This document shows, one piece after another, positions 1 to 64,000 of a stretch of DNA of 64,000 nt. The stretch comes from an uncultured Tateyamaria sp. Its GTDB lineage: Bacteria; Pseudomonadota; Alphaproteobacteria; Rhodobacterales; Rhodobacteraceae. The notes under the pieces were generated by a model. That model made no database searches and had not been told where the DNA came from. It worked only from the letters and a program-made list of their open reading frames with translations. Position 1 is the stretch's first letter. Each line of letters starts with the position of its first letter. The translations under genes were made by a program, and so were the position numbers. The stretch covers positions 558,001-622,000 of the forward strand of contig NZ_CANLAG010000002.1 of the NCBI RefSeq assembly GCF_947488715.1. The letters are read 5' to 3'.

Positions 1-63
1 CTGGGCCTGTGCCGGAGCCAAGCTCGCAACGGTAATCGCAAGGGTCAAAGTCAATTCACGCAT
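1..63 (-). CDS. Start of a secreted protein (partial, signal peptide only)
   Basis: Only the first 21 codons lie inside the window and the rest runs off the left edge. They read MRELTLTLAITVASLAPAQA plus Q, a clear Sec signal peptide with a charged start, a hydrophobic core and an AQA-Q cleavage site. A GGAG ribosome binding site lies about eight bases before the ATG, on the minus strand just right of position 63. The mature protein cannot be identified. It is the next minus-strand gene after the AraC-type regulator, 77 bases away. Confidence 0.7.
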   Translation of the reverse strand, partial: MRELTLTLAITVASLAPAQAQ

Positions 64-140
64 GGGACATCTCCGTTCTACGATGTGTGTGAAACTGAAG
101 TTGGCCTTACACGACGCCCCATGCGCGTCAGGTTTGAAAA

Positions 141-1211
141 TCAATGAAGATTTGCAGGGATCGGCGACGACCTTTCAGAATCGGCGCGCCCGTCTGTCAG
201 GACATTGCGGCGATATTCGGTTGGGCTACACCCGACTTCGGCGCGAAATGCGCGGTTGAACGGCCCCATCGACGAAAACCCGACATCGTAGGCGATTTCC
301 AGCATCGTTGAATGCATGTGCTCGGGATCCTGCAACATGTTCCGCGCGGCTTCGATACGCGCCCGGTTGACGAAGCTGGAAAAATTCCGATGACCCAGAC
401 CTTGGTTGATGGCGCGGCGCAACCGGTGTTCTGGCACCGACAGCTTTGCCGCCAGTGCGCCAATGGTCAGACCTTCCTCACGCCAGATACCCGCCGACAT
501 CGCCGACGTGATCCGGCCAATCAAAGCCGTGTCCGCGTCAGCGATCTTGCTAGTTGGCATGTGTTTTTCCATGGCGGGATCCGTTTGGCCCGGCCACTGA
601 TCCATATCTGGCGACAACAGCCAAAGGGCAAGGGCCACACATACGGTAAAGGTGCCGATTGACTGTAAAAGCGCAAACACGACAGACCCCTCGCTAACCG
701 CTCCGATGGCATGCGCACCTGTCAGGGCAAAGGCAATTCCGGCGATGGCCACAGCAAAGGCAGGCCGCGCCCGGCATCGGCACTCGACCAGATCATCCCG
801 CGCGGTCCAGAGTGCCATAAGCACTAGGCTGCCGTACAAGGCACTCGCAATGGTCGTGCAGAACTCAAATCCACCGGGCACGGTCATTTCGATGTAGAAC
901 GCCCCGGCGGTGATCATGGATGCGACGCCCCAGGGCCACCGCATTGTCGGGCCGTCCAAAAAGATGCTGACGATGAACCAGGTGATGGCCACAGGCGTCA
1001 ATGCGCTGAGCAAGATCAAGTTGCTGTACACGAGTGGCGGGAAATCAAGGACCAGAGCGGCATGTGTGACCAGAAACGCGGATTTGCACACAGCAAGGGC
1101 TGCGACGGACAAGCGTCCTTCCCAACCGATGGGCGTGCGCCACATAAGCAGGGCAAAGATGAACAACATGGTGACTGCGCCGCCGCGCAACGCAAGGTCC
1201 AAATACATCAT
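141..1211 (-). CDS. Membrane-anchored AraC-family transcriptional regulator
   Basis: Protein of 356 residues. Roughly the first 205 are hydrophobic and form about six or seven membrane segments. After a polar linker, the last ~110 residues form an AraC/XylS double helix-turn-helix (about 245-340). Recognisable patterns are the LxIGALAAKLSVPEHRLRRAI helix pair and the conserved second half IAYDVGFSSMGPFNRAFRAEVGCSP-like region (about 305-330). Regulators of this build are thought to sense a signal through the membrane part. The ligand cannot be read from sequence. The start is supported by an AAGGAGGTG site seven bases upstream of a doubled ATG. Confidence 0.88.
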   Translation of the reverse strand: MMYLDLALRGGAVTMLFIFALLMWRTPIGWEGRLSVAALAVCKSAFLVTHAALVLDFPPLVYSNLILLSALTPVAITWFIVSIFLDGPTMRWPWGVASMITAGAFYIEMTVPGGFEFCTTIASALYGSLVLMALWTARDDLVECRCRARPAFAVAIAGIAFALTGAHAIGAVSEGSVVFALLQSIGTFTVCVALALWLLSPDMDQWPGQTDPAMEKHMPTSKIADADTALIGRITSAMSAGIWREEGLTIGALAAKLSVPEHRLRRAINQGLGHRNFSSFVNRARIEAARNMLQDPEHMHSTMLEIAYDVGFSSMGPFNRAFRAEVGCSPTEYRRNVLTDGRADSERSSPIPANLH

Positions 1212-1541
1212 CGACCCGCACCTCCTTGGCTCAACCGAATTGATGCTGAACTTAGCCTATCATTTCCAGGAGGGGCGCGCCGATTTCTTGAAAAACAGCC
1301 GCCGATTTTTGAAAATTCGATCTTTGCACAGGTGGTATGCTTGTTTCGAAGACTGGCGTTGTCGCTCAGGGCGTCAGACGTGCCGTGCATAATTGCGCCG
1401 GTTTGGTGGTGGAAAACCGCAAGCCTTTGGAATCGCCCAATGAGGTGCAGCGATCCCGAAGCATCCACATGACGGGAAGAATTATCCACACCAAATCGCC
1501 TGCCTGGATCAGGTACTCAAGTCGCTAATTTCAAGGTGATT
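1212..1541. other. Intergenic region, nothing recognised
   Basis: About 330 bases between the AraC-type regulator and tRNA-Asn. Short ORFs on both strands lack ribosome binding sites and resemble no protein I know. It presumably holds the promoters of the regulator and of the tRNA, but no clear -35/-10 pair stands out. Confidence 0.5.
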
Positions 1542-1616
1542 TGGCTCCGGCGGTAGGGATCGAACCTACGACCAATTGATTAACAGTCAACTGCTCTACC
1601 GCTGAGCTACGCCGGA
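1542..1616 (-). tRNA. tRNA-Asn (GTT)
   Basis: The minus strand folds as a complete tRNA. The acceptor stem TCCGGCG pairs with CGCCGGA, followed by discriminator G and an encoded CCA (complement of 1542-1544). The D-arm is AGCTCAGCGGTAGAGC, the T-arm carries GGTTCGATCC, and the anticodon loop CTGTTAA gives anticodon GTT. It stands alone between the AraC-type regulator and the metallo-hydrolase gene. Confidence 0.97.
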
Positions 1617-1688
1617 ACGGTTTGAGCCGTATAGCAAGGCCGATTCAGGTCGTCCAGAGGGTTTGCACCCAAGATTCAGATTATTTTT

Positions 1689-2657
1689 TCACCCATGTTC
1701 GATGCGCTCAAATGCGGTCTGCGCGTGCAGTGTGCCAAGCGGCTTTGCCTGAGACTTTCCCATCAGATCAATCAGATGCGCCAACACATTCCGTGTCGCA
1801 GCAGGCAGCAGCGCGGCAGGCGTATCCGAATAGACCGCTTGAGCAATCTGGTCTGCGGTTTGCGGACCAGCGGACAGCGCATCCAACATGGCTGCTTCAC
1901 GCGCTTGGCGATGTGTGATCAACCATTCCAAACGATCCAATGGCGTCGTGATCGGTGCGCCATGACCGGGATAGAAAACCCGCCACTGTTCTTGTGCCAG
2001 TCGCGCACAGGACGCCATGAAATCTGTCAGATCACCATCGGGCGGCGACACAAGCGAGCTTGCCCAGCCCATGACGTGATCCGCCGTAAAACAGATATCC
2101 CCCCAAGCGAGACAGATATGGTTGCCCAGATGACCGGGCGTGTGAATGACGCGCAGCGCCCAGTCACCGCATGCAATGACTTGGCCATCCTGAACCGTTT
2201 GATCGGGAAAGAAATCGGTATCAATGCCTTCACCGCCGTCGTTCAATCCGGCCTGCGCCAATTGCGACATCACCATACTGCGGCCAGCGGTTGCATCCCC
2301 AAAGGCCAAGACCGGCGCGCCAGTGGCTTGCGACAACGGCCGCGCGAGTGGCGCATGATCAAGATGGCTGTGCGTGACAAAGATGTGGGTGATGCGCCGC
2401 TGATCCGTGCAGGTCGACAGTATGGCGTCAAGGTGGCTGTCACTCATGGGGCCGGGGTCAATGACCGCCAGATTGGTTTGCCCTACAACATAGGTATTGG
2501 TGCCGCGATACGTCATCGGGGACGGATTGGGCGCAACGATACGCTGGAGACCCGGTGCAAGCGTTTCGGGTGTGCCCACAGGCGGGTCAAAATCATCGGG
2601 CGGTGTCAGCGGCTTGGCCTTTCGTCTTGTGTGGCAGGCGGGTAGGGTCAGCGCCAT
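1689..2657 (-). CDS. Metallo-beta-lactamase-fold hydrolase (LACTB2-like)
   Basis: A protein of about 322 residues with the MBL metal-binding motif THSHLDH near residues 95-101, a second metal ligand in the TPGHLGNH stretch, and a C-terminal winged-helix-like region of the type seen in LACTB2-like hydrolases. The conserved segment APNPSPMTYRGTNTYVVG near the N-terminus is characteristic of this group. The substrate is unknown, and family members include ribonucleases and glyoxalase-II-like thioesterases. The ATG at 2657 shares a CATG tetranucleotide with the ATG of the divergent kinase gene. A later GTG start (about residue 27) or an earlier one at 2675 is possible. Confidence 0.85.
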   Translation of the reverse strand: MALTLPACHTRRKAKPLTPPDDFDPPVGTPETLAPGLQRIVAPNPSPMTYRGTNTYVVGQTNLAVIDPGPMSDSHLDAILSTCTDQRRITHIFVTHSHLDHAPLARPLSQATGAPVLAFGDATAGRSMVMSQLAQAGLNDGGEGIDTDFFPDQTVQDGQVIACGDWALRVIHTPGHLGNHICLAWGDICFTADHVMGWASSLVSPPDGDLTDFMASCARLAQEQWRVFYPGHGAPITTPLDRLEWLITHRQAREAAMLDALSAGPQTADQIAQAVYSDTPAALLPAATRNVLAHLIDLMGKSQAKPLGTLHAQTAFERIEHG

Positions 2658-3975
2658 GTCGTTCCAATGGCTCAAACGCTATATGCCCCGTGGTATCTAT
2701 GCGCGTGCGGCGCTGATCCTTTTGCTGCCCGTGATCGTGGTGCAATTGGTGGTTTCCGTGGTGTTTGTACAGCGACACTTTGAGGAAGTCACACAGCAGA
2801 TGTCAGTTGCGGCCGCGCGCGAGGTGCGGCTGGTTCTGATGCGTCTCGACATGGCGCAAACCCGCGATGAGATCGCTGAGGTAACAAGAGACATCGTTGC
2901 ACCGCTGGCCATCACGGTTACACCATTGCCCGACACTGCGTTGGGAGAGCGGAACACCCGCGCGTGGTACGATTTCTCCGGCATCGTCATTACGGATCGC
3001 TTGCAACGGGCGGTGGAGGAAATCGCCGTTGTGGACCTGTCGGACGACCGGCGCGTCCGGTTGATTGCACGCACGGCGCTCGGGCCTGTTGAGTTGTCCT
3101 TTGACCGGCGGCGCGTTTCTGCTGCTGCACCACACCAACTGTTCGTAAATATGATCTTTTTCAGTGTGCTCGTGACCGCTGTTGCCTTTGTCTATATGCG
3201 CAATCAACTGCGCCCGATCAAAAGGTTGGCCAATGCAGCAGAGGCTTTTGGTCGGGGACGGGTCATGCCCTATGTGCCCGCCGGATCGACCGAAGTACGT
3301 GCCGCTGGTACGGCCTTTGTCGACATGCGCAACCGGATCGAACGGCAGATCGAAACCCGCACCCTCATGCTCTCCGGGGTCAGCCACGATTTGCGCACGC
3401 CACTGACGCGTATGCGGCTCGCCCTTTCCATGCTGGACGATGATGAACGCGCCCCGCTTGAGCAAGACGTCGAAGACATGCAGCGCATGATCGATGCCTT
3501 CCTGAGCTTTGCCAAAGGTGATGGTGAGGCGGAACCGGAATTGACGGATCCTGTGGCCTTGGCCCGGTCCATCGTCGACGACGCGCAACGTGCGGGCCAG
3601 CCTGTGACGCTGACCGAAGTCGAAGGCGAGGGGCAGGTGCGTTTGCGACCCTTGGCGATGCGTCGTGCGTTGGACAACCTTGTGTCCAATGCTGTGCGAT
3701 ACGGTGCGCGGGCCGAGGTGTCTGTTCGGTTGACCGAAAAATCACTGCGCTTCCGCGTTGAAGATGAAGGTCCCGGCATCCCCGAAGAGCAACGCGCCGA
3801 TGCGCAACGTCCGTTCACCCGCCTTGACCGCGCGCGCAATCAGGACAAGGGATCGGGCGTTGGTCTTGGGTTGGCGATTGCAACGGATATTGCACGGGCG
3901 CATGGAGGCACCTTGCGCTTGGGTCAAAGCCCCAAGCTGGGAGGCTTGCGCGCGGATATCGTGATTGCCCGCTGA
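2656..3975 (+). CDS. EnvZ-like sensor histidine kinase
   Basis: A 439-residue inner-membrane histidine kinase. Two membrane segments (about 17-38 and 160-181) flank a periplasmic loop, followed by HAMP, an H-box SGVSHDLRTPLTRM with phospho-acceptor near His244, an N-box NLVSNAVRYG, and ATP-lid motifs DEGPGIP and GVGLGLAI. It resembles EnvZ/OmpR-type kinases, but no response regulator lies beside it on the right and the gene to the left is divergent. The start MSFQWLKRYMPRG was chosen because it gives the usual short cytosolic tail before the first membrane segment. A longer frame open from 2497 would add unlikely sequence antisense to the hydrolase gene. Confidence 0.9.
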   Translation: MSFQWLKRYMPRGIYARAALILLLPVIVVQLVVSVVFVQRHFEEVTQQMSVAAAREVRLVLMRLDMAQTRDEIAEVTRDIVAPLAITVTPLPDTALGERNTRAWYDFSGIVITDRLQRAVEEIAVVDLSDDRRVRLIARTALGPVELSFDRRRVSAAAPHQLFVNMIFFSVLVTAVAFVYMRNQLRPIKRLANAAEAFGRGRVMPYVPAGSTEVRAAGTAFVDMRNRIERQIETRTLMLSGVSHDLRTPLTRMRLALSMLDDDERAPLEQDVEDMQRMIDAFLSFAKGDGEAEPELTDPVALARSIVDDAQRAGQPVTLTEVEGEGQVRLRPLAMRRALDNLVSNAVRYGARAEVSVRLTEKSLRFRVEDEGPGIPEEQRADAQRPFTRLDRARNQDKGSGVGLGLAIATDIARAHGGTLRLGQSPKLGGLRADIVIAR

Positions 3976-4050
3976 TGTGCCGCTGCGGCACGCTTGCCGC
4001 TTTGTGGCAAACGGTTTTAGCTGCGCCATCACACGTACAGGAGCGCCCGC

Positions 4051-4497
4051 ATGACCCCATATGAAATGATCCGCACCCAACTGGCGCAGGCCGTCCCGTT
4101 TGCAAACCATGTCGGCGTCGAATTGATCGAAGTCGGAGACGGGGTTGGTATCGCCGCCTTGGATCAACGCTCCGAAACGTCCAACCACATCCAATCCCAG
4201 CATGCTGGCGCCATGTTCACCTTGGGAGAGGCCGCATCGGGTGCCGCATTGGCAGGTGCGTTTGGACCCATGATCTTTCAAGTCCGACCTGTCGCGTCCG
4301 GCGCCACAATTTCATACGTCAAAGTCGCCAAAGGTCGATTGGAAGCACATGCCAGTACAGGCCGGGCAGGGGCAGACTTGCTGGCTGAACTGGAAGAGGT
4401 GGGGAAAATCGCGTTCGACATCCAGGTTGATATTCGAGACGCGGATGGCGACACTGTCGTCACGATGACCGTCGGGTGGCACGTCCGTAAATCGTAG
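4051..4497 (+). CDS. Hotdog-fold thioesterase (PaaI/DUF4442-like)
   Basis: A 148-residue single-domain hotdog protein. The segment SNHIQSQHAGAMFTLGEAASGAAL (about 45-70) is the central helix region, followed by the beta strands of the fold. Family members hydrolyse acyl-CoA or related thioesters in the cytosol. The substrate cannot be read here. An AGGAGCG ribosome binding site precedes the ATG. It is the last chromosomal gene before the left boundary of the integrated island. Confidence 0.82.
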   Translation: MTPYEMIRTQLAQAVPFANHVGVELIEVGDGVGIAALDQRSETSNHIQSQHAGAMFTLGEAASGAALAGAFGPMIFQVRPVASGATISYVKVAKGRLEAHASTGRAGADLLAELEEVGKIAFDIQVDIRDADGDTVVTMTVGWHVRKS

Positions 4498-4568
4498 CTA
4501 TCGGGCTCCGCACTCATATCGCGCTGCTTCTGTCCCATGAAGACAGTTAACGCATTGATTTGGCAGTA

Positions 4569-4583
4569 ATTTGGTAGGCCCGG
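4569..4583. repeat. Left attachment-site repeat (attL) of the island
   Basis: ATTTGGTAGGCCCGG, identical to positions 24247-24261, where it forms the 3' end of an intact CAU-anticodon tRNA. Here only the tRNA 3' end is present. To its right, about 25 further bases look like a diverged T-arm (GCGACCACGGCG against GCAACCAAAGCG). This is the arrangement left by a tyrosine recombinase integrating into a tRNA 3' end. Confidence 0.8.
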
Positions 4584-6169
4584 GGGGTGATCCCACGCGC
4601 GACCACGGCGGTTTTGGCCGAGATGGGTTCTTTGAGATTCCGGGCATTCGTCTTGTGGCGCTGACGGCTGGCGATGAAGACTTCGAGCAGATCTTTGCCT
4701 TTTTGGACGACGACGACAGGGTGTTGATGCAGTTCAACCGGCGGGGCGAGTTGGGCGCGGAACTTGACGCCTCGACCATATCGCGCATCGCGGCGGCGCA
4801 TGGGCTGCCTGCAAAGGACGTGTCGTCGGCCCTGATCCCCGGCAACGTTTGGGGTGGTGCGCCCTACAATGCAGACCTGAACCGGCACATGTCGGATGTT
4901 TCGGGTGTTGCGCGTGGCTACCTGTCCAAGAAGGTGGCACCGCCCGTTGCGGTCGAAGAGGGCCGCGCAAGAGCAAGTCACATCTTGGCAACCAGCGACA
5001 GCACAGGCGTTGGTTCCGGCGGCACCAATCTGCGCCATGTGACCGCTTTGACGCCTGTGACGGGTTTCATGCTGTCCAGCGGCCTGCGAGGCGGTGGAAA
5101 CACTGTTTTTGTTCCAGCATCCGCAGGTGATCTTGCACCGGCTGTTGAAGCGGTGGACGGGCCACTTGGCACGACCGGGCTTGCGACGGCTATGCAAATG
5201 ATGAACCATTTTCAGAACGCGGACGGTGGCGAGCGCACTGTCTGGACGGCGCGCAGTTCCGGCTTGTCGGGTGAGCGCCTGGACGAAATCCAACAGGGCG
5301 ACACCCAGTTCGAAAACGCCATTGCGGAGCTGGCCCGCACGGCTGAATTGATGGCGGTCTATGACCGCGACCTGTTCTGCGAAACTGTCTATCTGAACTG
5401 CGGAACCAATGACCGGTCGGCCAGCATCACCGGCGCGGCCTATGCCGCCAGCCTGCGGCAATTGCTGGACGACAAGACCGCCCGCATCAAGGCGGTGACG
5501 GGGCAGGGCGAGGATGCTCACCTGTTCCACTGGCAAATTGCGGCCCCTCGTCTCAACGAGGGTGAGGCAAGTGAGATTTCCCGCGCGCAACTCGACATGG
5601 GCGAGGCGCATGGTGACATTCACATCATTGGCCCGTCCTATTGGGTGACGTTGAACGACAACGTGCACCCGGACGCCTTGGGCCACGACTTGAAAGGCGA
5701 GTATTTCGCCAAGGCGCATCGGAACTGGAAGCGGTACGGCGACACACGGCATGCACCAACACCTGACTTGGCAAACATCGGTGTGGCCGGTGCTGTAATC
5801 ACGGTCCCGTTCTTTACCGTGCCACGGCACGATGGCGTCGCATCTCACTGGGCGCTGACCTTCAGTTCAGAGAACGTCGCGCAAGCCGTCAACCAGGGCT
5901 TTGTGATCAACGACAGCGGGGGTGCAGCCATCCAATCGGTTGTGATTTCCGACGATGGCGCAGGTGGCACTGGCACTGTCACCATCACGCTCGATCAAGC
6001 GCCTGCGTCGGGCGCATCACTGGAATACGCCTATACCGGCGCGGGCGCAGAGCAAGCCCACAGCCAAGCCTACGGCAACCTTGTCGACACAGACGCCACC
6101 GCCTCTTTGACGGAGCCGGGTTACGTGCTGATGAACCATGCCCTGTCCTTCAAAGAGGTGATCTCATGA
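4571..6169 (+). CDS. SGNH-hydrolase-like phage tail protein, 5' end truncated at attL
   Basis: The open frame starts inside the attachment repeat, and the only upstream start is a TTG within the tRNA fragment, so the true N-terminus has probably been lost. Residue numbers below count from that TTG. SGNH/GDSL blocks are visible: SDSTG near 142-146 (catalytic Ser), GTND at 278-281 (block III) and NDNVHPDALGH at 362-372 (Asp and His of the triad). The last ~130 residues are beta-rich. Such esterase domains occur in phage tail fibres that deacetylate host polysaccharide. It is coupled by an ATGA overlap to the next tail-like gene. The 532-residue length is a minimum. Confidence 0.72.
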   Translation: MVGPGGDPTRDHGGFGRDGFFEIPGIRLVALTAGDEDFEQIFAFLDDDDRVLMQFNRRGELGAELDASTISRIAAAHGLPAKDVSSALIPGNVWGGAPYNADLNRHMSDVSGVARGYLSKKVAPPVAVEEGRARASHILATSDSTGVGSGGTNLRHVTALTPVTGFMLSSGLRGGGNTVFVPASAGDLAPAVEAVDGPLGTTGLATAMQMMNHFQNADGGERTVWTARSSGLSGERLDEIQQGDTQFENAIAELARTAELMAVYDRDLFCETVYLNCGTNDRSASITGAAYAASLRQLLDDKTARIKAVTGQGEDAHLFHWQIAAPRLNEGEASEISRAQLDMGEAHGDIHIIGPSYWVTLNDNVHPDALGHDLKGEYFAKAHRNWKRYGDTRHAPTPDLANIGVAGAVITVPFFTVPRHDGVASHWALTFSSENVAQAVNQGFVINDSGGAAIQSVVISDDGAGGTGTVTITLDQAPASGASLEYAYTGAGAEQAHSQAYGNLVDTDATASLTEPGYVLMNHALSFKEVIS

Positions 6170-6951
6170 CGAACGCAGTAAATCATTTCCAGTTCCCAAC
6201 ATCTGTGCAGAACCCCAACCTGCCTGTTTTGCGGGGCTACAGGGCAACCATCGCCGATGATGCGCGCACGCAAGCCCTGTTCTCGGCGCTGGACATGCGT
6301 TTGACCTACGCGCCCGGCGGAACATTCGACGGGCTGGTGTCCTCGGTCGCCAACCGCAAATCCGGGTCGGTGGAAACCTTGGCTCAGGCGATTATCGGCG
6401 CGCAACCGTCCTATGATCGGGACGGCGGGCCAAACGGCCGGGGGGCGTTTCGGTTCTTCACAAGCGGCGATGATGCGCTGACAGCATCCGCGCCGTTTCC
6501 CGTGGGCGGCGACTTTTTCAAAGCCGTGGTGTTCAAGAGCGGCGCGGTCACAACCAACGAATACCTGATGTATTCCGGCACGGACGGCAATCGCCACATG
6601 CTGCAATTGGGTGCGGACAACAGCGTGCGCATGCGATGCGGGGCCAGCGGGTCCGAGGCCACGGCCGTTGCCAGTTTTGTGCCGGATCAATGGACGCTGG
6701 TTATCGGCACATGGAACGCCGCTACGAAAACGGCGGGGCTGTCCGTCAATGGTGCCGACTTTGTCACCGACAGCAACGCAGGCGCGGTCGTTGATGTTGC
6801 GACCAATATCATCAGCGATGGCTCTTTGAACGACGTGGAAGTCAGCGACATTGCCTATGGTTCTGCGGATCTGTCTTTGCCGGAACACGCCGACTTGCGC
6901 GCTGAAATCGAAGGCTATGCGCGCAATGTGCTGGGCCTGACGATCACCTGA
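6166..6951 (+). CDS. Phage tail protein with a LamG/concanavalin-like domain
   Basis: A 261-residue protein whose middle and end (about 95-235) have the alternating strands and the WTLVIGTWN...TKTAGLSVNG pattern typical of laminin-G/concanavalin-like jelly-roll domains. These domains often form receptor- or polysaccharide-binding parts of phage tails. The start overlaps the stop of the SGNH gene (ATGA), so the two are translated together. A strong terminator follows, closing this tail transcription unit. Identification rests on fold-like patterns and context rather than a diagnostic motif. Confidence 0.6.
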   Translation: MTNAVNHFQFPTSVQNPNLPVLRGYRATIADDARTQALFSALDMRLTYAPGGTFDGLVSSVANRKSGSVETLAQAIIGAQPSYDRDGGPNGRGAFRFFTSGDDALTASAPFPVGGDFFKAVVFKSGAVTTNEYLMYSGTDGNRHMLQLGADNSVRMRCGASGSEATAVASFVPDQWTLVIGTWNAATKTAGLSVNGADFVTDSNAGAVVDVATNIISDGSLNDVEVSDIAYGSADLSLPEHADLRAEIEGYARNVLGLTIT

Positions 6952-6979
6952 CGCCCGAACCTCAATTCAACTGCAACCG

Positions 6980-7001
6980 GCCCGCCACGTGCGGGCTTTT
7001 T
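6980..7001 (+). terminator. Rho-independent terminator after the tail genes
   Basis: The stem GCCCGC (6980-6985) pairs with GCGGGC (6991-6996) across a five-base loop and is followed by TTTTT. It lies between the tail genes and the lysozyme gene. Confidence 0.85.
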
Positions 7002-7017
7002 CTATGGGAGAACTGAA

Positions 7018-7824
7018 ATGCAATTTGTTCAAGACGCGCGGCGCGCGCTGACAATCGGATACACGGCTTGGGCGTTCTACGCGCTGGCGGCGGTGACCTT
7101 GGCACCGGATGTGATCTATTTGGCCTTCGCATGGGACACGAACCCCTTTGTGTGGTCCGTGTTGCAGATTGTCGTGATCGCCGGGGGCATCGTGGGGCGG
7201 GTGATCCAGCAAACCGAGGAAGGCGCGTGGCGCCGCCGGATCTGGATCTTTGCGGCCGTTCTGTTGTTTGCCTTTTGGGCGGTGCCGTCGCTTGCCATGA
7301 GTGTCTGGCCGCAGCCTTCGGAACCGGTGGTCGAGGACAGTTCCGGCCCCCCGACCTATGAGGAAACCGCCGCGATCCTGACGCCGCATGTGTCGCAGTG
7401 GGAGGGGCGACGCCTGACGGCTTATTTTGATCTGGTGGGCGTGGCAACGATCTGCGACGGCCACACCCGGACGGTCACGGCCGCCGATGTGCATGCCGGC
7501 ACAACATTCTCGGCCGCCAAATGTGATGCGTTGCTGTCCGAGGAGCTGCACGAATACTGGTCCGAAACCCGCAAGGGGTTCACACCGGACACCATCGCTG
7601 GCCGCCTGACGCGGCATCGGGACGCGGCTTATGCCAGCCTGTCCTACAACGTCGGCTGGGGTGGCGTGCGCAAGAGCACGGCCACGCGCCGTCTGAATGC
7701 GGGTGACATCGCGGGAGGATGCGAGGCGTTGACCTGGTGGAACAAGGCCGGTGGGCGCGTCGTGCGCGGCCTGGTCAACCGCCGCAACGTCGAGTTCGAC
7801 ATGTGCATGATGGGTGTAGGTTGA
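7018..7824 (+). CDS. Membrane-anchored phage lysozyme (GH24) with holin-like N-terminus
   Basis: A 268-residue protein. Residues 15-37, 45-62 and 75-97 are hydrophobic membrane segments, a holin-like module. Residues ~115-268 form a T4-type lysozyme: WEGRRLTAYFDLVGVATICDGHT holds the E-8-D-5-T-like triad pattern (E129, D138, T150), although the usual TIGYGHT is TICDGHT here. The domain would cleave peptidoglycan. Fusing membrane helices to an endolysin suggests export to the periplasm without a separate holin, or a combined holin-endolysin. It starts after an AGGGAG-like site (TGGGAGAACTGA ATG) and overlaps the next gene. Confidence 0.82.
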   Translation: MQFVQDARRALTIGYTAWAFYALAAVTLAPDVIYLAFAWDTNPFVWSVLQIVVIAGGIVGRVIQQTEEGAWRRRIWIFAAVLLFAFWAVPSLAMSVWPQPSEPVVEDSSGPPTYEETAAILTPHVSQWEGRRLTAYFDLVGVATICDGHTRTVTAADVHAGTTFSAAKCDALLSEELHEYWSETRKGFTPDTIAGRLTRHRDAAYASLSYNVGWGGVRKSTATRRLNAGDIAGGCEALTWWNKAGGRVVRGLVNRRNVEFDMCMMGVG

Positions 7825-8090
7825 TGCGACTTTTGCAGGTGCTGGGCCTCGGACGTCGTGCGTCCGTCGTTGCGCTTGGCCTGGGGGCGGCGAGCGTCGC
7901 CCTGGGCCTTTACGCGTACATCCGGGCGGATGCGCGCGCTGACCTGAAATCTGAAATTGAGGATGTGAACGATGCGGCTCAACTGGACGCGTTTCGCGCT
8001 GATCTTGGCTATCTCGAATGTGTTGATGGCGGGTTCTTGTATGACTTCGGGACCGGTCAATGTCGACGGCCTGCACCGGGTGGTCGGTGA
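7824..8090 (+). CDS. Small membrane protein, candidate inner-membrane spanin (Rz-like)
   Basis: An 88-residue protein with one N-terminal membrane segment (about 13-33) followed by a charged helical stretch ADARADLKSEIEDVNDAAQ. This is the build of an i-spanin, which links inner and outer membrane in the last step of lysis. The start overlaps the lysozyme stop (TGATG), and the 3' third is overlapped in the +1 frame by a candidate lipoprotein gene, as in Rz/Rz1. There is no diagnostic motif, so the call rests on architecture and position directly after a lysozyme. Confidence 0.5.
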   Translation: MRLLQVLGLGRRASVVALGLGAASVALGLYAYIRADARADLKSEIEDVNDAAQLDAFRADLGYLECVDGGFLYDFGTGQCRRPAPGGR

Positions 8091-8259
8091 CAGCCTGCCC
8101 GGTGCACAGGGCAAGACGCGTGACGATCAGGTAAAGATCGACCGGACGGTCGCGCGTCTATGTTCGGCGCAGATCTACACCCGCGCCAAGTGCGATGCCC
8201 ACACGGTGGCCAGCGCGGCCCGATGGGGTGAAATCAGTCAAGACAAGCGGGGGCAATAG
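7972..8259 (+). CDS. Candidate lipoprotein overlapping the previous gene (Rz1-like o-spanin)
   Basis: A 95-residue protein that starts inside the preceding gene in the +1 frame, after a GAGG site nine bases before its ATG. The N-terminus MRLNWTR plus a hydrophobic run ending AGS-C at residue 23 looks like a lipoprotein signal, although Ala at -3 of the lipobox is unusual (Leu is preferred). A nested outer-membrane lipoprotein next to a lysozyme is the classic arrangement of Rz1. Unlike many Rz1 proteins it is not proline-rich, and its C-terminal part (40-95) is charged and contains two further Cys. Confidence 0.45.
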   Translation: MRLNWTRFALILAISNVLMAGSCMTSGPVNVDGLHRVVGDSLPGAQGKTRDDQVKIDRTVARLCSAQIYTRAKCDAHTVASAARWGEISQDKRGQ

Positions 8260-8312
8260 GCGCGATGCGTGAGCTTCAACCGCGTGAAAGCAGTAACGCA
8301 GAAAGACCAAAG

Positions 8313-8540
8313 ATGTTCGACAAGCGGATAACCCTCGGAAACGTGTTGACCATGATCACCATGGCTGTTGCTGGTGCGGGGGCCTATTGGAGCCTCGCGG
8401 TTGAGCAGGCCACGCTCCGAGGGGATTTGAAGGTGCAGGAAATGCGCCTCGACAGTTTTGACGACGACACCAAGCGGCGTTTGCAGAGCATCGAGGGAAA
8501 GCTGGATCGGTTGCTGTTCGAGCGCGGTGGGGCGAAGTAG
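8313..8540 (+). CDS. Small phage membrane protein with coiled coil
   Basis: A 75-residue protein: one membrane segment (about 9-27) followed by a charged heptad-like helix (30-70). It is the last gene of the lysis cluster. The start MFDKRITLGNVLT was chosen because similar short phage proteins begin this way and a purine-rich site precedes it. An in-frame ATG at 8265 would add 16 polar residues. The role is unknown, and a holin accessory or spanin-related protein is possible. Confidence 0.55.
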   Translation: MFDKRITLGNVLTMITMAVAGAGAYWSLAVEQATLRGDLKVQEMRLDSFDDDTKRRLQSIEGKLDRLLFERGGAK

Positions 8541-8979
8541 GGTTCGCGACTGTTGTGGGATGAAATTTCTAAAGTGCTCAGAACGAGTCAATAGCCATTT
8601 TGATGGCCGGATGCCTTGAAATTGACCGGCTGTTAACACACCTTAACCAATACAATCAGAACGCTTGGAATGGCCGATGAGCACTTAAAGGCAGGCACGT
8701 AGTGCGAGAAGCTCAATCTTAGAAAAAGAGGCTGAGTGTGGCTGGTTGAGATTGAGATCGAAAGGTGGGACACCTCATGAAGCGTACCTGCGGGCGAACT
8801 GATTGGGTGATGAACCTTTGTCGATCGGCTGGTCAATAGGGACACATATCACGGCTAGCTATTGGATAAACCCCACGCCAAACAATCGCAGTTGGGCATG
8901 ACCTTGCCGAGAGGAAGAGCCATGTCAATTTTGAAATCGAAAGAGTTCAGGCCTCCGGCACCCTTGTTGGAGGCAGGCT
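8541..8979. other. Intergenic region, mostly empty
   Basis: About 440 bases with no convincing gene. A 30-codon ORF beginning at about 8922 (MSILKSKEF...) has a GGAAGAG site and runs into the start of the next gene. It could be a leader peptide but is too short to judge. The rest shows no repeats or recognisable RNA. Confidence 0.4.
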
Positions 8980-9171
8980 ATGCCAGAAACACTCTTAACA
9001 CCAGACGTTGTTGAAATGATCACTGCACTGATTTCGGTGGTAATTGCTTTGATAGCGCTGTGGGAAATGCGGCGCATGCGTCGTGAGTCCACCAGCGAGA
9101 ATCAAGAATTGCGACGCGAAATGACTGAAATCCGTGAGCGACTTGCAGCGGTTGAAGTCAACCAAAACTGA
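8980..9171 (+). CDS. Small membrane protein with coiled coil, unknown
   Basis: A 63-residue protein with one membrane segment (about 10-28) and then a strongly charged coiled coil (30-60), very similar in build to the gene at 8313-8540. A GGAGG ribosome binding site precedes the ATG at the right distance and a terminator follows, so it is a complete single-gene unit. The function is not known. Short helix-plus-coil proteins of this kind are common in phage lysis regions. Confidence 0.6.
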   Translation: MPETLLTPDVVEMITALISVVIALIALWEMRRMRRESTSENQELRREMTEIRERLAAVEVNQN

Positions 9172-9175
9172 CAAA

Positions 9176-9204
9176 AGCGGGGGTCGCCACGGCCCTCGCT
9201 TTTT
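9176..9204 (+). terminator. Rho-independent terminator
   Basis: AGCGGGGGTCG pairs with GGCCCTCGCT through a CCAC loop with minor bulges, followed by TTTT. It lies directly after the stop of the small coiled-coil gene. Confidence 0.75.
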
Positions 9205-9288
9205 CGTTGTTGGGCACAGCGCCCGACTTCTAAAAGGGGCCCGTGCTTGCGTGCTGAGCGAAGGCCATGCGCAGGTTAACCACACACT

Positions 9289-9359
9289 GCGCCTACGACC
9301 GGTGTCAGCCCAAAGCGGACATTGGATCTGGCCAGTAGGGTGACCGCAGGGCGGACAAA
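9289..9359. repeat. Intergenic repeat copy A
   Basis: About 71 bases, roughly 90% identical to 9672-9743 in the same orientation. The shared core reads GGATCTGGCCAGTAG and then TGACCGCAGGGCGG. It is preceded by CAGCCC(A)AAGCGGAC, which also occurs at about 20865-20879. The two full copies flank the single small gene at 9430-9636. Confidence 0.8.
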
Positions 9360-9429
9360 CCGACCCTTTGCGAAACGCCAAGAACCAGCTTAGCTTCGGA
9401 CAGATGATCCAAAGGGAAACCGTAGGCGA

Positions 9430-9636
9430 ATGAACTACGAAGAATGTTTGCGCTCAACATACTTTGACTTGGAAAGCTGGCTCATTGCCCTTCTAGGATT
9501 GGGCATTTCGTTCATTTTTTTGAGATACGGCAAGATGGCCTTCGCCATCGTGTCTGCTTGTATCGGCATATTGCTAGCCCTTTCATGGGCGTATTTGTAT
9601 TACGAACTGAAGTGTGTGGAGCTCATTGGCTTGTAG
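9430..9636 (+). CDS. Small two-helix membrane protein, unknown
   Basis: A 68-residue protein with two membrane segments (about 15-33 and 37-58) and short polar ends. I do not recognise the family. A GTAGGCGA stretch just before the ATG could serve as a weak ribosome binding site. The gene is enclosed by two direct copies of a ~71-base intergenic repeat, so it may have moved or been duplicated as a small cassette. Confidence 0.45.
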   Translation: MNYEECLRSTYFDLESWLIALLGLGISFIFLRYGKMAFAIVSACIGILLALSWAYLYYELKCVELIGL

Positions 9637-10114
9637 GAGCTTTGGCTCCAAGCAGACTTTAGCCGCGCGCCGCGCCGACGACCGTTGCCAGCCCACAGCG
9701 GACATCGGATCTGGCCAGTAGAGTGACCGCAGGGCGGGACAAAGCAGACTTGTGCAGGTGCAGCTTTCGCTGACGCAGAAACCATTCGCATCTGCGACAT
9801 GCGTTTCGCTGCATTGCAGCCAATTTCGCCGAAGCGGTCCTTTGGCTTGCCAATTGAGACACCCAGAAAAACCGCCCGAACGCCGCGTGATACGGTAGCC
9901 AGGACGAAAGCTGAGTAAGGCTAGTCGGCACGCTCAAACAGAGTTTCGACCAACGACTACACCTGCGTGTGTCGCCAGTAGATATCCGCGGATGCACTCT
10001 GTGCCCGTACTGTCCCAGATTAGTCCGAGGAGTTGCACGACATATAGCGAAACACATTGTGAACCTCCAACTGGACTGCGCGGAAATTTTTGGATTCCGC
10101 CTACATCGGTGAAG
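9637..10114. other. Intergenic region holding a repeat copy
   Basis: About 480 bases between the small two-helix gene and the end of the transglutaminase-like gene. Apart from the repeat at 9672-9743 I see no gene or RNA structure. Short ORFs here lack ribosome binding sites. Confidence 0.5.
9672..9743. repeat. Intergenic repeat copy B
   Basis: Second copy of the ~71-base repeat, with six substitutions and one inserted base relative to 9289-9359, in the same orientation 383 bases away. Confidence 0.8.
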
Positions 10115-10981
10115 TCATTGATCTTCAACACGGACAACTACCTCCATAGCGAGAAGATCGGTATCTTCTCCATGGTAGCTTCCGGCAACCGGAGCGACCT
10201 GTGATATGTTCCGCGCAACGGCCACCGGAATCAGATTGGCCGACCCCACCGACCTGTTCGTTGGGTCGAACGGGATCCAACCGGCCCCGGGAACGAAGAC
10301 TTCGGCCCATGCATGTGTAGAGCCAGAGCCGGCAGATCCGAGCCGGTCATTACTGTGGTCGTAAAGATAGCCGGACACCAGACGCGCCCCGAGACCCAGC
10401 GTTCGGATAGCCTCGGCATAGAGGACCGCAAAGTCACGACACGAACCGTAGCCCCGGTCGAGGGTTTCGAGTGGTCCTTGCGTGCCTTCGCTCTCGCGGA
10501 TCACATACGCGATCTGCGCTGTGATGCCATTGCTGACGTCCTTCAAGAGCGACAACGTATCCGTTGGCCTGCGCATCACGAATTGCTCGACCCAGTTTGA
10601 CAGGCGCCCTGCGTCGTCTTGGTATTGTGGTGCAGAAAGCGCCCCGAGATCTTTCCAGTCTTCGGCGGAGTAAAGGAATGGGTATGACGCCGCAGAGGCC
10701 GCGATCGGGAAGACAGGCCAGTCAGGTGCAGTGAGGACGGCGGTCGTATGCGACCGGATCGATAGTGTTTCCGTTGTGGCATCGAAATTGGCGATGGCGA
10801 TGGCGTTTCCAGCGACATCGTGGGACCAGTCGATGCGAGCCGTTGGCGTGATATCAAGATCGAAAGCCGTCAATGTGAGGTCCCGCGTTTCACGAGGACG
10901 CAACATCAGCCTGTGTGGACCAAGGACCACGACGGTGCGATAGCGATAGGTGGTCGTGTGTGTGATCGTAATCGTTGGCAT
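10115..10981 (-). CDS. Transglutaminase-like cysteine peptidase-fold protein
   Basis: A 288-residue protein with the usual two-part layout: an N-terminal beta domain (1-90, beginning with the typical ITHTTTYRY) and a transglutaminase-like core. The catalytic triad is visible: Cys in GYGSCRDFA (about 177-185), His in STHAWAEVF (about 221-229) and Asp in FDPTNR (about 239-244). Bacterial members are mostly peptidases or amide-bond hydrolases/ligases in the cytosol. It is the last gene of a minus-strand cluster that also holds a racemase and a DUF1611 enzyme, which suggests work on an amino-acid or peptide substrate. This is inference. Confidence 0.88.
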
Positions 10982-10990
10982 GCAGCAGAT

Positions 10991-11257
10991 CTAAGTCGAC
11001 CGACCGCCGGAGCGAGACCGACCTGTGCTGACCCCTTCGGGCATTGCCGCGCGCCATGCTGTCGTTCCTTTGCATCTTGCACAGATGCGCTGGCCGAACC
11101 CTTCGCTCCAAAACGAAGCATCACAACGCAAACAAAACCGCGGCTTCGGCACATCGCCAAGCGCGCGGCTGGGGTGATCCATCAGGATGTCGTCGACTTT
11201 GGCTTGCATCATATCCTCGCGTTCATTTGGTCCCTGAAATTGCATTTCGGACATCAT
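10991..11257 (-). CDS. Small zinc-ribbon protein
   Basis: About 88 residues. The stretch CLRCDASFWSEGFGQRICARC carries two CxxC knuckles 14 residues apart, a zinc ribbon able to bind nucleic acid or protein. The ends are polar and Arg-rich. The start at 11257 overlaps the stop of the upstream gene (ATGATG/TGA), so the two are translationally coupled. A start at 11287 would overlap by 34 bases. It lies nine bases before the transglutaminase-like gene. The function is unknown. Confidence 0.65.
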   Translation of the reverse strand: MMSEMQFQGPNEREDMMQAKVDDILMDHPSRALGDVPKPRFCLRCDASFWSEGFGQRICARCKGTTAWRAAMPEGVSTGRSRSGGRST

Positions 11258-11775
11258 ACGGAAACGGATGAAGTGCGCGGTCGGCACGGCATCCCTTCAT
11301 TCTCGGCGTCATGAATGTCCGAAGCGTCCCGCGAAGCCCCTTGCGCTGTTGCGTTTTCGGTCTCAGCGTCCGCGTTTTCCATGTCAATCTGTGTCCTCCG
11401 CGATCCCGAGTAGAGATGGCGCAATTGAGCCTCGGACACCCCGTCGGCCTGCATGACGAGTTGCACCATCGGATCGGCCAGCATTTCTTCGAGAAAGACC
11501 TGTGACAGGTCCTTGCCGGACAGTTTGTCTCTCGCACGGGCGCGGTCAAGATCGAGAAGCGACACAGTCAGGCTCCGTGTTAATCCCGGATGGGACAGGC
11601 GTGGATGCAAATGGACCACGACGGAGGCCTTCCAGGCCTGAGGGTCCTTGTGATCAGGTGGTGAGGCGAATTCAGTCTCGATATCATACTCTCCGGCGGG
11701 AAGCGTTTCGTCGAAGCCAGGAAGATTGAAAGGCCGGTCAAAAACCGCGATGGTTTTCGCTCTTTGTTCGTCCAT
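11254..11775 (-). CDS. Conserved-looking protein, 'AGEYDIE' type, unknown
   Basis: About 173 residues. The N-terminal third (FDRPFNLPGFDETLPAGEYD followed by IETE) resembles the N-terminus of the 104-residue protein at 15756-16070 (FSNDFMIGDSQRELAAGTYE followed by IVVEEEL), so the cluster encodes two members of one small beta-type family. The middle is helical and the C-terminal 50 residues are low-complexity and acidic. The start MDEQRAK was preferred over an ATG 39 bases upstream because AAAGGATC lies ahead of it. It is coupled to the zinc-ribbon gene. I cannot assign a role. Confidence 0.62.
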   Translation of the reverse strand: MDEQRAKTIAVFDRPFNLPGFDETLPAGEYDIETEFASPPDHKDPQAWKASVVVHLHPRLSHPGLTRSLTVSLLDLDRARARDKLSGKDLSQVFLEEMLADPMVQLVMQADGVSEAQLRHLYSGSRRTQIDMENADAETENATAQGASRDASDIHDAENEGMPCRPRTSSVSV

Positions 11776-11845
11776 TGCGTTTGATCCTTTCAATTGAACA
11801 GTTTTCCATGACATCGAGCAAAACCAGCCCTTTCCGGTGCATGCG

Positions 11846-11983
11846 TCAGGTTTTCTTCGGACCCGGAGAACCCGGTTTCGCAGCAGCGTCCGGCGCCTTG
11901 AGTGCCGGTTCTTTTTTCGACGGTTCCGCAGGTTTGGCTTTCAGTATGGCAGCAGCTTTGGTGGTCAGGTCTTTGAAAGACAT
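11846..11983 (-). CDS. Small basic protein with MSFKDL start (paralogue of 18341-18457)
   Basis: 45 residues: MSFKDLTTKAAAILKAK, then a Pro/Ala/Lys-rich tail. The same N-terminal pattern (MSFNDLAKKEA) heads another tiny gene at 18341-18457 in this island. AAGGATG lies at ribosome-binding distance before this ATG. A longer frame open to 12091 has no such support. The tail resembles disordered linker or nucleic-acid-associated segments. The function is unknown. Confidence 0.6.
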   Translation of the reverse strand: MSFKDLTTKAAAILKAKPAEPSKKEPALKAPDAAAKPGSPGPKKT

Positions 11984-12108
11984 GCTCTTCATCCTTTTTG
12001 GGTTTTCCGCTGGAATTTCCGGGCCTCGATCAGGCACGAATTCTCGAGTGCGGCTTATTGGTATATGTGTATTGACCGGCCCTTTTACCATGGCGCGGTG
12101 TGGGACTA

Positions 12109-12143
12109 GTCGGCGGGGTATGATCTTCGTAGGCCCCGCCGAC
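12109..12143. terminator. Perfect 10-bp inverted repeat after the racemase gene
   Basis: GTCGGCGGGG (12109-12118) and CCCCGCCGAC (12134-12143) pair perfectly across 15 bases, 15 bases past the racemase stop on the minus strand. There is no T-run, so it may be a processing or stabilising hairpin, a weak terminator, or a protein-binding site. Confidence 0.5.
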
Positions 12144-12157
12144 GACCATTGTGGGTG

Positions 12158-13279
12158 TCATACCAAGGTCAGGAAGGGGTGGGCCTCGCGGTCCTTTGCA
12201 CTTCCGTTCATCTTTTGCTTGCCATGAACAACCTTGGCGACATCTGGGGCGCTCATCGCCCGCATGAGGGCGCTGTAGTTCATGCCCATTTTCATCTCGG
12301 AGCCAACGGGCACAGCGGCTTTGGCTGAGTCGACAACGGTGTGGTCGCTGGTCGCGCCAATAAACGCCGTTCCCGGGGAAAACATAAGACCGCTTGCGTC
12401 GGTGTCTTGCTGCCCGACAGCAAGGATGGTTCGGGCTCGGAGGTCATCACTTCGAACCAAATTGAGCATCCCAAGCTCCGGAGCAATTGACATGGTCGGC
12501 ACTGGGCTTGGTTTGCGGCTTGTTTCGATCACTTCGGCAAAAAGGGTAAAGGCATCCGTATGAAGGCCAGTGATCGGATGCCCAGTCACGGGGTCGGTGC
12601 CCAGAAGGATCGCCTCACCCAGACGCAGGTTGTTGACCCGCCCGGTTGAAACGTCGCCAAGCGCCCATGGCAAATTGGCCGAGCCACCTCCTGACACAAG
12701 CTCTAGAAATGGTCCGCAGGCGCCTTCGACTTGGTCGGCCAGTCTCGAGAGCATGGCCATGTCACCGGCCGTCGGTGCAACGTCGCCCATGCAGGCAAAA
12801 TTTGCAGCGATGCCTTTGAGAGCGACACCGGGTGTTGCGATGACCTGAGCGGCGAAGTCATTGAGGTTCTCTTGTAAAATGCCTTCGCGCATATCGCCCA
12901 TTTCGACCATCAGGATGACATCGTGCGAGGCACCCTGTTCCTTTGCGGCTGCGCCAAGCTTCAGGATCGTGTCCATCTCTGTGTTATAGCTCGCGTCGCT
13001 ATACTGGATGACGTCTTCCATCTCGCTCAGTAGCGGCGCGCGGATCAGCGAAATTGGGCACGTGATCCCCGCGGTCCGCATCCGCACGACGTTTTTGATG
13101 CGTGCGTCGGCCAGACCGGCAACGCCACCGTCCAGCATTGCCTCGGCTACGTCAGGATGCCCACACACTGCCTTGGTCACACCGGTGACCGAGATTCGAC
13201 GAGCGCCAAGACGTCGGACGAGATATCGCGCGTTGGCCTGGATCTTACCCAGATTAACTTCCACTCGCGGCGAGGTCAT
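12158..13279 (-). CDS. Alanine-racemase-fold PLP enzyme (amino-acid racemase)
   Basis: A 373-residue protein of the fold-III PLP family. The N-terminal barrel starts VEVNLGKIQANARYL and carries the probable PLP lysine in VTGVTKAVCG (about residue 36). SGGGSANLPWA (about 195-205) and RLGEAILLG fit the phosphate-binding and dimer region of ornithine/alanine-racemase relatives. It would invert an alpha-amino acid. The substrate is not readable. Its start overlaps the DUF1611 gene stop (ATGA), so the two are made together and probably act on one metabolite. Confidence 0.82.
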   Translation of the reverse strand: MTSPRVEVNLGKIQANARYLVRRLGARRISVTGVTKAVCGHPDVAEAMLDGGVAGLADARIKNVVRMRTAGITCPISLIRAPLLSEMEDVIQYSDASYNTEMDTILKLGAAAKEQGASHDVILMVEMGDMREGILQENLNDFAAQVIATPGVALKGIAANFACMGDVAPTAGDMAMLSRLADQVEGACGPFLELVSGGGSANLPWALGDVSTGRVNNLRLGEAILLGTDPVTGHPITGLHTDAFTLFAEVIETSRKPSPVPTMSIAPELGMLNLVRSDDLRARTILAVGQQDTDASGLMFSPGTAFIGATSDHTVVDSAKAAVPVGSEMKMGMNYSALMRAMSAPDVAKVVHGKQKMNGSAKDREAHPFLTLV

Positions 13280-14475
13280 TCTGCGGCCGCGAGAGGCACT
13301 GGCCGCAACTGCGGAAAGGCGGACAGTACCATGTCGCTGAGGTGCACTTCTGGCCGAGTCAGCGCGTCCGTCACCGGAATGCCGAGGTCGCGCGAAAGAC
13401 TGTCAATTGCACGAATGACCTCGGTGCCCGTCATCGCTTCGTGATTGAGTGTGATTCCGATCACCCGTGTGTCAGCAAAAGCTTCGATCAGGGCGATTTC
13501 GCTTTTCGGCCCGGGCATCGGCATGGCGGGAAAGTCGCAGCGATGAGCGCGTTTGGGCGCATGTTGAAGAACAACACCGTGCGGCTGGCTGCCGCGCAGG
13601 ATGAATGCCGACGTGCAAAAAGCCGGGTGGCTGAGCGCACCTTGTCCTTCGATCAGGATGACATCCGGGTCTTCGCCGTGAGACGCCGCGACAATCACGC
13701 GTTCAAGTTCCCCGCAGCAAAACTGCGGTGGCACGGCGTCCATGGCGATGCCGTATTTTGCGCCCTGCATAAGCCCCGTCTGGCCGGTGCCGACGAGGAC
13801 GGTCTTGATACCACACGCGTTCAGTTCCCTGGCTAGAACTGTCGCTGTTGTCCGCTTGCCGATTGCGCAATCCGTTCCCAGCACCGCAATGCGGATGGCC
13901 TTCACCTCGGACACACTTCCGTCAAACAGGCGCATGTCCTTGCTTGGTCTGGGTTTGCGGATATCGCGGATCGTCACGTTGGCCGCGTCGGCAGCACCTC
14001 TGATCTCGGGATCGTCACCGAGATATTCGTGCAGGCCACTGACGACGTTCATGCCAAGCGCGATAGCATCCAGCACGACCTCCCGATCTGCCGGTGACAT
14101 CTTGCCAGTGGAGGGGGCCATACCATAGATCAAAGTGTCGGGGATATTTACCTCTCGCGTAACCGCAGCTTCGAGGTCTTCGACGACCGGGATGCCGTTG
14201 CGCACATTGTCCAGCACCTGCCCGCTGTCGCGCCCATCAAGTTTGCTGTCTATGACCGAATGAATGCGGTAGGCTTGGCTGTGACGGACAAGCCCGTTTG
14301 CGGTCTTGCCGTCGATCTGTCCGAAGTTCCGCTCACAATAGACAACCGCTGTGGGCACCCCGTATGTCACAGTCTTTTTGGTATGAGATCGACGGGACGC
14401 GGATACGTCAGGTGGGGCTTGCAGCCCCATCGTTGACAGCTTTGTCGTCGGTTTTTCTGGATTGTCAGATTCCAC
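13276..14475 (-). CDS. DUF1611-family P-loop enzyme (DgcN-like)
   Basis: About 399 residues from a GTG start at 14475, which has AAAGGA seven bases upstream. The frame stays open to 14709, but that part looks non-coding. DUF1611 features are the N-terminal Rossmann-like half (YGVPTAVVYCERNFG, IYGMAPSTGKMS) and a C-terminal P-loop VLGTDCAIGKRTTA (about 210-223). The family includes DgcN, the D-glutamate N-acetyltransferase of marine bacteria, which works with an epimerase. Here the partner is a racemase instead, coupled by ATGA overlap. N-acylation or ligation of a D- or L-amino acid is the likely reaction type. Confidence 0.8.
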   Translation of the reverse strand: MESDNPEKPTTKLSTMGLQAPPDVSASRRSHTKKTVTYGVPTAVVYCERNFGQIDGKTANGLVRHSQAYRIHSVIDSKLDGRDSGQVLDNVRNGIPVVEDLEAAVTREVNIPDTLIYGMAPSTGKMSPADREVVLDAIALGMNVVSGLHEYLGDDPEIRGAADAANVTIRDIRKPRPSKDMRLFDGSVSEVKAIRIAVLGTDCAIGKRTTATVLARELNACGIKTVLVGTGQTGLMQGAKYGIAMDAVPPQFCCGELERVIVAASHGEDPDVILIEGQGALSHPAFCTSAFILRGSQPHGVVLQHAPKRAHRCDFPAMPMPGPKSEIALIEAFADTRVIGITLNHEAMTGTEVIRAIDSLSRDLGIPVTDALTRPEVHLSDMVLSAFPQLRPVPLAAAE

Positions 14476-14564
14476 GATTATTCCTTTGCCAAGCGGGTTT
14501 ACCCGGGTCCGATCACATGGAGCGTTCGGGCGGGTGAGCCGCGTTTCATCTTGGATTGCGATCG

Positions 14565-15416
14565 CTAGTCGTTGAGGACGCAACGCCCCTGCGATCGCTG
14601 GAAGTTCCTGTGGCACGCCCACCGGCTTCCCGATCTGTCGAGATGCGCATTGTCGGGGAGGTCGATTTTTGTGCAGCCGTCTTTGGACTCTGCAAAGCCG
14701 CGATGACACTTCCAGCCCGGGCCATAGCCTGCATCGTCGAAATATGCATTCTCCGGGACGATGACAGCCTCACAGATGTCATCGCGTTCGAAATAGCCCC
14801 GCTCACATGTCCAGGGCTGGCCATACGACGACGCGTTCAGAAAGGCATTGTCGGGAACCGCGATAGCGGCACATGTCTCACCTTCGACCTGGTAGCCGCG
14901 GTTGCAAAGCCAAGCGGCGCCATAGGAGTCGGCCGACAGATACGCATTGTCCGGCACAACAACTTCCAGGCAAATGCCGTCGACCTTAATGTAGCCGCGC
15001 AAGCACCTCCATCTTTGTCCTGAAGGGTCGAGATAGCCGCCTTCGGGCACGACGACCTCAAGACAAGCCGGGCCATCGACCTCCTGAAATCCGTGCAGAC
15101 ACTCCCAGCCCTTGCCGTAGGTCCGGTTGGTGGAATAGGCATTCTCCGGAACGATGATGGCAAGGCAGGCATCGCCGTCACGCCGGTACCCACGATCACA
15201 TTCCCATCCCTCGCCATAGCTTTTGGGCTGCGCATTCGTGGGCATCGGGGCAGCCAGAGATTGGGCGAAAGACTGCGATCCGATTGCGATGAGCGCGACG
15301 AATGCGAGCGCGAGGAATTCCGCGGAGGCTATTGCAAAGCGAGACGACACCATTGCAAGCGCGCCTGCGATGCCCCTAGACGAAATAGGCGACAGTTTGA
15401 GGCCACTACGATGCAT
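14565..15416 (-). CDS. Secreted protein with seven Cys-pair repeats
   Basis: About 283 residues. An N-terminal hydrophobic signal region (MVSSRFAIASAEFLALAFVA, ending QSFAQS) is followed by seven tandem repeats of ~33 residues with the pattern [YG]-x-G-x-W-x-C-x-R-G-[YF]-x5-7-C-x2-[IV]-x-[VL]-P-[ED]-N-A. That gives 14 cysteines, two per repeat, as expected for a disulphide-stabilised extracytoplasmic solenoid. The start at 15416 overlaps the upstream stop and follows GAAGG. A start at 15353 would leave a shorter signal peptide and is also reasonable. I do not recognise a named family. The function is unknown. Confidence 0.75.
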   Translation of the reverse strand: MHRSGLKLSPISSRGIAGALAMVSSRFAIASAEFLALAFVALIAIGSQSFAQSLAAPMPTNAQPKSYGEGWECDRGYRRDGDACLAIIVPENAYSTNRTYGKGWECLHGFQEVDGPACLEVVVPEGGYLDPSGQRWRCLRGYIKVDGICLEVVVPDNAYLSADSYGAAWLCNRGYQVEGETCAAIAVPDNAFLNASSYGQPWTCERGYFERDDICEAVIVPENAYFDDAGYGPGWKCHRGFAESKDGCTKIDLPDNAHLDRSGSRWACHRNFQRSQGRCVLND

Positions 15417-15759
15417 CAAGGTCGAGACCTTCGATGCATGCCTGCGCCAGATCGCGGTTCGGACCCTCAGACCCTGGCATCGTCGCCCAGCCTGTTTCCA
15501 TGACAACGTCGCGCCGCTTGAACGATGATGCCTCACGGATTGTGGCGAGCTTTGCAATGCGTTCATTGTCGGTTCGGGACATGTCGAGGCAGAAGGGCAC
15601 GAGCGCCGCGATAACTCGGTCCTCCGCCATCTCGCTTGCCATCTCCTCAGCGCCGCCTCCGGTCATCCAGCCGCCCCAGGAAAATCCAACAATGCCGACG
15701 AACGCCGCGCCAAGGAGCGCGCCGTAAATTCCGGGTTTCAGCCATTCGGGTGTCGTCAT
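15406..15759 (-). CDS. Conserved-looking single-pass membrane protein, unknown
   Basis: A 117-residue protein. One membrane segment (about 11-31, YGALLGAAFVGIVGFSWGGW) precedes a soluble part with a single Cys pair (FCLDM and QACIEGL). It is coupled at both ends: its start overlaps the upstream 104-residue gene and its stop overlaps the start of the Cys-repeat gene. I know no function. The layout suggests an inner-membrane protein with a periplasmic domain that works with the secreted repeat protein. Confidence 0.62.
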   Translation of the reverse strand: MTTPEWLKPGIYGALLGAAFVGIVGFSWGGWMTGGGAEEMASEMAEDRVIAALVPFCLDMSRTDNERIAKLATIREASSFKRRDVVMETGWATMPGSEGPNRDLAQACIEGLDLDAS

Positions 15760-16070
15760 GTCTTGTCCTCCTGCGGGGAAAGCGCCGCTTCGCTGTCATT
15801 GATAGTTTCCGAGAGGGCCTGATCACATGCAATTGCGTGCTCCAGATCCTCCCATGTGGTCAATTGCATCGTCGTTTGACCCGTGTTGCTCCCGCGCCCC
15901 TGGACCATCAGATATGTCGCGATGCGCCGGTAAGCCTCGAAGCTGAGACCTTGCATAAGCTCTTCCTCGACAACGATTTCATACGTGCCGGCCGCAAGCT
16001 CCCGCTGGCTGTCGCCAATCATGAAGTCGTTGGAAAACGTCACCATTGATCTGGTCGAACGCGTGAGCAT
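15756..16070 (-). CDS. Small protein of the 'AGTYEI' type, unknown
   Basis: Up to 104 residues, first gene of the minus-strand cluster. The stretch RELAAGTYEIVVEEELMQGL (about 24-43) matches the N-terminal pattern of the protein at 11254-11775, pointing to a shared beta-rich module. A later start (MVTFSNDF, 16046) is possible. The stop overlaps the start of the next gene. No catalytic motif or signal peptide is visible. Confidence 0.6.
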   Translation of the reverse strand: MLTRSTRSMVTFSNDFMIGDSQRELAAGTYEIVVEEELMQGLSFEAYRRIATYLMVQGRGSNTGQTTMQLTTWEDLEHAIACDQALSETINDSEAALSPQEDKT

Positions 16071-16298
16071 CCCAGGCCTCCATTGAACAGAATGTTAAAC
16101 TTTCCGCAGCCGCCATTATGGCCAGCGTCGTCGCAGCAAGGCGGTTGAATAGACACTATCCGAACTTTCGGTGTGTGATGCTGATCGAGGTTAGCCCCAG
16201 TCGGTTTCTTGGCTGTCAAGGTGAGATGCAAAGCCGTCGCGCGGCTCCAGACACCTGCGTGCAAGTCTTCGCATCCACCGCACACCGAAAGGAAATCC

Positions 16299-16715
16299 AT
16301 GTCCGCCTCAGACGTCCTTCATCCGGATGGCAGCGACTACGATGCCTTCCTCTTCGCGGAATTGGGCGAGGACAAAACCGGTGCAGCCGTCACGGTCTTG
16401 TCAGCGCTTGCGCGCCTTGACCTCGAGCCTTGGACCGAGGCGCGTGAGCTTTCTGGTCTGGGTCGGGAGGACGCGAAAGTACGACTGACTACGCATTTTG
16501 AAGCGATTACCGACATTCCGGCGCTGGCTCTGGCAAGCGAGGGCAGAGCAGCAAAGCTGGTTTCATTGCTGCCGAAGCGCGCGCCGCTTCGCGTTTCGAA
16601 GCCACTCGAAGCAGGCAGCAACAACTCTCCAAAAATATCGATCTCATGGACAACGATGGCCCTCGTTGGAGTCGTGGTTCTAACGTGGTTCTTCTATCTG
16701 GCTCAGACGGGCTAA
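16299..16715 (+). CDS. Tail-anchored membrane protein, unknown
   Basis: A 138-residue protein from MSASDVLHPDGSDYDAFLFA. AGGAAA lies seven bases before this ATG, whereas an upstream ATG at 16209 has no site. Residues 1-100 are soluble and helical. Residues ~113-134 form one C-terminal membrane segment, so the protein would be anchored with its N-terminus in the cytosol. It is transcribed divergently from the nine-gene cluster, 228 bases away, and may belong to the same functional unit. Confidence 0.6.
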   Translation: MSASDVLHPDGSDYDAFLFAELGEDKTGAAVTVLSALARLDLEPWTEARELSGLGREDAKVRLTTHFEAITDIPALALASEGRAAKLVSLLPKRAPLRVSKPLEAGSNNSPKISISWTTMALVGVVVLTWFFYLAQTG

Positions 16716-16887
16716 CCTGCGTCAGTGCAAGGACGCGATCGAACCGGTTAGGTGATTCATGTCTACCGCTTATTGGGTTGGCATTTTTTGCGAGTATCTG
16801 AGGGGCGTGGGACGCATGCAGTCCCCAAAGAGTTTGCATGGGGTCTGCGCCTCTTATTTCTCGGACCGTCCAGGAAAGGACATTCCC

Positions 16888-17088
16888 ATGAATGAAGAAG
16901 ACCAAACCGAGGAAAACCAGACGGTGAAACACATGGCTTCCGTCAAGGCTGCCTGGGACAATGCACCCGAAGGCCCCAAGAAAGCGACCGCTCTCAAGCA
17001 TTATCAAGCGGCCGAGAAGGCGCATGAGGCCGAAAACGACGAAGAGGCACACAACGAACTCAAGCAGGCAAGCCGCGCATTGGTGTAA
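16888..17088 (+). CDS. Small acidic helical protein, unknown
   Basis: 66 residues, highly charged and predicted helical (MNEEDQTEENQTVKHMASVK, then AWDNAPEGPKKATALKHYQA). AAGGACATTCCC before the ATG is a good ribosome binding site. A frame open from 16759 adds an unlikely leader. Short proteins with the KHYQAAEKAH pattern look conserved among roseobacters, but I know no function. It may be stress-related given the neighbouring Crp/Fnr-type and cold-shock genes. Confidence 0.6.
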   Translation: MNEEDQTEENQTVKHMASVKAAWDNAPEGPKKATALKHYQAAEKAHEAENDEEAHNELKQASRALV

Positions 17089-17148
17089 AGTCGGCAAACC
17101 TGTGAAATGACTGCAAGGCCGCCCGAAGCCATACTGAGGGCGGCCGTT

Positions 17149-17880
17149 TCACGGCAACAAAGGCCGTGACTGATCGAGATAGGCCGGATCGAAATCCGCC
17201 AATGCAACCAGCCCCTCGTAGTCATCGAAGGTTACCAGCCCGCCCTGAAACGTGACGAGTCCGCGTTCGCGGAGCTTACGAAGGACGCGGTTGACGTGGA
17301 TGGCACTTAACCCCAACGCATCTGCCAGATGATACTGTGTGAGCGGACAGGCGTAGCCTTCCCTGCTCCCTAATCCGACGAGTGACAGTCTCACACCAAG
17401 CTCCAGCAGAAAATGCGCCATGCGCGCATCCGCATCGCGCCGCCCGAGCCCAACAAGATGCTCGACAACCATCGCTTCGTCCCGCGACACGGCCCAGAGA
17501 ATGGCCGTGGCCAGCCGTGGTGTCTCTGCGAAAGCTTGCAGAAGATCGCTCACCAGAACCTCCGCCGCCTCGATATCGACGATTGGTTCGATCCCATGAT
17601 CGGATGTGTGCAACAGGACGCTGCGCAGGCCCAAAAAGTCCCCCGGTATCTGGAAATCAACGATCTGCCGCGACCCGTCAGCCTGGATCTTGTAAGAAAC
17701 GACCCAACCTGCCGCCAGGATGTAAGCAGCCTGTTCCAATTGACCCTGGTGAACCAAGTCGCGCCCTGAAGAGAAAGACTTCCTCCGCTGATGCAAGCGC
17801 TCGAGAACGACCAGTTCCGTCTCCGAAAGAGCAACAAACGCAGAGAGCTTTTGGGTAAGTGGGCTGGCTTTGATGTTCAT
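17149..17880 (-). CDS. Crp/Fnr-family transcriptional regulator
   Basis: A 243-residue regulator with an N-terminal cyclic-nucleotide-binding-type beta barrel (about 20-120) and a C-terminal winged helix (about 165-225) with recognition region YHLADALGLSAIHVNRVLRKLRERG. No Cys cluster of the FNR type is present, so it does not look like an iron-sulphur oxygen sensor. It sits in the middle of the island, away from its targets. A regulator of island genes is plausible but not shown. Confidence 0.88.
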   Translation of the reverse strand: MNIKASPLTQKLSAFVALSETELVVLERLHQRRKSFSSGRDLVHQGQLEQAAYILAAGWVVSYKIQADGSRQIVDFQIPGDFLGLRSVLLHTSDHGIEPIVDIEAAEVLVSDLLQAFAETPRLATAILWAVSRDEAMVVEHLVGLGRRDADARMAHFLLELGVRLSLVGLGSREGYACPLTQYHLADALGLSAIHVNRVLRKLRERGLVTFQGGLVTFDDYEGLVALADFDPAYLDQSRPLLP

Positions 17881-18033
17881 TACCGGTCCCTCCCGAACCG
17901 CGCATACTCCCGTAAGAAATCGGCGCTGAGACTGCTTTCGATCAGTACGGACTACCTAAATTATTGAGATGTTGGTCAATACTATCACGACCTCGCCCGG
18001 TTGCGTGGCAAGAAAGGAAGAGAATTGTCCTCA

Positions 18034-18270
18034 ATGTCAGATCAACGAGACCCTTCAGGGATGGCCGCCTTCTCCATTTGCGAGGCCCTCCTACTTGCCT
18101 TGCAAGATCGCAAGCTGCTGCCGGAAGGCGAGATTCTGGGAATTCTTCGGGATGCGGCAGCGACCCACGAGAATGCCAGAGGTCCAGAAACCGAACAAGA
18201 AATGCATATGGCAACCGCCAAACTGATCAATGAGATCATCGTTGGCGGCAACCTTTCGCGCCGCCCGTAG
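18034..18270 (+). CDS. Small soluble protein, unknown
   Basis: 78 residues from MSDQRDPSGM. The core AAFSICEALLLALQDRKLLP (about 11-30) is an amphipathic helix followed by a helix-turn, and the rest is charged. The ribosome binding site (GGAAGAGAA) is somewhat far from the ATG. I do not recognise the family. It lies divergent from the Crp/Fnr gene, with 153 bases between the starts. Confidence 0.5.
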   Translation: MSDQRDPSGMAAFSICEALLLALQDRKLLPEGEILGILRDAAATHENARGPETEQEMHMATAKLINEIIVGGNLSRRP

Positions 18271-18340
18271 CGTCAACCCTCATACGCTGAACACGAGCGA
18301 AACCTATTTGCTTAGTCGCACCTCTCAACCCATCTACGGA

Positions 18341-18457
18341 TCAGTCGATTCGGTCTTTGAGTCCGGGGTGTTCGGTTGCAGTCTGCGATTTCGTATCTTT
18401 TTCTTGCGAGGCCTTTTTGTCGGTGGCCTCTTTCTTCGCCAAGTCGTTGAACGACAT
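18341..18457 (-). CDS. Tiny basic/acidic protein with MSFNDL start (paralogue of 11846-11983)
   Basis: 38 residues, almost entirely charged: MSFNDLAKKEATDKKASQEK, then DTKSQ.... AAGGAAAGCCAGA before the ATG is a convincing ribosome binding site. The first ten residues match MSFKDLTTKA of the small gene at 11846-11983, so the island holds two members of an unnamed micro-protein family. The expected product would be disordered or a single helix. Confidence 0.6.
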   Translation of the reverse strand: MSFNDLAKKEATDKKASQEKDTKSQTATEHPGLKDRID

Positions 18458-18712
18458 TCTGGCTTTCCTTTTCTGGCCGCCAGGGTATCCAGCAGCTTGT
18501 GAACTATAGGGGATCGATGCTCTCTTGGAAAGGAAACATCAGTCAAAGCACCGCGTGCACCTTGTAACACTCTCGGGGAGCCACCAAGTTTGTTATGCTA
18601 CTGACCTACATTCGAACCCCTGTTTTCCTTTACCGGCTCGCAGCGCTCGACACTGTCGTGAGAAGCCGGGTTGCCGCATATTGTGGGCAGCGATCAAATA
18701 AGGAAAATTCAC

Positions 18713-18919
18713 ATGGCCAATGGCACAGTGAAATGGTTCAACGCCACAAAGGGCTTCGGCTTTATTGCACCTGAGACTGGCGGAAAGGATGTGTTTCTGC
18801 ACATCTCCGCACTTGAGAAGTCGGGGATGACCACCATGAACGACGATCAGAAGGTGACCTTCGATGTGGAGGCCGGCCGCGACGGTCGTGAAAGCGCAAC
18901 CAACATCGCGCTAGCCTGA
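18713..18919 (+). CDS. cspA: Cold-shock domain protein
   Basis: A 68-residue single cold-shock domain. RNP1 KGFGFI and RNP2 VFLHISAL are intact, and the N-terminus MANGTVKWFNATKGFGFI is typical. It binds single-stranded RNA and DNA and acts as an RNA chaperone in the cytosol. AAGGAAAA lies just before the ATG. The ~255 bases upstream could hold a long structured leader as in many csp genes. Its presence inside the island may be cargo or an older insertion. Confidence 0.93.
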   Translation: MANGTVKWFNATKGFGFIAPETGGKDVFLHISALEKSGMTTMNDDQKVTFDVEAGRDGRESATNIALA

Positions 18920-18930
18920 TCTTTGCAAGT

Positions 18931-18951
18931 GGGCGCTCCTTTGGGGCGCCC
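18931..18951 (+). terminator. Stem-loop after the cold-shock gene
   Basis: GGGCGC (18931-18936) pairs with GCGCCC (18946-18951) 11 bases past the stop. There is no T-run, so termination strength is uncertain. Confidence 0.4.
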
Positions 18952-19074
18952 CATCGCCAGACGACCATTTGCTTTTTTGAATCTTCTTCCGCTGCCTAAC
19001 GCAGCAGTTTCTTTGCCCTGATTGGTATCCGCCGAACCGGCACTACGAATTGTTCATCCAAGGAGACCAGCCCG

Positions 19075-19755
19075 ATGCCAGATTACACAGATCCAAACAG
19101 ATCAGATGCGGGACGTGACGTCTTCAAGGGTATGTCGAAGAAATCGAAGGTCAAGGAGACCAGGAAAGAAGCCGCTATGTCGATCCGCGTGGGCGAGTAT
19201 GGCAGATATCAGATCAAGTCCGGTCGTCTCGCCGGCGCATACGGCGCTCGCGCCTTTCCCAAGCCACCCACGAAGGCGCGCGGCTTGATTGCCGAGGCGA
19301 CGGGTGAGACCGAAGAAGCTGCGATCATCGCATTGCATTCCGCCATTGATCAGCGCGAAGTCCGTAGGGCCGAAGACCGCAGAACAGACCCTCACAAAGG
19401 GACGCAGGTACCAACATCCGACGAATACGTGGAAGCGCTCCATTCGGTAAACCTGACGGGTTCGCAGCGCGCCATGTTGATGGCGTTGTCGCTGAAGGAA
19501 GCGGACGGGTTGGCACAGGTTAAGGTTGCAGATGCTGGCAGCTACAAGTCCACGACCTCGGCCAACAGAGCGCTCGCCAGTGTATGTCGTATGATTGCGG
19601 GCTATCTGTCTTCGGGAACAGGATCCACGGGGCCTTCAACGGGCCCGGATGGAAGCACGCTCATTGGGTATCGAGATGTCTCCGAACATGACGAGAAGGC
19701 TGAGAACTGGATAATGCACCCCGAGCTTTGCGCCGCCATCCGTAAGGTTATGTAA
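19075..19755 (+). CDS. Protein of unknown function
   Basis: A 226-residue protein from MPDYTDPNRS, preceded by AAGGAG at good distance. Residues 1-100 are basic with a segment resembling a small beta domain (AAMSIRVGEYGRYQIKSGRL). Residues ~108-200 are helical, with LTGSQRAMLMALSLKEADGL followed by a SYKSTTSANRALASVCRMIA stretch. That stretch reads like a helix-turn-helix and suggests DNA binding. It is the gene next to the recombinase on the island and converges with it. Confidence 0.6.
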   Translation: MPDYTDPNRSDAGRDVFKGMSKKSKVKETRKEAAMSIRVGEYGRYQIKSGRLAGAYGARAFPKPPTKARGLIAEATGETEEAAIIALHSAIDQREVRRAEDRRTDPHKGTQVPTSDEYVEALHSVNLTGSQRAMLMALSLKEADGLAQVKVADAGSYKSTTSANRALASVCRMIAGYLSSGTGSTGPSTGPDGSTLIGYRDVSEHDEKAENWIMHPELCAAIRKVM

Positions 19756-19951
19756 TTCAATGGGTAAGCCGTCCAAGTGATTGGCCAATGTGGGTTGACT
19801 GCCAATCCAGTCGAACCAGAGTTTGTCCAGAAATACCGATATGATCGGACATCAAGAGGACGTTTGGCGGCGCTTTTAACTTTGGATCAATTGCGCTGCG
19901 TGCTGCAGGTTTGCCCGCAAAGGCAGGCGGCACCAGCCGCACGCCCATTGC

Positions 19952-20584
19952 CTAGAGGTCAATATTCTCGGCGATACTAAGTGCATCTTCAAGTTCAACT
20001 CCCAGGTAGCGCACTGTGCTATCGACCTTCGTATGGCCGAGCAACAGTTGAACCGCACGCAGGTTGCCTGTTTTCCGGTAAATCTCAGCAGCTTTTGTCC
20101 GGCGCAGCGAATGCGTTCCGTATCCACTCGGTTCCAAACCAATCGCCGACACCCAATCGTGCACCAACCGGCCATGCTGACGGGTTGAAATGTGCGGGCG
20201 GTCGTGGAAGCGGCTGGGAAACACAAACGAGCAAGCCAACATTTCGGGTGATTTGACCCAAGCCAGGACAGTTTCCCTTGTGTTTTCTGTCAGTTCAAAC
20301 TGAACAGGCCGCTTGGTTTTGCACTGAATCACCGAAACCCGTTCTCGGACGCGATCCTCTTTGACCAGATCGACCACTGTGAGCCTGACCAGATCACAAC
20401 CACGTAGTTTGCTGTCGATGGCAACGTTAAATAGCGTCAGATCACGAAGGTTGTTGGCCAACTCGAGTCGCGCTCGGATTGCCCAAACCTGTTTTGGCAG
20501 CAACGGTCGTTTCTGGCCGATAATCCGCCCCTTGTTCCAGGCTTTACGTTTCGGGGTTACGGCAGGAAGTTGGACTCTAGGCAT
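19952..20584 (-). CDS. Small tyrosine recombinase (island integrase)
   Basis: 210 residues from MPRVQLPAVTPKRKAWNKG, with AAGGAGGG eight bases upstream. Catalytic residues of the tyrosine recombinase core are in order: Arg in SKLRGCDL (box I), H-x-x-R in GTHSLRRTKA, His in LLGHT and Tyr in VRYLG. It lacks the usual N-terminal core-binding domain. Short integrases of this form are common and complete in proteobacteria. It would catalyse integration and excision at the tRNA(CAU) repeat found at 4569 and 24247. It is 3.7 kb from the right attachment site. Confidence 0.88.
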   Translation of the reverse strand: MPRVQLPAVTPKRKAWNKGRIIGQKRPLLPKQVWAIRARLELANNLRDLTLFNVAIDSKLRGCDLVRLTVVDLVKEDRVRERVSVIQCKTKRPVQFELTENTRETVLAWVKSPEMLACSFVFPSRFHDRPHISTRQHGRLVHDWVSAIGLEPSGYGTHSLRRTKAAEIYRKTGNLRAVQLLLGHTKVDSTVRYLGVELEDALSIAENIDL

Positions 20585-21045
20585 AATTTGCCCTCCTTGC
20601 CGCCCTCCAAACCCAAGCATCAGCACCGTGCTGACGTAGGAATGCTACTCGCAAACCTGATTGCATCCGACCTGCCACCCGTGAGTTTTTGCTCCAAACC
20701 TAATAGCAAGCCGAATGAATGGCCGGATTCACCGCCGCGCAACTGCGCTGAAGACCTTGCATGCGCAGAAATTCTTTCGCGGCGAGCGCACGCAGCGAAA
20801 ATTTGGCACTTCCGCAATGGACTCCATGCAGACCTTAGCCGCAAACCTCGTCGACGGCCGGTGCCAGCCCGAAGCGGACTTTGGAAGTCCTAACGCCGGG
20901 CGGGAACCGGACTTTCGCTGCGATGTGCATCGAGGCCAGAAATTTCTTAGAAAGCCGACTTTAGAAGTTCCTAGTCGGCCCCTGAAATCCGAGCGGCTTG
21001 TTCCCAAAAGCACATTGAGATGTTCAGGCAGCCGAACCATCAAAC
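20585..21045. other. Intergenic region with repeat fragments
   Basis: About 460 bases between the recombinase and the restriction gene. It holds GTGCCAGCCCGAAGCGGACT (20861-20880), related to the repeat core at 9301 and 9688, followed by further short AAGTCC/GGACTT-rich stretches. No gene is supported. As the region upstream of the recombinase it may also contain its promoter and excision-factor sites. Confidence 0.5.
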
Positions 21046-22743
21046 CTACTTGATATTCCATACCTCATGATATGCTGTAGCTGCCAACGCACTGGTCCTA
21101 TCCTGTACGCGCTCTTTAGTCCAATCTGGGGCATCAAGCACATCTTGAGGCACTGAACCATTGAGTGTCTTTAGAACCTTAATTTTTTCCTCAAAACTAT
21201 CGTCTTGAAGTTCCTCATTGTCTTTCTTTGTCAGCAAGATCAAATTCCCAAAGCTGCCAATAATGTCAGCATTCCAATCGGCATCCATCTTCGCTTGTGG
21301 GAATATGTGCTCAATCGTCAAATTGGCGGCGTCGTCAGAAAAGGCTAGTTTCTGACTGACGGCGAGCTTTTGAAGCGTATACCTTACCAGGCTAGACTGC
21401 TTTGTGTTGATCTTCGTATAAGAGATTTGCTCGAAACCGGCCAAGAATTCAGAAATTGAAGGCTTTCTTTCATCAAGTTTTTCTATCAATTCGTTGATAA
21501 CAACGCCTGCTTCATTGGCGTCTTTCGCTTCAAATATCTTACGACCGAACGACGAATACATTGCCGAGATACCACCCGAGGATCGCGAAGAGGTCACCGC
21601 TGTAAAAAGGAAATGAAAATCCTCAATCGCCTTTAACGCGCGTTTTAGCGCTCTGTCACTTATCAAACCACTCTTGTTTGCTCTTACTAACGACAACACT
21701 CCCGGCGTATGCTGACTTATCTTGAATATTCGCATTGCCTTTAGGGAATTGATAATCTCAACTTGCTCTTTCTTCCAGCCTTGATCTGGGTTGAAGATGG
21801 AAACGTAATACTCCGCATCAACCACAAATCCCTTGAGTTGGTCTTTCGCAGTGGTAGCCTTTACTGCGGACTTGATCCTTTTGTAGGCTTTTTGCTGCGT
21901 GGTGGCTTCGAATTTTGAAGACCAAGAGTGTGTAAAGAACGTATCCGGATCTATGTCGACTTCACTGCCGTTGATCGTTGATAAAATCTTGGTCCAGAGC
22001 TCTTTTGCACTGTCAACAGAGCCCTTTCCCTTAATTGTTTTGAGGAAATGGTTCTTAAGGAGATCTGTTAACGCAAGGTCCTTGCCCCGGGTGTTCAAGG
22101 TTTCAAAGATTAAGTAAGCATCATCCTCATTGTCGAGTTCTATTCGAATGAGACTCAAGAAAAGCACTGAATCGCGTAGCTCCTTCAGTCTTCTGATTTT
22201 TGCTTCTAGCTTATCGTCTTTTAAGACCGCGCCATCTGCATCAACCGCAACAAGGATCCCTCTAACCTTCTTTTCAAAGAAGTTATAGGAAGCCTGAAGC
22301 CTTTTTTCTTCCCTCTGAGGCTCTGTTTCAAAATCCTTTTCTTCGAATTTCTGAATCTCTTCGGCAAAGAAGGGGTAGGATGTTTCTGTCATTACTACAT
22401 AGCGATTGACACTATCCCTATCGCCGCGCTCAATAAGGGCGTGGAGCCCTTTAGCCAAATTTTCGCTGCCTAGTTCCTGAAATACATTTCGAATGACGCA
22501 GAGCAAGATCGTGATCGTGGTGAGGCGCTGCTGACCGTCAACCACGCCGTATTGCTGTCGGCCTGCTCCGTACAACACCATTGAACCAATGAAGTAATCT
22601 TCGCCTTCGGCTTTAACGACATCGTTCCAAAAATCTTCAAGGTTTTCATCGTCCCATGAATAAGGCCGCTGAAAGCGAGGAATTATTAGGAAATCAGAAG
22701 TGAACAGGCGCTCCACGTTGGTGTCACTGGATTCAATTTTCAT
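21046..22743 (-). CDS. Single-chain GmrSD-type (DUF262/DUF1524) type IV restriction enzyme
   Basis: A 565-residue protein. The N-terminal DUF262 (GmrS-like) has IPRFQRPYSWDDENL (about 20-34) and VVDGQQRLTT (about 69-78), the ParB-like NTP-binding motif. The C-terminal DUF1524 (GmrD-like) HNH nuclease has LTIEHIFPQ followed by FGNLILL and a final EEK. Such fusions cut DNA carrying modified (for example glucosylated hydroxymethyl-) cytosine and so defend against phages. The start at 22743 has a perfect AAGGAGATCCTG site. Codon use is clearly more AT-rich than its neighbours, suggesting recent transfer. It stands alone beside the recombinase. Confidence 0.88.
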   Translation of the reverse strand: MKIESSDTNVERLFTSDFLIIPRFQRPYSWDDENLEDFWNDVVKAEGEDYFIGSMVLYGAGRQQYGVVDGQQRLTTITILLCVIRNVFQELGSENLAKGLHALIERGDRDSVNRYVVMTETSYPFFAEEIQKFEEKDFETEPQREEKRLQASYNFFEKKVRGILVAVDADGAVLKDDKLEAKIRRLKELRDSVLFLSLIRIELDNEDDAYLIFETLNTRGKDLALTDLLKNHFLKTIKGKGSVDSAKELWTKILSTINGSEVDIDPDTFFTHSWSSKFEATTQQKAYKRIKSAVKATTAKDQLKGFVVDAEYYVSIFNPDQGWKKEQVEIINSLKAMRIFKISQHTPGVLSLVRANKSGLISDRALKRALKAIEDFHFLFTAVTSSRSSGGISAMYSSFGRKIFEAKDANEAGVVINELIEKLDERKPSISEFLAGFEQISYTKINTKQSSLVRYTLQKLAVSQKLAFSDDAANLTIEHIFPQAKMDADWNADIIGSFGNLILLTKKDNEELQDDSFEEKIKVLKTLNGSVPQDVLDAPDWTKERVQDRTSALAATAYHEVWNIK

Positions 22744-23046
22744 CAGGATCTCCTTAAGCCTAACACTGCAATGGCGCACTCAAAGTCTCTGAGTAGTTGT
22801 GCGGCTTGGTTGCGTGGGATTCAAGTAGGACGAACAGTAGCGCAGCGAATGTCTCCTTCGGCGGGCCGCACCGCAGCAATCCAGATCACTGGTCAATGTC
22901 CACAAAGGGCCGACATCAGAACTTTGCAAAGTCCGCTTTCTGCGCATCGCTCCATCACGCAGCATCGGCGATCAAGGGCTCAGACCGGACCTTGGGTTGA
23001 GTGTCGATCCGGCCTAGTGTGGGGTCAACAAAAAGGAGCCAAAGGA
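22744..23046. other. Intergenic region, divergent promoters
   Basis: About 300 bases between the divergent restriction gene and the secreted-protein gene. A longer reading frame runs through it but lacks a ribosome binding site. CAAAGTCCGCTTTCTGCGC near 22927-22945 is a reverse-strand relative of the AGCGGAC repeat motif seen elsewhere in the island. No RNA gene is recognised. Confidence 0.45.
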
Positions 23047-23439
23047 ATGAAATTCACCTCAATCTCAATACTAGCGACATTATCGATGGCACTTCCAATC
23101 GTGGCCGGGGCGCAGACACTGTGTATTGGTGGTATAACTGATAGCTGGGTGAAGATCGGGGCATGCAATCAGAACGTATACTGTGCTGAAATTTGTGTCG
23201 ACAAGACGAAATTTGGAGAAGGGAAGAATGTTGGGAGGGTGGCGGAATTTCTTAGTTCGATCAGCGATCCGCCAGTTCCAGCGCCATACTTGATAGACAA
23301 ATCGGAAGAATGGATGAGGCCGGGGTCTGAAGAATTTTCTTCAGGACTTACCGTTTTTGTTCTGTTTTGCGGGTCAGAGCTTGAGGGTTCAACGCAGGGC
23401 AACCCTTGCCCGAAAGGCAAGAGTTACTCAGGTAGATAA
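23047..23439 (+). CDS. Secreted cysteine-containing protein, unknown
   Basis: A 130-residue protein with a clear signal peptide (hydrophobic ILATLSMALPIVAGAQT, cleavage after AGA). The mature part has six cysteines, suggesting disulphides in the periplasm or outside. AAAGGA lies just before the ATG. I do not recognise a family. It faces away from the restriction gene and runs toward the small genes near the right attachment site. Confidence 0.6.
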   Translation: MKFTSISILATLSMALPIVAGAQTLCIGGITDSWVKIGACNQNVYCAEICVDKTKFGEGKNVGRVAEFLSSISDPPVPAPYLIDKSEEWMRPGSEEFSSGLTVFVLFCGSELEGSTQGNPCPKGKSYSGR

Positions 23440-23461
23440 GGGAGGGCGAAACCCGATAACG

Positions 23462-23644
23462 GTGAGCCTCGAAGGCGGCGAGCGGATCACAGGGCGGCGC
23501 GCGGCTAGACAACAGGCCGGTGTTGCCCATGTCCGGTACAGCGCAAGCGCCACCGTCTCAAAAGCTGGACGCATCGGCTCTACCCATGGGGTAAAGCGGG
23601 CGGTGGGTGCGATACCCGCCATCTACACAAAGGAGCCGAACTGA
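23462..23644 (+). CDS. Possible small basic protein, coupled to next ORF
   Basis: A 60-codon frame from a GTG (VSLEGGERITGRRAARQQAG...). GGAGGG lies upstream but about 15 bases away, so the true start may differ or the frame may not be used. Its stop overlaps the ATG of the next ORF (TGATG). The composition is basic and Ala/Gly/Arg-rich. This is weak evidence for a gene. Confidence 0.3.
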   Translation: MSLEGGERITGRRAARQQAGVAHVRYSASATVSKAGRIGSTHGVKRAVGAIPAIYTKEPN

Positions 23645-23796
23645 TGGCTAGGTGTGTGAGCTGCGGTCGGCCAGATACTGGGTCGCGCCGACCTCAAAGG
23701 TCCTGGCTAGTTCGGCTTTTTTTCCGGCCAAATTGCAATGTATGCAACGACAGAAACGAGTCTACCGATCCTGTGCCGCCGCTGTCATTGGATTGA
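23644..23796 (+). CDS. Possible 50-residue CxxC...CxxC protein
   Basis: MARCVSCGRPDTGSRRPQRS, then ...NCNVCN: two CxxC pairs about 25 residues apart, resembling a zinc ribbon. An AAAGGAG site precedes the ATG. Against it, a terminator-like hairpin with seven T lies inside the frame (23687-23723), and its last 35 bases are antisense to a better-supported zinc-ribbon gene on the other strand. Confidence 0.38.
   Translation: MARCVSCGRPDTGSRRPQRSWLVRLFFRPNCNVCNDRNESTDPVPPLSLD
23687..23723 (+). terminator. Terminator-like hairpin with T7 tract
   Basis: GCCGA (23687-23691) pairs with TCGGC (23712-23716), directly followed by TTTTTTT. The stem is short and the loop long, so it is a moderate candidate for ending transcription of the plus-strand secreted-protein unit. 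Confidence 0.45.
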
Positions 23797-23941
23797 TCGG
23801 CTCCGACCATCCCTTCACCCGCCTTTGGCCCTCCGTGCCACCACAGCGTGCGCAGATGATTTTTCGCGTGAGCATGGGAGTGCCATCTTCCTCGACGCTT
23901 GTTGTGTGGCCGCAAGGGCAGGTGGCTTGTGTGACGATCAT
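23762..23941 (-). CDS. Small zinc-ribbon protein (phage-like)
   Basis: 59 residues: MIVTQATCPCGHTTSVEEDG, then TPMLTRKIICARCGGTEGQR.... CPC(G)H and CARCGG form a classic zinc ribbon with the metal ligands 20 residues apart. It starts three bases after the stop of the preceding minus-strand gene, so they form a two-gene unit. Such tiny ribbon proteins are common near the ends of prophages and integrative elements. The function is unknown. Confidence 0.62.
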   Translation of the reverse strand: MIVTQATCPCGHTTSVEEDGTPMLTRKIICARCGGTEGQRRVKGWSEPINPMTAAAQDR

Positions 23942-23944
23942 GCC

Positions 23945-24130
23945 CTAGCTTTGCTTTTCGCTGGACGCTCTGTCTAGAGGCGGGTTGGGGTCGATCAGAT
24001 CCACCCACCGTTCACACTTATCCCATGTGTCTTGGATATCATCCCAATCACCAGGGGCGACGGCCTGTCTATGCCTGTTGAAGTCGCGCAGCATGGTTTG
24101 CGCGCGGGCTGCGGTCACGAACAAGGTCAT
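23945..24130 (-). CDS. Small soluble protein, unknown (phage-like)
   Basis: A 61-residue protein MTLFVTAARAQTMLRDFNRH... with a Trp-rich centre (GDWDDIQDTWDKCERWVDLI). An AAAGGAG site sits at good distance. First gene of a two-gene unit at the right end of the island, about 120 bases from the tRNA attachment site. I do not recognise it. The position suggests a phage or element accessory gene. Confidence 0.58.
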   Translation of the reverse strand: MTLFVTAARAQTMLRDFNRHRQAVAPGDWDDIQDTWDKCERWVDLIDPNPPLDRASSEKQS

Positions 24131-24246
24131 CCCTCATACTCCTTTAGCCAATATCCCGGTGGTGTGGGAAAGATTCTCTAAATGTTCACGGTGTTCAGTG
24201 GGAAGCAGTTTTACCCACTAATCCGTTAAGCGTTTGAAAAGGCGTG

Positions 24247-24261
24247 ATTTGGTAGGCCCGG
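24247..24261. repeat. Right attachment-site repeat (attR)
   Basis: ATTTGGTAGGCCCGG, identical to 4569-4583. On the minus strand it is the final acceptor-stem segment, discriminator and CCA of the adjacent tRNA plus three bases beyond, so integration restored a complete tRNA here. Confidence 0.82.
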
Positions 24262-24326
24262 CAGGACTTGAACCCGCAACCAAAGCGTTATGAGCGCTCT
24301 GCTCTAACCAATTGAGCTACAGGCCC
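24250..24326 (-). tRNA. tRNA with CAU anticodon (probably tRNA-Ile2, otherwise tRNA-Met)
   Basis: A complete 77-base cloverleaf on the minus strand: acceptor GGGCCTG/CGGGCCT, discriminator A and encoded CCA, D-arm TAGCTCAATTGGTTAGAGC, T-arm GGTTCAAGTCC, anticodon loop CTCATAA. It lacks initiator features. The C4-G69 and C5-G68 acceptor pairs are those favoured by lysidine synthetase TilS, so isoleucine-2 identity is more likely than elongator Met. Its 3' end is the integration target of the island. Confidence 0.93.
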
Positions 24327-24386
24327 GCCATGCCGGTGGGATACCACCGGCACAGCACGTGTCAAGCCGACAGCGACGTCTGTCCG

Positions 24387-25484
24387 TCAGAACCGGTACC
24401 GCGCCCCGATAAAGGCAACGTCGAGGTTCTGGAAATCGACCGTGGGTGTTTCAACGTCATAGGTCCGTACACCCGCGTAGAATTCGGTATTCCACTTGTC
24501 GACTTTCTGAACCGCAAAGAGGCTGATCGATTCCGATCTGCTGCCAGCGACGCCTTGATCCTGTCCGTCGTAGTAGTCGATTGCGAACGAAGTCGATCCG
24601 GCTTTGATCAGATCCTTGGTCTGGTATCCGAACTTGATGTAGTTGAACCCTGGATCACGTCCGCCTGCGTCCAGATCGTCGCTACCGGAGGCAAATGTGA
24701 CGTTCAAACCCGTGGGTGTGTGGAAGGCCGACACCGAACCGCTGATCCGATCGGCGTTCAGCGTCTCTGCGTAGGCGACGGCAGCGCGGACGCGGAAATC
24801 ACCATGGGTGCCATTGTAGCGCAGCGCGATGTCGTTGCGGTTGTCCTCACCGAAGGACACCGACGCGGTGAACCCGTTCAGGAACTCAGGCGTGTCGTAA
24901 CGGAACCGCTCAATCCGGCTGTTGCCGTCAAAGTTGCCGAAAAAGTCACCAATGTCGTTGCCAGTAAATGCGCCGCCAGCATCACGCAGCAATTGGCTGC
25001 CCGCGATCAGGCCCACGTCCGAGTAGTTGCCCAAGGCAGTGCCGGAAAGGTCGACCTCGGACACACCATTTGATGCGCTGTCGCCCTGACCATAGGCAAA
25101 GCTGCCGTAGGGTGTGTCGGCATAGATCTCGAACTTGCGTTCGTTCGATACGGATGAGCTGATGTCTGAGTTCAACTGGCTGACTGAATTGGACGAGCTG
25201 AATTCGAATTCGTACTCGATCACAGTACCGATTGCGTAGTCGCCGAAGTCATACTCGGCCTGCGCACGCAGCCGGGTGGACGAGTTGTCGTTGTCCACAA
25301 AGAATGCGTTGGAATCGACACCATCGTCGGCGAACAAAAAGGCGCGGTTGATTTGGCCGCCAAAGGTGAACGTGAATCCACCATCTTCGACCTTGATGAC
25401 CTGCGCCTGGCTCACGGCGGGGATCAGACTGACGACGAGGGGGGCCAAAGTTGCCTTGGCAAAGGAGATGCGGAGGGGAGTCAT
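24387..25484 (-). CDS. Outer-membrane porin
   Basis: A 365-residue porin. A signal peptide (LAPLVVSLIPAVSQAQ) is followed by amphipathic beta strands, beginning GGFTFTFGGQINRAFLFADD and ending GARYRF with the C-terminal Phe needed for BAM-dependent assembly. It would form a trimeric general diffusion channel. AGGAAA lies seven bases before the ATG at 25484. A longer frame to 25922 is antisense to purM and not used. It is the first chromosomal gene right of the island and ends 60 bases from the tRNA. Confidence 0.9.
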   Translation of the reverse strand: MTPLRISFAKATLAPLVVSLIPAVSQAQVIKVEDGGFTFTFGGQINRAFLFADDGVDSNAFFVDNDNSSTRLRAQAEYDFGDYAIGTVIEYEFEFSSSNSVSQLNSDISSSVSNERKFEIYADTPYGSFAYGQGDSASNGVSEVDLSGTALGNYSDVGLIAGSQLLRDAGGAFTGNDIGDFFGNFDGNSRIERFRYDTPEFLNGFTASVSFGEDNRNDIALRYNGTHGDFRVRAAVAYAETLNADRISGSVSAFHTPTGLNVTFASGSDDLDAGGRDPGFNYIKFGYQTKDLIKAGSTSFAIDYYDGQDQGVAGSRSESISLFAVQKVDKWNTEFYAGVRTYDVETPTVDFQNLDVAFIGARYRF

Positions 25485-25638
25485 ACTGCGTTTCCTGAAC
25501 AGAGGGGTTGGGCCAACCAAGATATTTTCGATCCGCCGGATTACGATGCAAAATGGTGTGCAGCTGCGCACATAGCGCTTTCTTTTTGCATCCCTTGCGC
25601 AGTTCGCGTTAAGGGGCGCATAGATTTGGAGGGCAGAA

Positions 25639-26685
25639 ATGTCAGAGCGCAAAAATGGACTGACATACGCGCAAGCGGGTGTTGATATTGATGCAGGCAA
25701 TGCGCTGGTTGAGCGTATCAAACCTGCGGCGGCGGCCACGAAGCGGGCGGGTGTTGCGTCTGGTTTGGGTGGCTTTGGCGGATTGTTCGATCTCAAGGCG
25801 GCCGGTTTCGTGGATCCGGTTTTGGTTGCTGCCACAGATGGTGTTGGCACCAAACTGCGGATTGCCATCGACACAGGCAATGTGGACGGCGTTGGCGTCG
25901 ATCTGGTGGCGATGTGCGTCAACGATCTTGTCTGTCAGGGGGCTGAGCCGCTTTTCTTTCTCGACTACTTTGCCACGGGCAAGCTGGAGCTGGATCAGGC
26001 CGCACGTATCATCGAAGGGATTGCACGTGGCTGTTCTGCATCCGGCTGTGCGCTGATCGGTGGTGAAACTGCGGAAATGCCGGGCATGTATCCCGCTGGT
26101 GATTTCGATCTGGCAGGCTTTTCTGTTGGCGCGATGGAACGCGGCACGGCACTGCCCGCGGGTGTTGCCGAGGGCGACGTTCTGCTGGGCCTCGCATCGG
26201 ACGGCGTGCATTCCAACGGGTACTCACTGGTACGCAAAATTGTCGAGACCTCGGGCTTGTCCTGGGACGATGATTGCCCTTGGGGTCCCGGAACACTTGG
26301 CGCCGCTCTGCTGACGCCCACGCGCCTCTACGTCAAGGCGGCGCTGGCCGCGATTGCGGCGGGCGGCGTACATGGATTTGCCCACATCACTGGTGGCGGC
26401 CTGACCGAAAACCTGCCGCGTGTTTTGCCCGACGGGCTCGGGGTCACTGTTGACCTGAGCAGCTGGTCCTTGCCGCCGGTGTTCGGATGGCTGGCCGCCC
26501 AAGGTGGTATGGCCGAGGCTGAAATGCTCAAGACGTTCAATGCCGGGATCGGAATGGTGGTTGTTGTGTCCGAGGATGCTGTGGCCGACGTCACCGCCGC
26601 ACTTGAACAAGAAGGCCAGCACGTATCGCGCATCGGTCAAGTGCTGGCCGGGCAGGGCGTGAGCTATCAGGGCCAGCTTTTGTGA
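25639..26685 (+). CDS. purM: Phosphoribosylformylglycinamidine cyclo-ligase (AIR synthetase)
   Basis: 348 residues. It closes the imidazole ring of AIR from FGAM with ATP, step 5 of purine synthesis. Family signatures are [12 protein letters not shown] near the N-terminus, [12 protein letters not shown] (about 71-82) and [19 protein letters not shown] precedes the ATG. The stop overlaps the GTG start of purN, a common purM-purN operon in alphaproteobacteria. Confidence 0.97.
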
Positions 26686-27272
26686 CCAAACGCGTCGGCA
26701 TCTTTGTTTCCGGCGGTGGGTCTAACATGCGGGCGCTGGTTGGTGACATGACCGGCGATCACGCGGCGCGGCCTGCGGTTGTGTTGTCCAACAATGCCGA
26801 TGCGGGTGGCATTGCCTGGGCGCAATCGCAAGGCATCGCAACCGAGGTTGTTGATCATAGACCTTATGGCTCTGACCGCGCGTCCTTCGAGACGGCCATT
26901 GATGCCGCTCTCGCCCCCTACGATCTGGATATCATCTGTCTGGCCGGTTTCATGCGCGTCCTCACAGCCGGGTTTGTTGCACCATGGCAGGGCCGGATGT
27001 TGAACATTCACCCGTCATTGCTGCCGAAATACAAAGGGCTGCATACGCATGCCCGCGCCTTGGCGGCGGGTGACAAGACGCACGGCTGCTCGGTTCATCT
27101 GGTGACACCGGCGCTCGATGATGGGCCTATTTTGGGGCAGGCCACTGTGCCAATTGAGCCGGGGGATACCGAAGATAGTTTGGCCGCGCGCGTTCTGGAA
27201 CAGGAACACCGTCTGTACCCCGCCGTGTTGCGCCAGTTTGCAGCGGGTCACACAGCGCCGGTCACACTCTAG
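26682..27272 (+). CDS. purN: Phosphoribosylglycinamide formyltransferase
   Basis: A 196-residue folate-dependent GAR transformylase, purine step 3. [16 protein letters not shown] at the start binds the substrate phosphate. [14 protein letters not shown] (about 107-120) contains the catalytic His, and the downstream Asp lies in ALDDGPIL. The start codon is GTG, overlapping the purM stop (GTGA), so translation is coupled. Confidence 0.97.
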
Positions 27273-27340
27273 TCACTGGTGGCGTGATGGTGTAGACCCA
27301 GACAACCAAGACGGTGACACCACTCAACAAGAAGCCGCTG

Positions 27341-28510
27341 ATGAAAACCATTACGACGACCGACGACCTGGCCGCCTACTGTCAGGAGGCCGCGACGCAT
27401 GACTATGTGACGGTCGACACCGAGTTCCTGCGCGAACGTACCTATTACTCCAAGCTCTGCCTGATTCAGCTTGCCATGCCCGGCACCGATGACAGCAACG
27501 CAGTGCTTGTTGATCCCCTCGCCAAGGGGTTGTCGCTGGAGCCGCTCTATGCGCTGTTCCGGGACACATCGGTGGTCAAAGTGTTTCATGCCGCGCGGCA
27601 GGATCTCGAAATCTTCTTTGTGGACGCCGAGGTGTTTCCCGAACCGTTGTTTGACACGCAGGTCGCGGCAATGGTGTGCGGCTTTGGGGAACAGGCGGGG
27701 TATGAGACGCTGGTGCGCAAGATCGCCCGGCAACCGCTCGACAAGACATCGCGGTTCACCGACTGGTCGCGCAGGCCGCTGACGGATGCACAAAAGACCT
27801 ATGCCATCGCGGACGTCACGCATCTGCGCCAGATCTATGAGTTTCTGAAGGCCAAGCTGGACGAAAGCGGGCGGGCGCGTTGGGTCGCAGAGGAACTGCA
27901 GACCCTGTTGAGCCCAAGCACCTACATCATCGCGCCTGAAAATGCGTGGAAACGGGTCAAGACGCGCACCACGTCGTCGCGGTTCCTTGCCATCGTCAAG
28001 GAACTGGCCGCCTTTCGCGAGGCCCATGCCCAGAGCCGGAATATCCCACGCAACCGGGTGTTCAAGGACGACGCGCTTGTCGAGTTGGCCAGCAACAAAC
28101 CCAAAACACTCGAAGACCTCGGACGGTCGCGGCTGTTGCTGCGCGAGGCACGCAAGGGCGATATCGCGGACGGTATCCTGGCCGCAGTGGAGCGCGGGGT
28201 ATCCATGGACCCCGACGAGATGCCTAAAGCGGACCGCAGCCGCGAAAAGCTACAAGTCAATCCGGCCATTGCCGATCTGCTGCGCGTGCTACTCAAAGCC
28301 AAGTCCGAGAGTGCGGGCGTTGCGGCCAAACTGCTCGCGACAGCGTCTGATCTGGACGCGATGGCTGCTGGCATGCGTGACGTGCCTGCGCTCAGTGGGT
28401 GGCGTGCCGAGGTGTTTGGCGCTGATGCGCTGCGTCTGTGTGAAGGGCGCGTGGCGTTGACCGCCAAAGGATCGGACGTGCGGATTATTCCGCTGGACGA
28501 TTTGCCTTAG
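27341..28510 (+). CDS. rnd: Ribonuclease D
   Basis: A 389-residue 3'-5' exoribonuclease for tRNA and stable RNA maturation. The N-terminal DEDD exonuclease domain has VDTEFLRERTYY (first Asp-Glu, about 26-37) and VFHAARQDLEIF, followed by an HRDC helical domain (about 210-290). The start MKTITTTDDL was preferred over a start 27 bases upstream by comparison with the family N-terminus. Its stop shares bases with the stop of the convergent lipoprotein gene (TTAG). Confidence 0.94.
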   Translation: MKTITTTDDLAAYCQEAATHDYVTVDTEFLRERTYYSKLCLIQLAMPGTDDSNAVLVDPLAKGLSLEPLYALFRDTSVVKVFHAARQDLEIFFVDAEVFPEPLFDTQVAAMVCGFGEQAGYETLVRKIARQPLDKTSRFTDWSRRPLTDAQKTYAIADVTHLRQIYEFLKAKLDESGRARWVAEELQTLLSPSTYIIAPENAWKRVKTRTTSSRFLAIVKELAAFREAHAQSRNIPRNRVFKDDALVELASNKPKTLEDLGRSRLLLREARKGDIADGILAAVERGVSMDPDEMPKADRSREKLQVNPAIADLLRVLLKAKSESAGVAAKLLATASDLDAMAAGMRDVPALSGWRAEVFGADALRLCEGRVALTAKGSDVRIIPLDDLP

Positions 28511-29040
28511 CGACGCGCCACGGTTTGTGCATTGCGGACGCCTTCGACACGGATGCTGCGAACGCGTGACAATTCCTGATCGGTCAGGCGCACCGCGGCG
28601 TTGTAGGTACGCTGGGTCTGGGAATTGCGCCGTCCAGCATTCGCTGGTTTCACCCCTTCGAACCGGTACGTCAGTGTGCCGTTTTCATCAGGTTCACCGT
28701 CGTCATCAGCGGGCGTGAGTTGGACGTTATACACGCCGTCAACCGATGCGATGGCTGTGGCGCGCACGATGGCACCGCCGGGCACACGTTCAATGACGAG
28801 ACCACTGACCTGATCAAGCGGCGTGCCGAGGTACACTTCGGTTTCGCGGCGCACGCTGGTGAATAAACCACGGCGTTCTTCGGGGATCAGCGGGTTGTCT
28901 TCTTTGACCGGGGCGCGTTCGATGGGTTCAGACCGGCTGCTGCCAAACCAGTTGAACGGGTTGATCCGACTGTCGCGCACCGCGCCACATGCGGTGACGG
29001 TCATGGTCGCAACGAGAAGAGATGTGGTCAGAAGGCGCAT
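28507..29040 (-). CDS. Lipoprotein of unknown function
   Basis: A 177-residue protein with a lipoprotein signal MRLLTTSLLVATMTVTAC (Cys at 18) and then a mostly beta-rich periplasmic part. It contains LGTPLDQVSGLVIERVPGGA and a Pro/Asp-rich loop. It is conserved-looking next to rnd and sufE in related bacteria, but I know no function. The frame is open to 29346, but the lipobox start is decisive. Confidence 0.8.
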   Translation of the reverse strand: MRLLTTSLLVATMTVTACGAVRDSRINPFNWFGSSRSEPIERAPVKEDNPLIPEERRGLFTSVRRETEVYLGTPLDQVSGLVIERVPGGAIVRATAIASVDGVYNVQLTPADDDGEPDENGTLTYRFEGVKPANAGRRNSQTQRTYNAAVRLTDQELSRVRSIRVEGVRNAQTVARR

Positions 29041-29175
29041 GGTTCGCTCACTCAGGTGTCTTGCGATGACTGTGGTAACGGATGCACGTGATCTTGAAAA
29101 GCGCCCATTGCCGCACTGGACCTTTGGCGGGCTTGGGCCTAGTTGGACGCTTGGTACAGAGGTGAGGGCGAGACG

Positions 29176-29583
29176 ATGGCAACCGAGGCGTTTGAAGAAA
29201 TTGTTGAGGACTTCGAATTTCTCGACGATTGGGAAGATCGCTACCGTTATGTGATCGATCAGGGCAAGGCGATGGAGCCTTTGCCGGATGCTCTCAAGGT
29301 GCCAGCGACGAAAGTTGATGGCTGCGCCAGCCAGGTTTGGCTGCACCCAATCGTTGAAGACGGTATTTTCCGCTTTGACGGCGACAGCGACGCGATGATT
29401 GTCAAAGGTCTGATTGCGGTGTTGCGTCGGCTATACAATGGTCTGACCCTGGATGCGGTTTTGGCGGTCGACGCGCGTGCGGAAATGACAAGGCTCGGGT
29501 TAAATGACCATTTGTCGGCGCAAAGATCCAACGGGTTGCGTGCAATGATTGAGCGTGTTCAAGCGGTTGCGGCGGCTGGATGA
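29176..29583 (+). CDS. sufE: SufE-family cysteine desulfuration protein
   Basis: 135 residues. SufE accepts persulphide sulphur from SufS and passes it to SufB for Fe-S cluster assembly. The active-site Cys is in KVDGCASQVWL (about residue 51), with the helical SufE fold around it. Translation begins at MATEAFEEIVEDF after a GAGG-rich stretch. It is separated from the rest of the suf genes, as often seen in alphaproteobacteria. Confidence 0.92.
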   Translation: MATEAFEEIVEDFEFLDDWEDRYRYVIDQGKAMEPLPDALKVPATKVDGCASQVWLHPIVEDGIFRFDGDSDAMIVKGLIAVLRRLYNGLTLDAVLAVDARAEMTRLGLNDHLSAQRSNGLRAMIERVQAVAAAG

Positions 29584-29617
29584 TCCTGCGGACGCCTTTC
29601 AGGCGACACGATGTTCA

Positions 29618-29660
29618 GGGGGCGCTGCCCCCGTCCTGACGGACGCCCCCGAGGTATTTT
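29618..29660. repeat. GC-rich intergenic hairpin repeat (copy 1)
   Basis: GGGGGCGCTGCCCCCGTCC, then TGACGGACGCCCCCGAGG and TATTTT. Several mutually exclusive hairpins can form. A shorter relative, GGGGCGCTGCCCCGGACCCC plus GGCATATTT, follows dmdA at 62962-62992. Both sit directly after a gene, which suits a bidirectional terminator or REP-like element. Confidence 0.65.
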
Positions 29661-29674
29661 GTGCGAAAGGAAAG

Positions 29675-30310
29675 TCAGAGGTTTGAGAGGGTCGTCTCAA
29701 GGTCTCCGTAGCCGGTAAAGCGGCGCTCGAAGTGCAGGCCAAGCGTTTTGGCGGCGTCGCGGGCCTTTTGGGTCAGCGCGGGATCATCCGTTTGGGCTTG
29801 ATAGACGAGCTTTTCGTAGTTTCCGAAATACATGTCACGGAGTTCGGGATGACGGTCGAGCCCCATGGGTTTGATGATAAAGGCTTCGAATTGGCGGACT
29901 AGGAAATCAGTGAGATAGAAGGTTGTGATTTCACTTTCGCCTTGACGTGCAAACCTCTCATTTCCCTCGAAAAAGCTGTAGCAGTGCGGGCCTGATACCA
30001 TATGCACGCCCATCTCCTTGCACGCAGCCTCTAATAGCCCTCCTGTGCCGCAATCGGCGTATACGACAAAGATGTCGTCATAGGCGTCGGCATGTTTGGA
30101 GACGGCGTCCCGAACCGCTTGGGTTATTTTCTCAGGATAGAGGTGTAGTTTGGCGGGCAGGCATGTCAGATCAAGGTGGGTCCAGCCATTGGCGGCCCGT
30201 AGGTCCAAAATCTCACGGGCAAGTGCGCCGCAGGCGATGAGAAGTATCCGGCCGCGTGACCCTGTAGGGGCCAAGCCATCCTCGGTCAGGGCGGTGTCGG
30301 TCAGAGACAT
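29675..30310 (-). CDS. DUF1638 protein
   Basis: A 211-residue DUF1638 protein: ILLIACGALAREIL at the start, VVYADCGTGGLLEAACKEMG (about 83-102) and GPHCYSFFEG with conserved Cys/His positions that look metal- or cofactor-binding. The family is often next to corrinoid-dependent methyltransferase genes, as here, where a corrinoid protein gene lies 153 bases upstream on the same strand. The exact role is unknown. Confidence 0.85.
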   Translation of the reverse strand: MSLTDTALTEDGLAPTGSRGRILLIACGALAREILDLRAANGWTHLDLTCLPAKLHLYPEKITQAVRDAVSKHADAYDDIFVVYADCGTGGLLEAACKEMGVHMVSGPHCYSFFEGNERFARQGESEITTFYLTDFLVRQFEAFIIKPMGLDRHPELRDMYFGNYEKLVYQAQTDDPALTQKARDAAKTLGLHFERRFTGYGDLETTLSNL

Positions 30311-30463
30311 TGCGTTGTCTGGCCGGTCTGCAATGGTGGCCTATGCCGCGTGACAGCGGCGCGCTTGAGGCAGGCAAAACATGCCTGCCTTTCGTTATGT
30401 GTCGTGTGAGCTTCCAGTTGCACCGGAACGTGCCCTTTACGCCTGTGCGACGGCTTTGATTGG

Positions 30464-31165
<702 letters not shown>

Positions 31166-31333
31166 GGCATTCCTCGTCAATCGGGCGCTTGCGCCGCGTG
31201 CCTATATTTCGCTTATCGTCCAATATGTCGCACCCGGACTGTCCGAATTACGACATGGTCCGCACCGTGCGCGACGCTGCGGTTTGATTTGAAGGGGGCG
31301 GATCGCCTGTTTTAGAACTCTTTTCTGGCATTT

Positions 31334-31348
31334 GTTCATGGTGTGTTC
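31334..31348 (+). promoter_or_regulatory. LexA-type SOS box (GTTC-N7-GTTC)
   Basis: GTTC ATGGTGT GTTC, a perfect match to the direct-repeat LexA operator of alphaproteobacteria. It lies 13 bases before the start codon of the SplB-like radical SAM gene, where bound repressor would block expression. It implies induction after DNA damage. Confidence 0.7.
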
Positions 31349-31360
31349 TAAATTTATGTG

Positions 31361-32437
31361 ATGGATCGCGATTTGCAAAATACGCGCGCAATTGGTCGTG
31401 GCGCCCTCAGCAACGAAGTCAGCCGCTTTGACCGTGTCACGCGCCACGGTGTCGATGATGGCTGGCCCGATGACTGTGACATGCCGCCATTGCGCACCGA
31501 AGTCAGTATTGAGCGGCCGCGCAGCCTCATCACGTACAACACTTCGCCTGACTTGCCGTTTGACAGGTCCATCAATCCGTATCGCGGATGCGAACACGGC
31601 TGTGTCTACTGCTTCGCGCGGCCCAGCCATGCGTATCTGGGTCTGTCGCCTGGACTCGATTTCGAGACACGGTTGATCGCCCGGCCGGATGCGCCGCGCA
31701 TCCTTGAGGCGGAATTGGCGCGTCGGTCTTACAAGGTGGCGCCGATCGCCATCGGGACAAATACGGATCCATACCAACCGATCGAGCGCGATCATGAAAT
31801 CATGCGCCGATGCCTTGAGGTGCTGGAGGCTTGCGACCATCCCGTGGCCATCGTCACCAAAGGCTCCTTGATAGAGCGCGACATCGACATCCTGCGCCGT
31901 ATGGCGCGCCGTGGACTGGTGCGTGTGGGCGTGTCCTTGACGACCCTCGACCCAACCCTGTCCCGCAAGATGGAGCCGCGTGCGCCCGCGCCGCACCGGC
32001 GTCTGGCCATGATGCGCCGGCTGAGCGCGGCAGGCATTCCAGTGCGCGTGATGGCGTCGCCGATGGTGCCAGCGCTGACCGATCCGGAGCTTGAGGCTAT
32101 TCTCGCCGCGGGCAAGGAAGCGGGAGCACGGACTGCCAGTTGGATCATGCTGCGGATGCCGCGCGAGGTGTCGCCGCTGTGGCAAGAGTGGCTGGGCGTC
32201 CATTACCCTGACCGTGCTGGCCGTGTGATGGCGCGTTTGCGCGAGATGCACGGCGGTCAGGACTATGATGCCCGTTGGGGGCACCGGATGCGGGGCGAGG
32301 GGCCTTATGCCGAAATTGTCGCACATCGGTTCAGTGTGGCCATCAAGAAATTGGGGTTGAAAGAAACCGCACCAGCGATGCGGTGCGACCTGTTTCAGCC
32401 GCCCCGCAAACCCAGCAATCAGTTGAGCCTGTTTTAA
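31361..32437 (+). CDS. SplB-like (PA0069-family) radical SAM protein
   Basis: About 358 residues. The radical SAM Fe-S motif is INPYRGCEHGCVYCFAR (CxxxCxxC, about 72-88), followed by an AdoMet barrel. The family (COG1533) is related to spore photoproduct lyase and is often called DNA-repair photolyase-like. Its reaction in non-spore-formers is not established. A LexA-type box just upstream supports a role in the DNA-damage response. The start may be the ATG at 31361 or the GTG three bases before it. It converges on and overlaps the methyltransferase gene by four bases. Confidence 0.88.
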   Translation: MDRDLQNTRAIGRGALSNEVSRFDRVTRHGVDDGWPDDCDMPPLRTEVSIERPRSLITYNTSPDLPFDRSINPYRGCEHGCVYCFARPSHAYLGLSPGLDFETRLIARPDAPRILEAELARRSYKVAPIAIGTNTDPYQPIERDHEIMRRCLEVLEACDHPVAIVTKGSLIERDIDILRRMARRGLVRVGVSLTTLDPTLSRKMEPRAPAPHRRLAMMRRLSAAGIPVRVMASPMVPALTDPELEAILAAGKEAGARTASWIMLRMPREVSPLWQEWLGVHYPDRAGRVMARLREMHGGQDYDARWGHRMRGEGPYAEIVAHRFSVAIKKLGLKETAPAMRCDLFQPPRKPSNQLSLF

Positions 32438-33450
32438 GCGGCGGCGCGGCGGCCTCGACGCTTGCGAGGGAGCGGTGTGCTGCCGCCTGTGCCGTCGCTG
32501 GGTGACGAAAATGCGCCCAAGGCAGCAACGATGTCTTCCAGCTTTGGCGCGGCTTTCCTTGGACGTGTGTCCAGCGCGGCGCGCATCGCAACGAGATGTT
32601 CAGGCGTTGTGCCGCAACACCCGCCAATGATCGACGCACCACAGTCGCGCGCCAGAACGGCATAGTCGGCCATCAACGCGGGCGTCCCATCGTAGTGGAT
32701 GTGGCCGTCGTGGTACTTTGGAATGCCTGCGTTTCCCTTTGCAATCAGGGGGATTTCTGTTCCTGTTGATGCGAAACCCAAAACAGTGCGCAGCAGATCG
32801 GATGCCCCTGTGCCGCAATTGGCACCAAATGCAGTGGGGCGGTTTGGCAAGGCATTTACCATGTCGACCATATCCGTGCTGGTGACGCCCATCATTGTGC
32901 GTCCTGCCGTATCAAAACTCATCGTTCCAACCCAGGGCAGTTCGGCGCGCGCAAACCCTTCGGCTGCGGCGGCGTACTCTTCTGGGGCAGAGATCGTCTC
33001 GAGCCAACCTATGTCCGCGCCACCTGCCTTGAGGCCCGCGGCGGTTTCATGAAACATTTCCACTGCGTCGCTGTGGGTCAGGCTGCCGACGGGTTCCATG
33101 ATCTCACCCGTTGGGCCAACCGATCCCGCGACGATCACTGTGCGACCCGCACGGTCCGCAACGTTGCGTGCCAGTTCCGCTGCAATGCGGGACAACTCGA
33201 ATGCCCGATGCCCTGCATCGTGCAGCTTGAGCCGGGACGCGTTTGCCCCAAACGAGTTGGTTAGGAACACATCGCTTCCCGCATCGACGGCACCCTTGTA
33301 AAGGGCGGTGATCTTTGCCGGTTCCTGTTCATTCCACAACTCTGGCGCATCGCCGGACATCAAGCCCGCGGCGAACAGGTTTGTACCTGTGGCGCCGTCA
33401 GCCAAAAGCGTTCCGTTTCGGGACAGGAGTTCAGTCAGGGCATTGAACAT
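32434..33450 (-). CDS. bmt: Betaine-homocysteine S-methyltransferase
   Basis: A 338-residue zinc-dependent homocysteine methyltransferase barrel. Substrate loop GATGTNLFAAGL lies near the N-terminus, and the three Zn-binding Cys are in GANCGTG and GGCCGTTPEH. It moves a methyl group from glycine betaine or a related donor to homocysteine, giving methionine. The first Met after a TTG at 33453 is used, with GAGG eight bases upstream. It follows the MprF-like gene by 36 bases on the same strand. The C-terminal ~20 residues are basic and probably disordered. Confidence 0.88.
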   Translation of the reverse strand: MFNALTELLSRNGTLLADGATGTNLFAAGLMSGDAPELWNEQEPAKITALYKGAVDAGSDVFLTNSFGANASRLKLHDAGHRAFELSRIAAELARNVADRAGRTVIVAGSVGPTGEIMEPVGSLTHSDAVEMFHETAAGLKAGGADIGWLETISAPEEYAAAAEGFARAELPWVGTMSFDTAGRTMMGVTSTDMVDMVNALPNRPTAFGANCGTGASDLLRTVLGFASTGTEIPLIAKGNAGIPKYHDGHIHYDGTPALMADYAVLARDCGASIIGGCCGTTPEHLVAMRAALDTRPRKAAPKLEDIVAALGAFSSPSDGTGGSTPLPRKRRGRRAAA

Positions 33451-33486
33451 CAAACAGACCTCGCGCAGGGGGAGATGCCCGTGATG

Positions 33487-35367
33487 TCACGCTGCGCGAG
33501 ATGAAGCCACTTCATAATTCTCATCTAAATCATGAGCGCTATTTGTATTGTGCGGTGTGGGTGGCGCTGGCGACAGAATGGCGCGGGCCACATCGCACAG
33601 AGCAAGGGCCAAAGCGCCCGGATGCCGTGCGGCTGCGTATCGAGGCACCCATCTCGGCGCAAAAGATGACTTGAATTGGCGCAAACCGGGTCCGCCGCTG
33701 CGTGCGGAGACCTGACGAGCGATCCAACGCCACAGCCCATTGGAAGGGTCGGGGCAGGCTGGTGTCGCAGCGAGGCTCACCTTGCCCGCACCAACGCGCC
33801 GTGCCGCGCGGATCATCGCATCGACCAGCGCGTGCATTGTGCCGTCCGGCGCGGCATCTGATTGGCGCATGATGTCCAGGCACCATTCGTCATTGGCGCA
33901 GTGTGCCGTTGCGAAAGCGACCAAAGTACCATTGATATAGGCACACACAACCCATTGGTGACGAATGTAATTCTCGCAAAACCGTCCCATGCTGCCACCG
34001 CGCGCACCGTTCTTGCGTGATTGCCATTCCGCATCCACGCGCGCCATGGCAGCCAGTGGAAGCGGTTGACCAAACCGCAGGTGCAAACCGGCTTTGGCCG
34101 CTGATCGCAGTTTTCGTCTGAGGGTTCTGCGGCTTGGAATGTCCGGCGTGTATGTCGCAGTGTCGATGACGGCCTCGTCAGCAATATGCAACAGGGACCA
34201 GCCCGCGTTGCGCGCCGCATGTGCGACGCGCGGACCGCATTTGTAGATGAATGGTACGGTCCCGGCAGCGCGCGCCGCCATTTGCAAATGGGTCAACGCT
34301 TCGGTCGGCGTGCCGGTCACAGGGTCAGCAAAGGCAGTCATAGTTTGCCCGGTGGGCCAAAACGCCAATGTGCTGGCACCAGACCTTGCGAGGGAACCGC
34401 CGTTTTGCAGAACCGCGCCGATTTCACTGCGTGGCGCGATACGTCGGGGTGCTGGAATGTCCGCGCTCGGTTGTACGTGCTCTGCCAGCGGGCGTAACAG
34501 GACTGCAGCAGCCAGAGTGGCAGGCACAGCATAGTAGACAATGCGGTAGGCCAGAATAGCCGCCAAGAGTGGGGCAGGGTCGGTCAAGGGCAGCGCGGTC
34601 AGCAAGACCAACTCGAATGGCCCGACACCGCCGGGCGTGTTCGACATCAACCCACAGCCAAGTGCGATGAAAAACAGCGGCAGGAACTGCACAATGCCAA
34701 TGGCTTCAGGCGGCAGAAGGACAAAGAGCGCACCCGCAGCCAGCACCAGATCCAGGCAAGCATAGAACAGAAATGCGCCCGCCAAGGGTAGGCTGGGCAG
34801 GGCGATAGAGCGACCGCGAAGCCTCAAAGTCGGCCACCAAAACAACGCCATCCCCAGAACTGGAAGGGCCAGTACAGCGGCGACCGAGGGCCAGAACGTC
34901 CATAGCGGCGCAGGCAACACCAGGCAGGCAACCGCGGTGACTGCCCCCCAAGACACCACAAATGTCAGTGAAACAAAGGCCGACAGGTGGCCAGCGCGCG
35001 TCACCGACAGTTCCGGCAGCAAACGCCAGCGCGCGATTGCCCCAGTGATCACACCAAGCCCAAGCGTCTGCCCCAAGGCGATACTGGCCGCACCAGAGAT
35101 CCGCGCACGGCGTGCCGTGGTTTCAGTGCCTATGGCGCGGTGTGCGAGAAAATCGTACTGCGCGACGGAAAGAAAACTGGCGATGGTGAGCACGGCCGCG
35201 GCCACCCATTGCCAGGCCTCTATGCCGCGCAACTGGTCGGGCAGTGCCGCAAGAACGTCGGCTGTGACGTGATCGGTGACCACAAAAGCGCATATCGTGA
35301 TAACCGCCGCAGGCACCAAAGCCCGTAGCGCCACACGCGCCTTCGCTGAAACAAACAGGGATCGCAT
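33487..35367 (-). CDS. MprF-like phosphatidylglycerol aminoacyltransferase/flippase
   Basis: A 626-residue two-part membrane protein. The N-terminal ~290 residues form about eight membrane segments (flippase domain, with NTPGGVGPFE loop typical of UPF0104). Residues ~310-600 form a DUF2156 GNAT-like aminoacyl-tRNA-dependent transferase domain. Such proteins attach Lys or Ala to phosphatidylglycerol and move it to the outer leaflet, lowering surface charge. Lys versus Ala cannot be told from sequence. The ATG follows a GAGTTTGGGCA stretch with a weak ribosome binding site. Confidence 0.88.
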   Translation of the reverse strand: MRSLFVSAKARVALRALVPAAVITICAFVVTDHVTADVLAALPDQLRGIEAWQWVAAAVLTIASFLSVAQYDFLAHRAIGTETTARRARISGAASIALGQTLGLGVITGAIARWRLLPELSVTRAGHLSAFVSLTFVVSWGAVTAVACLVLPAPLWTFWPSVAAVLALPVLGMALFWWPTLRLRGRSIALPSLPLAGAFLFYACLDLVLAAGALFVLLPPEAIGIVQFLPLFFIALGCGLMSNTPGGVGPFELVLLTALPLTDPAPLLAAILAYRIVYYAVPATLAAAVLLRPLAEHVQPSADIPAPRRIAPRSEIGAVLQNGGSLARSGASTLAFWPTGQTMTAFADPVTGTPTEALTHLQMAARAAGTVPFIYKCGPRVAHAARNAGWSLLHIADEAVIDTATYTPDIPSRRTLRRKLRSAAKAGLHLRFGQPLPLAAMARVDAEWQSRKNGARGGSMGRFCENYIRHQWVVCAYINGTLVAFATAHCANDEWCLDIMRQSDAAPDGTMHALVDAMIRAARRVGAGKVSLAATPACPDPSNGLWRWIARQVSARSGGPGLRQFKSSFAPRWVPRYAAARHPGALALALCDVARAILSPAPPTPHNTNSAHDLDENYEVASSRAA

Positions 35368-35463
35368 TGCCCAAACTCCTCACCATCAAACCCGAGGTCA
35401 TGGGTACGGCGGTGAGGTGAGCAAGCTGTTAACCCCTGGCATCTGGATGTCGACAAAACCACT

Positions 35464-35496
35464 AAAAAAGCGCGCAACCCCGGCTAGGGTGCGCGC
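35464..35496 (-). terminator. Rho-independent terminator of the DUF1476 gene
   Basis: On the minus strand GCGCGCACCC pairs with GGGTTGCGCGC across a short loop and is followed by TTTTTT (35464-35469). It lies about 45 bases past the DUF1476 stop. Confidence 0.85.
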
Positions 35497-35538
35497 CTCG
35501 ATCTTACTTTCAGGTGTATGCCTAAGGTTCTGGCAACC

Positions 35539-35853
35539 CTAAACTTCGTCCATTAGCTGCGCCTTGGCCTCCGCCATCAGAGCCACCATTTTGGAACGGA
35601 TCGTCGCCTCGTCTGCGAGGGCACCCAAGTCGCCTGACACCTTGCGATAGACGTCTTCGTCGCCCGCCTCTTCGAAATCCGATTTCACGACCTCACGCGC
35701 ATAGTCAGCCGCCGCATCGCCGGTTTTGCCCATCAGCTCAGCCGCCCAAAGGCCCAGCAGCTTGTTGCGGCGCGCGTCGGCCTTGAATTGCATTTCGGCG
35801 TCGTGGGCGAATTTGGATTCAAATGCATTCTCGCGGTCGTCAAATGTGCTCAT
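35539..35853 (-). CDS. DUF1476 protein (ATP synthase inhibitor zeta subunit)
   Basis: A 104-residue helical protein, MSTFDDRENAFESKFAHDAE..., the typical alphaproteobacterial DUF1476. In Paracoccus this is the zeta subunit that blocks ATP hydrolysis by F1-ATPase by inserting its N-terminus into the catalytic interface. Family length and N-terminus match closely. It is divergent from purC and has its own terminator. Confidence 0.93.
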   Translation of the reverse strand: MSTFDDRENAFESKFAHDAEMQFKADARRNKLLGLWAAELMGKTGDAAADYAREVVKSDFEEAGDEDVYRKVSGDLGALADEATIRSKMVALMAEAKAQLMDEV

Positions 35854-35998
35854 GGCTTACTCCTGAGGGTGTTTTGATACAGATATGCTGGCCGTGACGC
35901 CCCTGCGCAACCCCTTTGCTTGCGGCATTTCACCCGATTGCTTATGAGGGCCGCAAGGTGCCCAAGACTCAGTAGGCGCCAAACGCGAAAGGACGCCC

Positions 35999-36760
35999 AT
36001 GGCGCGACGCAAGAAGATTTACGAAGGCAAAGCCAAAATCCTGTACGAAGGCCCGGAACCCGGCACGATTGTGCAGTACTTCAAGGATGACGCCACCGCC
36101 TTTAATGCGCAGAAGAAAGACGTGATTGAAGGCAAGGGTGTTCTGAACAACCGCCTGAGCGAGTTTTTCATGACGGGCTTGGGCCAGATCGGCGTGCCGA
36201 CGCACTTCTTGAAACGCCTGAACATGCGCGAACAGCTCGTGCGTTCGTGCGAGATCGTGCCGCTCGAAGTGATCGTGCGCAACTTTGCCGCCGGGACCAT
36301 GAGCCAGCGCCTCGGCATTGACGAGGGCACGCAACTGCCGCGCCCGATTGTCGAATATTGCTACAAGGACGACTCGCTCGGAGATCCGCTGGTGACCGAA
36401 GAGCATATTGCCGCCTTTGGCTGGGCCAGCCAGCAGGACATGGACGACATCCTCAGCCTTGCGCTGCGCGTCAATGATTTCCTGTCCGGTGTGATGCTGG
36501 CCGTGGGCATTCGATTGGTCGATTTCAAAATCGAGATCGGCCGCGTTTATGACGGCGATTTCATGCGCCTGATCATCGCCGATGAGATCAGCCCGGACAG
36601 CTGCCGCCTTTGGGACATCGAAACCGGCGAAAAGCTGGACAAGGATGTGTTCCGCCGCGACCTCGGCAACTTGGCCGACGCCTACACAGAGGTGGCGCGC
36701 CGTCTGGGCGTTCTGCCCAAAACGTCGAGCCCGATCACCAAACCAACGCTGATTAACTAA
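35999..36760 (+). CDS. purC: SAICAR synthetase
   Basis: A 253-residue purine step-8 enzyme joining aspartate to CAIR with [21 protein letters not shown] at the start and [10 protein letters not shown] (about 178-187) plus [12 protein letters not shown] (about 197-208) are the family signatures. First gene of purC-purS-purQ. purS starts 15 bases after its stop. Confidence 0.97.
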
Positions 36761-36775
36761 GAGACGAGACACACC

Positions 36776-37006
36776 ATGAAAGCCACAGTGCATGTGATGC
36801 TGAAGACCGGAGTTCTGGACCCGCAAGGCGAGGCTGTGCGGCACGCGCTTGGTGCGCTGGGGTTTGACGGCGTCAATAGTGTGCGTCAGGGCAAGGTGAT
36901 CGAGTTGGATCTGGCCGACGGTACAACCGAAGCTGACGTGACCGCGATGTGCGAAAAGCTGCTCGCGAATACGGTCATCGAAAGCTACCGGGTGGAAATG
37001 CCATGA
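36776..37006 (+). CDS. purS: FGAM synthase subunit PurS
   Basis: A 76-residue small subunit of the three-part FGAM synthase: [21 protein letters not shown]..., ending [13 protein letters not shown]. It bridges PurQ and PurL for ammonia transfer. Its stop overlaps the PurQ start (ATGA). PurL is not in the window. Confidence 0.96.
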
Positions 37007-37671
37007 AGGCGGCGGTCGTTGTCTTTCCCGGCTCCAACTGTGACCGGGACCTCGCCGTGGCCTTCCGCGCTGCGGGCGCAGATGTCGAAATGGTCTGGCA
37101 CAAGGACACGGCATTGCCGGCCGGAGTGGACATTGTCGGTGTCCCCGGCGGGTTTTCCTTTGGCGACTACCTGCGCTGCGGTGCAATTGCCGCAAACTCG
37201 CCGATCTGCCGGGCGGTCAAGGACCACGCGGACAAGGGCGGCTATGTTCTGGGCATTTGCAATGGGTTCCAGGTGTTGACCGAAACCGGCATCCTGCCCG
37301 GCGCGTTGCTGCGGAATGCGGGTCTGAAATACATCTGCAAGACGGTGGGCCTCAAGATCGAGACCTCTCAATCGGCCTACACCGAAGGGTACAACGCGGG
37401 TGATGTGATCGACATTCCGATTGCGCATCACGACGGCAACTATTTTGCCGACGACGCGACACTCGCTGCGCTGACCGACGAGGACCGCATCGCGTTCTCT
37501 TACACTGACAACCCGAACGGGTCCCAGCGCGACATCGCAGGCATACTGTCTTCCAACCGTCGTGTCCTTGGTATGATGCCGCATCCCGAACGGGCGGCGG
37601 ATTCAGGCCATGGCGGCACCGATGGACAGGCGCTCTTTCGCGCAGTGGCAGGGCAATTGACCTCAGCGTGA
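37003..37671 (+). CDS. purQ: FGAM synthase glutaminase subunit PurQ
   Basis: A 222-residue class I glutamine amidotransferase. The nucleophile elbow is GICNGFQVL (Cys near residue 85) and the catalytic His-Glu pair lies in GMMPHPERA. It supplies ammonia for FGAR to FGAM. The start [14 protein letters not shown] at the ATGA overlap with purS is the family N-terminus. A longer frame from 36949 is a shadow of purS. Confidence 0.97.
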
Positions 37672-37708
37672 CTTGAGCGGGGCGTATCAGCGCCCTAGAC
37701 TTGGTCAG

Positions 37709-39514
37709 ATGGCATCCACACCGACACCAAACGAGGCTCGCAAGGGGCAAACCGCTGCGCCGCGCCCACGGGCAACCACGACAAGCTGGCGCGTGCGGCT
37801 TGCGCTTGGGCTATTGACCATTGTGGCGGTGACCACGGTCTATTTCACCAACCGCCTTCTGACCGACCGGTTTACCGAAACCACACGCAACCGTGCCGAA
37901 CTGCGGCTGGCACTCTACTCCGGCAACTTGCTGAGTGAACTTCGCCAGAACGCGATTGTGCCACAGCTCTTGGCGCGCGATCCCACGCTGATCGGGGCGC
38001 TGAATTCGGCAGATTATCAACAGTCCACCCAACGCCTGATTTCCTTTGTCGAGGAAATTGGAGCGGCAAACTTGATCCTCTTGGATCGGGATGGGCGGGC
38101 GGTGGCCGCAACGGACCGGAACCGTCTCGGCTCAAACCACCGCACGGACCCGTATTTCATCGACGCACTGCGCGCCACGGATACAATTTTCACCGTAGCA
38201 CGGCGCGAGGCGGGTGGGTTCGCCTTTACCTATTCGCGGCGCGTGACGGCGGGTGGTGATGTCTTGGGCGTTATCGCGGTTGAAGTGGACCTGCAAAAGT
38301 TTGAACGCGCCTGGGCTGGTATCTCGGCCGCTGTTCTGGTCACGGACAGCGCCGGTCAGATCATCCTTGCCACCGAACCACGCTGGCGTGGCCGCACCGA
38401 AGAAGACGCACTGGCCCGTCAAACACCGCAAAGCGCGATTGAACGGGCCATCCGTGCGACTGCGGATTGGACAGCGCTGCCTGCAGACGCTTACTTGCAG
38501 GGCGAGGGCGTGATGCGGCTGGAGAGCCGGATTGCATTTCGTGGCTGGCGCATGACGTCGTTCACCACCTACGCCTCCGTGCGGGAACGTGTGAACGGGG
38601 TGTTGGCGCTTGAAATCATGGGATTCGCGATCCTGCTGGCGCTGGCCTTCTATGCGCTGAGCCGAAGATCGGCGCTGCGGCTGGCGCTTTTTGCCCGCGA
38701 GTCGGCAGAGCTCCGCCATCTGAACGTGCAGTTGCAGCGAGAAATCGCCGAACGAAAACGGGTGCAAGAAGACCTCGCCGTGGCCGAACAGACCCTGGAA
38801 CAATCGTCCAAACTGGCCGCGTTGGGCGAGATGTCGGCCGCCGTCAGTCACGAGCTCAACCAACCGCTCGCGGCGATGAAAACCTATCTGGCTGGCGCGC
38901 GCCTTTTGTTGCGGCGCAACCGCCCAGACGAGGCACTGGTCAGCTTTGGCCGCATCGACGATCTGATTGAACGGATGGGGGCCATCACCCGCCAGCTCAA
39001 ATCCTATGCGCGCAAGGGGCAGGACGCGTTCAGCCCAGTAAACATGGGTGATGCGCTGGCATCGTCCCTGTCGATGATGGAGCCGCAGTTGCGCCAGCGA
39101 CGGGTGTTAATCAACCGCGTTGTGCCGCCCGAACCGATCGAAGTTCTGGGGGACCGCATGCGGATCGAACAGGTGATGGTGAACCTCTTGCGCAATGCCA
39201 TCGACGCCACCAAATCCGAACGTGAACCACAGGTCGATATCCTGCTGTCGGCGGGCGAAACCGCGACGCTGACGGTGCGTGACAACGGCCCCGGTATCGA
39301 GGACCTCGATAGCCTGTTCGAGCCGTTCTACACCACCAAACAGCCCGGCGACGGTGTTGGGCTGGGCCTTGCCATCTCGTCTGGCATTGTAAACGATTTG
39401 GGTGGACGGCTGACCGCGAGAAACGGACAGGCAGGCGGCGCCGTGTTTGAAATGCAGTTGCCGATCCTCGATGAGGATGCGGACAAAGACAAGAATATCG
39501 CAGCGGCGGAGTAA
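37709..39514 (+). CDS. dctB: C4-dicarboxylate sensor kinase DctB
   Basis: A 601-residue inner-membrane histidine kinase. TM1 (about 27-46), a periplasmic double-Cache domain (about 60-280, with DRDGRAVAATDRN), TM2 (about 295-320), a coiled coil, then HisKA with AAVSHELNQPLAAMKTYL and HATPase with NLLRNAIDAT and GVGLGLAIS. It senses succinate, fumarate or malate and drives DctD. Translation most likely starts at MASTPTPNEA rather than at 37673. dctD follows after six bases. Confidence 0.9.
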   Translation: MASTPTPNEARKGQTAAPRPRATTTSWRVRLALGLLTIVAVTTVYFTNRLLTDRFTETTRNRAELRLALYSGNLLSELRQNAIVPQLLARDPTLIGALNSADYQQSTQRLISFVEEIGAANLILLDRDGRAVAATDRNRLGSNHRTDPYFIDALRATDTIFTVARREAGGFAFTYSRRVTAGGDVLGVIAVEVDLQKFERAWAGISAAVLVTDSAGQIILATEPRWRGRTEEDALARQTPQSAIERAIRATADWTALPADAYLQGEGVMRLESRIAFRGWRMTSFTTYASVRERVNGVLALEIMGFAILLALAFYALSRRSALRLALFARESAELRHLNVQLQREIAERKRVQEDLAVAEQTLEQSSKLAALGEMSAAVSHELNQPLAAMKTYLAGARLLLRRNRPDEALVSFGRIDDLIERMGAITRQLKSYARKGQDAFSPVNMGDALASSLSMMEPQLRQRRVLINRVVPPEPIEVLGDRMRIEQVMVNLLRNAIDATKSEREPQVDILLSAGETATLTVRDNGPGIEDLDSLFEPFYTTKQPGDGVGLGLAISSGIVNDLGGRLTARNGQAGGAVFEMQLPILDEDADKDKNIAAAE

Positions 39515-39520
39515 GCCCAG

Positions 39521-40855
39521 ATGACCCAAGCCATGAAAATCGCAATTGTCGATGACGAACAGGACATGCGGCAATCCATCAGCCAGTGGCTCGCCCTTTC
39601 GGGCTATGACACCGAGACATTCGCCAGCGCCGAGGACGCGCTGAAAGTGTTGGGGCCGGAATACCCCGGCATCGTGATTTCCGACATCAAGATGCCAGGT
39701 ATGGACGGCATGCAGTTCCTCAAAAAGCTGATGGGCAATGACAGCGCCTTGCCGGTGATCATGATCACGGGTCACGGCGATGTGCCTATGGCGGTCGAGG
39801 CTATGCGCGTCGGCGCCTTTGATTTCCTGGAAAAGCCATTCAACCCGGATCGCATGTCCGAGCTGGCCAAAAAGGCCACAGGCGCGCGTAGGCTCACCAT
39901 GGACAACCGGGCGTTGCGCCGCGAGCTGTCGGATGGTGGCCAGTTGATGAAAAAGCTGATCGGCCAAAGCCCGGTGATGGAGCGTTTGCGCGAGGACATC
40001 CTCGACCTGGGTCAAGCCGATGGGCATGTTCTGATCGACGGAGAGACCGGCACAGGCAAAACGCTGGTGGCGCATGCGCTGCATGCTGTTGGCAGCCGCG
40101 CGGGCAAGAAATTTGTTCTCGTCAGCTGTTCTGCCTGGGAAGAGGAAGCGCTGGCCAAGCGTCTCTTTGGCCCCATGCTGCCCGAAGACACTGCACTGCC
40201 CGCCATCGAAGAGGCGCGCGGCGGCACGCTGGTTCTTGAGGATATCGAAGCGCTCAGCGAAAGCCTGCAAGCGCGGCTTTTGTCAGTGATCAACGAACAG
40301 GGCACGCCCGCCGAAACCCGCATTGTGGGCATTTGCAACATGCAAGAGGCCGGGCGCACCTGCGAGGACGCGCTGCGACCTGACCTGTTCTACCGGTTGG
40401 CGGCCCTGAAAATCACGGTCCCGCCATTGCGCCAGCGTGGCGAGGACATTCTGACCCTTTTCACCCGTCTCAGCGATCAGTTTGCGGACGAATATGGCTG
40501 CGAAGCGCCCAAGGTTTCCGCTCAGGAGGCTGCACAATTGTTGCAGGCCCCGTGGCCCGGCAACGTCCGCCAGTTGATCAACATCGCCGAACGCGCCGTT
40601 TTGCAGGCGCGGCGGGGTACAGGGTCAATCGCATCATTGCTGATGAACGACCACGAAGAGATGCAGCCCGTGATGACCACCGAAGGCAAACCGCTCAAGG
40701 AATATGTCGAAGCGTTCGAGCGCATGCTGATCGACAACACGATGCGCCGTCACAAAGGTTCGATTGCATCCGTGATGGACGAATTGTGCCTGCCACGCCG
40801 GACATTGAACGAAAAGATGGCCAAATACGGCCTGCAGCGGTCCGACTACCTTTGA
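39521..40855 (+). CDS. dctD: DctD-type response regulator, AAA+ domain without GAFTGA
   Basis: 444 residues. Receiver domain (about 5-120, phospho-Asp in VISDIKMPG), an AAA+ domain with Walker A GETGTGKT and Arg finger RPDLFYRL, and a C-terminal Fis-type helix-turn-helix (GSIASVMDELCLPRRTLNEK). The sigma-54 contact loop GAFTGA, expected just after ELFGH, is missing: the text reads KRLFGPMLPEDTALPAIEEA. Walker B is the unusual LVLEDIEAL. It therefore may not activate sigma-54 RNA polymerase in the normal way, as known for Rhodobacter capsulatus NtrC. It presumably controls C4-dicarboxylate uptake. Confidence 0.9.
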   Translation: MTQAMKIAIVDDEQDMRQSISQWLALSGYDTETFASAEDALKVLGPEYPGIVISDIKMPGMDGMQFLKKLMGNDSALPVIMITGHGDVPMAVEAMRVGAFDFLEKPFNPDRMSELAKKATGARRLTMDNRALRRELSDGGQLMKKLIGQSPVMERLREDILDLGQADGHVLIDGETGTGKTLVAHALHAVGSRAGKKFVLVSCSAWEEEALAKRLFGPMLPEDTALPAIEEARGGTLVLEDIEALSESLQARLLSVINEQGTPAETRIVGICNMQEAGRTCEDALRPDLFYRLAALKITVPPLRQRGEDILTLFTRLSDQFADEYGCEAPKVSAQEAAQLLQAPWPGNVRQLINIAERAVLQARRGTGSIASLLMNDHEEMQPVMTTEGKPLKEYVEAFERMLIDNTMRRHKGSIASVMDELCLPRRTLNEKMAKYGLQRSDYL

Positions 40856-40864
40856 CGCGACCAA

Positions 40865-40897
40865 CACCGTGAGCCCGTACATAGCGGGCTGACGGTG
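40865..40897 (+). terminator. Stem-loop after dctD
   Basis: CACCGTGAGCCCG (40865-40877) pairs with CGGGCTGACGGTG (40885-40897) with one mismatch across a seven-base loop, ten bases past the dctD stop. It has no T-run, so it is either a factor-dependent end or an RNA-stabilising hairpin. Confidence 0.6.
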
Positions 40898-41428
40898 TCG
40901 CGCTTCCCCCATCATTAGGAAATTGTTGGCGCTTTGTGCCTATCCCGTAACGGGGCGCTGACCACCGTCCGCGCATTCTGGTGATCCCAGGTGCAGAGCA
41001 TCGGGCAATTCGACCTGCGGTTGCAGCGCCATCACGATTGCCCATTGTCATTCCCCCCCTGTTCCACTTATCTAAAGGGATAGGGCCCTGTGCCGCCACG
41101 CTGCGGCTGCCCGATGATGAGTTTCGCTGTTGCACCGTGATACACCGGGGACGTCCCCGCCGCGCTGCACAGACCGATTGGGCCGGAAACGGCCACGAGA
41201 TGCTGACGCAGGCCAAGGTCTGGCGCAGCTTATGAACGGATACGCCGCCCCAAAGGGTCGCGCGTGTCGGAGAAGAACCGCGATGACGCGCGTGAGGACA
41301 ATAACGATCCCGGCAGGTGGCCCTCAGGGCCAGGCCTGCGGCGCGTCAGATATCGCTCAGACAAGACATGTACCTAACACGCTGGCACCCCCGGGTGCGC
41401 GGCGATTACGTGCGTGCAATGGACTTTC
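40898..41428 (+). other. Long non-coding stretch before the RNase E gene
   Basis: About 530 bases with no supported gene. ORFs here are short, Arg-rich and lack ribosome binding sites. GC-rich complementary segments such as GGTGGCCCTCAGGGCCAGGCC (split around 41316-41336) allow hairpins. By analogy with enterobacterial rne, it may be a long 5' leader that lets RNase E control its own mRNA. This is inference. Confidence 0.4.
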
Positions 41429-44116
41429 ATGGCAAAAAAGATGCTTATCGATGCCACCCACGCGGAAGAGACCCGCGTTGTGGTGGTCGACGGAAACAAG
41501 GTTGAGGAATTCGACTTTGAATCCGAAAACAAACGCCAGCTTGCTGGCAACATCTATCTCGCAAAGGTAACTCGGGTCGAACCGTCGCTTCAGGCGGCGT
41601 TTGTCGACTACGGTGGCAACCGCCACGGCTTCCTTGCGTTCTCGGAAATCCACCCGGATTACTACCAGATCCCCGTCGCCGACCGCGAGGCGCTGATGGA
41701 GGAAGAACGGGCTTACGTCGAAGCGCAAAAGGCGCGGGACGAAGCCGAGGAAAAATCTCGGTCCAAATCCAAATCGTCGCGCAGCCGGTCGCGATCCAAG
41801 GCATCCAAGACCAAGGATGACGATCCCAAGATCTCGACCGAGATCGAAGGAATGGAAACCATCGACCTCGAGGCAGATGTGCCCGAGGACGAGGCCGCGT
41901 CGCCGATGGAAACCGTCGCTGAAACACCGGTGGAAACACCTGCGGCAGACGAGGTCGAAACAGACGCAGCCCCCGCAGCCGAAGAGGCCGACACAACAGA
42001 CGCTGCAGCGGAAACCGATGCTGCCGAGGATGAGCCCGCAGAGGCCAAGGCCTCCGACGCCACATCCAAGGATGACAGCATCGAATCCGTCGCTGACGAG
42101 GACGACAGCGAAGACATCCGGCCCGTGCGCAAACCACGCCCGCGCCGCTTCAAGATCCAGGAAGTCATCAAGGTTCGCCAGATCCTGCTGGTGCAGGTTG
42201 TCAAGGAAGAGCGCGGCAACAAGGGCGCGGCCCTGACCACATATCTGTCGCTGGCCGGGCGCTACTGTGTCCTGATGCCGAACACAGCCCGTGGCGGCGG
42301 CATCAGCCGCAAGATCACCAACGCTGCTGACCGCAAGAAACTCAAAGAGATCGCGAACGAGATCGACGTGCCACAAGGCGCGGGCCTGATCGTGCGGACG
42401 GCGGGCGCACAGCGTACCAAGTCCGAGATCAAGCGCGATTACGAATACCTGCAACGCCTGTGGGAACAGATCCGCGAGCTGACGCTGAAATCCATCGCGC
42501 CGGCCAAGATCTACGAAGAGGGCGACCTGATCAAACGCTCGATCCGCGACCTCTACAATCGCGAGATCGACGAGGTCTTTGTCGAGGGCGAGCGTGGATA
42601 TCGCATCGCCAAGGACTTCATGAAAATGATCATGCCGTCCCACGCCAAGAACGTGAAACAGTATCAGGACAGCCTGCCGCTCTTCGCGCGCTATCAGGTC
42701 GAAACCTATCTGGGTGGCATGTTCAACCCGACGGTTCAGTTGAAATCCGGCGGCTACATCGTGATCGGCGTGACCGAGGCACTGGTCGCCATCGACGTGA
42801 ACTCGGGCCGTGCGACCAAGGAAGGGTCGATCGAGGAAACCGCTCTCAAGACCAACCTGGAGGCCGCCGAAGAGGTGGCGCGCCAATTGCGTCTGCGTGA
42901 CCTTGCCGGCCTGATCGTCATCGACTTCATCGACATGGACGAGCGCAAGAACAACTCAGCCGTCGAAAAGCGGATGAAGGACAAGCTCAAGACCGACCGC
43001 GCCCGCATTCAGGTGGGCCGCATCTCGGGCTTTGGCCTGATGGAGATGTCGCGCCAACGTCTACGCCCCGGTATGATCGAGGCTACGACACAGCCCTGCG
43101 CGGCTTGTCACGGCACCGGCCTGATCCGGTCGGACGACAACCTGGCCTTGTCCATTCTGCGCCAGATCGAAGAGGAAGGCACGCGCCGCCGCTCGCGCGA
43201 AGTGCTGGTGAAATGCCCCGTGGGCATCGCCAACTTCCTCATGAACCAAAAGCGTGAACACATCGCCCAGATCGAAGCGCGTTATGGCCTTTCGGTCCGG
43301 ATCGAAGGGGACCCGCATCTGGTCAGCCCTGATTTCACAGTCGAAAAGTTCAAGACCGCGACACGTGTGGTCAAGGCCGTAGCAGCCCCGGTTGTTTCGG
43401 TGGACACGTCCATCATGGATCAGGTGGACGAAGACGAGGCCGAAATCGAAGAGGTCGAGGCCGCCGAAACCACAGTGACAGAGGACGGCGAACCCAAACC
43501 AAAACGCCGCCGCCGTCGTCGTCGCCGGTCGCGCAGCAAGTCGTCGACCACCACGTCGGATGAAACCACGGACGCGTCCGAAGAGGGCGGCGAAGCCGAA
43601 GACACAGGCACAGAGCCAGTCGCAGAAGACGCAGCAAGCCCTGAGCCTGAAGCGGAAAAGCCCGAGGCTGAGGCACATGTCGAAGCCGCATCTGAAGATG
43701 CCGAAGCGGCAGAGCCCGTGGCGAAAAAGACACCGACTCGCACGCGCAGCACCAGCCGTTCGACGTCCACACGCAGCAGCGCCGCAACCAAGGCCAAAGC
43801 CGCCAAGGCTGCGGAAGAGGCTGAAGCACCGGCAGAGGACGCCAAAGCAGAGCCTGCACCAAAACCGAAGACCACGCGCACACGTTCCACCAAGGCCAAA
43901 ACGGCCGCGGCTGAACCTGCACCCGTGGCCGAGGTGGCGTCAGAGCCTGAGGTCACAAGCCCTGAACCAGCCCCCGTTGAGGCCGAGGCGCCCGTTGCCG
44001 TGGTTGCAGAACCGGTGGTCGAGGCTGCACCAGAAGTTGCCGAAGTGGCACCTGAACCCGCACCTGACGAACCGCCAAAGCCTAAGAAACGTGGCTGGTG
44101 GTCACTGGGCAAGTAA
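41429..44116 (+). CDS. rne: Ribonuclease E
   Basis: 895 residues. N-terminal S1 domain (starts MAKKMLIDATHAEETRVVVV) interrupted by a long acidic and Lys/Ser-rich insert (about 100-235). Next come the RNase H-like/DNase I-like catalytic core with VAIDVNSGRATKEG and VIDFIDMDERKN (metal-binding Asp residues) and the Zn-link CAACHGTG. The last ~330 residues are low-complexity Ala/Glu/Pro with an Arg-rich patch (RRRRRRRRSRSKSS-like, near 700), the expected scaffold for degradosome partners and RNA. It initiates mRNA decay and rRNA/tRNA processing. A GTG 15 bases upstream is a less likely start. Confidence 0.95.
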   Translation: MAKKMLIDATHAEETRVVVVDGNKVEEFDFESENKRQLAGNIYLAKVTRVEPSLQAAFVDYGGNRHGFLAFSEIHPDYYQIPVADREALMEEERAYVEAQKARDEAEEKSRSKSKSSRSRSRSKASKTKDDDPKISTEIEGMETIDLEADVPEDEAASPMETVAETPVETPAADEVETDAAPAAEEADTTDAAAETDAAEDEPAEAKASDATSKDDSIESVADEDDSEDIRPVRKPRPRRFKIQEVIKVRQILLVQVVKEERGNKGAALTTYLSLAGRYCVLMPNTARGGGISRKITNAADRKKLKEIANEIDVPQGAGLIVRTAGAQRTKSEIKRDYEYLQRLWEQIRELTLKSIAPAKIYEEGDLIKRSIRDLYNREIDEVFVEGERGYRIAKDFMKMIMPSHAKNVKQYQDSLPLFARYQVETYLGGMFNPTVQLKSGGYIVIGVTEALVAIDVNSGRATKEGSIEETALKTNLEAAEEVARQLRLRDLAGLIVIDFIDMDERKNNSAVEKRMKDKLKTDRARIQVGRISGFGLMEMSRQRLRPGMIEATTQPCAACHGTGLIRSDDNLALSILRQIEEEGTRRRSREVLVKCPVGIANFLMNQKREHIAQIEARYGLSVRIEGDPHLVSPDFTVEKFKTATRVVKAVAAPVVSVDTSIMDQVDEDEAEIEEVEAAETTVTEDGEPKPKRRRRRRRRSRSKSSTTTSDETTDASEEGGEAEDTGTEPVAEDAASPEPEAEKPEAEAHVEAASEDAEAAEPVAKKTPTRTRSTSRSTSTRSSAATKAKAAKAAEEAEAPAEDAKAEPAPKPKTTRTRSTKAKTAAAEPAPVAEVASEPEVTSPEPAPVEAEAPVAVVAEPVVEAAPEVAEVAPEPAPDEPPKPKKRGWWSLGK

Positions 44117-44120
44117 AGAA

Positions 44121-44156
44121 GAGGGGGCGTGCCTAAGGCGCGCCCTCAACCTTTTT
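44121..44156 (+). terminator. Terminator of rne
   Basis: GAGGGGGCGTGCC pairs with GGCGCGCCCTC across TAA and is followed by AACCTTTTT. It overlaps the last codons of the convergent tusA gene. Confidence 0.75.
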
Positions 44157-44373
44157 GGATCAGGTAGGTTTGCACCGTGCCGGACTGGTCCATGGACAAC
44201 AACGTGTGTCCAGCCTCCGCGCAAAAGTGCGGCACATCTACAATCGCTGCCGGATCATCGGCCATGACATGCAATGTCTGACCGCTCGCCAGCGCCTGCA
44301 ATCTCTTGCGCGCTTTCAAAACGGGCAGGGGGCACAACAGCCCGGTTGCGTCGAGTGTTTGATCTGCATTCAT
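44146..44373 (-). CDS. tusA: TusA-family sulfurtransferase
   Basis: 75 residues: MNADQTLDATGLLCPLPVLK, then ARKRL.... The CPxP motif with the sulphur-carrying Cys lies at about 14-17 of the TusA fold. It relays persulphide sulphur, for example to tRNA thiolation or molybdenum cofactor enzymes. The ribosome binding site is weak, and an upstream in-frame Met at 44415 would add 14 residues. It converges on rne and diverges from ccdA. Confidence 0.85.
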   Translation of the reverse strand: MNADQTLDATGLLCPLPVLKARKRLQALASGQTLHVMADDPAAIVDVPHFCAEAGHTLLSMDQSGTVQTYLIQKG

Positions 44374-44465
44374 GCCAGCCACATATGCGTGATGTTTCAA
44401 CCTGTCCACAGACATGTGACCACAGGTCCCGTGACGTGGGCCGATCCACAGGTTAGGTGGGTTAC

Positions 44466-45218
44466 ATGTTCGGAATAGATATCATCGACGCAAGTCTTCT
44501 GCCTGCCATGAGCATCGCGCTCCTCGCTGGCATCGTGAGTTTTCTCAGCCCTTGTGTCTTGCCAATCGTGCCGCCTTACCTGGCCTACATGTCGGGGATG
44601 AGCGTCAACGAAATGTCGGACGGGCGTTCGGGCCGCAACCGCGCGACAATCACCGCGTTGTTTTTCGTGTTGGGCCTCAGCACGGTATTCCTGATCCTTG
44701 GATTTGCCGCATCCGCCTTTGGCGCGTTCTTTCTCAGCAACCAAATCCTGTTTGCTCAAATCTCCGGTGCGGTGATCATGATCTTTGGCCTGCACTTTCT
44801 GGGCGTCTTCCGCATCCCGTTTCTGGACCGTGAGGCGCGTATGGAAGCGGGTGACCAGGGCGGATCGTCCTTTGGTGCCTATGTTTTGGGGCTCGCTTTT
44901 GCCTTTGGATGGACGCCTTGCATTGGGCCGCAACTGGGTGCGATCCTGACCCTCGCCGCCTCCGAGGCATCGGTGACGCGCGGCACCTTCCTGCTGGGTG
45001 TCTATGCGGCGGGCCTTGGCATTCCGTTCCTGCTGGCCGCGATGTTCATGAGCCGCGCGATGGGCCTGATGAACCGGATCAAACGGCACATGGCACTGAT
45101 CGAAAAGGTCATGGGCGGTTTGCTGTTGGTGGTCGGGGCCGCGATGCTCTTTGGCTGGTTCACACGATTTTCGTTCTGGCTGCTGGAACAGTTCCCGGCG
45201 CTGGCCACTCTGGGCTGA
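44466..45218 (+). CDS. ccdA: Cytochrome c biogenesis protein CcdA
   Basis: A 250-residue protein with six membrane segments. The two redox Cys are in FLSPCVLPIVPPY (about 27-39) and GWTPCIGPQLG (about 150-160). It moves reducing power from cytosolic thioredoxin across the inner membrane to periplasmic thiol proteins for cytochrome c maturation. AGGTGG lies five bases before the ATG. A GTG three codons upstream is less likely. Confidence 0.94.
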   Translation: MFGIDIIDASLLPAMSIALLAGIVSFLSPCVLPIVPPYLAYMSGMSVNEMSDGRSGRNRATITALFFVLGLSTVFLILGFAASAFGAFFLSNQILFAQISGAVIMIFGLHFLGVFRIPFLDREARMEAGDQGGSSFGAYVLGLAFAFGWTPCIGPQLGAILTLAASEASVTRGTFLLGVYAAGLGIPFLLAAMFMSRAMGLMNRIKRHMALIEKVMGGLLLVVGAAMLFGWFTRFSFWLLEQFPALATLG

Positions 45219-45308
45219 TCACGGGCAACACCTGCCGCGACATGATCCGGTGACCGCCTTACTTTAGCCCCGGACTTGCGCTAGGCTGCATCGAACAGAG
45301 GTGCAGTG

Positions 45309-46535
45309 ATGAGCAGCAAGCATCCCCATTCCGTAGCGCGACGCCGGGTGTTCTACATCCCCGGCTACGACCCGATTCATCCCCGCCGCTACCGCGAACT
45401 CTACCGCAAGGAAGGCGCGGCGCAGGCGACCATATCCGGCTACGACCTGCACCTGCGGCCCAAATCCGGCGATGGCCATTACGGCTGGCAAGTCGATGCC
45501 GAGATGGCAGGGGCCGCCACGCATACCGATATGGATGTGTTGGTATGGTCCGACATTGTCCGCGACAGCATGGAAACCTCGATCCCCGGCACATACGCGC
45601 AACTCGCGCGCACCGCTTGGACATACATCAGCACAGGCGCACTGCGCCGTCTGATGCGTCTGCGCAAAGGACCTGTGATCGCGGCCCTCTATCCCGTGGG
45701 CATGCTCTTGTTTCAATTGCTGGTGGCCCTTGCGGTTGCGACCTTGATCTGGCGCGGCGGCGCGTGGCTGGCAAGCAGCGTCGGCGCATGGGCCGGGGCC
45801 GCGCTTGGTGTGATCGCCATGATCGCAATCCTTCGGTGGTTCAAATCCAAGGACGGTAAGTTCTTTGCCTACTACCTGATGCACGACTACGCCTATTCTG
45901 CGGCCTCACGCGGTGCGAATCCGGCACCTCTAGAGGAGCGGATGGCCGCGTTTGCCGACAGCATCGCCGAGGCACTTGGCGATACGGATATCGACGAAGT
46001 GTTGGTTGTCGGCCATTCCTCCGGCGCGCATCTCGGGGTGTCCATCATGGCCGACCTGATCCGCGCGGGCAGGGTGCCTGCACAGGGGCCGGCGCTGTCG
46101 TTCCTGTCGTTGGGACAGGTGGTGCCGATGGTCTCGTTTCTGCCCGACGCGCACCGCTTGCGCGCTGACCTGCAATACCTGTCCAGCCGTTCAGAACTGG
46201 CCTGGGTCGATGTGACCGCGCCGGGCGACGGATGTGCCTTTGCACTCTGTGATCCGGTGTCCGTGTCCGGCGTCGCACCCGCTGACAAACGCTGGCCGCT
46301 GGTCTTTTCCGCCGCCTTCACCCAGACGCTCAGCCCCGAACGGTGGTCAGAGCTGCGGTGGCGGTTCTTCCGGCTGCACTTCCAATACATGTGTGCGTTC
46401 GATCGGCCCAAGGACTATGACTATTTCCAGATCACCGCCGGGCCGATCACGCTGCGTGAACGGTACGCAGATCGCCCGCCGTCAAAGTCGCGGATCGACC
46501 ATGCGGTGTCCAAATACACCTCGGTCGCCGCATGA
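45309..46535 (+). CDS. Alpha/beta-hydrolase-like protein with membrane segments, unknown
   Basis: 408 residues. The start RRRVFYIPGYDPIHPRRYRE looks like a first beta strand with an oxyanion loop. Two membrane segments follow (about 124-148 and 152-170). The second half has VLVVGHSSGAHLG (about 232-244), the nucleophile elbow of a serine hydrolase, and a late LHFQYMC... region with possible acid/His residues. A hydrolase of lipid or ester substrates at the membrane is plausible. It is translationally coupled (ATGA) to a P450 gene, suggesting a joint pathway. GAGGTGCAGTG precedes the ATG. Confidence 0.7.
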   Translation: MSSKHPHSVARRRVFYIPGYDPIHPRRYRELYRKEGAAQATISGYDLHLRPKSGDGHYGWQVDAEMAGAATHTDMDVLVWSDIVRDSMETSIPGTYAQLARTAWTYISTGALRRLMRLRKGPVIAALYPVGMLLFQLLVALAVATLIWRGGAWLASSVGAWAGAALGVIAMIAILRWFKSKDGKFFAYYLMHDYAYSAASRGANPAPLEERMAAFADSIAEALGDTDIDEVLVVGHSSGAHLGVSIMADLIRAGRVPAQGPALSFLSLGQVVPMVSFLPDAHRLRADLQYLSSRSELAWVDVTAPGDGCAFALCDPVSVSGVAPADKRWPLVFSAAFTQTLSPERWSELRWRFFRLHFQYMCAFDRPKDYDYFQITAGPITLRERYADRPPSKSRIDHAVSKYTSVAA

Positions 46536-47878
46536 TCCCGCCAAAACCTCCTAGCAGGCCAGACCGCGTGTCGCTGCGCCGCTATGCGCAACTGTTCCGT
46601 CAGGACATCCTGTCGGCCCAACCCGCGCGGCTTTATCGCGCTTGGATGGCCGAATTTCGCACGCCGTTCTTTCGCAGCTATCTGATGAACCAGCCGGATC
46701 TGGTGAAAACCGTGCTCAAGGACCGGCCAGAGGCGTTTCCGAAATCCGACCGCATTGGCGAAGGGCTGCGCCCGCTGCTTGGAAACTCGGTTTTTCTGAC
46801 CAATGGTGAGACGTGGAAACGGCAACGCCGCATCATCGACCCCGCCTTCGAAGGGGGGCGTTTGCGCGAAACCTTCCCAGCCATGTGGGACGCGTCAGAG
46901 GCTGCGGCCCGGCGGCTGCCCCTTGGTGAAACAGAGATCGAGGCACAGACCAGCCATGCGGCCGCCGATGTCATCTTTCGCACGCTGTTCTCGATCCCTA
47001 TCGAAAACGAACTGGCCAGCGCCGTTTTCCACGAATTCCGTGCCTATCAACGCAGCCAACCGATCCTGAACCTTGCCGCGTTTGTGCCCTTGCCGCGCTG
47101 GATGCCGCGCCTGTTTCGCCGTGACACCCGCGACAGCGCCGCGCGCATTCGTGCGTTGATCTCGCAACTGGTGACAGAGCGCGCCGCGGAGATCGCCAAT
47201 GGCACTGCGCCTGATGACCTGGCGACCAAGATCATGACCACCGTCGACCCCGAGACGGGTGAGACATTTTCCCCAGACGAAATGGTGGATCAAGTGGCGA
47301 TCTTCTTTCTCGCCGGCCACGAAACCAGCGCATCTGCGCTCGCTTGGGCGTTGTACCTTATGGCGCTCTACCCCGACTGGCAGGAAAAAGTCGCCGTCGA
47401 GGCGCAGGCGCTGGACACCTGCAACTTTGGTGTGATGTCCAAATTGCCCGTGACGCGGGACGTGTTTCGCGAAACGCTGCGGCTATATCCGCCAGTGCCG
47501 ATGATGGTGCGAGAGGCGACATGCCCCGAACAGTTCCGCGACCGCGACATCAAGCCGGGCAGCCAACTGGTTCTCAGCCCCTGGCATTTGCACCGTCACG
47601 AACGGCTTTGGGATCGTCCCGACGACTTTGATCCGGGCCGGTGGCACACCGAGAATGGCAAGGCCTGCGCCCGCGACGCCTACATCCCGTTCTCCGCTGG
47701 CGCACGTGTATGCACCGGGGCCGGGTTCGCCATGGTCGAAGGACCGCTGATTCTGGCCCGGCTATTGCGTGATGTGTCCGTTTCCACTGTGCCAAATCGC
47801 ACGCCAGTCCCCGTTGCGCACCTCACCGTGCGCGCAAAAGATGGCATCTGGCTGAATTTGCAAAAAAGACAGCGCTAA
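46532..47878 (+). CDS. Cytochrome P450
   Basis: A 448-residue P450. I-helix FLAGHETSASALAWAL (oxygen activation, about 252-267), K-helix ETLRLYPPVP (ExxR), and haem loop FSAGARVCTGAGFAMVEG with the Cys ligand (about 391-408). It has no membrane anchor and so is a soluble class I type needing ferredoxin partners, which are not nearby. Substrate unknown. Clan features (GHETSA, RLYPP) are like fatty-acid-type CYPs. It overlaps the hydrolase gene by four bases. Confidence 0.93.
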   Translation: MIPPKPPSRPDRVSLRRYAQLFRQDILSAQPARLYRAWMAEFRTPFFRSYLMNQPDLVKTVLKDRPEAFPKSDRIGEGLRPLLGNSVFLTNGETWKRQRRIIDPAFEGGRLRETFPAMWDASEAAARRLPLGETEIEAQTSHAAADVIFRTLFSIPIENELASAVFHEFRAYQRSQPILNLAAFVPLPRWMPRLFRRDTRDSAARIRALISQLVTERAAEIANGTAPDDLATKIMTTVDPETGETFSPDEMVDQVAIFFLAGHETSASALAWALYLMALYPDWQEKVAVEAQALDTCNFGVMSKLPVTRDVFRETLRLYPPVPMMVREATCPEQFRDRDIKPGSQLVLSPWHLHRHERLWDRPDDFDPGRWHTENGKACARDAYIPFSAGARVCTGAGFAMVEGPLILARLLRDVSVSTVPNRTPVPVAHLTVRAKDGIWLNLQKRQR

Positions 47879-47958
47879 CATTCCTGCTGCGGGATTAACG
47901 ACGCGCAATGAATGGGTTAGACGTGCGCCCATTGATCACACCACCTTGGAGAACCCGA

Positions 47959-48852
47959 ATGCCTGACTTTTTGAAAATGCGCGACCAAATGGAAAAAGGC
48001 GCGGGGTTCATTGCCGCTTTGGATCAGTCGGGCGGCTCCACGCCCAAAGCACTGGCACTCTACGGCGTTGATGCCAACGACTATGACGGCGAAGACGCGA
48101 TGTTCGCAGAAATCCAGCGCATGCGGGAACGCATCATCCGCGCACCCGATTTCACGAACACCAAGGTGATCGGCGCGATCCTGTTCGAAAAGACGCTGAA
48201 CGAACGCATCGATGACCAGTCTGTGCCTGAACATCTGTGGGAAAAGCGCGGCGTTGTGCCATTCCTCAAGATCGACAAGGGGCTGGAGGATGAAGCGAAC
48301 GGTGTGCAGCTTCTCAAACCCATTCCCGGTCTGGCCGACACGCTGTCCGCGGCCAAGGCGTTGGGCGTGTTCGGCACCAAGGAGCGTTCGGTCATCAACA
48401 GCGCAAACCAGGACGGCGTCGCCGCAATTGTCGACAACCAGTTTGCCGTCGCCCACGAAGTCATTGCCGCCGGTATGGTGCCAATCATCGAACCTGAGGT
48501 GAATATCCACTCCGAAACCAAGGCAGAGGCCGAAACGATGCTGGCCGATGCACTGATGGCGCGGGTCGAGGGGCTGTCCGAGGGGCAGGACGTGATGCTC
48601 AAGCTGACGCTGCCCGAACAGGCTGGCTTGTACGACGCGCTGGCCGATCACCCGCGTGTTGTGCGCGTGGTGGCCCTGTCGGGTGGCTATTCCACCGCTG
48701 ATGCCAGCGCGCGTTTGGCGCAAAACCACAAGATGATCGCCAGCTTTAGCCGTGCGCTGACCCAGGGTCTGCAACGTGATATGTCGGATGCGGAATTTGA
48801 CGCATCTCTGGGCGCCAACATCAACACCATCTACGACGCGTCAATTTCCTGA
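47959..48852 (+). CDS. Class I fructose-bisphosphate aldolase
   Basis: A 297-residue Schiff-base aldolase of the bacterial class I type: MRDQMEKGAGFIAALDQSGG at the start, the lysine-containing strand in VMLKLTLPEQ (about 213-222), and IEPEVNIHS. It splits or forms fructose-1,6-bisphosphate in glycolysis or gluconeogenesis without metal. GGAGAACCCGA before the ATG fixes the start. The longer frame from 47908 is not supported. Confidence 0.92.
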   Translation: MPDFLKMRDQMEKGAGFIAALDQSGGSTPKALALYGVDANDYDGEDAMFAEIQRMRERIIRAPDFTNTKVIGAILFEKTLNERIDDQSVPEHLWEKRGVVPFLKIDKGLEDEANGVQLLKPIPGLADTLSAAKALGVFGTKERSVINSANQDGVAAIVDNQFAVAHEVIAAGMVPIIEPEVNIHSETKAEAETMLADALMARVEGLSEGQDVMLKLTLPEQAGLYDALADHPRVVRVVALSGGYSTADASARLAQNHKMIASFSRALTQGLQRDMSDAEFDASLGANINTIYDASIS

Positions 48853-48862
48853 CGCGCGGCAC

Positions 48863-49081
48863 CTAGCGATGCATGTAATACGCTAGGACATACACGCGGA
48901 TCGCAGAGGCCAGACCCGTATCTGGGTCGCGATTCGCATCAATTTCGCTCGCCAACGCGTTGATTGGTATGTTCTTTTCCTGAGCGATATCACGGAACGC
49001 GTCCCAAAACGGGCGCTCGAGTGATACGCTGGTGCGGTGCCCCCGAAGCGTCAAAGACCGTTTCTGGGGGCGTCCGCTCAC
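48863..49081 (-). CDS. Ribbon-helix-helix domain protein
   Basis: A 72-residue protein: RSLTLRGHRTSVSLERPFWD (strand plus first helix) and a following helix pair, typical of the RHH_4 family (COG4321). Such proteins bind DNA as dimers. The target is unknown. Last gene of the fumC operon; its start overlaps the preceding stop (ATGA). Confidence 0.88.
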   Translation of the reverse strand: MSGRPQKRSLTLRGHRTSVSLERPFWDAFRDIAQEKNIPINALASEIDANRDPDTGLASAIRVYVLAYYMHR

Positions 49082-49245
49082 TGTTCGGCCCAGAACTGTC
49101 GTGCCGGGTCCAGGGCCGCCATCCGCGCATAGGTGTTCAGCACGCGGGCCAATGCACCCTCGTTTGCGCGGATATACCGGCGCGCCCGGCGCAATGTCCG
49201 GATCTTCTGTTTTGCTGTCTGGTCTTTGTCCAATTCTCGGGTCAT
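49078..49245 (-). CDS. Small basic protein in the fumC operon, unknown
   Basis: 55 residues from MTRELDKDQTAKQKIRTLRR, helical and basic. AAAAGG lies eight bases before this ATG, and it leaves a 43-base gap after the DUF4169 gene. Upstream in-frame Met codons (49269, 49311, 49320) would extend it by 8-25 residues, two of them overlapping the DUF4169 gene. I know no function. Confidence 0.55.
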   Translation of the reverse strand: MTRELDKDQTAKQKIRTLRRARRYIRANEGALARVLNTYARMAALDPARQFWAEQ

Positions 49246-49288
49246 CAGGGCACCTTTTACACTCAACATCCGTGCGTATGCCCGATCT

Positions 49289-49501
49289 TTATGGCGTTTT
49301 AGGGTCTTCATCTGCGCCATACGGTGGCGTGTCCAAGGCTTTTCCGTCCAGCGCACGCGTTTGACGGGAATTTTCCAACGCGCTCTGCTGTTTCTCGGCC
49401 TTGGTCCGCCCGAAGGCCACCGCATTGTTGTCGGCGCGCGCCCGTTTCGCAGCGCGCGCCCGATCCTTGCGGACCTTGTTCAGGTTGATCGGCGTGCTCA
49501 C
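49289..49501 (-). CDS. DUF4169 protein
   Basis: A 70-residue, highly basic helical protein: [20 protein letters not shown]..., [10 protein letters not shown], the DUF4169 pattern seen downstream of fumC in Rhodobacterales. The function is unknown. Its start overlaps the fumC stop (ATGA). Confidence 0.85.
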
Positions 49502-50889
49502 TTGGGCCCGATCATGTTTTCGGGTCGCACAACGCGGTTGAACGTCTCTTCGTCCACAAACCCGAGCGCAATTGCCTCTTGCAACAGGGTGGTGCCGTTC
49601 TTGTGCGCTGTTTTGGCGACCTTTGTGGCGTTGTCATAGCCGATCTCGGGCGCCAGCGCCGTGACCAGCATCAGCGACTCGCGCATCAGCTTGTCGATCC
49701 GCACTTCGTCCGCTTCCAGCCCCACAACCAGATTGTCGGTGAACGCCGAACTGGCGTCACCCAGCAATTGCATGGACTGCAGCACGTTGTAGGCCATCAT
49801 CGGTTTGTAGACGTTCAGCTCAAAATGTCCCTGCGACCCGGCAAAACCAACGGCCGCATCATTGCCCATGACATGCGCGCAAACCTGTGTCAGCGCCTCG
49901 CACTGTGTCGGGTTCACTTTGCCCGGCATGATGGACGAACCGGGCTCGTTCTCGGGCAGGACAAGTTCGCCCAGACCGCAACGCGGGCCAGAGCCAAGCA
50001 GACGAATGTCGTTGGCGATCTTGAACAGCGACGCCGCCACAGTCTTGAGCGCGCCCGACATCTCGACCATGGCGTCATGTGCCGCCAGCGCCTCGAACTT
50101 GTTCGGCGCGGTGACAAAGGGCAGGTCGGTGATGTCGGCCATGTGACCGGCAACCGCCTCGGCCCATCCGACCTTGGTGTTCAGCCCGGTGCCCACCGCT
50201 GTACCGCCCTGCGCCAGCTCGTAAATGCGGCCCAACGAATCCTTGACGCGCTGAATGCCCATCGCAACTTGGTGGCTGTAGCCGGAAAATTCCTGGCTGA
50301 GAGTCAGAGGGGTCGCATCCTGTGTGTGCGTGCGCCCGATTTTGATGATCCCGTCAAAGGCCGCAACCTTGGCCTCCAACGCCGCGTGCAGCTTTTCCAG
50401 ACCTGGCAGCAACACGTCACGCGCTGTCATCGCTGTCGAAATGTGCATCGCCGTTGGAAAGGTGTCGTTCGATGACTGACCCATGTTGCAATGGTCATTG
50501 GGGTGCACGGGGTCTTTGGACCCGATCACGCCACCCAGCAATTCGATGGCCCGGTTTGCGATCACCTCGTTGGCGTTCATGTTCGACTGCGTGCCGGACC
50601 CTGTTTGCCAAACCACCAGTGGAAAGTTGTCATCCAGCTTGCCGTCGACCACTTCGCCCGCGGCCGCAATAATCGCGTCGGCCAGTTTGGCGTCCAGCGT
50701 GCCTTGGGCCTTGTTCTGCATCGCGCAGGCTTTCTTGATCACACCCAATGCGCGGACGACGGCGACCGGTTGCTTTTCCCAGCCGATGGGAAAGTTCATG
50801 ATCGACCGCTGCGTCTGCGCGCCCCAATACTTGTCGGACGGAACCTCGAGAGGGCCAAAGCTGTCGGATTCGGTGCGGGTGTCGGCCAT
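49498..50889 (-). CDS. fumC: Fumarate hydratase class II
   Basis: A 463-residue fumarase/aspartase-superfamily enzyme that interconverts fumarate and malate in the TCA cycle without Fe-S. The signature [16 protein letters not shown] (about 315-330) holds the catalytic Ser loop, with [14 protein letters not shown] and [11 protein letters not shown] upstream. AAGGAGCCG before the ATG at 50889 sets the start. It heads a four-gene unit with DUF4169, a small basic protein and an RHH protein, all tightly spaced. Confidence 0.97.
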
Positions 50890-51071
50890 CGGGCGGCTCC
50901 TTGCTGGTGTCTTTGTTCCCCATGCATGTACCGGGGACAGCGCGGGCAAACAAGCGGTCCGCGCACGCGTCTGTGACCTTGTGATCGGCGTATTTCGGGC
51001 CGAAACAGGTGCAAGTTCCCGTCAACCGCCCTATATGTAAGGCAACAGTGCGCAGCCCAAGGAGCAAACCC

Positions 51072-51641
51072 ATGACAGCCACCCGCCAGGCCCTTTGGCC
51101 CATGATCGCCAACGTGACCGGCGCTTTGGTTGTGCTGGCGATTGCGATTGGCTTGATGGCTACACAGGCCCGCGCCGAGGCGGAGCCATTTTACGGTACG
51201 TATTCCGGTTCTGCCGAGGTGACGTCACTGGATGGCACCAAGATCCCGCGCGACATGAGCGTCGAGATTTCGGACACCAAGGACGGGTTTCGCGTGCAAT
51301 GGACATCTGTGACCTACCGCGCTGATGGCAAGACCAAGGAAAAATCCTATACGATCGACTTTGTGCCAAGCGACCGATCCGCCGTCTATGCCGCGGCGCA
51401 ACGCAAGAACGTGTTTGGCCACGAGGTGCAACTGGACCCGATGAAAGGCGAGCCCTATGTCTGGGCGCGTTTTGCTGACCAGACCCTGACGGTCTACTCG
51501 CTGTTTGTGGATGCCGATGGCGGCTACAGCTTGCAGCAATATGACCGAACTCTGGCTGATGGCGGTCTGAACCTGCGGTTCCAAACCATTCGCGATGGAG
51601 AGATTCAGCGCGCGGTCGAGACGTTCCTGACCAAGGACTAG
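51072..51641 (+). CDS. Secreted protein of unknown function
   Basis: A 189-residue protein with a signal peptide (ALVVLAIAIGLMATQARAEA) and a beta-rich mature part (FYGTYSGSAEVTSLDGTKIP...), reminiscent of small lipocalin-like barrels. AAGGAGCAAACCC before the ATG is a good site. It looks conserved next to fumC/sspB in related bacteria. No function is known to me. Confidence 0.75.
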   Translation: MTATRQALWPMIANVTGALVVLAIAIGLMATQARAEAEPFYGTYSGSAEVTSLDGTKIPRDMSVEISDTKDGFRVQWTSVTYRADGKTKEKSYTIDFVPSDRSAVYAAAQRKNVFGHEVQLDPMKGEPYVWARFADQTLTVYSLFVDADGGYSLQQYDRTLADGGLNLRFQTIRDGEIQRAVETFLTKD

Positions 51642-51665
51642 AGCCGGATCACCACCGGCCCAACC

Positions 51666-52166
51666 TCACTTTCGGAAACTGTCCAGTGACACAATTTCGG
51701 CATCCTTGCCGTCCGTTTCCGTGTCGCCGTCCTCGACAGGCTTGGGCGCAGACGCCGCCGGGCTGGGCAGAATTTCCGGCGGGGACACGGGCGCATCATC
51801 GTCCTCTTCCTCACCTTGCGTTTCGAATCGCAGGCCAAACTCCACGGACGGATCAACAAAGGTCTTGATCGCGTCATAGGGAATATAGAGGGGCTCAGGC
51901 GCATCCCCGAAATTCAGCGTAACGGCAAAGCCTTCGGTGCCGACGTCCAGTTTGTCGTACCAATGCTGCATCACCACCGTCATCTCACCCGGATACCGAT
52001 CACTCAGCCAATCGGCCAGTTCAGCGTCCGGGTGGCTGGTGTCAAAGGTGATGAAGAAATGGTGCGCACCAGGCAGGCCGTTTTCTGACACATCTGTCAG
52101 CACCTTGCGAATGAGACCACGCATGGCCTCATGCATCAGGTTGCCGTAATCAATGCTCCGGCTCAT
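51666..52166 (-). CDS. sspB: SspB-type ClpXP adaptor
   Basis: 166 residues. Residues 1-125 form the SspB fold (MSRSIDYGNLMHEAMRGLIR, HHFFITFDTSHPDAELADWL, YIPYDAIKTFVDPSVEFGL). The acidic, Pro-rich linker then ends in AEIVSLDSFRK, the ClpX-binding tail. It delivers ssrA-tagged proteins to ClpXP. The tmRNA that makes the tag lies 3 kb to the right. The longer frame to 52595 is not used. Confidence 0.92.
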   Translation of the reverse strand: MSRSIDYGNLMHEAMRGLIRKVLTDVSENGLPGAHHFFITFDTSHPDAELADWLSDRYPGEMTVVMQHWYDKLDVGTEGFAVTLNFGDAPEPLYIPYDAIKTFVDPSVEFGLRFETQGEEEDDDAPVSPPEILPSPAASAPKPVEDGDTETDGKDAEIVSLDSFRK

Positions 52167-52243
52167 GGCGTTCCCCGTGTTTTCTGGGCCCACCATATCC
52201 CAAAATGGGCCGGTGAAAAGAGGTGGCGGCATTTCTGGCCGGA

Positions 52244-53494
52244 TTAAGTGGTGCCAATCAGGGAAAGGGCGCATCCCGCAAGCACCATAAGCGCCAACAC
52301 CTTCAAAAGACCCAACCGAAGGCCAATCAACAGCACACCCGCCACACCGGTGAGACCCAGCGCAACCATATCCAACGACGCAAGGGCGGGCCGGGGCAGG
52401 GCGAGCGCACTGCCACTGCCAACTTTGCCGAACCACACATGCAGTGCGAACCACAGTGACAGGTTCAGGATCACCCCGACCACAGCCGCCGTGATACCCC
52501 GCAGCGCAGCTGCCAATCGGGGCCGGGCAGCGATGTGGTCGAGGTACGGCCCCGCCACGAAAATCCACAGAAAACAGGGCACGAACGTCACCCAAAGCGC
52601 AACCAACCCCGCCGCCAGTGCCATACCGACACCACCTTGGGCATGACCGGCCAGCACGGCGACGAACTCCGTCACCAGGATCAGCGGCCCCGGTGTCGTT
52701 TCGGCCAGGCCGAGCGCGTCAATCATTTCACCCGTGGTGATCCAGCCAAAGTCCTGCACGACCGTTTGGGTCATATAGGCCAGCACCGCGTAAGCCCCAC
52801 CAAAGGTCACAACCGCCAGCTTTGAAAAGAACGCGCCTAGGCTCAGCAGGAATTCCTGATCGCAAACCCACAAAACGGCCAAAGGTGCGGCCCACAAAGC
52901 GCCCCATGTGGCCACGGTGCGCGGCGTATTGACCCGAACCGGGTCGCTCGGGGCTGGGACGGTTTCCTGTTTACCCATCGCGTAACCAATTGCGCCCGCC
53001 AGCAGTACAATCACAGGAAACGACAGGCCAAACACAAACAGCGCGACGAACGCCGCCGCCGCCAAGGCCCATGCCTGTGCGCCAACCAGCGCCTTTCGAC
53101 TCAAGCGCAGCAAGGCTTGCAAGACAACGACCACAACCGCCGCCTTGATCCCCAGAAACGCCGCCTGCACCATCGGCACATCCCCATAACGGATGTACCC
53201 AAGCGCCAGCGCCAAGATCACCAAGGCCCCCGGACCGACAAACAACAACCCGGCCAGAACGCCGCCCGCAACACCGCGCAACCGCCAACCGGCATAAGTG
53301 GCAAGCTGCATCGCCTCGGGGCCCGGCAACAACATGCACAGCGACAGCGCGCGCAGATACTGATCTTCGTTCAGCCATTTGTGCCGATGCACCAGCGTAT
53401 CGTGCATCAATGCGATCTGCGCCGCCGGACCACCAAAGGACAACAGCCCAATGCGCCCGAACACCCGCACCATGTCGGACCAGGACAGCACCAT
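52244..53494 (-). CDS. chrA: Chromate transporter ChrA
   Basis: A 416-residue membrane protein made of two homologous CHR halves (about ten to twelve membrane segments). FGRIGLLSFGGPAAQIALMH in the first half mirrors FSKLAVVTFGGAYAVLAYM in the second, and LPGPEAMQLATYAGWRL is the family loop. It exports chromate. The start overlaps the upstream gene stop (TGATG). Confidence 0.93.
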   Translation of the reverse strand: MVLSWSDMVRVFGRIGLLSFGGPAAQIALMHDTLVHRHKWLNEDQYLRALSLCMLLPGPEAMQLATYAGWRLRGVAGGVLAGLLFVGPGALVILALALGYIRYGDVPMVQAAFLGIKAAVVVVVLQALLRLSRKALVGAQAWALAAAAFVALFVFGLSFPVIVLLAGAIGYAMGKQETVPAPSDPVRVNTPRTVATWGALWAAPLAVLWVCDQEFLLSLGAFFSKLAVVTFGGAYAVLAYMTQTVVQDFGWITTGEMIDALGLAETTPGPLILVTEFVAVLAGHAQGGVGMALAAGLVALWVTFVPCFLWIFVAGPYLDHIAARPRLAAALRGITAAVVGVILNLSLWFALHVWFGKVGSGSALALPRPALASLDMVALGLTGVAGVLLIGLRLGLLKVLALMVLAGCALSLIGTT

Positions 53495-54312
53495 CACCGG
53501 ACCCGCCCTGTGGGCCAGTCATGCCCCTCGTTCCAGCCATCTCGCGCCCAGCGGTACAAGGCGTCATAGATCGCCAACCCCGCCTCCAACTGTGCCTGAT
53601 CATCGCGGTATTGCCGCGACAACCCAACAGACAGCGCCAGCAAACCGGCCGCTTCGGGTGCCAAATCATGCCGGTTGGTGTCCGCGGCACGGATCACCCG
53701 CGCCATCCTGTCCAACGCCTCCGTATGCAGCTCGAACGTGTCCAGCATGGTGTCAAATGTGCAAGCCTCGCCGCGGTGGCTCCAGAACGTGTCCTCGATG
53801 TCAAACGGTGTCGCGCCGTACCGGTCCGCAACACCAATGATTTCCGAAGGGGAGACAAACAATACCCGCGCCCGCGCGTCAACGAACCGCCGTAGCAACC
53901 ACGGGCAGGCGATGCGGTCGATCTTGGGGCGGTGCCATGTCACCCAGAGGGTCGCGCCGTCCACGTGGGCAGGGATTATGCTGGCCGGTATGCGCGGCGC
54001 TCCGGCGTGATCGCGCCATCCGTACATCCCACCTTCCAGATATTCAGCCTGAAACCCATCTGCCGCAAGGCGCGCAACCATGCCCTGGCTCAGCTTGATG
54101 CCCTTCTGACAGACGATCACACCCGTCGTCGTACCTGCCAGACGATCCTTGATGGAAGGCAGGTCCGTATGCGGCACGCGCACAGAGCCAGGGATCAGAT
54201 AGGGATCGTCGGCAAAATCAGGATCTATTGATATGTCGATCACCGTGGGCGCATCGGGTGTGCCGATGCGGCGCAGCAATTGGGCGGGGGTGATTGCGTT
54301 TGGGGCAGCCAT
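53494..54312 (-). CDS. Rhodanese-ChrB fusion protein
   Basis: 272 residues. An N-terminal rhodanese domain (about 1-105) has active-site loop VIVCQKGIKLSQGMVA (Cys). The second half carries the ChrB domain (WVTWHRPKIDRIACPWLLRR..FVDARARVLFV), found in chromate-resistance regulators. Translation from MAAPNAITPAQ, with AAGGA nine bases upstream, fits better than an ATG two codons earlier. It is coupled to chrA, so it is probably the sensor or helper of chromate export. Confidence 0.85.
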   Translation of the reverse strand: MAAPNAITPAQLLRRIGTPDAPTVIDISIDPDFADDPYLIPGSVRVPHTDLPSIKDRLAGTTTGVIVCQKGIKLSQGMVARLAADGFQAEYLEGGMYGWRDHAGAPRIPASIIPAHVDGATLWVTWHRPKIDRIACPWLLRRFVDARARVLFVSPSEIIGVADRYGATPFDIEDTFWSHRGEACTFDTMLDTFELHTEALDRMARVIRAADTNRHDLAPEAAGLLALSVGLSRQYRDDQAQLEAGLAIYDALYRWARDGWNEGHDWPTGRVR

Positions 54313-54756
54313 GAGCATGCATCCTTTGAACTGGAAACATGCGAACGTTGGGCTGACGCCTCACGGGGTGTTCGCGGATACCCCATGGGTGTTTGTTATC
54401 CGGTGCATGGACATGCCGTCAAGACGGCTACTGGGACAGGTCATTCCGGGACCTGTGTTTGTGGGCAGTGAGGCCGAGTAAAGTGTTCTTAGTCGGTTTA
54501 AACATCTTGCCGCCACTCATAAGTAGTCTACGCCTCACGGCACACCTAGTGGCGGTCACACTTTCTAAGTCGCCAAGGCAAAATGGAAAAAACACCCTGA
54601 CCCGCCTGCGTGAAATCAGTTCGTTCCGCCTTAAACGAAACCTAAAATGAACTGTGGTTCACTCAGCTCGCACGCATGCTCCAAACGCGTTACTGCACCG
54701 AGCGCGAACCGGCCCCCACTTGAAACAACCGGGCGCAGGGCGCTACACCACCCCCC
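54313..54756. other. Intergenic region, possible small ORF
   Basis: About 440 bases to the NTF2-like gene. A 56-codon plus-strand frame (54311-54481, MSMHPLNWKHANVGLTPHGV...) starts in a CATG shared with the rhodanese-ChrB start. It has reasonable codon use but no clear ribosome binding site, so I leave it uncalled. The stretch 54490-54650 is AT-richer with nothing recognised. Confidence 0.4.
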
Positions 54757-55185
54757 TCAACTCAGTCGCGTGCCGCCCAACAAGACCGCCAGTGCGCTGT
54801 CCGGCAGCAGCCCAATCTGTTCGAACAGCATGAGGGAATCCACGCCGCTGTATATCTCGATCATGCGGGGGCCGTCGAACCGGGCAATCACGTGGTTGAA
54901 TACATGTACCGGATCACCGTTGATGGCCGAGTGGCTCTTGATCTCGACCACGGCGGACAACCAATCGTCCTGATCCACCGTGACAGGGTACGACACCTCA
55001 ATAGGCCCCAGCAATTCGCGCACCATGCTGACCAGTTCGGTCATGTCGTCCTGATCAAAGGGCATCTCACCCATGATGCCTCGCGTCCGCGCATCCGGCG
55101 CCAGCAGATCGCCCAGTGCCTCGACATTCCCCTTTACCCAAACCTCGTCAAAATATGTCTGAAGTGTCTGGAATTTTTGCGGCAT
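54757..55185 (-). CDS. NTF2/SnoaL-like protein
   Basis: A 142-residue alpha+beta-barrel protein of the SnoaL-like type: TYFDEVWVKGNVEALGDLLA at the start, then DQDDMTELVSMVRELLGPIE and the HVFNHVIARFDGPRMIEIYS strand region. Members bind small hydrophobic ligands or act as isomerases or cyclases. No specific role can be given. It begins at MPQKFQTLQTYFDE, next to the tmRNA gene end. Confidence 0.72.
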   Translation of the reverse strand: MPQKFQTLQTYFDEVWVKGNVEALGDLLAPDARTRGIMGEMPFDQDDMTELVSMVRELLGPIEVSYPVTVDQDDWLSAVVEIKSHSAINGDPVHVFNHVIARFDGPRMIEIYSGVDSLMLFEQIGLLPDSALAVLLGGTRLS

Positions 55186-55263
55186 GCCACGGCTCTCCGC
55201 CAAATCGTGCAAGGTACGACATGACGCTAGCAAGTGCGTGTTAACAAAGGTTGAAGCGGTGGG

Positions 55264-55600
55264 TGGAAAGTGCAGGCTTCTGTTGCCAGGTGCCTGCGAA
55301 CCCCGCCTTACGCGGCTAGGCGCAAGGGCTTAGATTTCGATGTTAGGAACGGCTTACGCCGCGACTGCCATCGGAGCACGATTGTCATTTGCAATTGTAC
55401 AGTTTTCGCCGGTAACGGTGGCAGACAGCCGAGACAAAGCTAACCCCTTTAGACGTTCGTCGATCCTATTTCGACCCCATGATCCTCAAATGAAGGATGT
55501 TTGGTGGAGTCGCCGGGTACCGCCCCCGGGTCCGATCCGCTTATTACGAGCGCGTTTATGTCCATAGTCCCGAAGGACATTGGAAACATAGGTGATGCCG
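55264..55600 (-). ncRNA. ssrA: Two-piece (circularly permuted) tmRNA
   Basis: On the minus strand the acceptor piece comes first, ending in CGACTCC-A-CCA (55502-55512). A 23-base spacer follows (55479-55501), then the coding piece begins GGGGTCG (55472-55478), which pairs with CGACTCC to rebuild the acceptor stem. The tag frame at 55354-55392 reads ANDNRAPMAVAA then TAA, a typical alphaproteobacterial degradation tag. A hairpin GCAGGC/GCCTGC at 55272-55297 marks the 3' region. The spacer must be cut out to give two RNAs held by base pairing. The outer limits are approximate. Confidence 0.93.
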
Positions 55601-55703
55601 CGCTGCATTGCAATCCTGTGCAGCGTCGTTTCGCGCGAAAAGCACCTTCTCAGCTTTTGCATTTTCAGATGATTTGTGGCGCGCAGTATGCTGTTTTTAT
55701 GTC

Positions 55704-56060
55704 TTAAAACCAAAAATTTGCCGCGAGAAACCAGCCCGCAAGACCGGCTTCGATCCCGCCAAAGATGATAACCTTGCGGACGGGCGGTTTGTCAAACACC
55801 AACGACAAACATCGCCCCAGTGCCGCACCCAGAAACGCAAACCCAATCATCGCATAGGCCAAGGGCATGTCGATCCACATCGCTGCCAGGCCAGCCACCA
55901 CAAACAGACCGCCAACCGATGCACGCATCTCGCTCAGCCCCATGGTGCTGTCCGTTGGGGCCAAATCAAGGGCGCCTGCCGTATATCGCGGCGCAACAAA
56001 GCCAAACAAACCAAACCCCACAGTCAGCAGGCACGCCACGATGTTCAGAATATCAATCAT
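55704..56060 (-). CDS. DUF4345-like membrane protein
   Basis: 118 residues with four membrane segments (about 4-24, 46-64, 70-88, 97-115). The order and loops (ALDLAPTDSTMGLSEMRASV near the first loop, GRCLSLVFDKPP later) fit the DUF4345 type. The function is unknown. Confidence 0.65.
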   Translation of the reverse strand: MIDILNIVACLLTVGFGLFGFVAPRYTAGALDLAPTDSTMGLSEMRASVGGLFVVAGLAAMWIDMPLAYAMIGFAFLGAALGRCLSLVFDKPPVRKVIIFGGIEAGLAGWFLAANFWF

Positions 56061-56104
56061 ACTGAGGGACTTAGGGCACGCAGTTGCGCACGCAAGCCAA
56101 TTGT

Positions 56105-56797
56105 TCAGAACGCATCGCGGATCGGCGTGTTCAGTTTGACCTCGAGCGCCGCGTTAAAGGTCGCCAAATCCTGCGTCGGGTCCAGATCATCCACCGTTTT
56201 GATATCCAACGACACATGCCGCCGACCTTTCTGACGGCCCAAAAAACTCCAGAAATAGTCGTGGCGCGCGGGCTGAAACCGGCCCAACCCATCCAGCCGT
56301 AACAACAGGACAGGGCGGTCCGGGTTGGTTCCAAGGATGTCGTGCACGCCAGATAAATGCGGGGCAATGACCTCCGCCTCTTGTCGCCGGGCCTGTCCCG
56401 CAGGGAACAACAAAATACTTTCACCCCGCTCAAGCGCGCCCAGGATACGGCCCATGCTGTGCTCCTTGCGGGCTTGACGCCGCTCGGCCGACCACGCTTT
56501 GGGCGAACTCACCGGGATGGCGCGGGCCACAAACATGGGGAACCACTGGAACCAGTTGTAATACTCGTGATGATGCACCACCGGCCGGACCCGCTGCGTC
56601 GTATAAAGGATCGCGGCAATCAACGGACCATCATGGCGGCTGACATGTGTCGCCACCAGCAACGCGCCCGGCGTGTCCTGCAGCAAATGCTTGCCCGAAC
56701 AGCTGACGTTGTAAAACAGCGCGTAATAGCTGCGCACAATCACAAAGAACGCATGCCGCAGCCATTTGCCCAAAGTCTCGTCAATTAATTGAAACAT
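56105..56797 (-). CDS. PlsC-type lysophospholipid acyltransferase-like protein
   Basis: A 230-residue protein with acyltransferase motif I ATHVSRHDGPLI (H-x4-D, about 49-60) and a motif III variant LLFPAGQARR in place of FPEGTR. The loss of the Glu is unusual and may mean a different acceptor. It is membrane-associated through an N-terminal hydrophobic helix. Not clearly linked to its neighbours. Confidence 0.72.
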   Translation of the reverse strand: MFQLIDETLGKWLRHAFFVIVRSYYALFYNVSCSGKHLLQDTPGALLVATHVSRHDGPLIAAILYTTQRVRPVVHHHEYYNWFQWFPMFVARAIPVSSPKAWSAERRQARKEHSMGRILGALERGESILLFPAGQARRQEAEVIAPHLSGVHDILGTNPDRPVLLLRLDGLGRFQPARHDYFWSFLGRQKGRRHVSLDIKTVDDLDPTQDLATFNAALEVKLNTPIRDAF

Positions 56798-56871
56798 GGT
56801 GTGGGCAACCCGGCACAGAACACAGTTGCCCCAACAGTCGCGGTCGGCGGACCTAAGGTCAATTCAATTTC

Positions 56872-57525
56872 TCAAAACGCCGTCCAAAGGCCAAAGGCAC
56901 CGACAATGATCAGGCTCATCGCCCAGACCAGTTCCAGGTCAAACCAGCCGCGGCTGAGAAACTGCAAGCCCAGCCAACGGTGCACCGCATAGGCCACCGC
57001 ACCACCGGACCCGATCATCGCAACGGTGTGCAAGGTCGCAACGCCCAACGCGAGCTTCGTCGTCGCCATCAAAGCAGAGGCCGCGCGGTGACCCACATCC
57101 AGTTCTTCGATTGCGCACAGGCCCAGATAGATCGGCACCAGCATCAGCGCGGCCCCATGCGCCAGCGCCACCAGAAAGGACCACAGCGTCAGTTTGTGCG
57201 GCGGAATGCGCGCCAGAAACCGCGGATGCCGCCGCGTGATCGCTAGATAGAGGCCCATACCGATCACGATCACACCGGCACCGATGCGTATCTCGCGCTG
57301 ATGATCGATCAGCAGGGTCATCATCGAAAACGGCAGCAAAATGCCCAGCATTGCCGCGAAATGTCCCAGTGACAGCGCCCCCAACGCAGGCCACAACGCC
57401 GACCGCCGCCGCTCAAACAGCGCCGAAGACACCGCGAGCGGCCAGCCCATGCCGGGGTTCAGCCCGTGATAGAGGCCAGAGAGGATCACGGCGAGCCAAA
57501 GGCCCGCCGCGGTTGTCATGTCCAT
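56872..57525 (-). CDS. Polytopic membrane protein, unknown
   Basis: 217 residues with about six membrane segments. LSGLYHGLNPGMGWPLAVSS (about 16-35) has the His and Gly/Pro layout seen in metal-transport-like membrane proteins, and later helices carry GHFAAMLG, LVALAHGAAL and LHTVAMIGSG with further His. The gene follows the methanethiol-oxidase gene with one base between, so it is probably in the same operon. Metal (for example copper) handling for that enzyme is a possibility, not shown. Confidence 0.65.
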   Translation of the reverse strand: MDMTTAAGLWLAVILSGLYHGLNPGMGWPLAVSSALFERRRSALWPALGALSLGHFAAMLGILLPFSMMTLLIDHQREIRIGAGVIVIGMGLYLAITRRHPRFLARIPPHKLTLWSFLVALAHGAALMLVPIYLGLCAIEELDVGHRAASALMATTKLALGVATLHTVAMIGSGGAVAYAVHRWLGLQFLSRGWFDLELVWAMSLIIVGAFGLWTAF

Positions 57526-58926
57526 TTAGACCGACGGATAGCAGAAACTGTCCGTAGAACAATCACCGCCCTCCAACCGGATCTGGTGACTGCGGTAGCC
57601 TTCGGGGAAGGTCGTCCAGAACGTCTCGTCCAGCGTCAGCCCACCGTTCTCACCCACATGCGCCATGACCATCGCCGCCCCGCGATCACCGGGATAGAAT
57701 TGATCGTCCCACGTGGAATAGAGCGAGTTGGTCCAATAGACACGCTTGCCGTCTCGGCTGATCTCGACCATCTGCGGGCCATAGCCAAAGTCCTCACCGT
57801 TGGGGTGCTTGTGCTTGGCTACGATGCCACCGATCTCCACCTTGCCGGCCAGAACAGGGTTCATCGGGTCGGACACATCGTACTGGTGCATCTCGCCCAG
57901 ACCCCAGCACGCGACATAGAGATACTTGTCGTCAAGGCTCAGGTCGATGTCGGTCACCAACGGTGGCACAGCCCCAAACCCTTTGAGCAACTCGGGCAGG
58001 TCGTCCGCATCCGCAGGCACGGGATCAATCGTGATCGTCTTCTTGGCCTGCCATTCGCCGTCCTCATCGCGCCACCAGGTAAAGATCGCGCCCTGCAGGT
58101 TCGTGGTATCCACCACCACGCCGCAGAACCCATATTCTTTCACAGGGTCATGGGCAGGGCGGATTTCCAGCGCCATCTGGTGATTTTCGCCAAGGTCTAG
58201 CGACTTGACCACTTTGCGCGCGCGCAAATCCCAGAAATGGATCGTGTGGCCGTATTTGTTGCTCAGCAGGTCTTCTGGCACCACACCGTTCTCAAACTGC
58301 GGCGGCAGACCCCATTCAGAGCTCACCATGTAGTCGCGCGGCAGGTTCCACCAGAAATCGTAGTGTTTGTCCTGAATGCCGCGATCCATCTCGTAACGAC
58401 CCTGAATTTCAAAGGTCTGGCAGTCCATGATGAAAATACCGGGAGGGCCGTCCGTGCCATCCTCACCACCGCCACCAAGGGTCGAGACATAGATGCCTTC
58501 GGGACCGCAATGGATGGTATGGGGGCGCGAATACCCGGTCTTGGCAAACAGCTCTTCGGGTTCGATGATCTTGTGGATCTTCGCCTCAAGCGGTTCCTTG
58601 ACGTCGATGATGTAGATACGGGACGACCGGATGCCTGGGATGATCAGATAGCGACGCTCAAGAAAGGCGTGACCGGTCAGGGGCGACAGGGACGACGAAC
58701 AGGCGTTCCAGCCAAAGTGGTGAAATTCATCACCAAGGTTGGGCACAAACAGCGAATGTACGATCTGCCCGTATGTGTCCGAGGTCGGATCGACATCGAC
58801 AACGGCCAATCCGTCGGGTTTGGACCCATCAGGGCTGAGCATCAACGTAAATGCGAGCTTCTCAACCGGGGCTTCCATGGCCATTTTGGGTGTGGGGTGA
58901 AATGTGGGGTCTGGTCTCAAATTCAT
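57526..58926 (-). CDS. mtoX: SBP56-family protein, probable methanethiol oxidase
   Basis: A 466-residue seven-bladed beta-propeller of the selenium-binding protein 56 family: FVPNLGDEFHHFGWNACSSS (about 61-80), SRPHTIHCGPEGIYVSTLGG and DKHYDFWWNLPRDYMVSSEW. Bacterial and human members oxidise methanethiol to formaldehyde, H2S and H2O2, and the Hyphomicrobium enzyme needs copper. No signal peptide is visible at MNLRPDPTFHPTPKM. The nearby DMSP demethylase genes generate the pathway that ends in methanethiol, which strongly supports the role. Confidence 0.85.
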   Translation of the reverse strand: MNLRPDPTFHPTPKMAMEAPVEKLAFTLMLSPDGSKPDGLAVVDVDPTSDTYGQIVHSLFVPNLGDEFHHFGWNACSSSLSPLTGHAFLERRYLIIPGIRSSRIYIIDVKEPLEAKIHKIIEPEELFAKTGYSRPHTIHCGPEGIYVSTLGGGGEDGTDGPPGIFIMDCQTFEIQGRYEMDRGIQDKHYDFWWNLPRDYMVSSEWGLPPQFENGVVPEDLLSNKYGHTIHFWDLRARKVVKSLDLGENHQMALEIRPAHDPVKEYGFCGVVVDTTNLQGAIFTWWRDEDGEWQAKKTITIDPVPADADDLPELLKGFGAVPPLVTDIDLSLDDKYLYVACWGLGEMHQYDVSDPMNPVLAGKVEIGGIVAKHKHPNGEDFGYGPQMVEISRDGKRVYWTNSLYSTWDDQFYPGDRGAAMVMAHVGENGGLTLDETFWTTFPEGYRSHQIRLEGGDCSTDSFCYPSV

Positions 58927-59002
58927 AGCGTCCTCCCTGAACGTATGGTTGATATCGGTGCCCAGCCCCTCGGTCGTCTTTGTTGACGTTATGTTTGAGG
59001 GA

Positions 59003-59758
59003 TCAGGCGGGCTTGGTCTCCTTGTTTGCGGCCCTTTCCGCACGGGCCGTGACGACGCTGTGCGCCAATTCCCGTGTGTAGGCTTCTAGTTTGATCAGTG
59101 TCGTATCCACCTTGGGCGCGTCCTGCGCCTCAACCGCGTCCGCTATGTCCGTGTGCAGCGCGACAATCGCCTCGCGCGACCGGGCGGTGAAAGTGATCAT
59201 ATTCATCAACGGCTGCATCGCCTCGACAGCACCCGCCAGTTGGTAGGACAGCACCTTGTTGCCAGCTCCATCGACCAAGGCCCGATGAAAGGTCACGTCA
59301 GAGGCACAAAACGCCTCGTCTGTCAGGCCGGGCTGGGACTGGCGGTGGATTTCAGCGCGCATGGTGGCAAGCTGATCCGGCGTACGACGCTGCGCCGACA
59401 ACGGGGCACAGGCGCGTTCCAGCGCATAGCGCGCCTCGCAAGCCACATCAAAGCTGACAGCGTTCATGGACAACAGCAGGGTAGAGGTCGTGACCTGCTG
59501 CGCATAAGCGTCCTCGAACCGCAGCCGATTGACGAAGGCTCCACCCGTGGCCCCACGCTGTGTGCGGATCAGCGATTGCGCGGCGAGTCGTTTCAGCGCC
59601 TCGCGCACAGTGGGTCGGGACACCTCAAAGTGGTCGGCCAGTTCCGCCTCACTGGGAAGCCTTTGATCCACAATCAGATCTCCCGCTATAATGGCATCCC
59701 GGATCGCCTTGGCAATCTGGGCAGAGAGATCAACTGTGCTGTCTGGATCAATTTTCAT
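59003..59758 (-). CDS. GntR-family (FadR subfamily) transcriptional regulator
   Basis: 251 residues. N-terminal winged helix (IAGDLIVDQRLPSEAELADH, FEVSRPTVREALKRLAAQSL, about 25-70) and a helical FCD effector domain (about 95-235) with the metal-binding-like Asp/His positions (DVTFHRALVDGAGN). It lies between the divergent mtoX unit and the dmdA operon. Two TGT-N3-ACA palindromes directly ahead of its start suit autoregulation and control of the operon. The effector is probably a pathway intermediate. GntR-type genes next to dmdA are known in roseobacters. Confidence 0.9.
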   Translation of the reverse strand: MKIDPDSTVDLSAQIAKAIRDAIIAGDLIVDQRLPSEAELADHFEVSRPTVREALKRLAAQSLIRTQRGATGGAFVNRLRFEDAYAQQVTTSTLLLSMNAVSFDVACEARYALERACAPLSAQRRTPDQLATMRAEIHRQSQPGLTDEAFCASDVTFHRALVDGAGNKVLSYQLAGAVEAMQPLMNMITFTARSREAIVALHTDIADAVEAQDAPKVDTTLIKLEAYTRELAHSVVTARAERAANKETKPA

Positions 59759-59759
59759 T

Positions 59760-59783
59760 TGTCTTACATTTTAATGTCTGACA
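59760..59783. promoter_or_regulatory. Twin TGT-N3-ACA operators for the GntR regulator
   Basis: TGTCTTACA (59760-59768) and TGTCTGACA (59775-59783), the second inside the perfect palindrome ATGTC-T-GACAT. Both match the FadR-type consensus core GT-N3-AC. They lie 2 and 17 bases upstream of the regulator start and about 45 bases before the DUF2182 start. Confidence 0.65.
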
Positions 59784-59828
59784 TTTAATCTGGCAAGCAT
59801 TGAGTCGCATCGTCGTCGGGGAGGACAC

Positions 59829-60617
59829 ATGCCGCATCTTGTTCGGTCCACGCTTTGGCTGGGGTTCTTTGGGATCATTCTGGCCGCCTGGTGGGTGATG
59901 TACGCCATGTCCGTCGACATGGATGTCGACCTGATCGGCCGCCCCGGAGAGATGGGCGCGCGCATGGCCGCAATGGACCCGCGCATGCCGATGTATATGC
60001 CCATGGCGAACTTTGGCCCGCTGTTTGCAATGTGGGCCATCATGATGGCGGCGATGATGCTGCCCACGCTGGTGCCGACCCTGCGCAGCTACGAGGACCT
60101 GATGGTCTCCGCCGACGGCACGCGGGCAGGGTGGCTGGGTGTGCTCTTGGGCTACTTCGTCGTGTGGGTCGCCTTTGCCGCGCTGATCACGGGCGTGCAA
60201 CTGGCCTTGCTTTATGGCGGCATCATCGACATGCTGGGCATATCCAAGACCACGACATTTGCAGGCATCCTTCTCATTGCCGTCGGTCTGTTCCAATTCA
60301 CCCGAGCGAAAGAGATCTGCCATGGCGTCTGCCATAGCCCGATGATGTATTTCCTTGGACACTGGCGCACCGGCTTTGGCGGCGGGCTGCGCATGGGCCT
60401 TGGCCTTGGCGCGTTCTGCGTGGGCTGCTGCTGGGGCTTTATGGCGCTCGGCTTTATCGGCGGGGTGATGAGCCTGCTGTGGATGGGCCTCGCAACACTG
60501 TTCATGGTGCTCGAAAAATTGCCCCAGATCGGGCATGTCGTTACAAAACCAATGGGGGTCGTGCTGACCCTTTCAGGGCTGGCCGTGTTGGCCTGGCCCC
60601 TCGTCAACGGAGGATAA
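59829..60617 (+). CDS. DUF2182 membrane protein
   Basis: 262 residues with about six membrane segments. The DUF2182 hallmark WAIMMAAMMLPTLVPTLRSY (about 75-94) and the Cys/His-rich KEICHGVCHSPMMYFLGHWR plus FCVGCCWGFMALGF stretches suggest metal binding in the membrane. Related proteins are described only as predicted metal-binding. First gene of the five-gene operon with dmdA. DUF1326 follows with one base between, a pairing seen widely. Confidence 0.85.
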   Translation: MPHLVRSTLWLGFFGIILAAWWVMYAMSVDMDVDLIGRPGEMGARMAAMDPRMPMYMPMANFGPLFAMWAIMMAAMMLPTLVPTLRSYEDLMVSADGTRAGWLGVLLGYFVVWVAFAALITGVQLALLYGGIIDMLGISKTTTFAGILLIAVGLFQFTRAKEICHGVCHSPMMYFLGHWRTGFGGGLRMGLGLGAFCVGCCWGFMALGFIGGVMSLLWMGLATLFMVLEKLPQIGHVVTKPMGVVLTLSGLAVLAWPLVNGG

Positions 60618-60618
60618 G

Positions 60619-61326
60619 ATGGCCGTAAAGAAACGCCCCGACGCGGATCGCTTGCCGATCAGTCAGCGCATCGACAGCCGGATGCCAAATCCCGGTCGTC
60701 GCCAGATGACGCCCACCGAATGGGCCATCAAGGGCGAGCTGTTCCTGAATTGCTCGTGCGAGCTCTTCTGCCCCTGCGTGGTCAGCCTTGGCGCACATCC
60801 CCCCACCGAAGGGCACTGCCACGCCTGGATGGCCATCGCCATCGACGAAGGGCATTTCGAGGGCGAGGACCTGTCGGGCCTGAACGTGGGCCTGATGGTC
60901 GATATCCCCGGACGCATGGGCGAAGGCGGCTGGCGCGTGGCAGCCTATGTCGATGAACGCGCAAGCGGCAAGGCCTATAACGGCATCCTGCAAATCTTCT
61001 CTGGTGCGGCGGGCGGCACCACCGGTCTCTTTACCATGCTGGTCAGTGACATCGTCGGCGCCGAGCGCGAAAAGGTCGAGATTGTCCGCGATGGCAAGAA
61101 ACGCGGCCTTTATATCGGGCGCAAGATCCAGGGCGAGATCGAGATGATCACCGGCAAGTCCGAAGATCACCCAGTGATGATCACCAACTCCAAATACTGG
61201 ATGGGCCCGGACATCATCGCGGCGCGTGGCGTGAAATCCAAGGTACGCGACTATGGTCGCATCTGGGACTTTGGCGGCAAGTCCGCCGAAATCTGCCCGA
61301 TTGACTGGAAAGGTCCCAAACCATGA
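60619..61326 (+). CDS. DUF1326 protein
   Basis: A 235-residue soluble protein. The Cys-rich motif LNCSCELFCPCVVSLGAHP (about 43-61) followed by a GHCHAW segment is the DUF1326 signature and looks like a metal site. It is tightly coupled to DUF2182. A metal-delivery or redox role for the pair is possible given the copper-dependent methanethiol-oxidase family nearby. This is inference. It ends 13 bases before the DinB gene start. Confidence 0.85.
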   Translation: MAVKKRPDADRLPISQRIDSRMPNPGRRQMTPTEWAIKGELFLNCSCELFCPCVVSLGAHPPTEGHCHAWMAIAIDEGHFEGEDLSGLNVGLMVDIPGRMGEGGWRVAAYVDERASGKAYNGILQIFSGAAGGTTGLFTMLVSDIVGAEREKVEIVRDGKKRGLYIGRKIQGEIEMITGKSEDHPVMITNSKYWMGPDIIAARGVKSKVRDYGRIWDFGGKSAEICPIDWKGPKP

Positions 61327-61339
61327 TCGGAGCGGCGCT

Positions 61340-61846
61340 GTGATCGACGCGGGTTATGTACGTACCATGGCCCGTTACAACGCCTGGCAGAACCGCCAGC
61401 TGACGGAGGGTCTGAAGGATGCGCCCGACGCCGTGCTGCGCGAAGATCGCGGGGCGTTCTTTGGGTCGATCATGCAGACGCTCAACCACCTGCTATGGGG
61501 CGATACCCTGTGGATGAGCCGGTTCACAAACGCGGTGACGGCACCGGACCCCGGCGCATGGCACCTCGACTATACCCCGACCTTTGCCGTCTGGAGTGCG
61601 GACCGTTTTCGCATGGACGGCGCAATCCGCATGTGGGCCGACACGCTCCGGTCAATCGACATGAAGGGCGAATTATCGTGGTACTCCGGCACCTTGAAGG
61701 CTGACCTTCAGACACCGCTCGAGCAGTGCATCGTGCAGCTTTTCAATCATCAGACCCATCACCGTGGCCAGGTCCACGCGATGATGACCGCCGCAGGGCT
61801 CACCGCGCCGGTCAGCGACCTCATATTCATGCCAGAGGAAGAGTAA
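61340..61846 (+). CDS. DinB-family protein
   Basis: 168 residues from a GTG with GGAG nine bases upstream. A four-helix bundle with metal-binding His: TLNHLLWGDTLWMSRF (about 43-58) and LFNHQTHHRGQVHAMM (about 135-150), the DinB/YfiT pattern. Some relatives are metal-dependent thiol transferases using mycothiol or bacillithiol. In a DMSP operon a thiol- or glutathione-related detoxification step is conceivable. dmdA begins three bases after its stop. Confidence 0.87.
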   Translation: MIDAGYVRTMARYNAWQNRQLTEGLKDAPDAVLREDRGAFFGSIMQTLNHLLWGDTLWMSRFTNAVTAPDPGAWHLDYTPTFAVWSADRFRMDGAIRMWADTLRSIDMKGELSWYSGTLKADLQTPLEQCIVQLFNHQTHHRGQVHAMMTAAGLTAPVSDLIFMPEEE

Positions 61847-61849
61847 TAC

Positions 61850-62953
61850 ATGGCAGTCATCTCTCCGTCGCGTCGGCTGCGCCGCACGCCTTTCTCCGAA
61901 GGTGTCGAAGCCGCCGGGGTCAAAGCCTACACGATCTACAACCGCATGTTGTTGCCGACCGTCTTTGAAAGCGTCGAGGCGGACTATCGCCATCTCAAGG
62001 ACCATGTGCAGGTCTGGGACGTGTCGGTGGAACGGCAGGTGGAAATGCGCGGCCCCGACGCAGGCCGCCTAATGCAAATGCTGACCCCGCGCGATCTGCG
62101 CTCAATGCTGCCGGGGCAGTGCTACTATGTGCCTATCGTCGATGAAACGGGCGGCATGCTGAATGACCCCGTGGCGGTCAAGCTGAGCGAGGACCGCTGG
62201 TGGATCTCGATTGCCGACAGTGACTTGTTGCTCTGGGTCAAGGGCATTGCCAATGGCTACCGTCTGGATGTGTTGGTCGACGAACCAGACGTGTCGCCAC
62301 TGGCGGTGCAGGGGCCCAAGGCCGACGCCTTGATGGAGCGCGTCTTTGGCGAGCGGGTGCGCGACATCCGCTTTTTCCGCTTTGACATGTTCCAGTTCGA
62401 GGGCTGCGATCTCGCCATCGCGCGCTCGGGCTATTCCAAACAGGGCGGGTTCGAGATTTATGTGCCGGACACCGCCCTCGGCATGCCTTTGTGGAACGCG
62501 CTGTTTGATGCGGGTGAGGATTTGCAGGTGCGCGCGGGCTGCCCCAACGGGATCGAGCGTATTGAGGGTGGTCTGTTGTCCTATGGCAACGACATGACCG
62601 ACGACAACACACCGCATGAATGTGGGTTGGGCCGGTTTTGCGACACACAGACGGCTATTGGCTGTATCGGCCGCGACGCGCTGTTGCGGGTGTCCAAGGA
62701 AGGACCAGTGCAGCAAATTCGACCGATCGCCATACACGGTGACGCGGTGCCGACCTGCGATCGGCCCTGGCCGCTTTTGGCGGGGGGAAAACGTGTGGGG
62801 CAGGTGACCTCGGCGGTCTGGTCGCCGGATTTCAAGACGAATGTCGCGATTGGCATGGTGCGTATGACCCATTGGGATCCGGGCACGGAGCTCGAGGTCG
62901 ACACTCTCGACGGCATACGCCGCGCCACGGTACAAGAGGCGTTCTGGTTGTAA
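61850..62953 (+). CDS. dmdA: Dimethylsulfoniopropionate demethylase DmdA
   Basis: A 367-residue GcvT-fold, tetrahydrofolate-dependent enzyme that takes a methyl group from DMSP to give methylmercaptopropionate. VKAYTIYNRMLLPTVFESVE (about 24-43), HVQVWDVSVERQVEMRGPDA, GQCYYVPIVDETGGMLNDPV and IERIEGGLLSYGNDMT match DmdA rather than GcvT or sarcosine-oxidase relatives as I recall them. The gene order dmdA-acuI beside a GntR regulator is the one known from roseobacters, which supports the call. It is followed by a GC-rich hairpin repeat and then acuI. Confidence 0.92.
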   Translation: MAVISPSRRLRRTPFSEGVEAAGVKAYTIYNRMLLPTVFESVEADYRHLKDHVQVWDVSVERQVEMRGPDAGRLMQMLTPRDLRSMLPGQCYYVPIVDETGGMLNDPVAVKLSEDRWWISIADSDLLLWVKGIANGYRLDVLVDEPDVSPLAVQGPKADALMERVFGERVRDIRFFRFDMFQFEGCDLAIARSGYSKQGGFEIYVPDTALGMPLWNALFDAGEDLQVRAGCPNGIERIEGGLLSYGNDMTDDNTPHECGLGRFCDTQTAIGCIGRDALLRVSKEGPVQQIRPIAIHGDAVPTCDRPWPLLAGGKRVGQVTSAVWSPDFKTNVAIGMVRMTHWDPGTELEVDTLDGIRRATVQEAFWL

Positions 62954-62961
62954 GGGCAGGA

Positions 62962-62992
62962 CCGGGGCGCTGCCCCGGACCCCGGCATATTT
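62962..62992. repeat. GC-rich intergenic hairpin repeat (copy 2)
   Basis: CGGGGCGCTGCCCCGGACCC, then CGGCATATTT. The inner CCGGGGC/GCCCCGG forms a hairpin. It is related to 29618-29660 (same GGGGCGCTGCCCC core and same TATTT end) and sits between dmdA and acuI, where it could tune the ratio of the two products. Confidence 0.65.
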
Positions 62993-63036
62993 GAAGAACA
63001 ATGAAGGGATGGACCCTTCGTGAAATGGAGAACGAC

Positions 63037-64000
63037 ATGTTCAATGCATTGGTTGTGAACAAGGATGAAGACAGCGGCAAGACGTCCGCCGCGGTGCAGG
63101 AGCTGTCGCTGGACGATCTGCCGGCCGGAGACGTGACGGTTGCTGTCGAGTATTCCACGGTCAACTATAAGGACGGCCTGTGCATTGGCCCCGGCGGCGG
63201 TTTGGTGCGCAAGTATCCACATGTGCCGGGCATTGATTTCGCAGGGACTGTCGAGGCGTCCGACGATGATCGCTACAAGCCCGGCGACAAGGTTGTGCTG
63301 ACTGGCTGGCGCGTGGGCGAGGCCCATTGGGGCGGCTATGCGCAAAAGGCGCGGGTCAAGGCCGATTGGCTGGTGCCGCTGCCCGAGGGGCTGGACACGC
63401 GTGCCGCGATGGCCGTGGGAACCGCCGGGTTCACCGCAATGCTGTCAGTGATGGCGCTTGAGGATCACGGGATCAAGGCGGGGCCGGTTCTGGTGACCGG
63501 TGCTGCGGGCGGTGTGGGGTCGGTGGCGACGGCCATTCTGGCCAATCTCGGCTACAAGGTGGCGGGTGTAACAGGGCGGCCCGAGACGGCGGACTACCTG
63601 ACATCGTTGGGCGCCAGTCAGATCGTGGCACGTGAAGAGATCAACGAGACCACCAAGCGTCCGCTTGAGGGCGAGACCTGGGGCGGATGCGTGGACGCCG
63701 TGGGCGGCGCGATGCTGGCCCGCGTGTTGGGTCAGATGGAATATGGCGCATCCGTCGCCGCCGTCGGTCTGGCCGGGGGCGCGGCTCTACCTGCGACGGT
63801 CATTCCGTTCCTGCTGCGCGGTGTGAACCTTCTGGGCATCGACAGCGTCATGCAGCCCTATGACAACCGCGTCCGCGCCTGGGCACGCATCGCCAAGGAC
63901 CTGCCCATGGACAAGCTCGACGCCATGATCCAGCCCGCCACATTGTCAGATCTGCCCGGTCTGGGTGCTGACATCCTCAAGGGTCAGGTCAAGGGCCGCG
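63037..64000 (+). CDS. acuI: Acryloyl-CoA reductase AcuI (3' end outside window)
   Basis: 321 codons are visible of an expected ~330. It belongs to the YhdH/AcuI branch of medium-chain reductases: VEYSTVNYKDGLCIGPGGGL (about 40-60), GIDFAGTVEASDDDRYKPGD, and nucleotide-binding VTGAAGGVGSVATAIL (about 153-168). It lacks the catalytic zinc ligands of alcohol dehydrogenases. It reduces toxic acryloyl-CoA to propionyl-CoA with NADPH and usually follows dmdA in roseobacters. GGAG lies nine bases before the ATG at 63037. Confidence 0.93.
   Translation, partial: MFNALVVNKDEDSGKTSAAVQELSLDDLPAGDVTVAVEYSTVNYKDGLCIGPGGGLVRKYPHVPGIDFAGTVEASDDDRYKPGDKVVLTGWRVGEAHWGGYAQKARVKADWLVPLPEGLDTRAAMAVGTAGFTAMLSVMALEDHGIKAGPVLVTGAAGGVGSVATAILANLGYKVAGVTGRPETADYLTSLGASQIVAREEINETTKRPLEGETWGGCVDAVGGAMLARVLGQMEYGASVAAVGLAGGAALPATVIPFLLRGVNLLGIDSVMQPYDNRVRAWARIAKDLPMDKLDAMIQPATLSDLPGLGADILKGQVKGR

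Follow-up and report, generated by a model that had tools for sequence, protein, structure and literature searches.

Nine closely spaced minus-strand genes in an uncultured Tateyamaria sp. bring together a racemase-fold enzyme, a DUF1611 enzyme, a transglutaminase-like protein and a cysteine-repeat protein, which raises the question of whether they form one pathway and what they belong to. In the window, i.e., the whole stretch of 64,000 nucleotides that was analysed, the cluster was compared with other neighbourhoods of its racemase gene, giving 69 distinct loci (window counted), defined as racemase sequences of at least 330 aa differing within their last 200 residues. The features are given below, with the number of these loci that hold the respective family near the racemase; the island in the first line, as a larger mobile unit, did not figure in the first-pass annotation.

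About 9737 to 20824, no strand: mobile island with sharp ends (DNA matches, end alignment, empty site)
15756 to 16070, minus strand: p1, LPAGxYEI protein of 104 aa, homologue of p7; 39 of 69 loci
15406 to 15759, minus strand: p2, 117 aa, one N-terminal membrane helix (by eye) and two invariant Cys; 60 of 69 loci
14565 to 15416, minus strand: p3, 283 aa, exported-looking, seven two-Cys repeats, EGF-like; 59 of 69 loci
13276 to 14475, minus strand: p4, DUF1611 P-loop enzyme, paralogue of the D-glutamate N-acetyltransferase DgcN (Pfam, NCBIfam, alignment)
12158 to 13279, minus strand: p5, PLP racemase of the alanine/ornithine racemase (Orr) superfamily, with a 4-nt overlap with p4 (Pfam, tree)
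11846 to 12091, minus strand: p6, small protein rich in Lys, Ala and Pro, with a weak coding signal; 22 of 69 loci
11254 to 11814, minus strand: p7, LPAGEYDIE protein, homologue of p1, helical C-terminal part (low-confidence model); 27 of 69 loci
10991 to 11287, minus strand: p8, short, CxxC pairs, zinc-ribbon-like (DZR_2, E 0.096, below cut-off); 30 of 69 loci
10115 to 10981, minus strand: p9, transglutaminase-like (Pfam); a transglutaminase member in 21 of 69 loci
16209 to 16715, plus strand: c5, island gene without assigned function, divergent from p1
16759 to 17088, plus strand: c20, island gene without assigned function
17149 to 17880, minus strand: Crp/Fnr-family regulator of the island
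18001 to 18270, plus strand: c8, island gene without assigned function
18671 to 18919, plus strand: cold-shock protein, CspA type (CSD, E 1.4e-23)
19075 to 19755, plus strand: c6, 226 aa, island gene without assigned function
19952 to 20626, minus strand: short tyrosine recombinase at the island end (Phage_integrase, E 2.4e-17)

All nine minus-strand frames from 16070 to 10115 were present, as had been claimed, and 16 of the 69 loci hold the full set near the racemase, with gene order identical to the window in 13 (the transglutaminase being truncated in L008) and a second transglutaminase interposed in the other three. This array order exceeds chance. Neighbouring frames overlap at four of the eight junctions (p1/p2, p2/p3, p4/p5, and p7/p8), fewer than the "most" of the first-pass annotation. 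The gene p4 probably starts near 14475, giving 399 aa as in many relatives, and p3 probably at 15416, while the coding signal of p6 is weak (codon-position differences 68/62/93). A comparison by hhalign showed p1 to be a homologue of p7 (probability 96%, E 3.8e-9); p1, p2, p6, p7, and p8 matched no Pfam family above cut-off, and the predicted model of p7 (pLDDT 62) had no PDB match at E 0.001. Moreover, no match to any of 18 island-family profiles was obtained in 39 control stretches, which were taken from genomes with the pair and are those of 40 selected that did not fall outside their contig. A single fixed nine-gene pathway was rejected, as the member genes recur in varying subsets among the 69 loci and in islands without the DUF1611-racemase pair; just part of the cluster is a fixed unit.

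The pair is established by its linkage: the DUF1611 gene lies immediately upstream of the racemase gene in 67 of the 69 loci (the exceptions being L047, where the racemase frame was called too long and the DUF1611 gene is present, and L114, where DUF1611 is absent), and the two overlap by 4 nt in 59 of the 69. The neighbourhood comparison supports the earlier claim of a conserved cluster including both enzymes. In a 71-row tree, the 60 DUF1611-linked racemases formed one clade (100/99), together with the L026 copy, which sits beside a DUF1611 fragment. Furthermore, Vibrio plasmids, other Gammaproteobacteria, and several alphaproteobacteria have the pair with neither p3 nor a transglutaminase beside it. 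Named hosts of plasmids with the pair are Vibrio parahaemolyticus, Ruegeria conchae, V. europaeus, and Phaeobacter porticola. On four Vibrio plasmids the pair is followed by a gene with the annotation T2SS pilotin lipoprotein, which in one case matches Pfam T2SSS_2. At the level of titles and abstract openings, the literature, including the available parts of PMC12363236 and PMC11747546, contained no description of the island or the pair, in agreement with the first-pass annotation, which knew of no described system with these genes.

That the nine-gene cluster belongs to a mobile island of marine bacteria is well supported. The island spans 11.1 kb (about 9737-20824), with the nine-gene cluster as one arm beside the tyrosine recombinase, the CspA protein, and the Crp/Fnr regulator. 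Single unbroken DNA matches of 90-97% to it were found in L006, L012, and L032, and two-piece matches, with long pieces at 84-96%, in L004, L005, L010, L014, and L019. Its ends are sharp with differing flanks in the end alignment (...TTTGTCC on the TG side, GAGYCCA... on the recombinase side), and an empty site was found in a congener (G860); an empty site at the window's own position was not found among 60 relatives, which gave only short flank matches, read as repeats. Recombinase, sharp ends with different flanks, and empty site are those of a mobile integrative element, for which excision is predicted. Occurrence is sporadic (28 of 248 family genomes), and a Vibrio lentus plasmid has a relative of the recombinase next to the pair.

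The labels given earlier to the three enzymes were confirmed by Pfam matches above cut-off: Ala_racemase_N for p5, DUF1611_N and DUF1611 for p4 (PF17396, 89.9 bits; PF07755, 229.3 bits), which places it in that family, and Bact_transglu_N (PF08379) with Transglut_core (PF01841) for p9, which shares these two matched domains with Bact_transglu_N transglutaminase-like proteins. By eye, p9 has the usual triad of Cys, His, and Asp, and a signal-like N-terminus is not apparent in p4, p5, or p9. The P-loop of p4 (GTDCxxGKxTTA) is conserved, the P-loop, TGQTG, and EGQG motifs are common to p4 and DgcN, and of the 129 columns conserved among 73 members, 55 have the identical residue in the DgcN of this genome. 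Identity of p4 with DgcN was rejected (NF041892, 163.5 bits vs. a cut-off of 480; 158.5 bits for a Vibrio homologue), and an authentic DgcN (547.1 bits, C1 copy) with an adjoining DgcA (504 bits) is encoded elsewhere in the same genome. As in DgcN-DgcA, a DUF1611 enzyme is encoded beside a stereochemistry-inverting enzyme; however, DgcA, an enolase-type N-acetyl-D-Glu racemase, was not found beside p4, whose partner is a PLP-dependent Orr-type Ala_racemase_N protein, and the pair differs further in its mobile stress context.

Regarding p5, assignments to Orr (NF040742, 268.1 bits vs. a cut-off of 480; Acetoanaerobium positive control, 549.6) and to the alanine racemase Alr (TIGR00492, 32.6 bits vs. 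168) were both rejected. It resembles Orr in full-length similarity, in the PLP lysine (K36), and in a conserved core of about 30 residues common to Orr relatives, but it differs in scoring below that cut-off, in its tie to DUF1611, and in lacking the DAFGNxP loop. None of 78 linked racemases has this loop, and of 12 unlinked relatives, 7 have it and five do not. AFG-type remnants were seen in the nine non-Rhodobacterales linked rows displayed, and the loop was not seen in the five Rhodobacterales rows displayed, nor in a 19-row alignment. Since the loop is missing from linked racemases, the substrate of p5, and even its reaction, may differ. Fusions to an arginase domain occur in neighbouring racemase branches, in one case within an annotated arginine-degradation locus, which hints at ornithine or arginine; the substrate is perhaps a basic amino acid. 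An anti-phage defence system was rejected, since none of the nine proteins matched PADLOC models at E 0.001.

The repeat protein p3 has seven two-Cys repeats, as described earlier, and a signal-like N-terminal helix, and it looks exported. Twelve of the 14 Cys of p3 are invariant and two nearly so in a 33-row alignment (L041 missing part of the repeats). Pfam gave a weak EGF_MSP1_1 match above cut-off, and the best PDB matches of the predicted structure (pLDDT 84) were EGF-type repeat proteins, one at E 3e-4; given their low TM scores, the claim is limited to "EGF-like". The first-pass annotation had suggested that the cluster makes or attaches a D-amino-acid compound, perhaps on p3. The corresponding model, in which the transglutaminase would join the compound to p3, is favored by the complete operon-like array in 16 of the 69 loci and by a transglutaminase immediately after p3 in several pair-less islands. 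Nevertheless, among 11 stretches fetched via p3 or p1, ten held no trace of the pair (the eleventh, L173, adjoins the pair of its genome and includes, at the edge, the beginning of a DUF1611 gene), and p3 was present in nine of these ten, accompanied in eight by one or two transglutaminases, which argues against the pair decorating p3. With the pair likewise found without p3 or transglutaminase, and p3 exported-looking whereas p9 is not, we consider attachment to p3 highly improbable.

Association of the pair with stress genes is established. Genes for GroEL, HflK/HflC, desaturase, or RNA helicase occur in related islands, and the pair lies beside such genes in Vibrio plasmids. In the window, CspA is the single clear stress gene of the island. 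At least one gene of a defined list (CspA, GroEL, GroES, HflK, HflC, desaturase, DEAD helicase, Hsp20, NhaA, DnaK-like) was present in 32 of 68 linked loci vs. 2 of 39 controls (one-sided Fisher p 2e-6, a value that overstates independence, since the loci share ancestry, the reference sequences came from such islands, and control places were analyst-chosen). None was found in the 10 loci with a racemase unlinked to DUF1611, nor, within the sequence covered, in 36 of the 68 linked loci. Rows more than 90% alike had been removed from the 68 linked and 10 unlinked loci, Pfam verified five stress-gene identities, and the two control stretches with a listed gene were L209 (GroEL, GroES, Hsp20) and L233 (DEAD helicase). 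HflK-HflC and the pair are not strict alternatives, since L024 and the R. conchae plasmid have both, and their positions differ. In Gammaproteobacteria, the mobile blocks termed transmissible locus of stress tolerance (tLST), locus of heat resistance, or TLPQC gather proteostasis and stress genes, the gene set of the first two comprising ClpK, sHsp20, FtsH, HdeD, and thioredoxin. The island is similar in being mobile DNA that groups stress-protection genes (CspA in the window, more in related islands and plasmids), but it has a different scaffold, with the DUF1611-racemase pair as cargo, and no Clp, Hsp20, FtsH, HdeD, or thioredoxin was detected by Pfam in the 16 island proteins of the window that were scanned.

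In this context, we give an even chance to a modular mobile stress-tolerance island whose cargo pair would racemise an amino acid and N-acylate the D-form, yielding a protective product. In what follows, the reactions, substrate, product, benefit, and regulation are our inferences. The island belongs to marine Rhodobacterales, is probably mobilised by the tyrosine recombinase, and is probably governed by the Crp/Fnr regulator. A recurrent scaffold (c8, Crp, c20, c5, divergent p1-p2, then p3, transglutaminases, and p6-p8) accommodates optional cargo, i.e., HflK-HflC in some islands, the pair in others, and occasionally both, accompanied by GroES/EL, NhaA, desaturase, CspA, or RNA helicase genes. 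The pair would act as a translationally coupled, cytosolic two-step pathway, in which p5 may convert a free L-amino acid to its D-form and the DgcN-like p4 may N-acylate the latter and pull the equilibrium; the N-acyl-D-amino acid could protect against cold, salt, or protein-folding stress, either as a solute or as part of the envelope, and p2 with p3 may constitute a separate envelope module. The wider statement, that mobile stress islands of marine Alpha- and Gammaproteobacteria share a dedicated two-enzyme pathway to an N-acyl D-amino acid protectant (or, in Rhodobacterales, to a new PLP-derived product), which would give stress physiology a mobile arm based on D-amino acids, is offered tentatively.

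Other roles for the pair were weighed against the same evidence. Catabolic scavenging, by which the pair would degrade an environmental D-amino acid as DgcN-DgcA does D-glutamate, is favored by the homology of DUF1611 to DgcN and by the frequency of dgcN across marine bacteria stated in the available part of PMC12363236. We regard it as unlikely in view of the stress-gene surroundings, of the true DgcN-DgcA pair already in the genome, and of the 16 scanned island proteins, which, the pair itself excepted, include no transporter or catabolic family. PLP enzymes, furthermore, require a free amine and should not accept an N-acyl amino acid, so that the partner of p4 is unsuited to such a substrate. 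Peptidoglycan editing, with p5 supplying a non-canonical D-amino acid to the wall under stress and p4 limiting or activating it, would suit the stress-island setting and the pilotin-annotated gene of the four Vibrio plasmids; however, the 16 scanned proteins include no known peptidoglycan enzyme family, the racemase has no export signal by eye, and the DUF1611 partnership is left unexplained, making this role rather more doubtful still. Lastly, p5 of Rhodobacterales might be an ex-racemase, now a related PLP enzyme that supplies p4 through a new reaction, as the graded loss of DAFGNxP from unlinked relatives, through AFG-type remnants, to none in the Rhodobacterales rows displayed would suggest. 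It has nonetheless kept the PLP lysine and the Orr-common residues, and the loop is also missing from five unlinked relatives; hence, we judge this improbable.

If the protective pathway proposed above is right, D-amino acid chemistry would serve marine bacteria as a transferable trait for surviving stress, beyond cell wall and catabolism. Being small, rarely split, and known from named marine isolates, the pair lends itself to direct tests of its reaction and benefit; it also offers a handle on DUF1611 enzymes besides DgcN and on the unnamed recurrent families p1/p7, p2, p3, c5, c8, c20, and c21. Concerning regulation, an FNR-type box upstream of p1 was not conserved (5 of 42 rows with at least 8 of 10 matching positions), and inside the island five such boxes (at least 8 of 10) were counted vs. 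2.1 in shuffles. The element TCGATCAGCATC lies 118-132 nt upstream of p1 in close relatives only.

The larger unit holding the nine-gene cluster (p1 to p9 in gene order, minus strand, 16070 to 10115) is a mobile island. Three other loci (L006, L012, and L032) match the DNA from about 9737 to 20824 in a single piece, at 90-97%, and five more (L004, L005, L010, L014, and L019) match it in two pieces; similarity drops abruptly at both borders, and the outer flanks vary between genomes, although L007 shares its flanks with L011, and L019 with L046. A short tyrosine recombinase lies at one end, and both ends adjoin apparent halves of a repeat dispersed in these genomes:

Window 9300-9360, 9660-9745, and about 22840-23040: dispersed palindromic-looking repeat, copies also in congeners

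This repeat may be the insertion target, as its halves seem to line up with the ends of the island. In congeners G856 and G861 the island is located near a virB11-like stretch, with identical flanks, and in congener G860 sequences resembling both flanks (70-77%) are 582 bases apart rather than 11.9 kb, an empty site. Immediately past the recombinase end, a GmrSD-type (type IV restriction) gene was detected (21046-22779), with strong Pfam and PADLOC matches.

All nine frames claimed by the first-pass annotation were found, and overlapping junctions are real, in four of the eight and not in most as it had stated. Family scans gave clear matches for the transglutaminase-like protein p9, the alanine-racemase-fold PLP enzyme p5, and the DUF1611 enzyme p4 (both family domains), and a weak EGF match for the repeat protein p3, with no family above cut-off for five of the nine proteins. 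In p3, seven two-Cys repeats were recognized (12 Cys invariant and 2 nearly invariant in a 33-row alignment); its predicted repeat structure is confident (pLDDT 84), and EGF-type repeats are the nearest solved structures. Moreover, p1 is homologous to p7.

Relatives of the racemase were identified at 44 loci in a scan of genome contigs and, by whole-genome search with its own genome counted, in 28/248 genomes of the family, 6/240 of the class, and 14/398 of the phylum. The co-occurrence of these families expected by the earlier annotation held for a conserved p4-p5 core, the DUF1611 gene directly preceding the racemase in 67 of 69 distinct loci (4-nt overlap in 59), and was limited for the complete nine-gene set, present in 16. 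Near the racemase were also found the membrane protein p2 (60 loci), p3 (59), p1 (39), p8 (30), p7 (27), p6 (22), and a transglutaminase (21). From these counts, p4-p5 is a fixed unit, p2-p3 are its usual companions, and p6-p9 form an optional second module. The window's exact order is seen in 13 loci, its own included, one with a truncated transglutaminase, and an extra transglutaminase is interposed in 3 of the 16 nine-gene loci; the arrangement is more than chance. A second p2-p3-p4-p5 copy is carried by the host genome on a different contig. Furthermore, a 93-aa family (c21) lies 3' of the racemase in 22/69 loci (L104 8063-8344 and similar places), mostly in islands without p6-p9, both occurring together in L008 and L104-L106.

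The window's island encodes a CspA-type protein and a regulator of the Crp/Fnr family, and related islands hold a fatty-acid desaturase, GroEL, DEAD-box RNA helicase, or HflK/HflC. At least one such stress gene was detected in 32/68 pair-bearing loci (none in 36) versus 2/39 control stretches from pair-bearing genomes, a comparison in which the reference sequences were drawn from such islands, the pair-bearing loci share descent, the control positions were picked by the analyst, and one source genome (G363) carries a broken pair copy. None was present in 10 loci whose racemase stands without DUF1611. One control stretch, L209 (G332 C1:300000-318000), holds GroEL, GroES, and Hsp20 together and is perhaps another stress island. 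Pair-bearing plasmids with stress genes were as follows, none of these genes being listed for the V. lentus and V. cyclitrophicus plasmid stretches:

Phaeobacter porticola pP97_c: GroES/EL
Ruegeria conchae: HflK/C, desaturase
Vibrio parahaemolyticus: NhaA, HflK/C
Vibrio europaeus: two Hsp20, GroES/EL, recombinase

The island is modular, which counts against the proposal that a D-amino-acid compound is attached to p3. Among 11 stretches chosen for p3 or p1, where no pair was expected (three plasmid, eight genomic), direct checking turned up nothing of the pair in ten; the remaining one, L173, has a DUF1611 gene start at its edge, beside the pair of that genome, and for L174, among the ten, the genome holds a pair locus about 19 kb onward. 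Nine of the ten carry p3, eight of these with one or two transglutaminases, and five of the ten carry both HflK and HflC, whose usual position is between p2 and p3, that of the pair being after p3; both can coexist (L024, R. conchae). Conversely, the pair occurs with neither p3 nor a transglutaminase in Vibrio plasmids, other Gammaproteobacteria, and several alphaproteobacteria. Furthermore, p3 was present in 19/120 sampled family genomes, seven of them outside the racemase-positive set. Since each occurs without the other, p3 is not an obligate substrate of the pair, and transglutaminase attachment to it is disfavored. In several of these islands a 159-aa family without Pfam match (L159 13187-13666) lies 3' of HflK-HflC or p1-p2.

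Both enzymes depart from their characterized relatives. p4 shares its P-loop and further residues with the D-glutamate N-acetyltransferase DgcN but fails the DgcN model (163.5 versus 480 bits), and genuine DgcN and its racemase partner DgcA are encoded elsewhere in the host genome:

L049 7570-9702, contig C1: true DgcN-DgcA pair

Likewise, p5 belongs to the ornithine racemase (Orr) superfamily, with the PLP lysine and about 30 residues common to Orr and relatives, but falls below the Orr cut-off (268 versus 480 bits). One strongly supported clade takes in all 60 DUF1611-linked rows; just outside are the long-branched L114 and racemases carrying a fused arginase domain (3/3 scanned):

L118 8001-9788: Orr-type racemase and arginase-family domain fusion
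L143 8096-9922: the same fusion
L144 8090-9916: the same fusion

The L118 fusion lies in an annotated arginine-degradation locus that also encodes D-amino acid dehydrogenase, 5-guanidino-2-oxopentanoate decarboxylase, and agmatinase, likely an arginine/ornithine racemase route. These neighboring racemases hint at basic amino acids as the substrate of the pair. The DAFGNxP loop is missing in 78/78 linked racemases, and also in 5/12 unlinked ones, with an AFG-type remnant in basal linked forms; given this loss, the substrate or reaction of p5 may have shifted.

A free amino acid would first be racemized in the cytosol, where the D-form would then be N-acylated, and this pathway is best read as stress cargo of the island. 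Mobile stress islands are already known, e.g., in Gammaproteobacteria. The first-pass annotation knew of no described system with this gene set, and our literature search retrieved no account of the island or of a pairing of DUF1611 with a PLP racemase; DUF1611 was mentioned a single time in each of two papers, whose titles concern other topics. The island would thus belong to a known kind, with an uncharacterized enzyme pair as its cargo. On four Vibrio plasmids, the pair precedes a gene carrying a T2SS pilotin lipoprotein GspS-beta annotation (Pfam T2SSS_2 confirmed for L116):

L116 9097-9474: GspS-beta-annotated gene
L117 9085-9450: GspS-beta-annotated gene
L154 10094-10459: GspS-beta-annotated gene
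L155 9083-9448: GspS-beta-annotated gene
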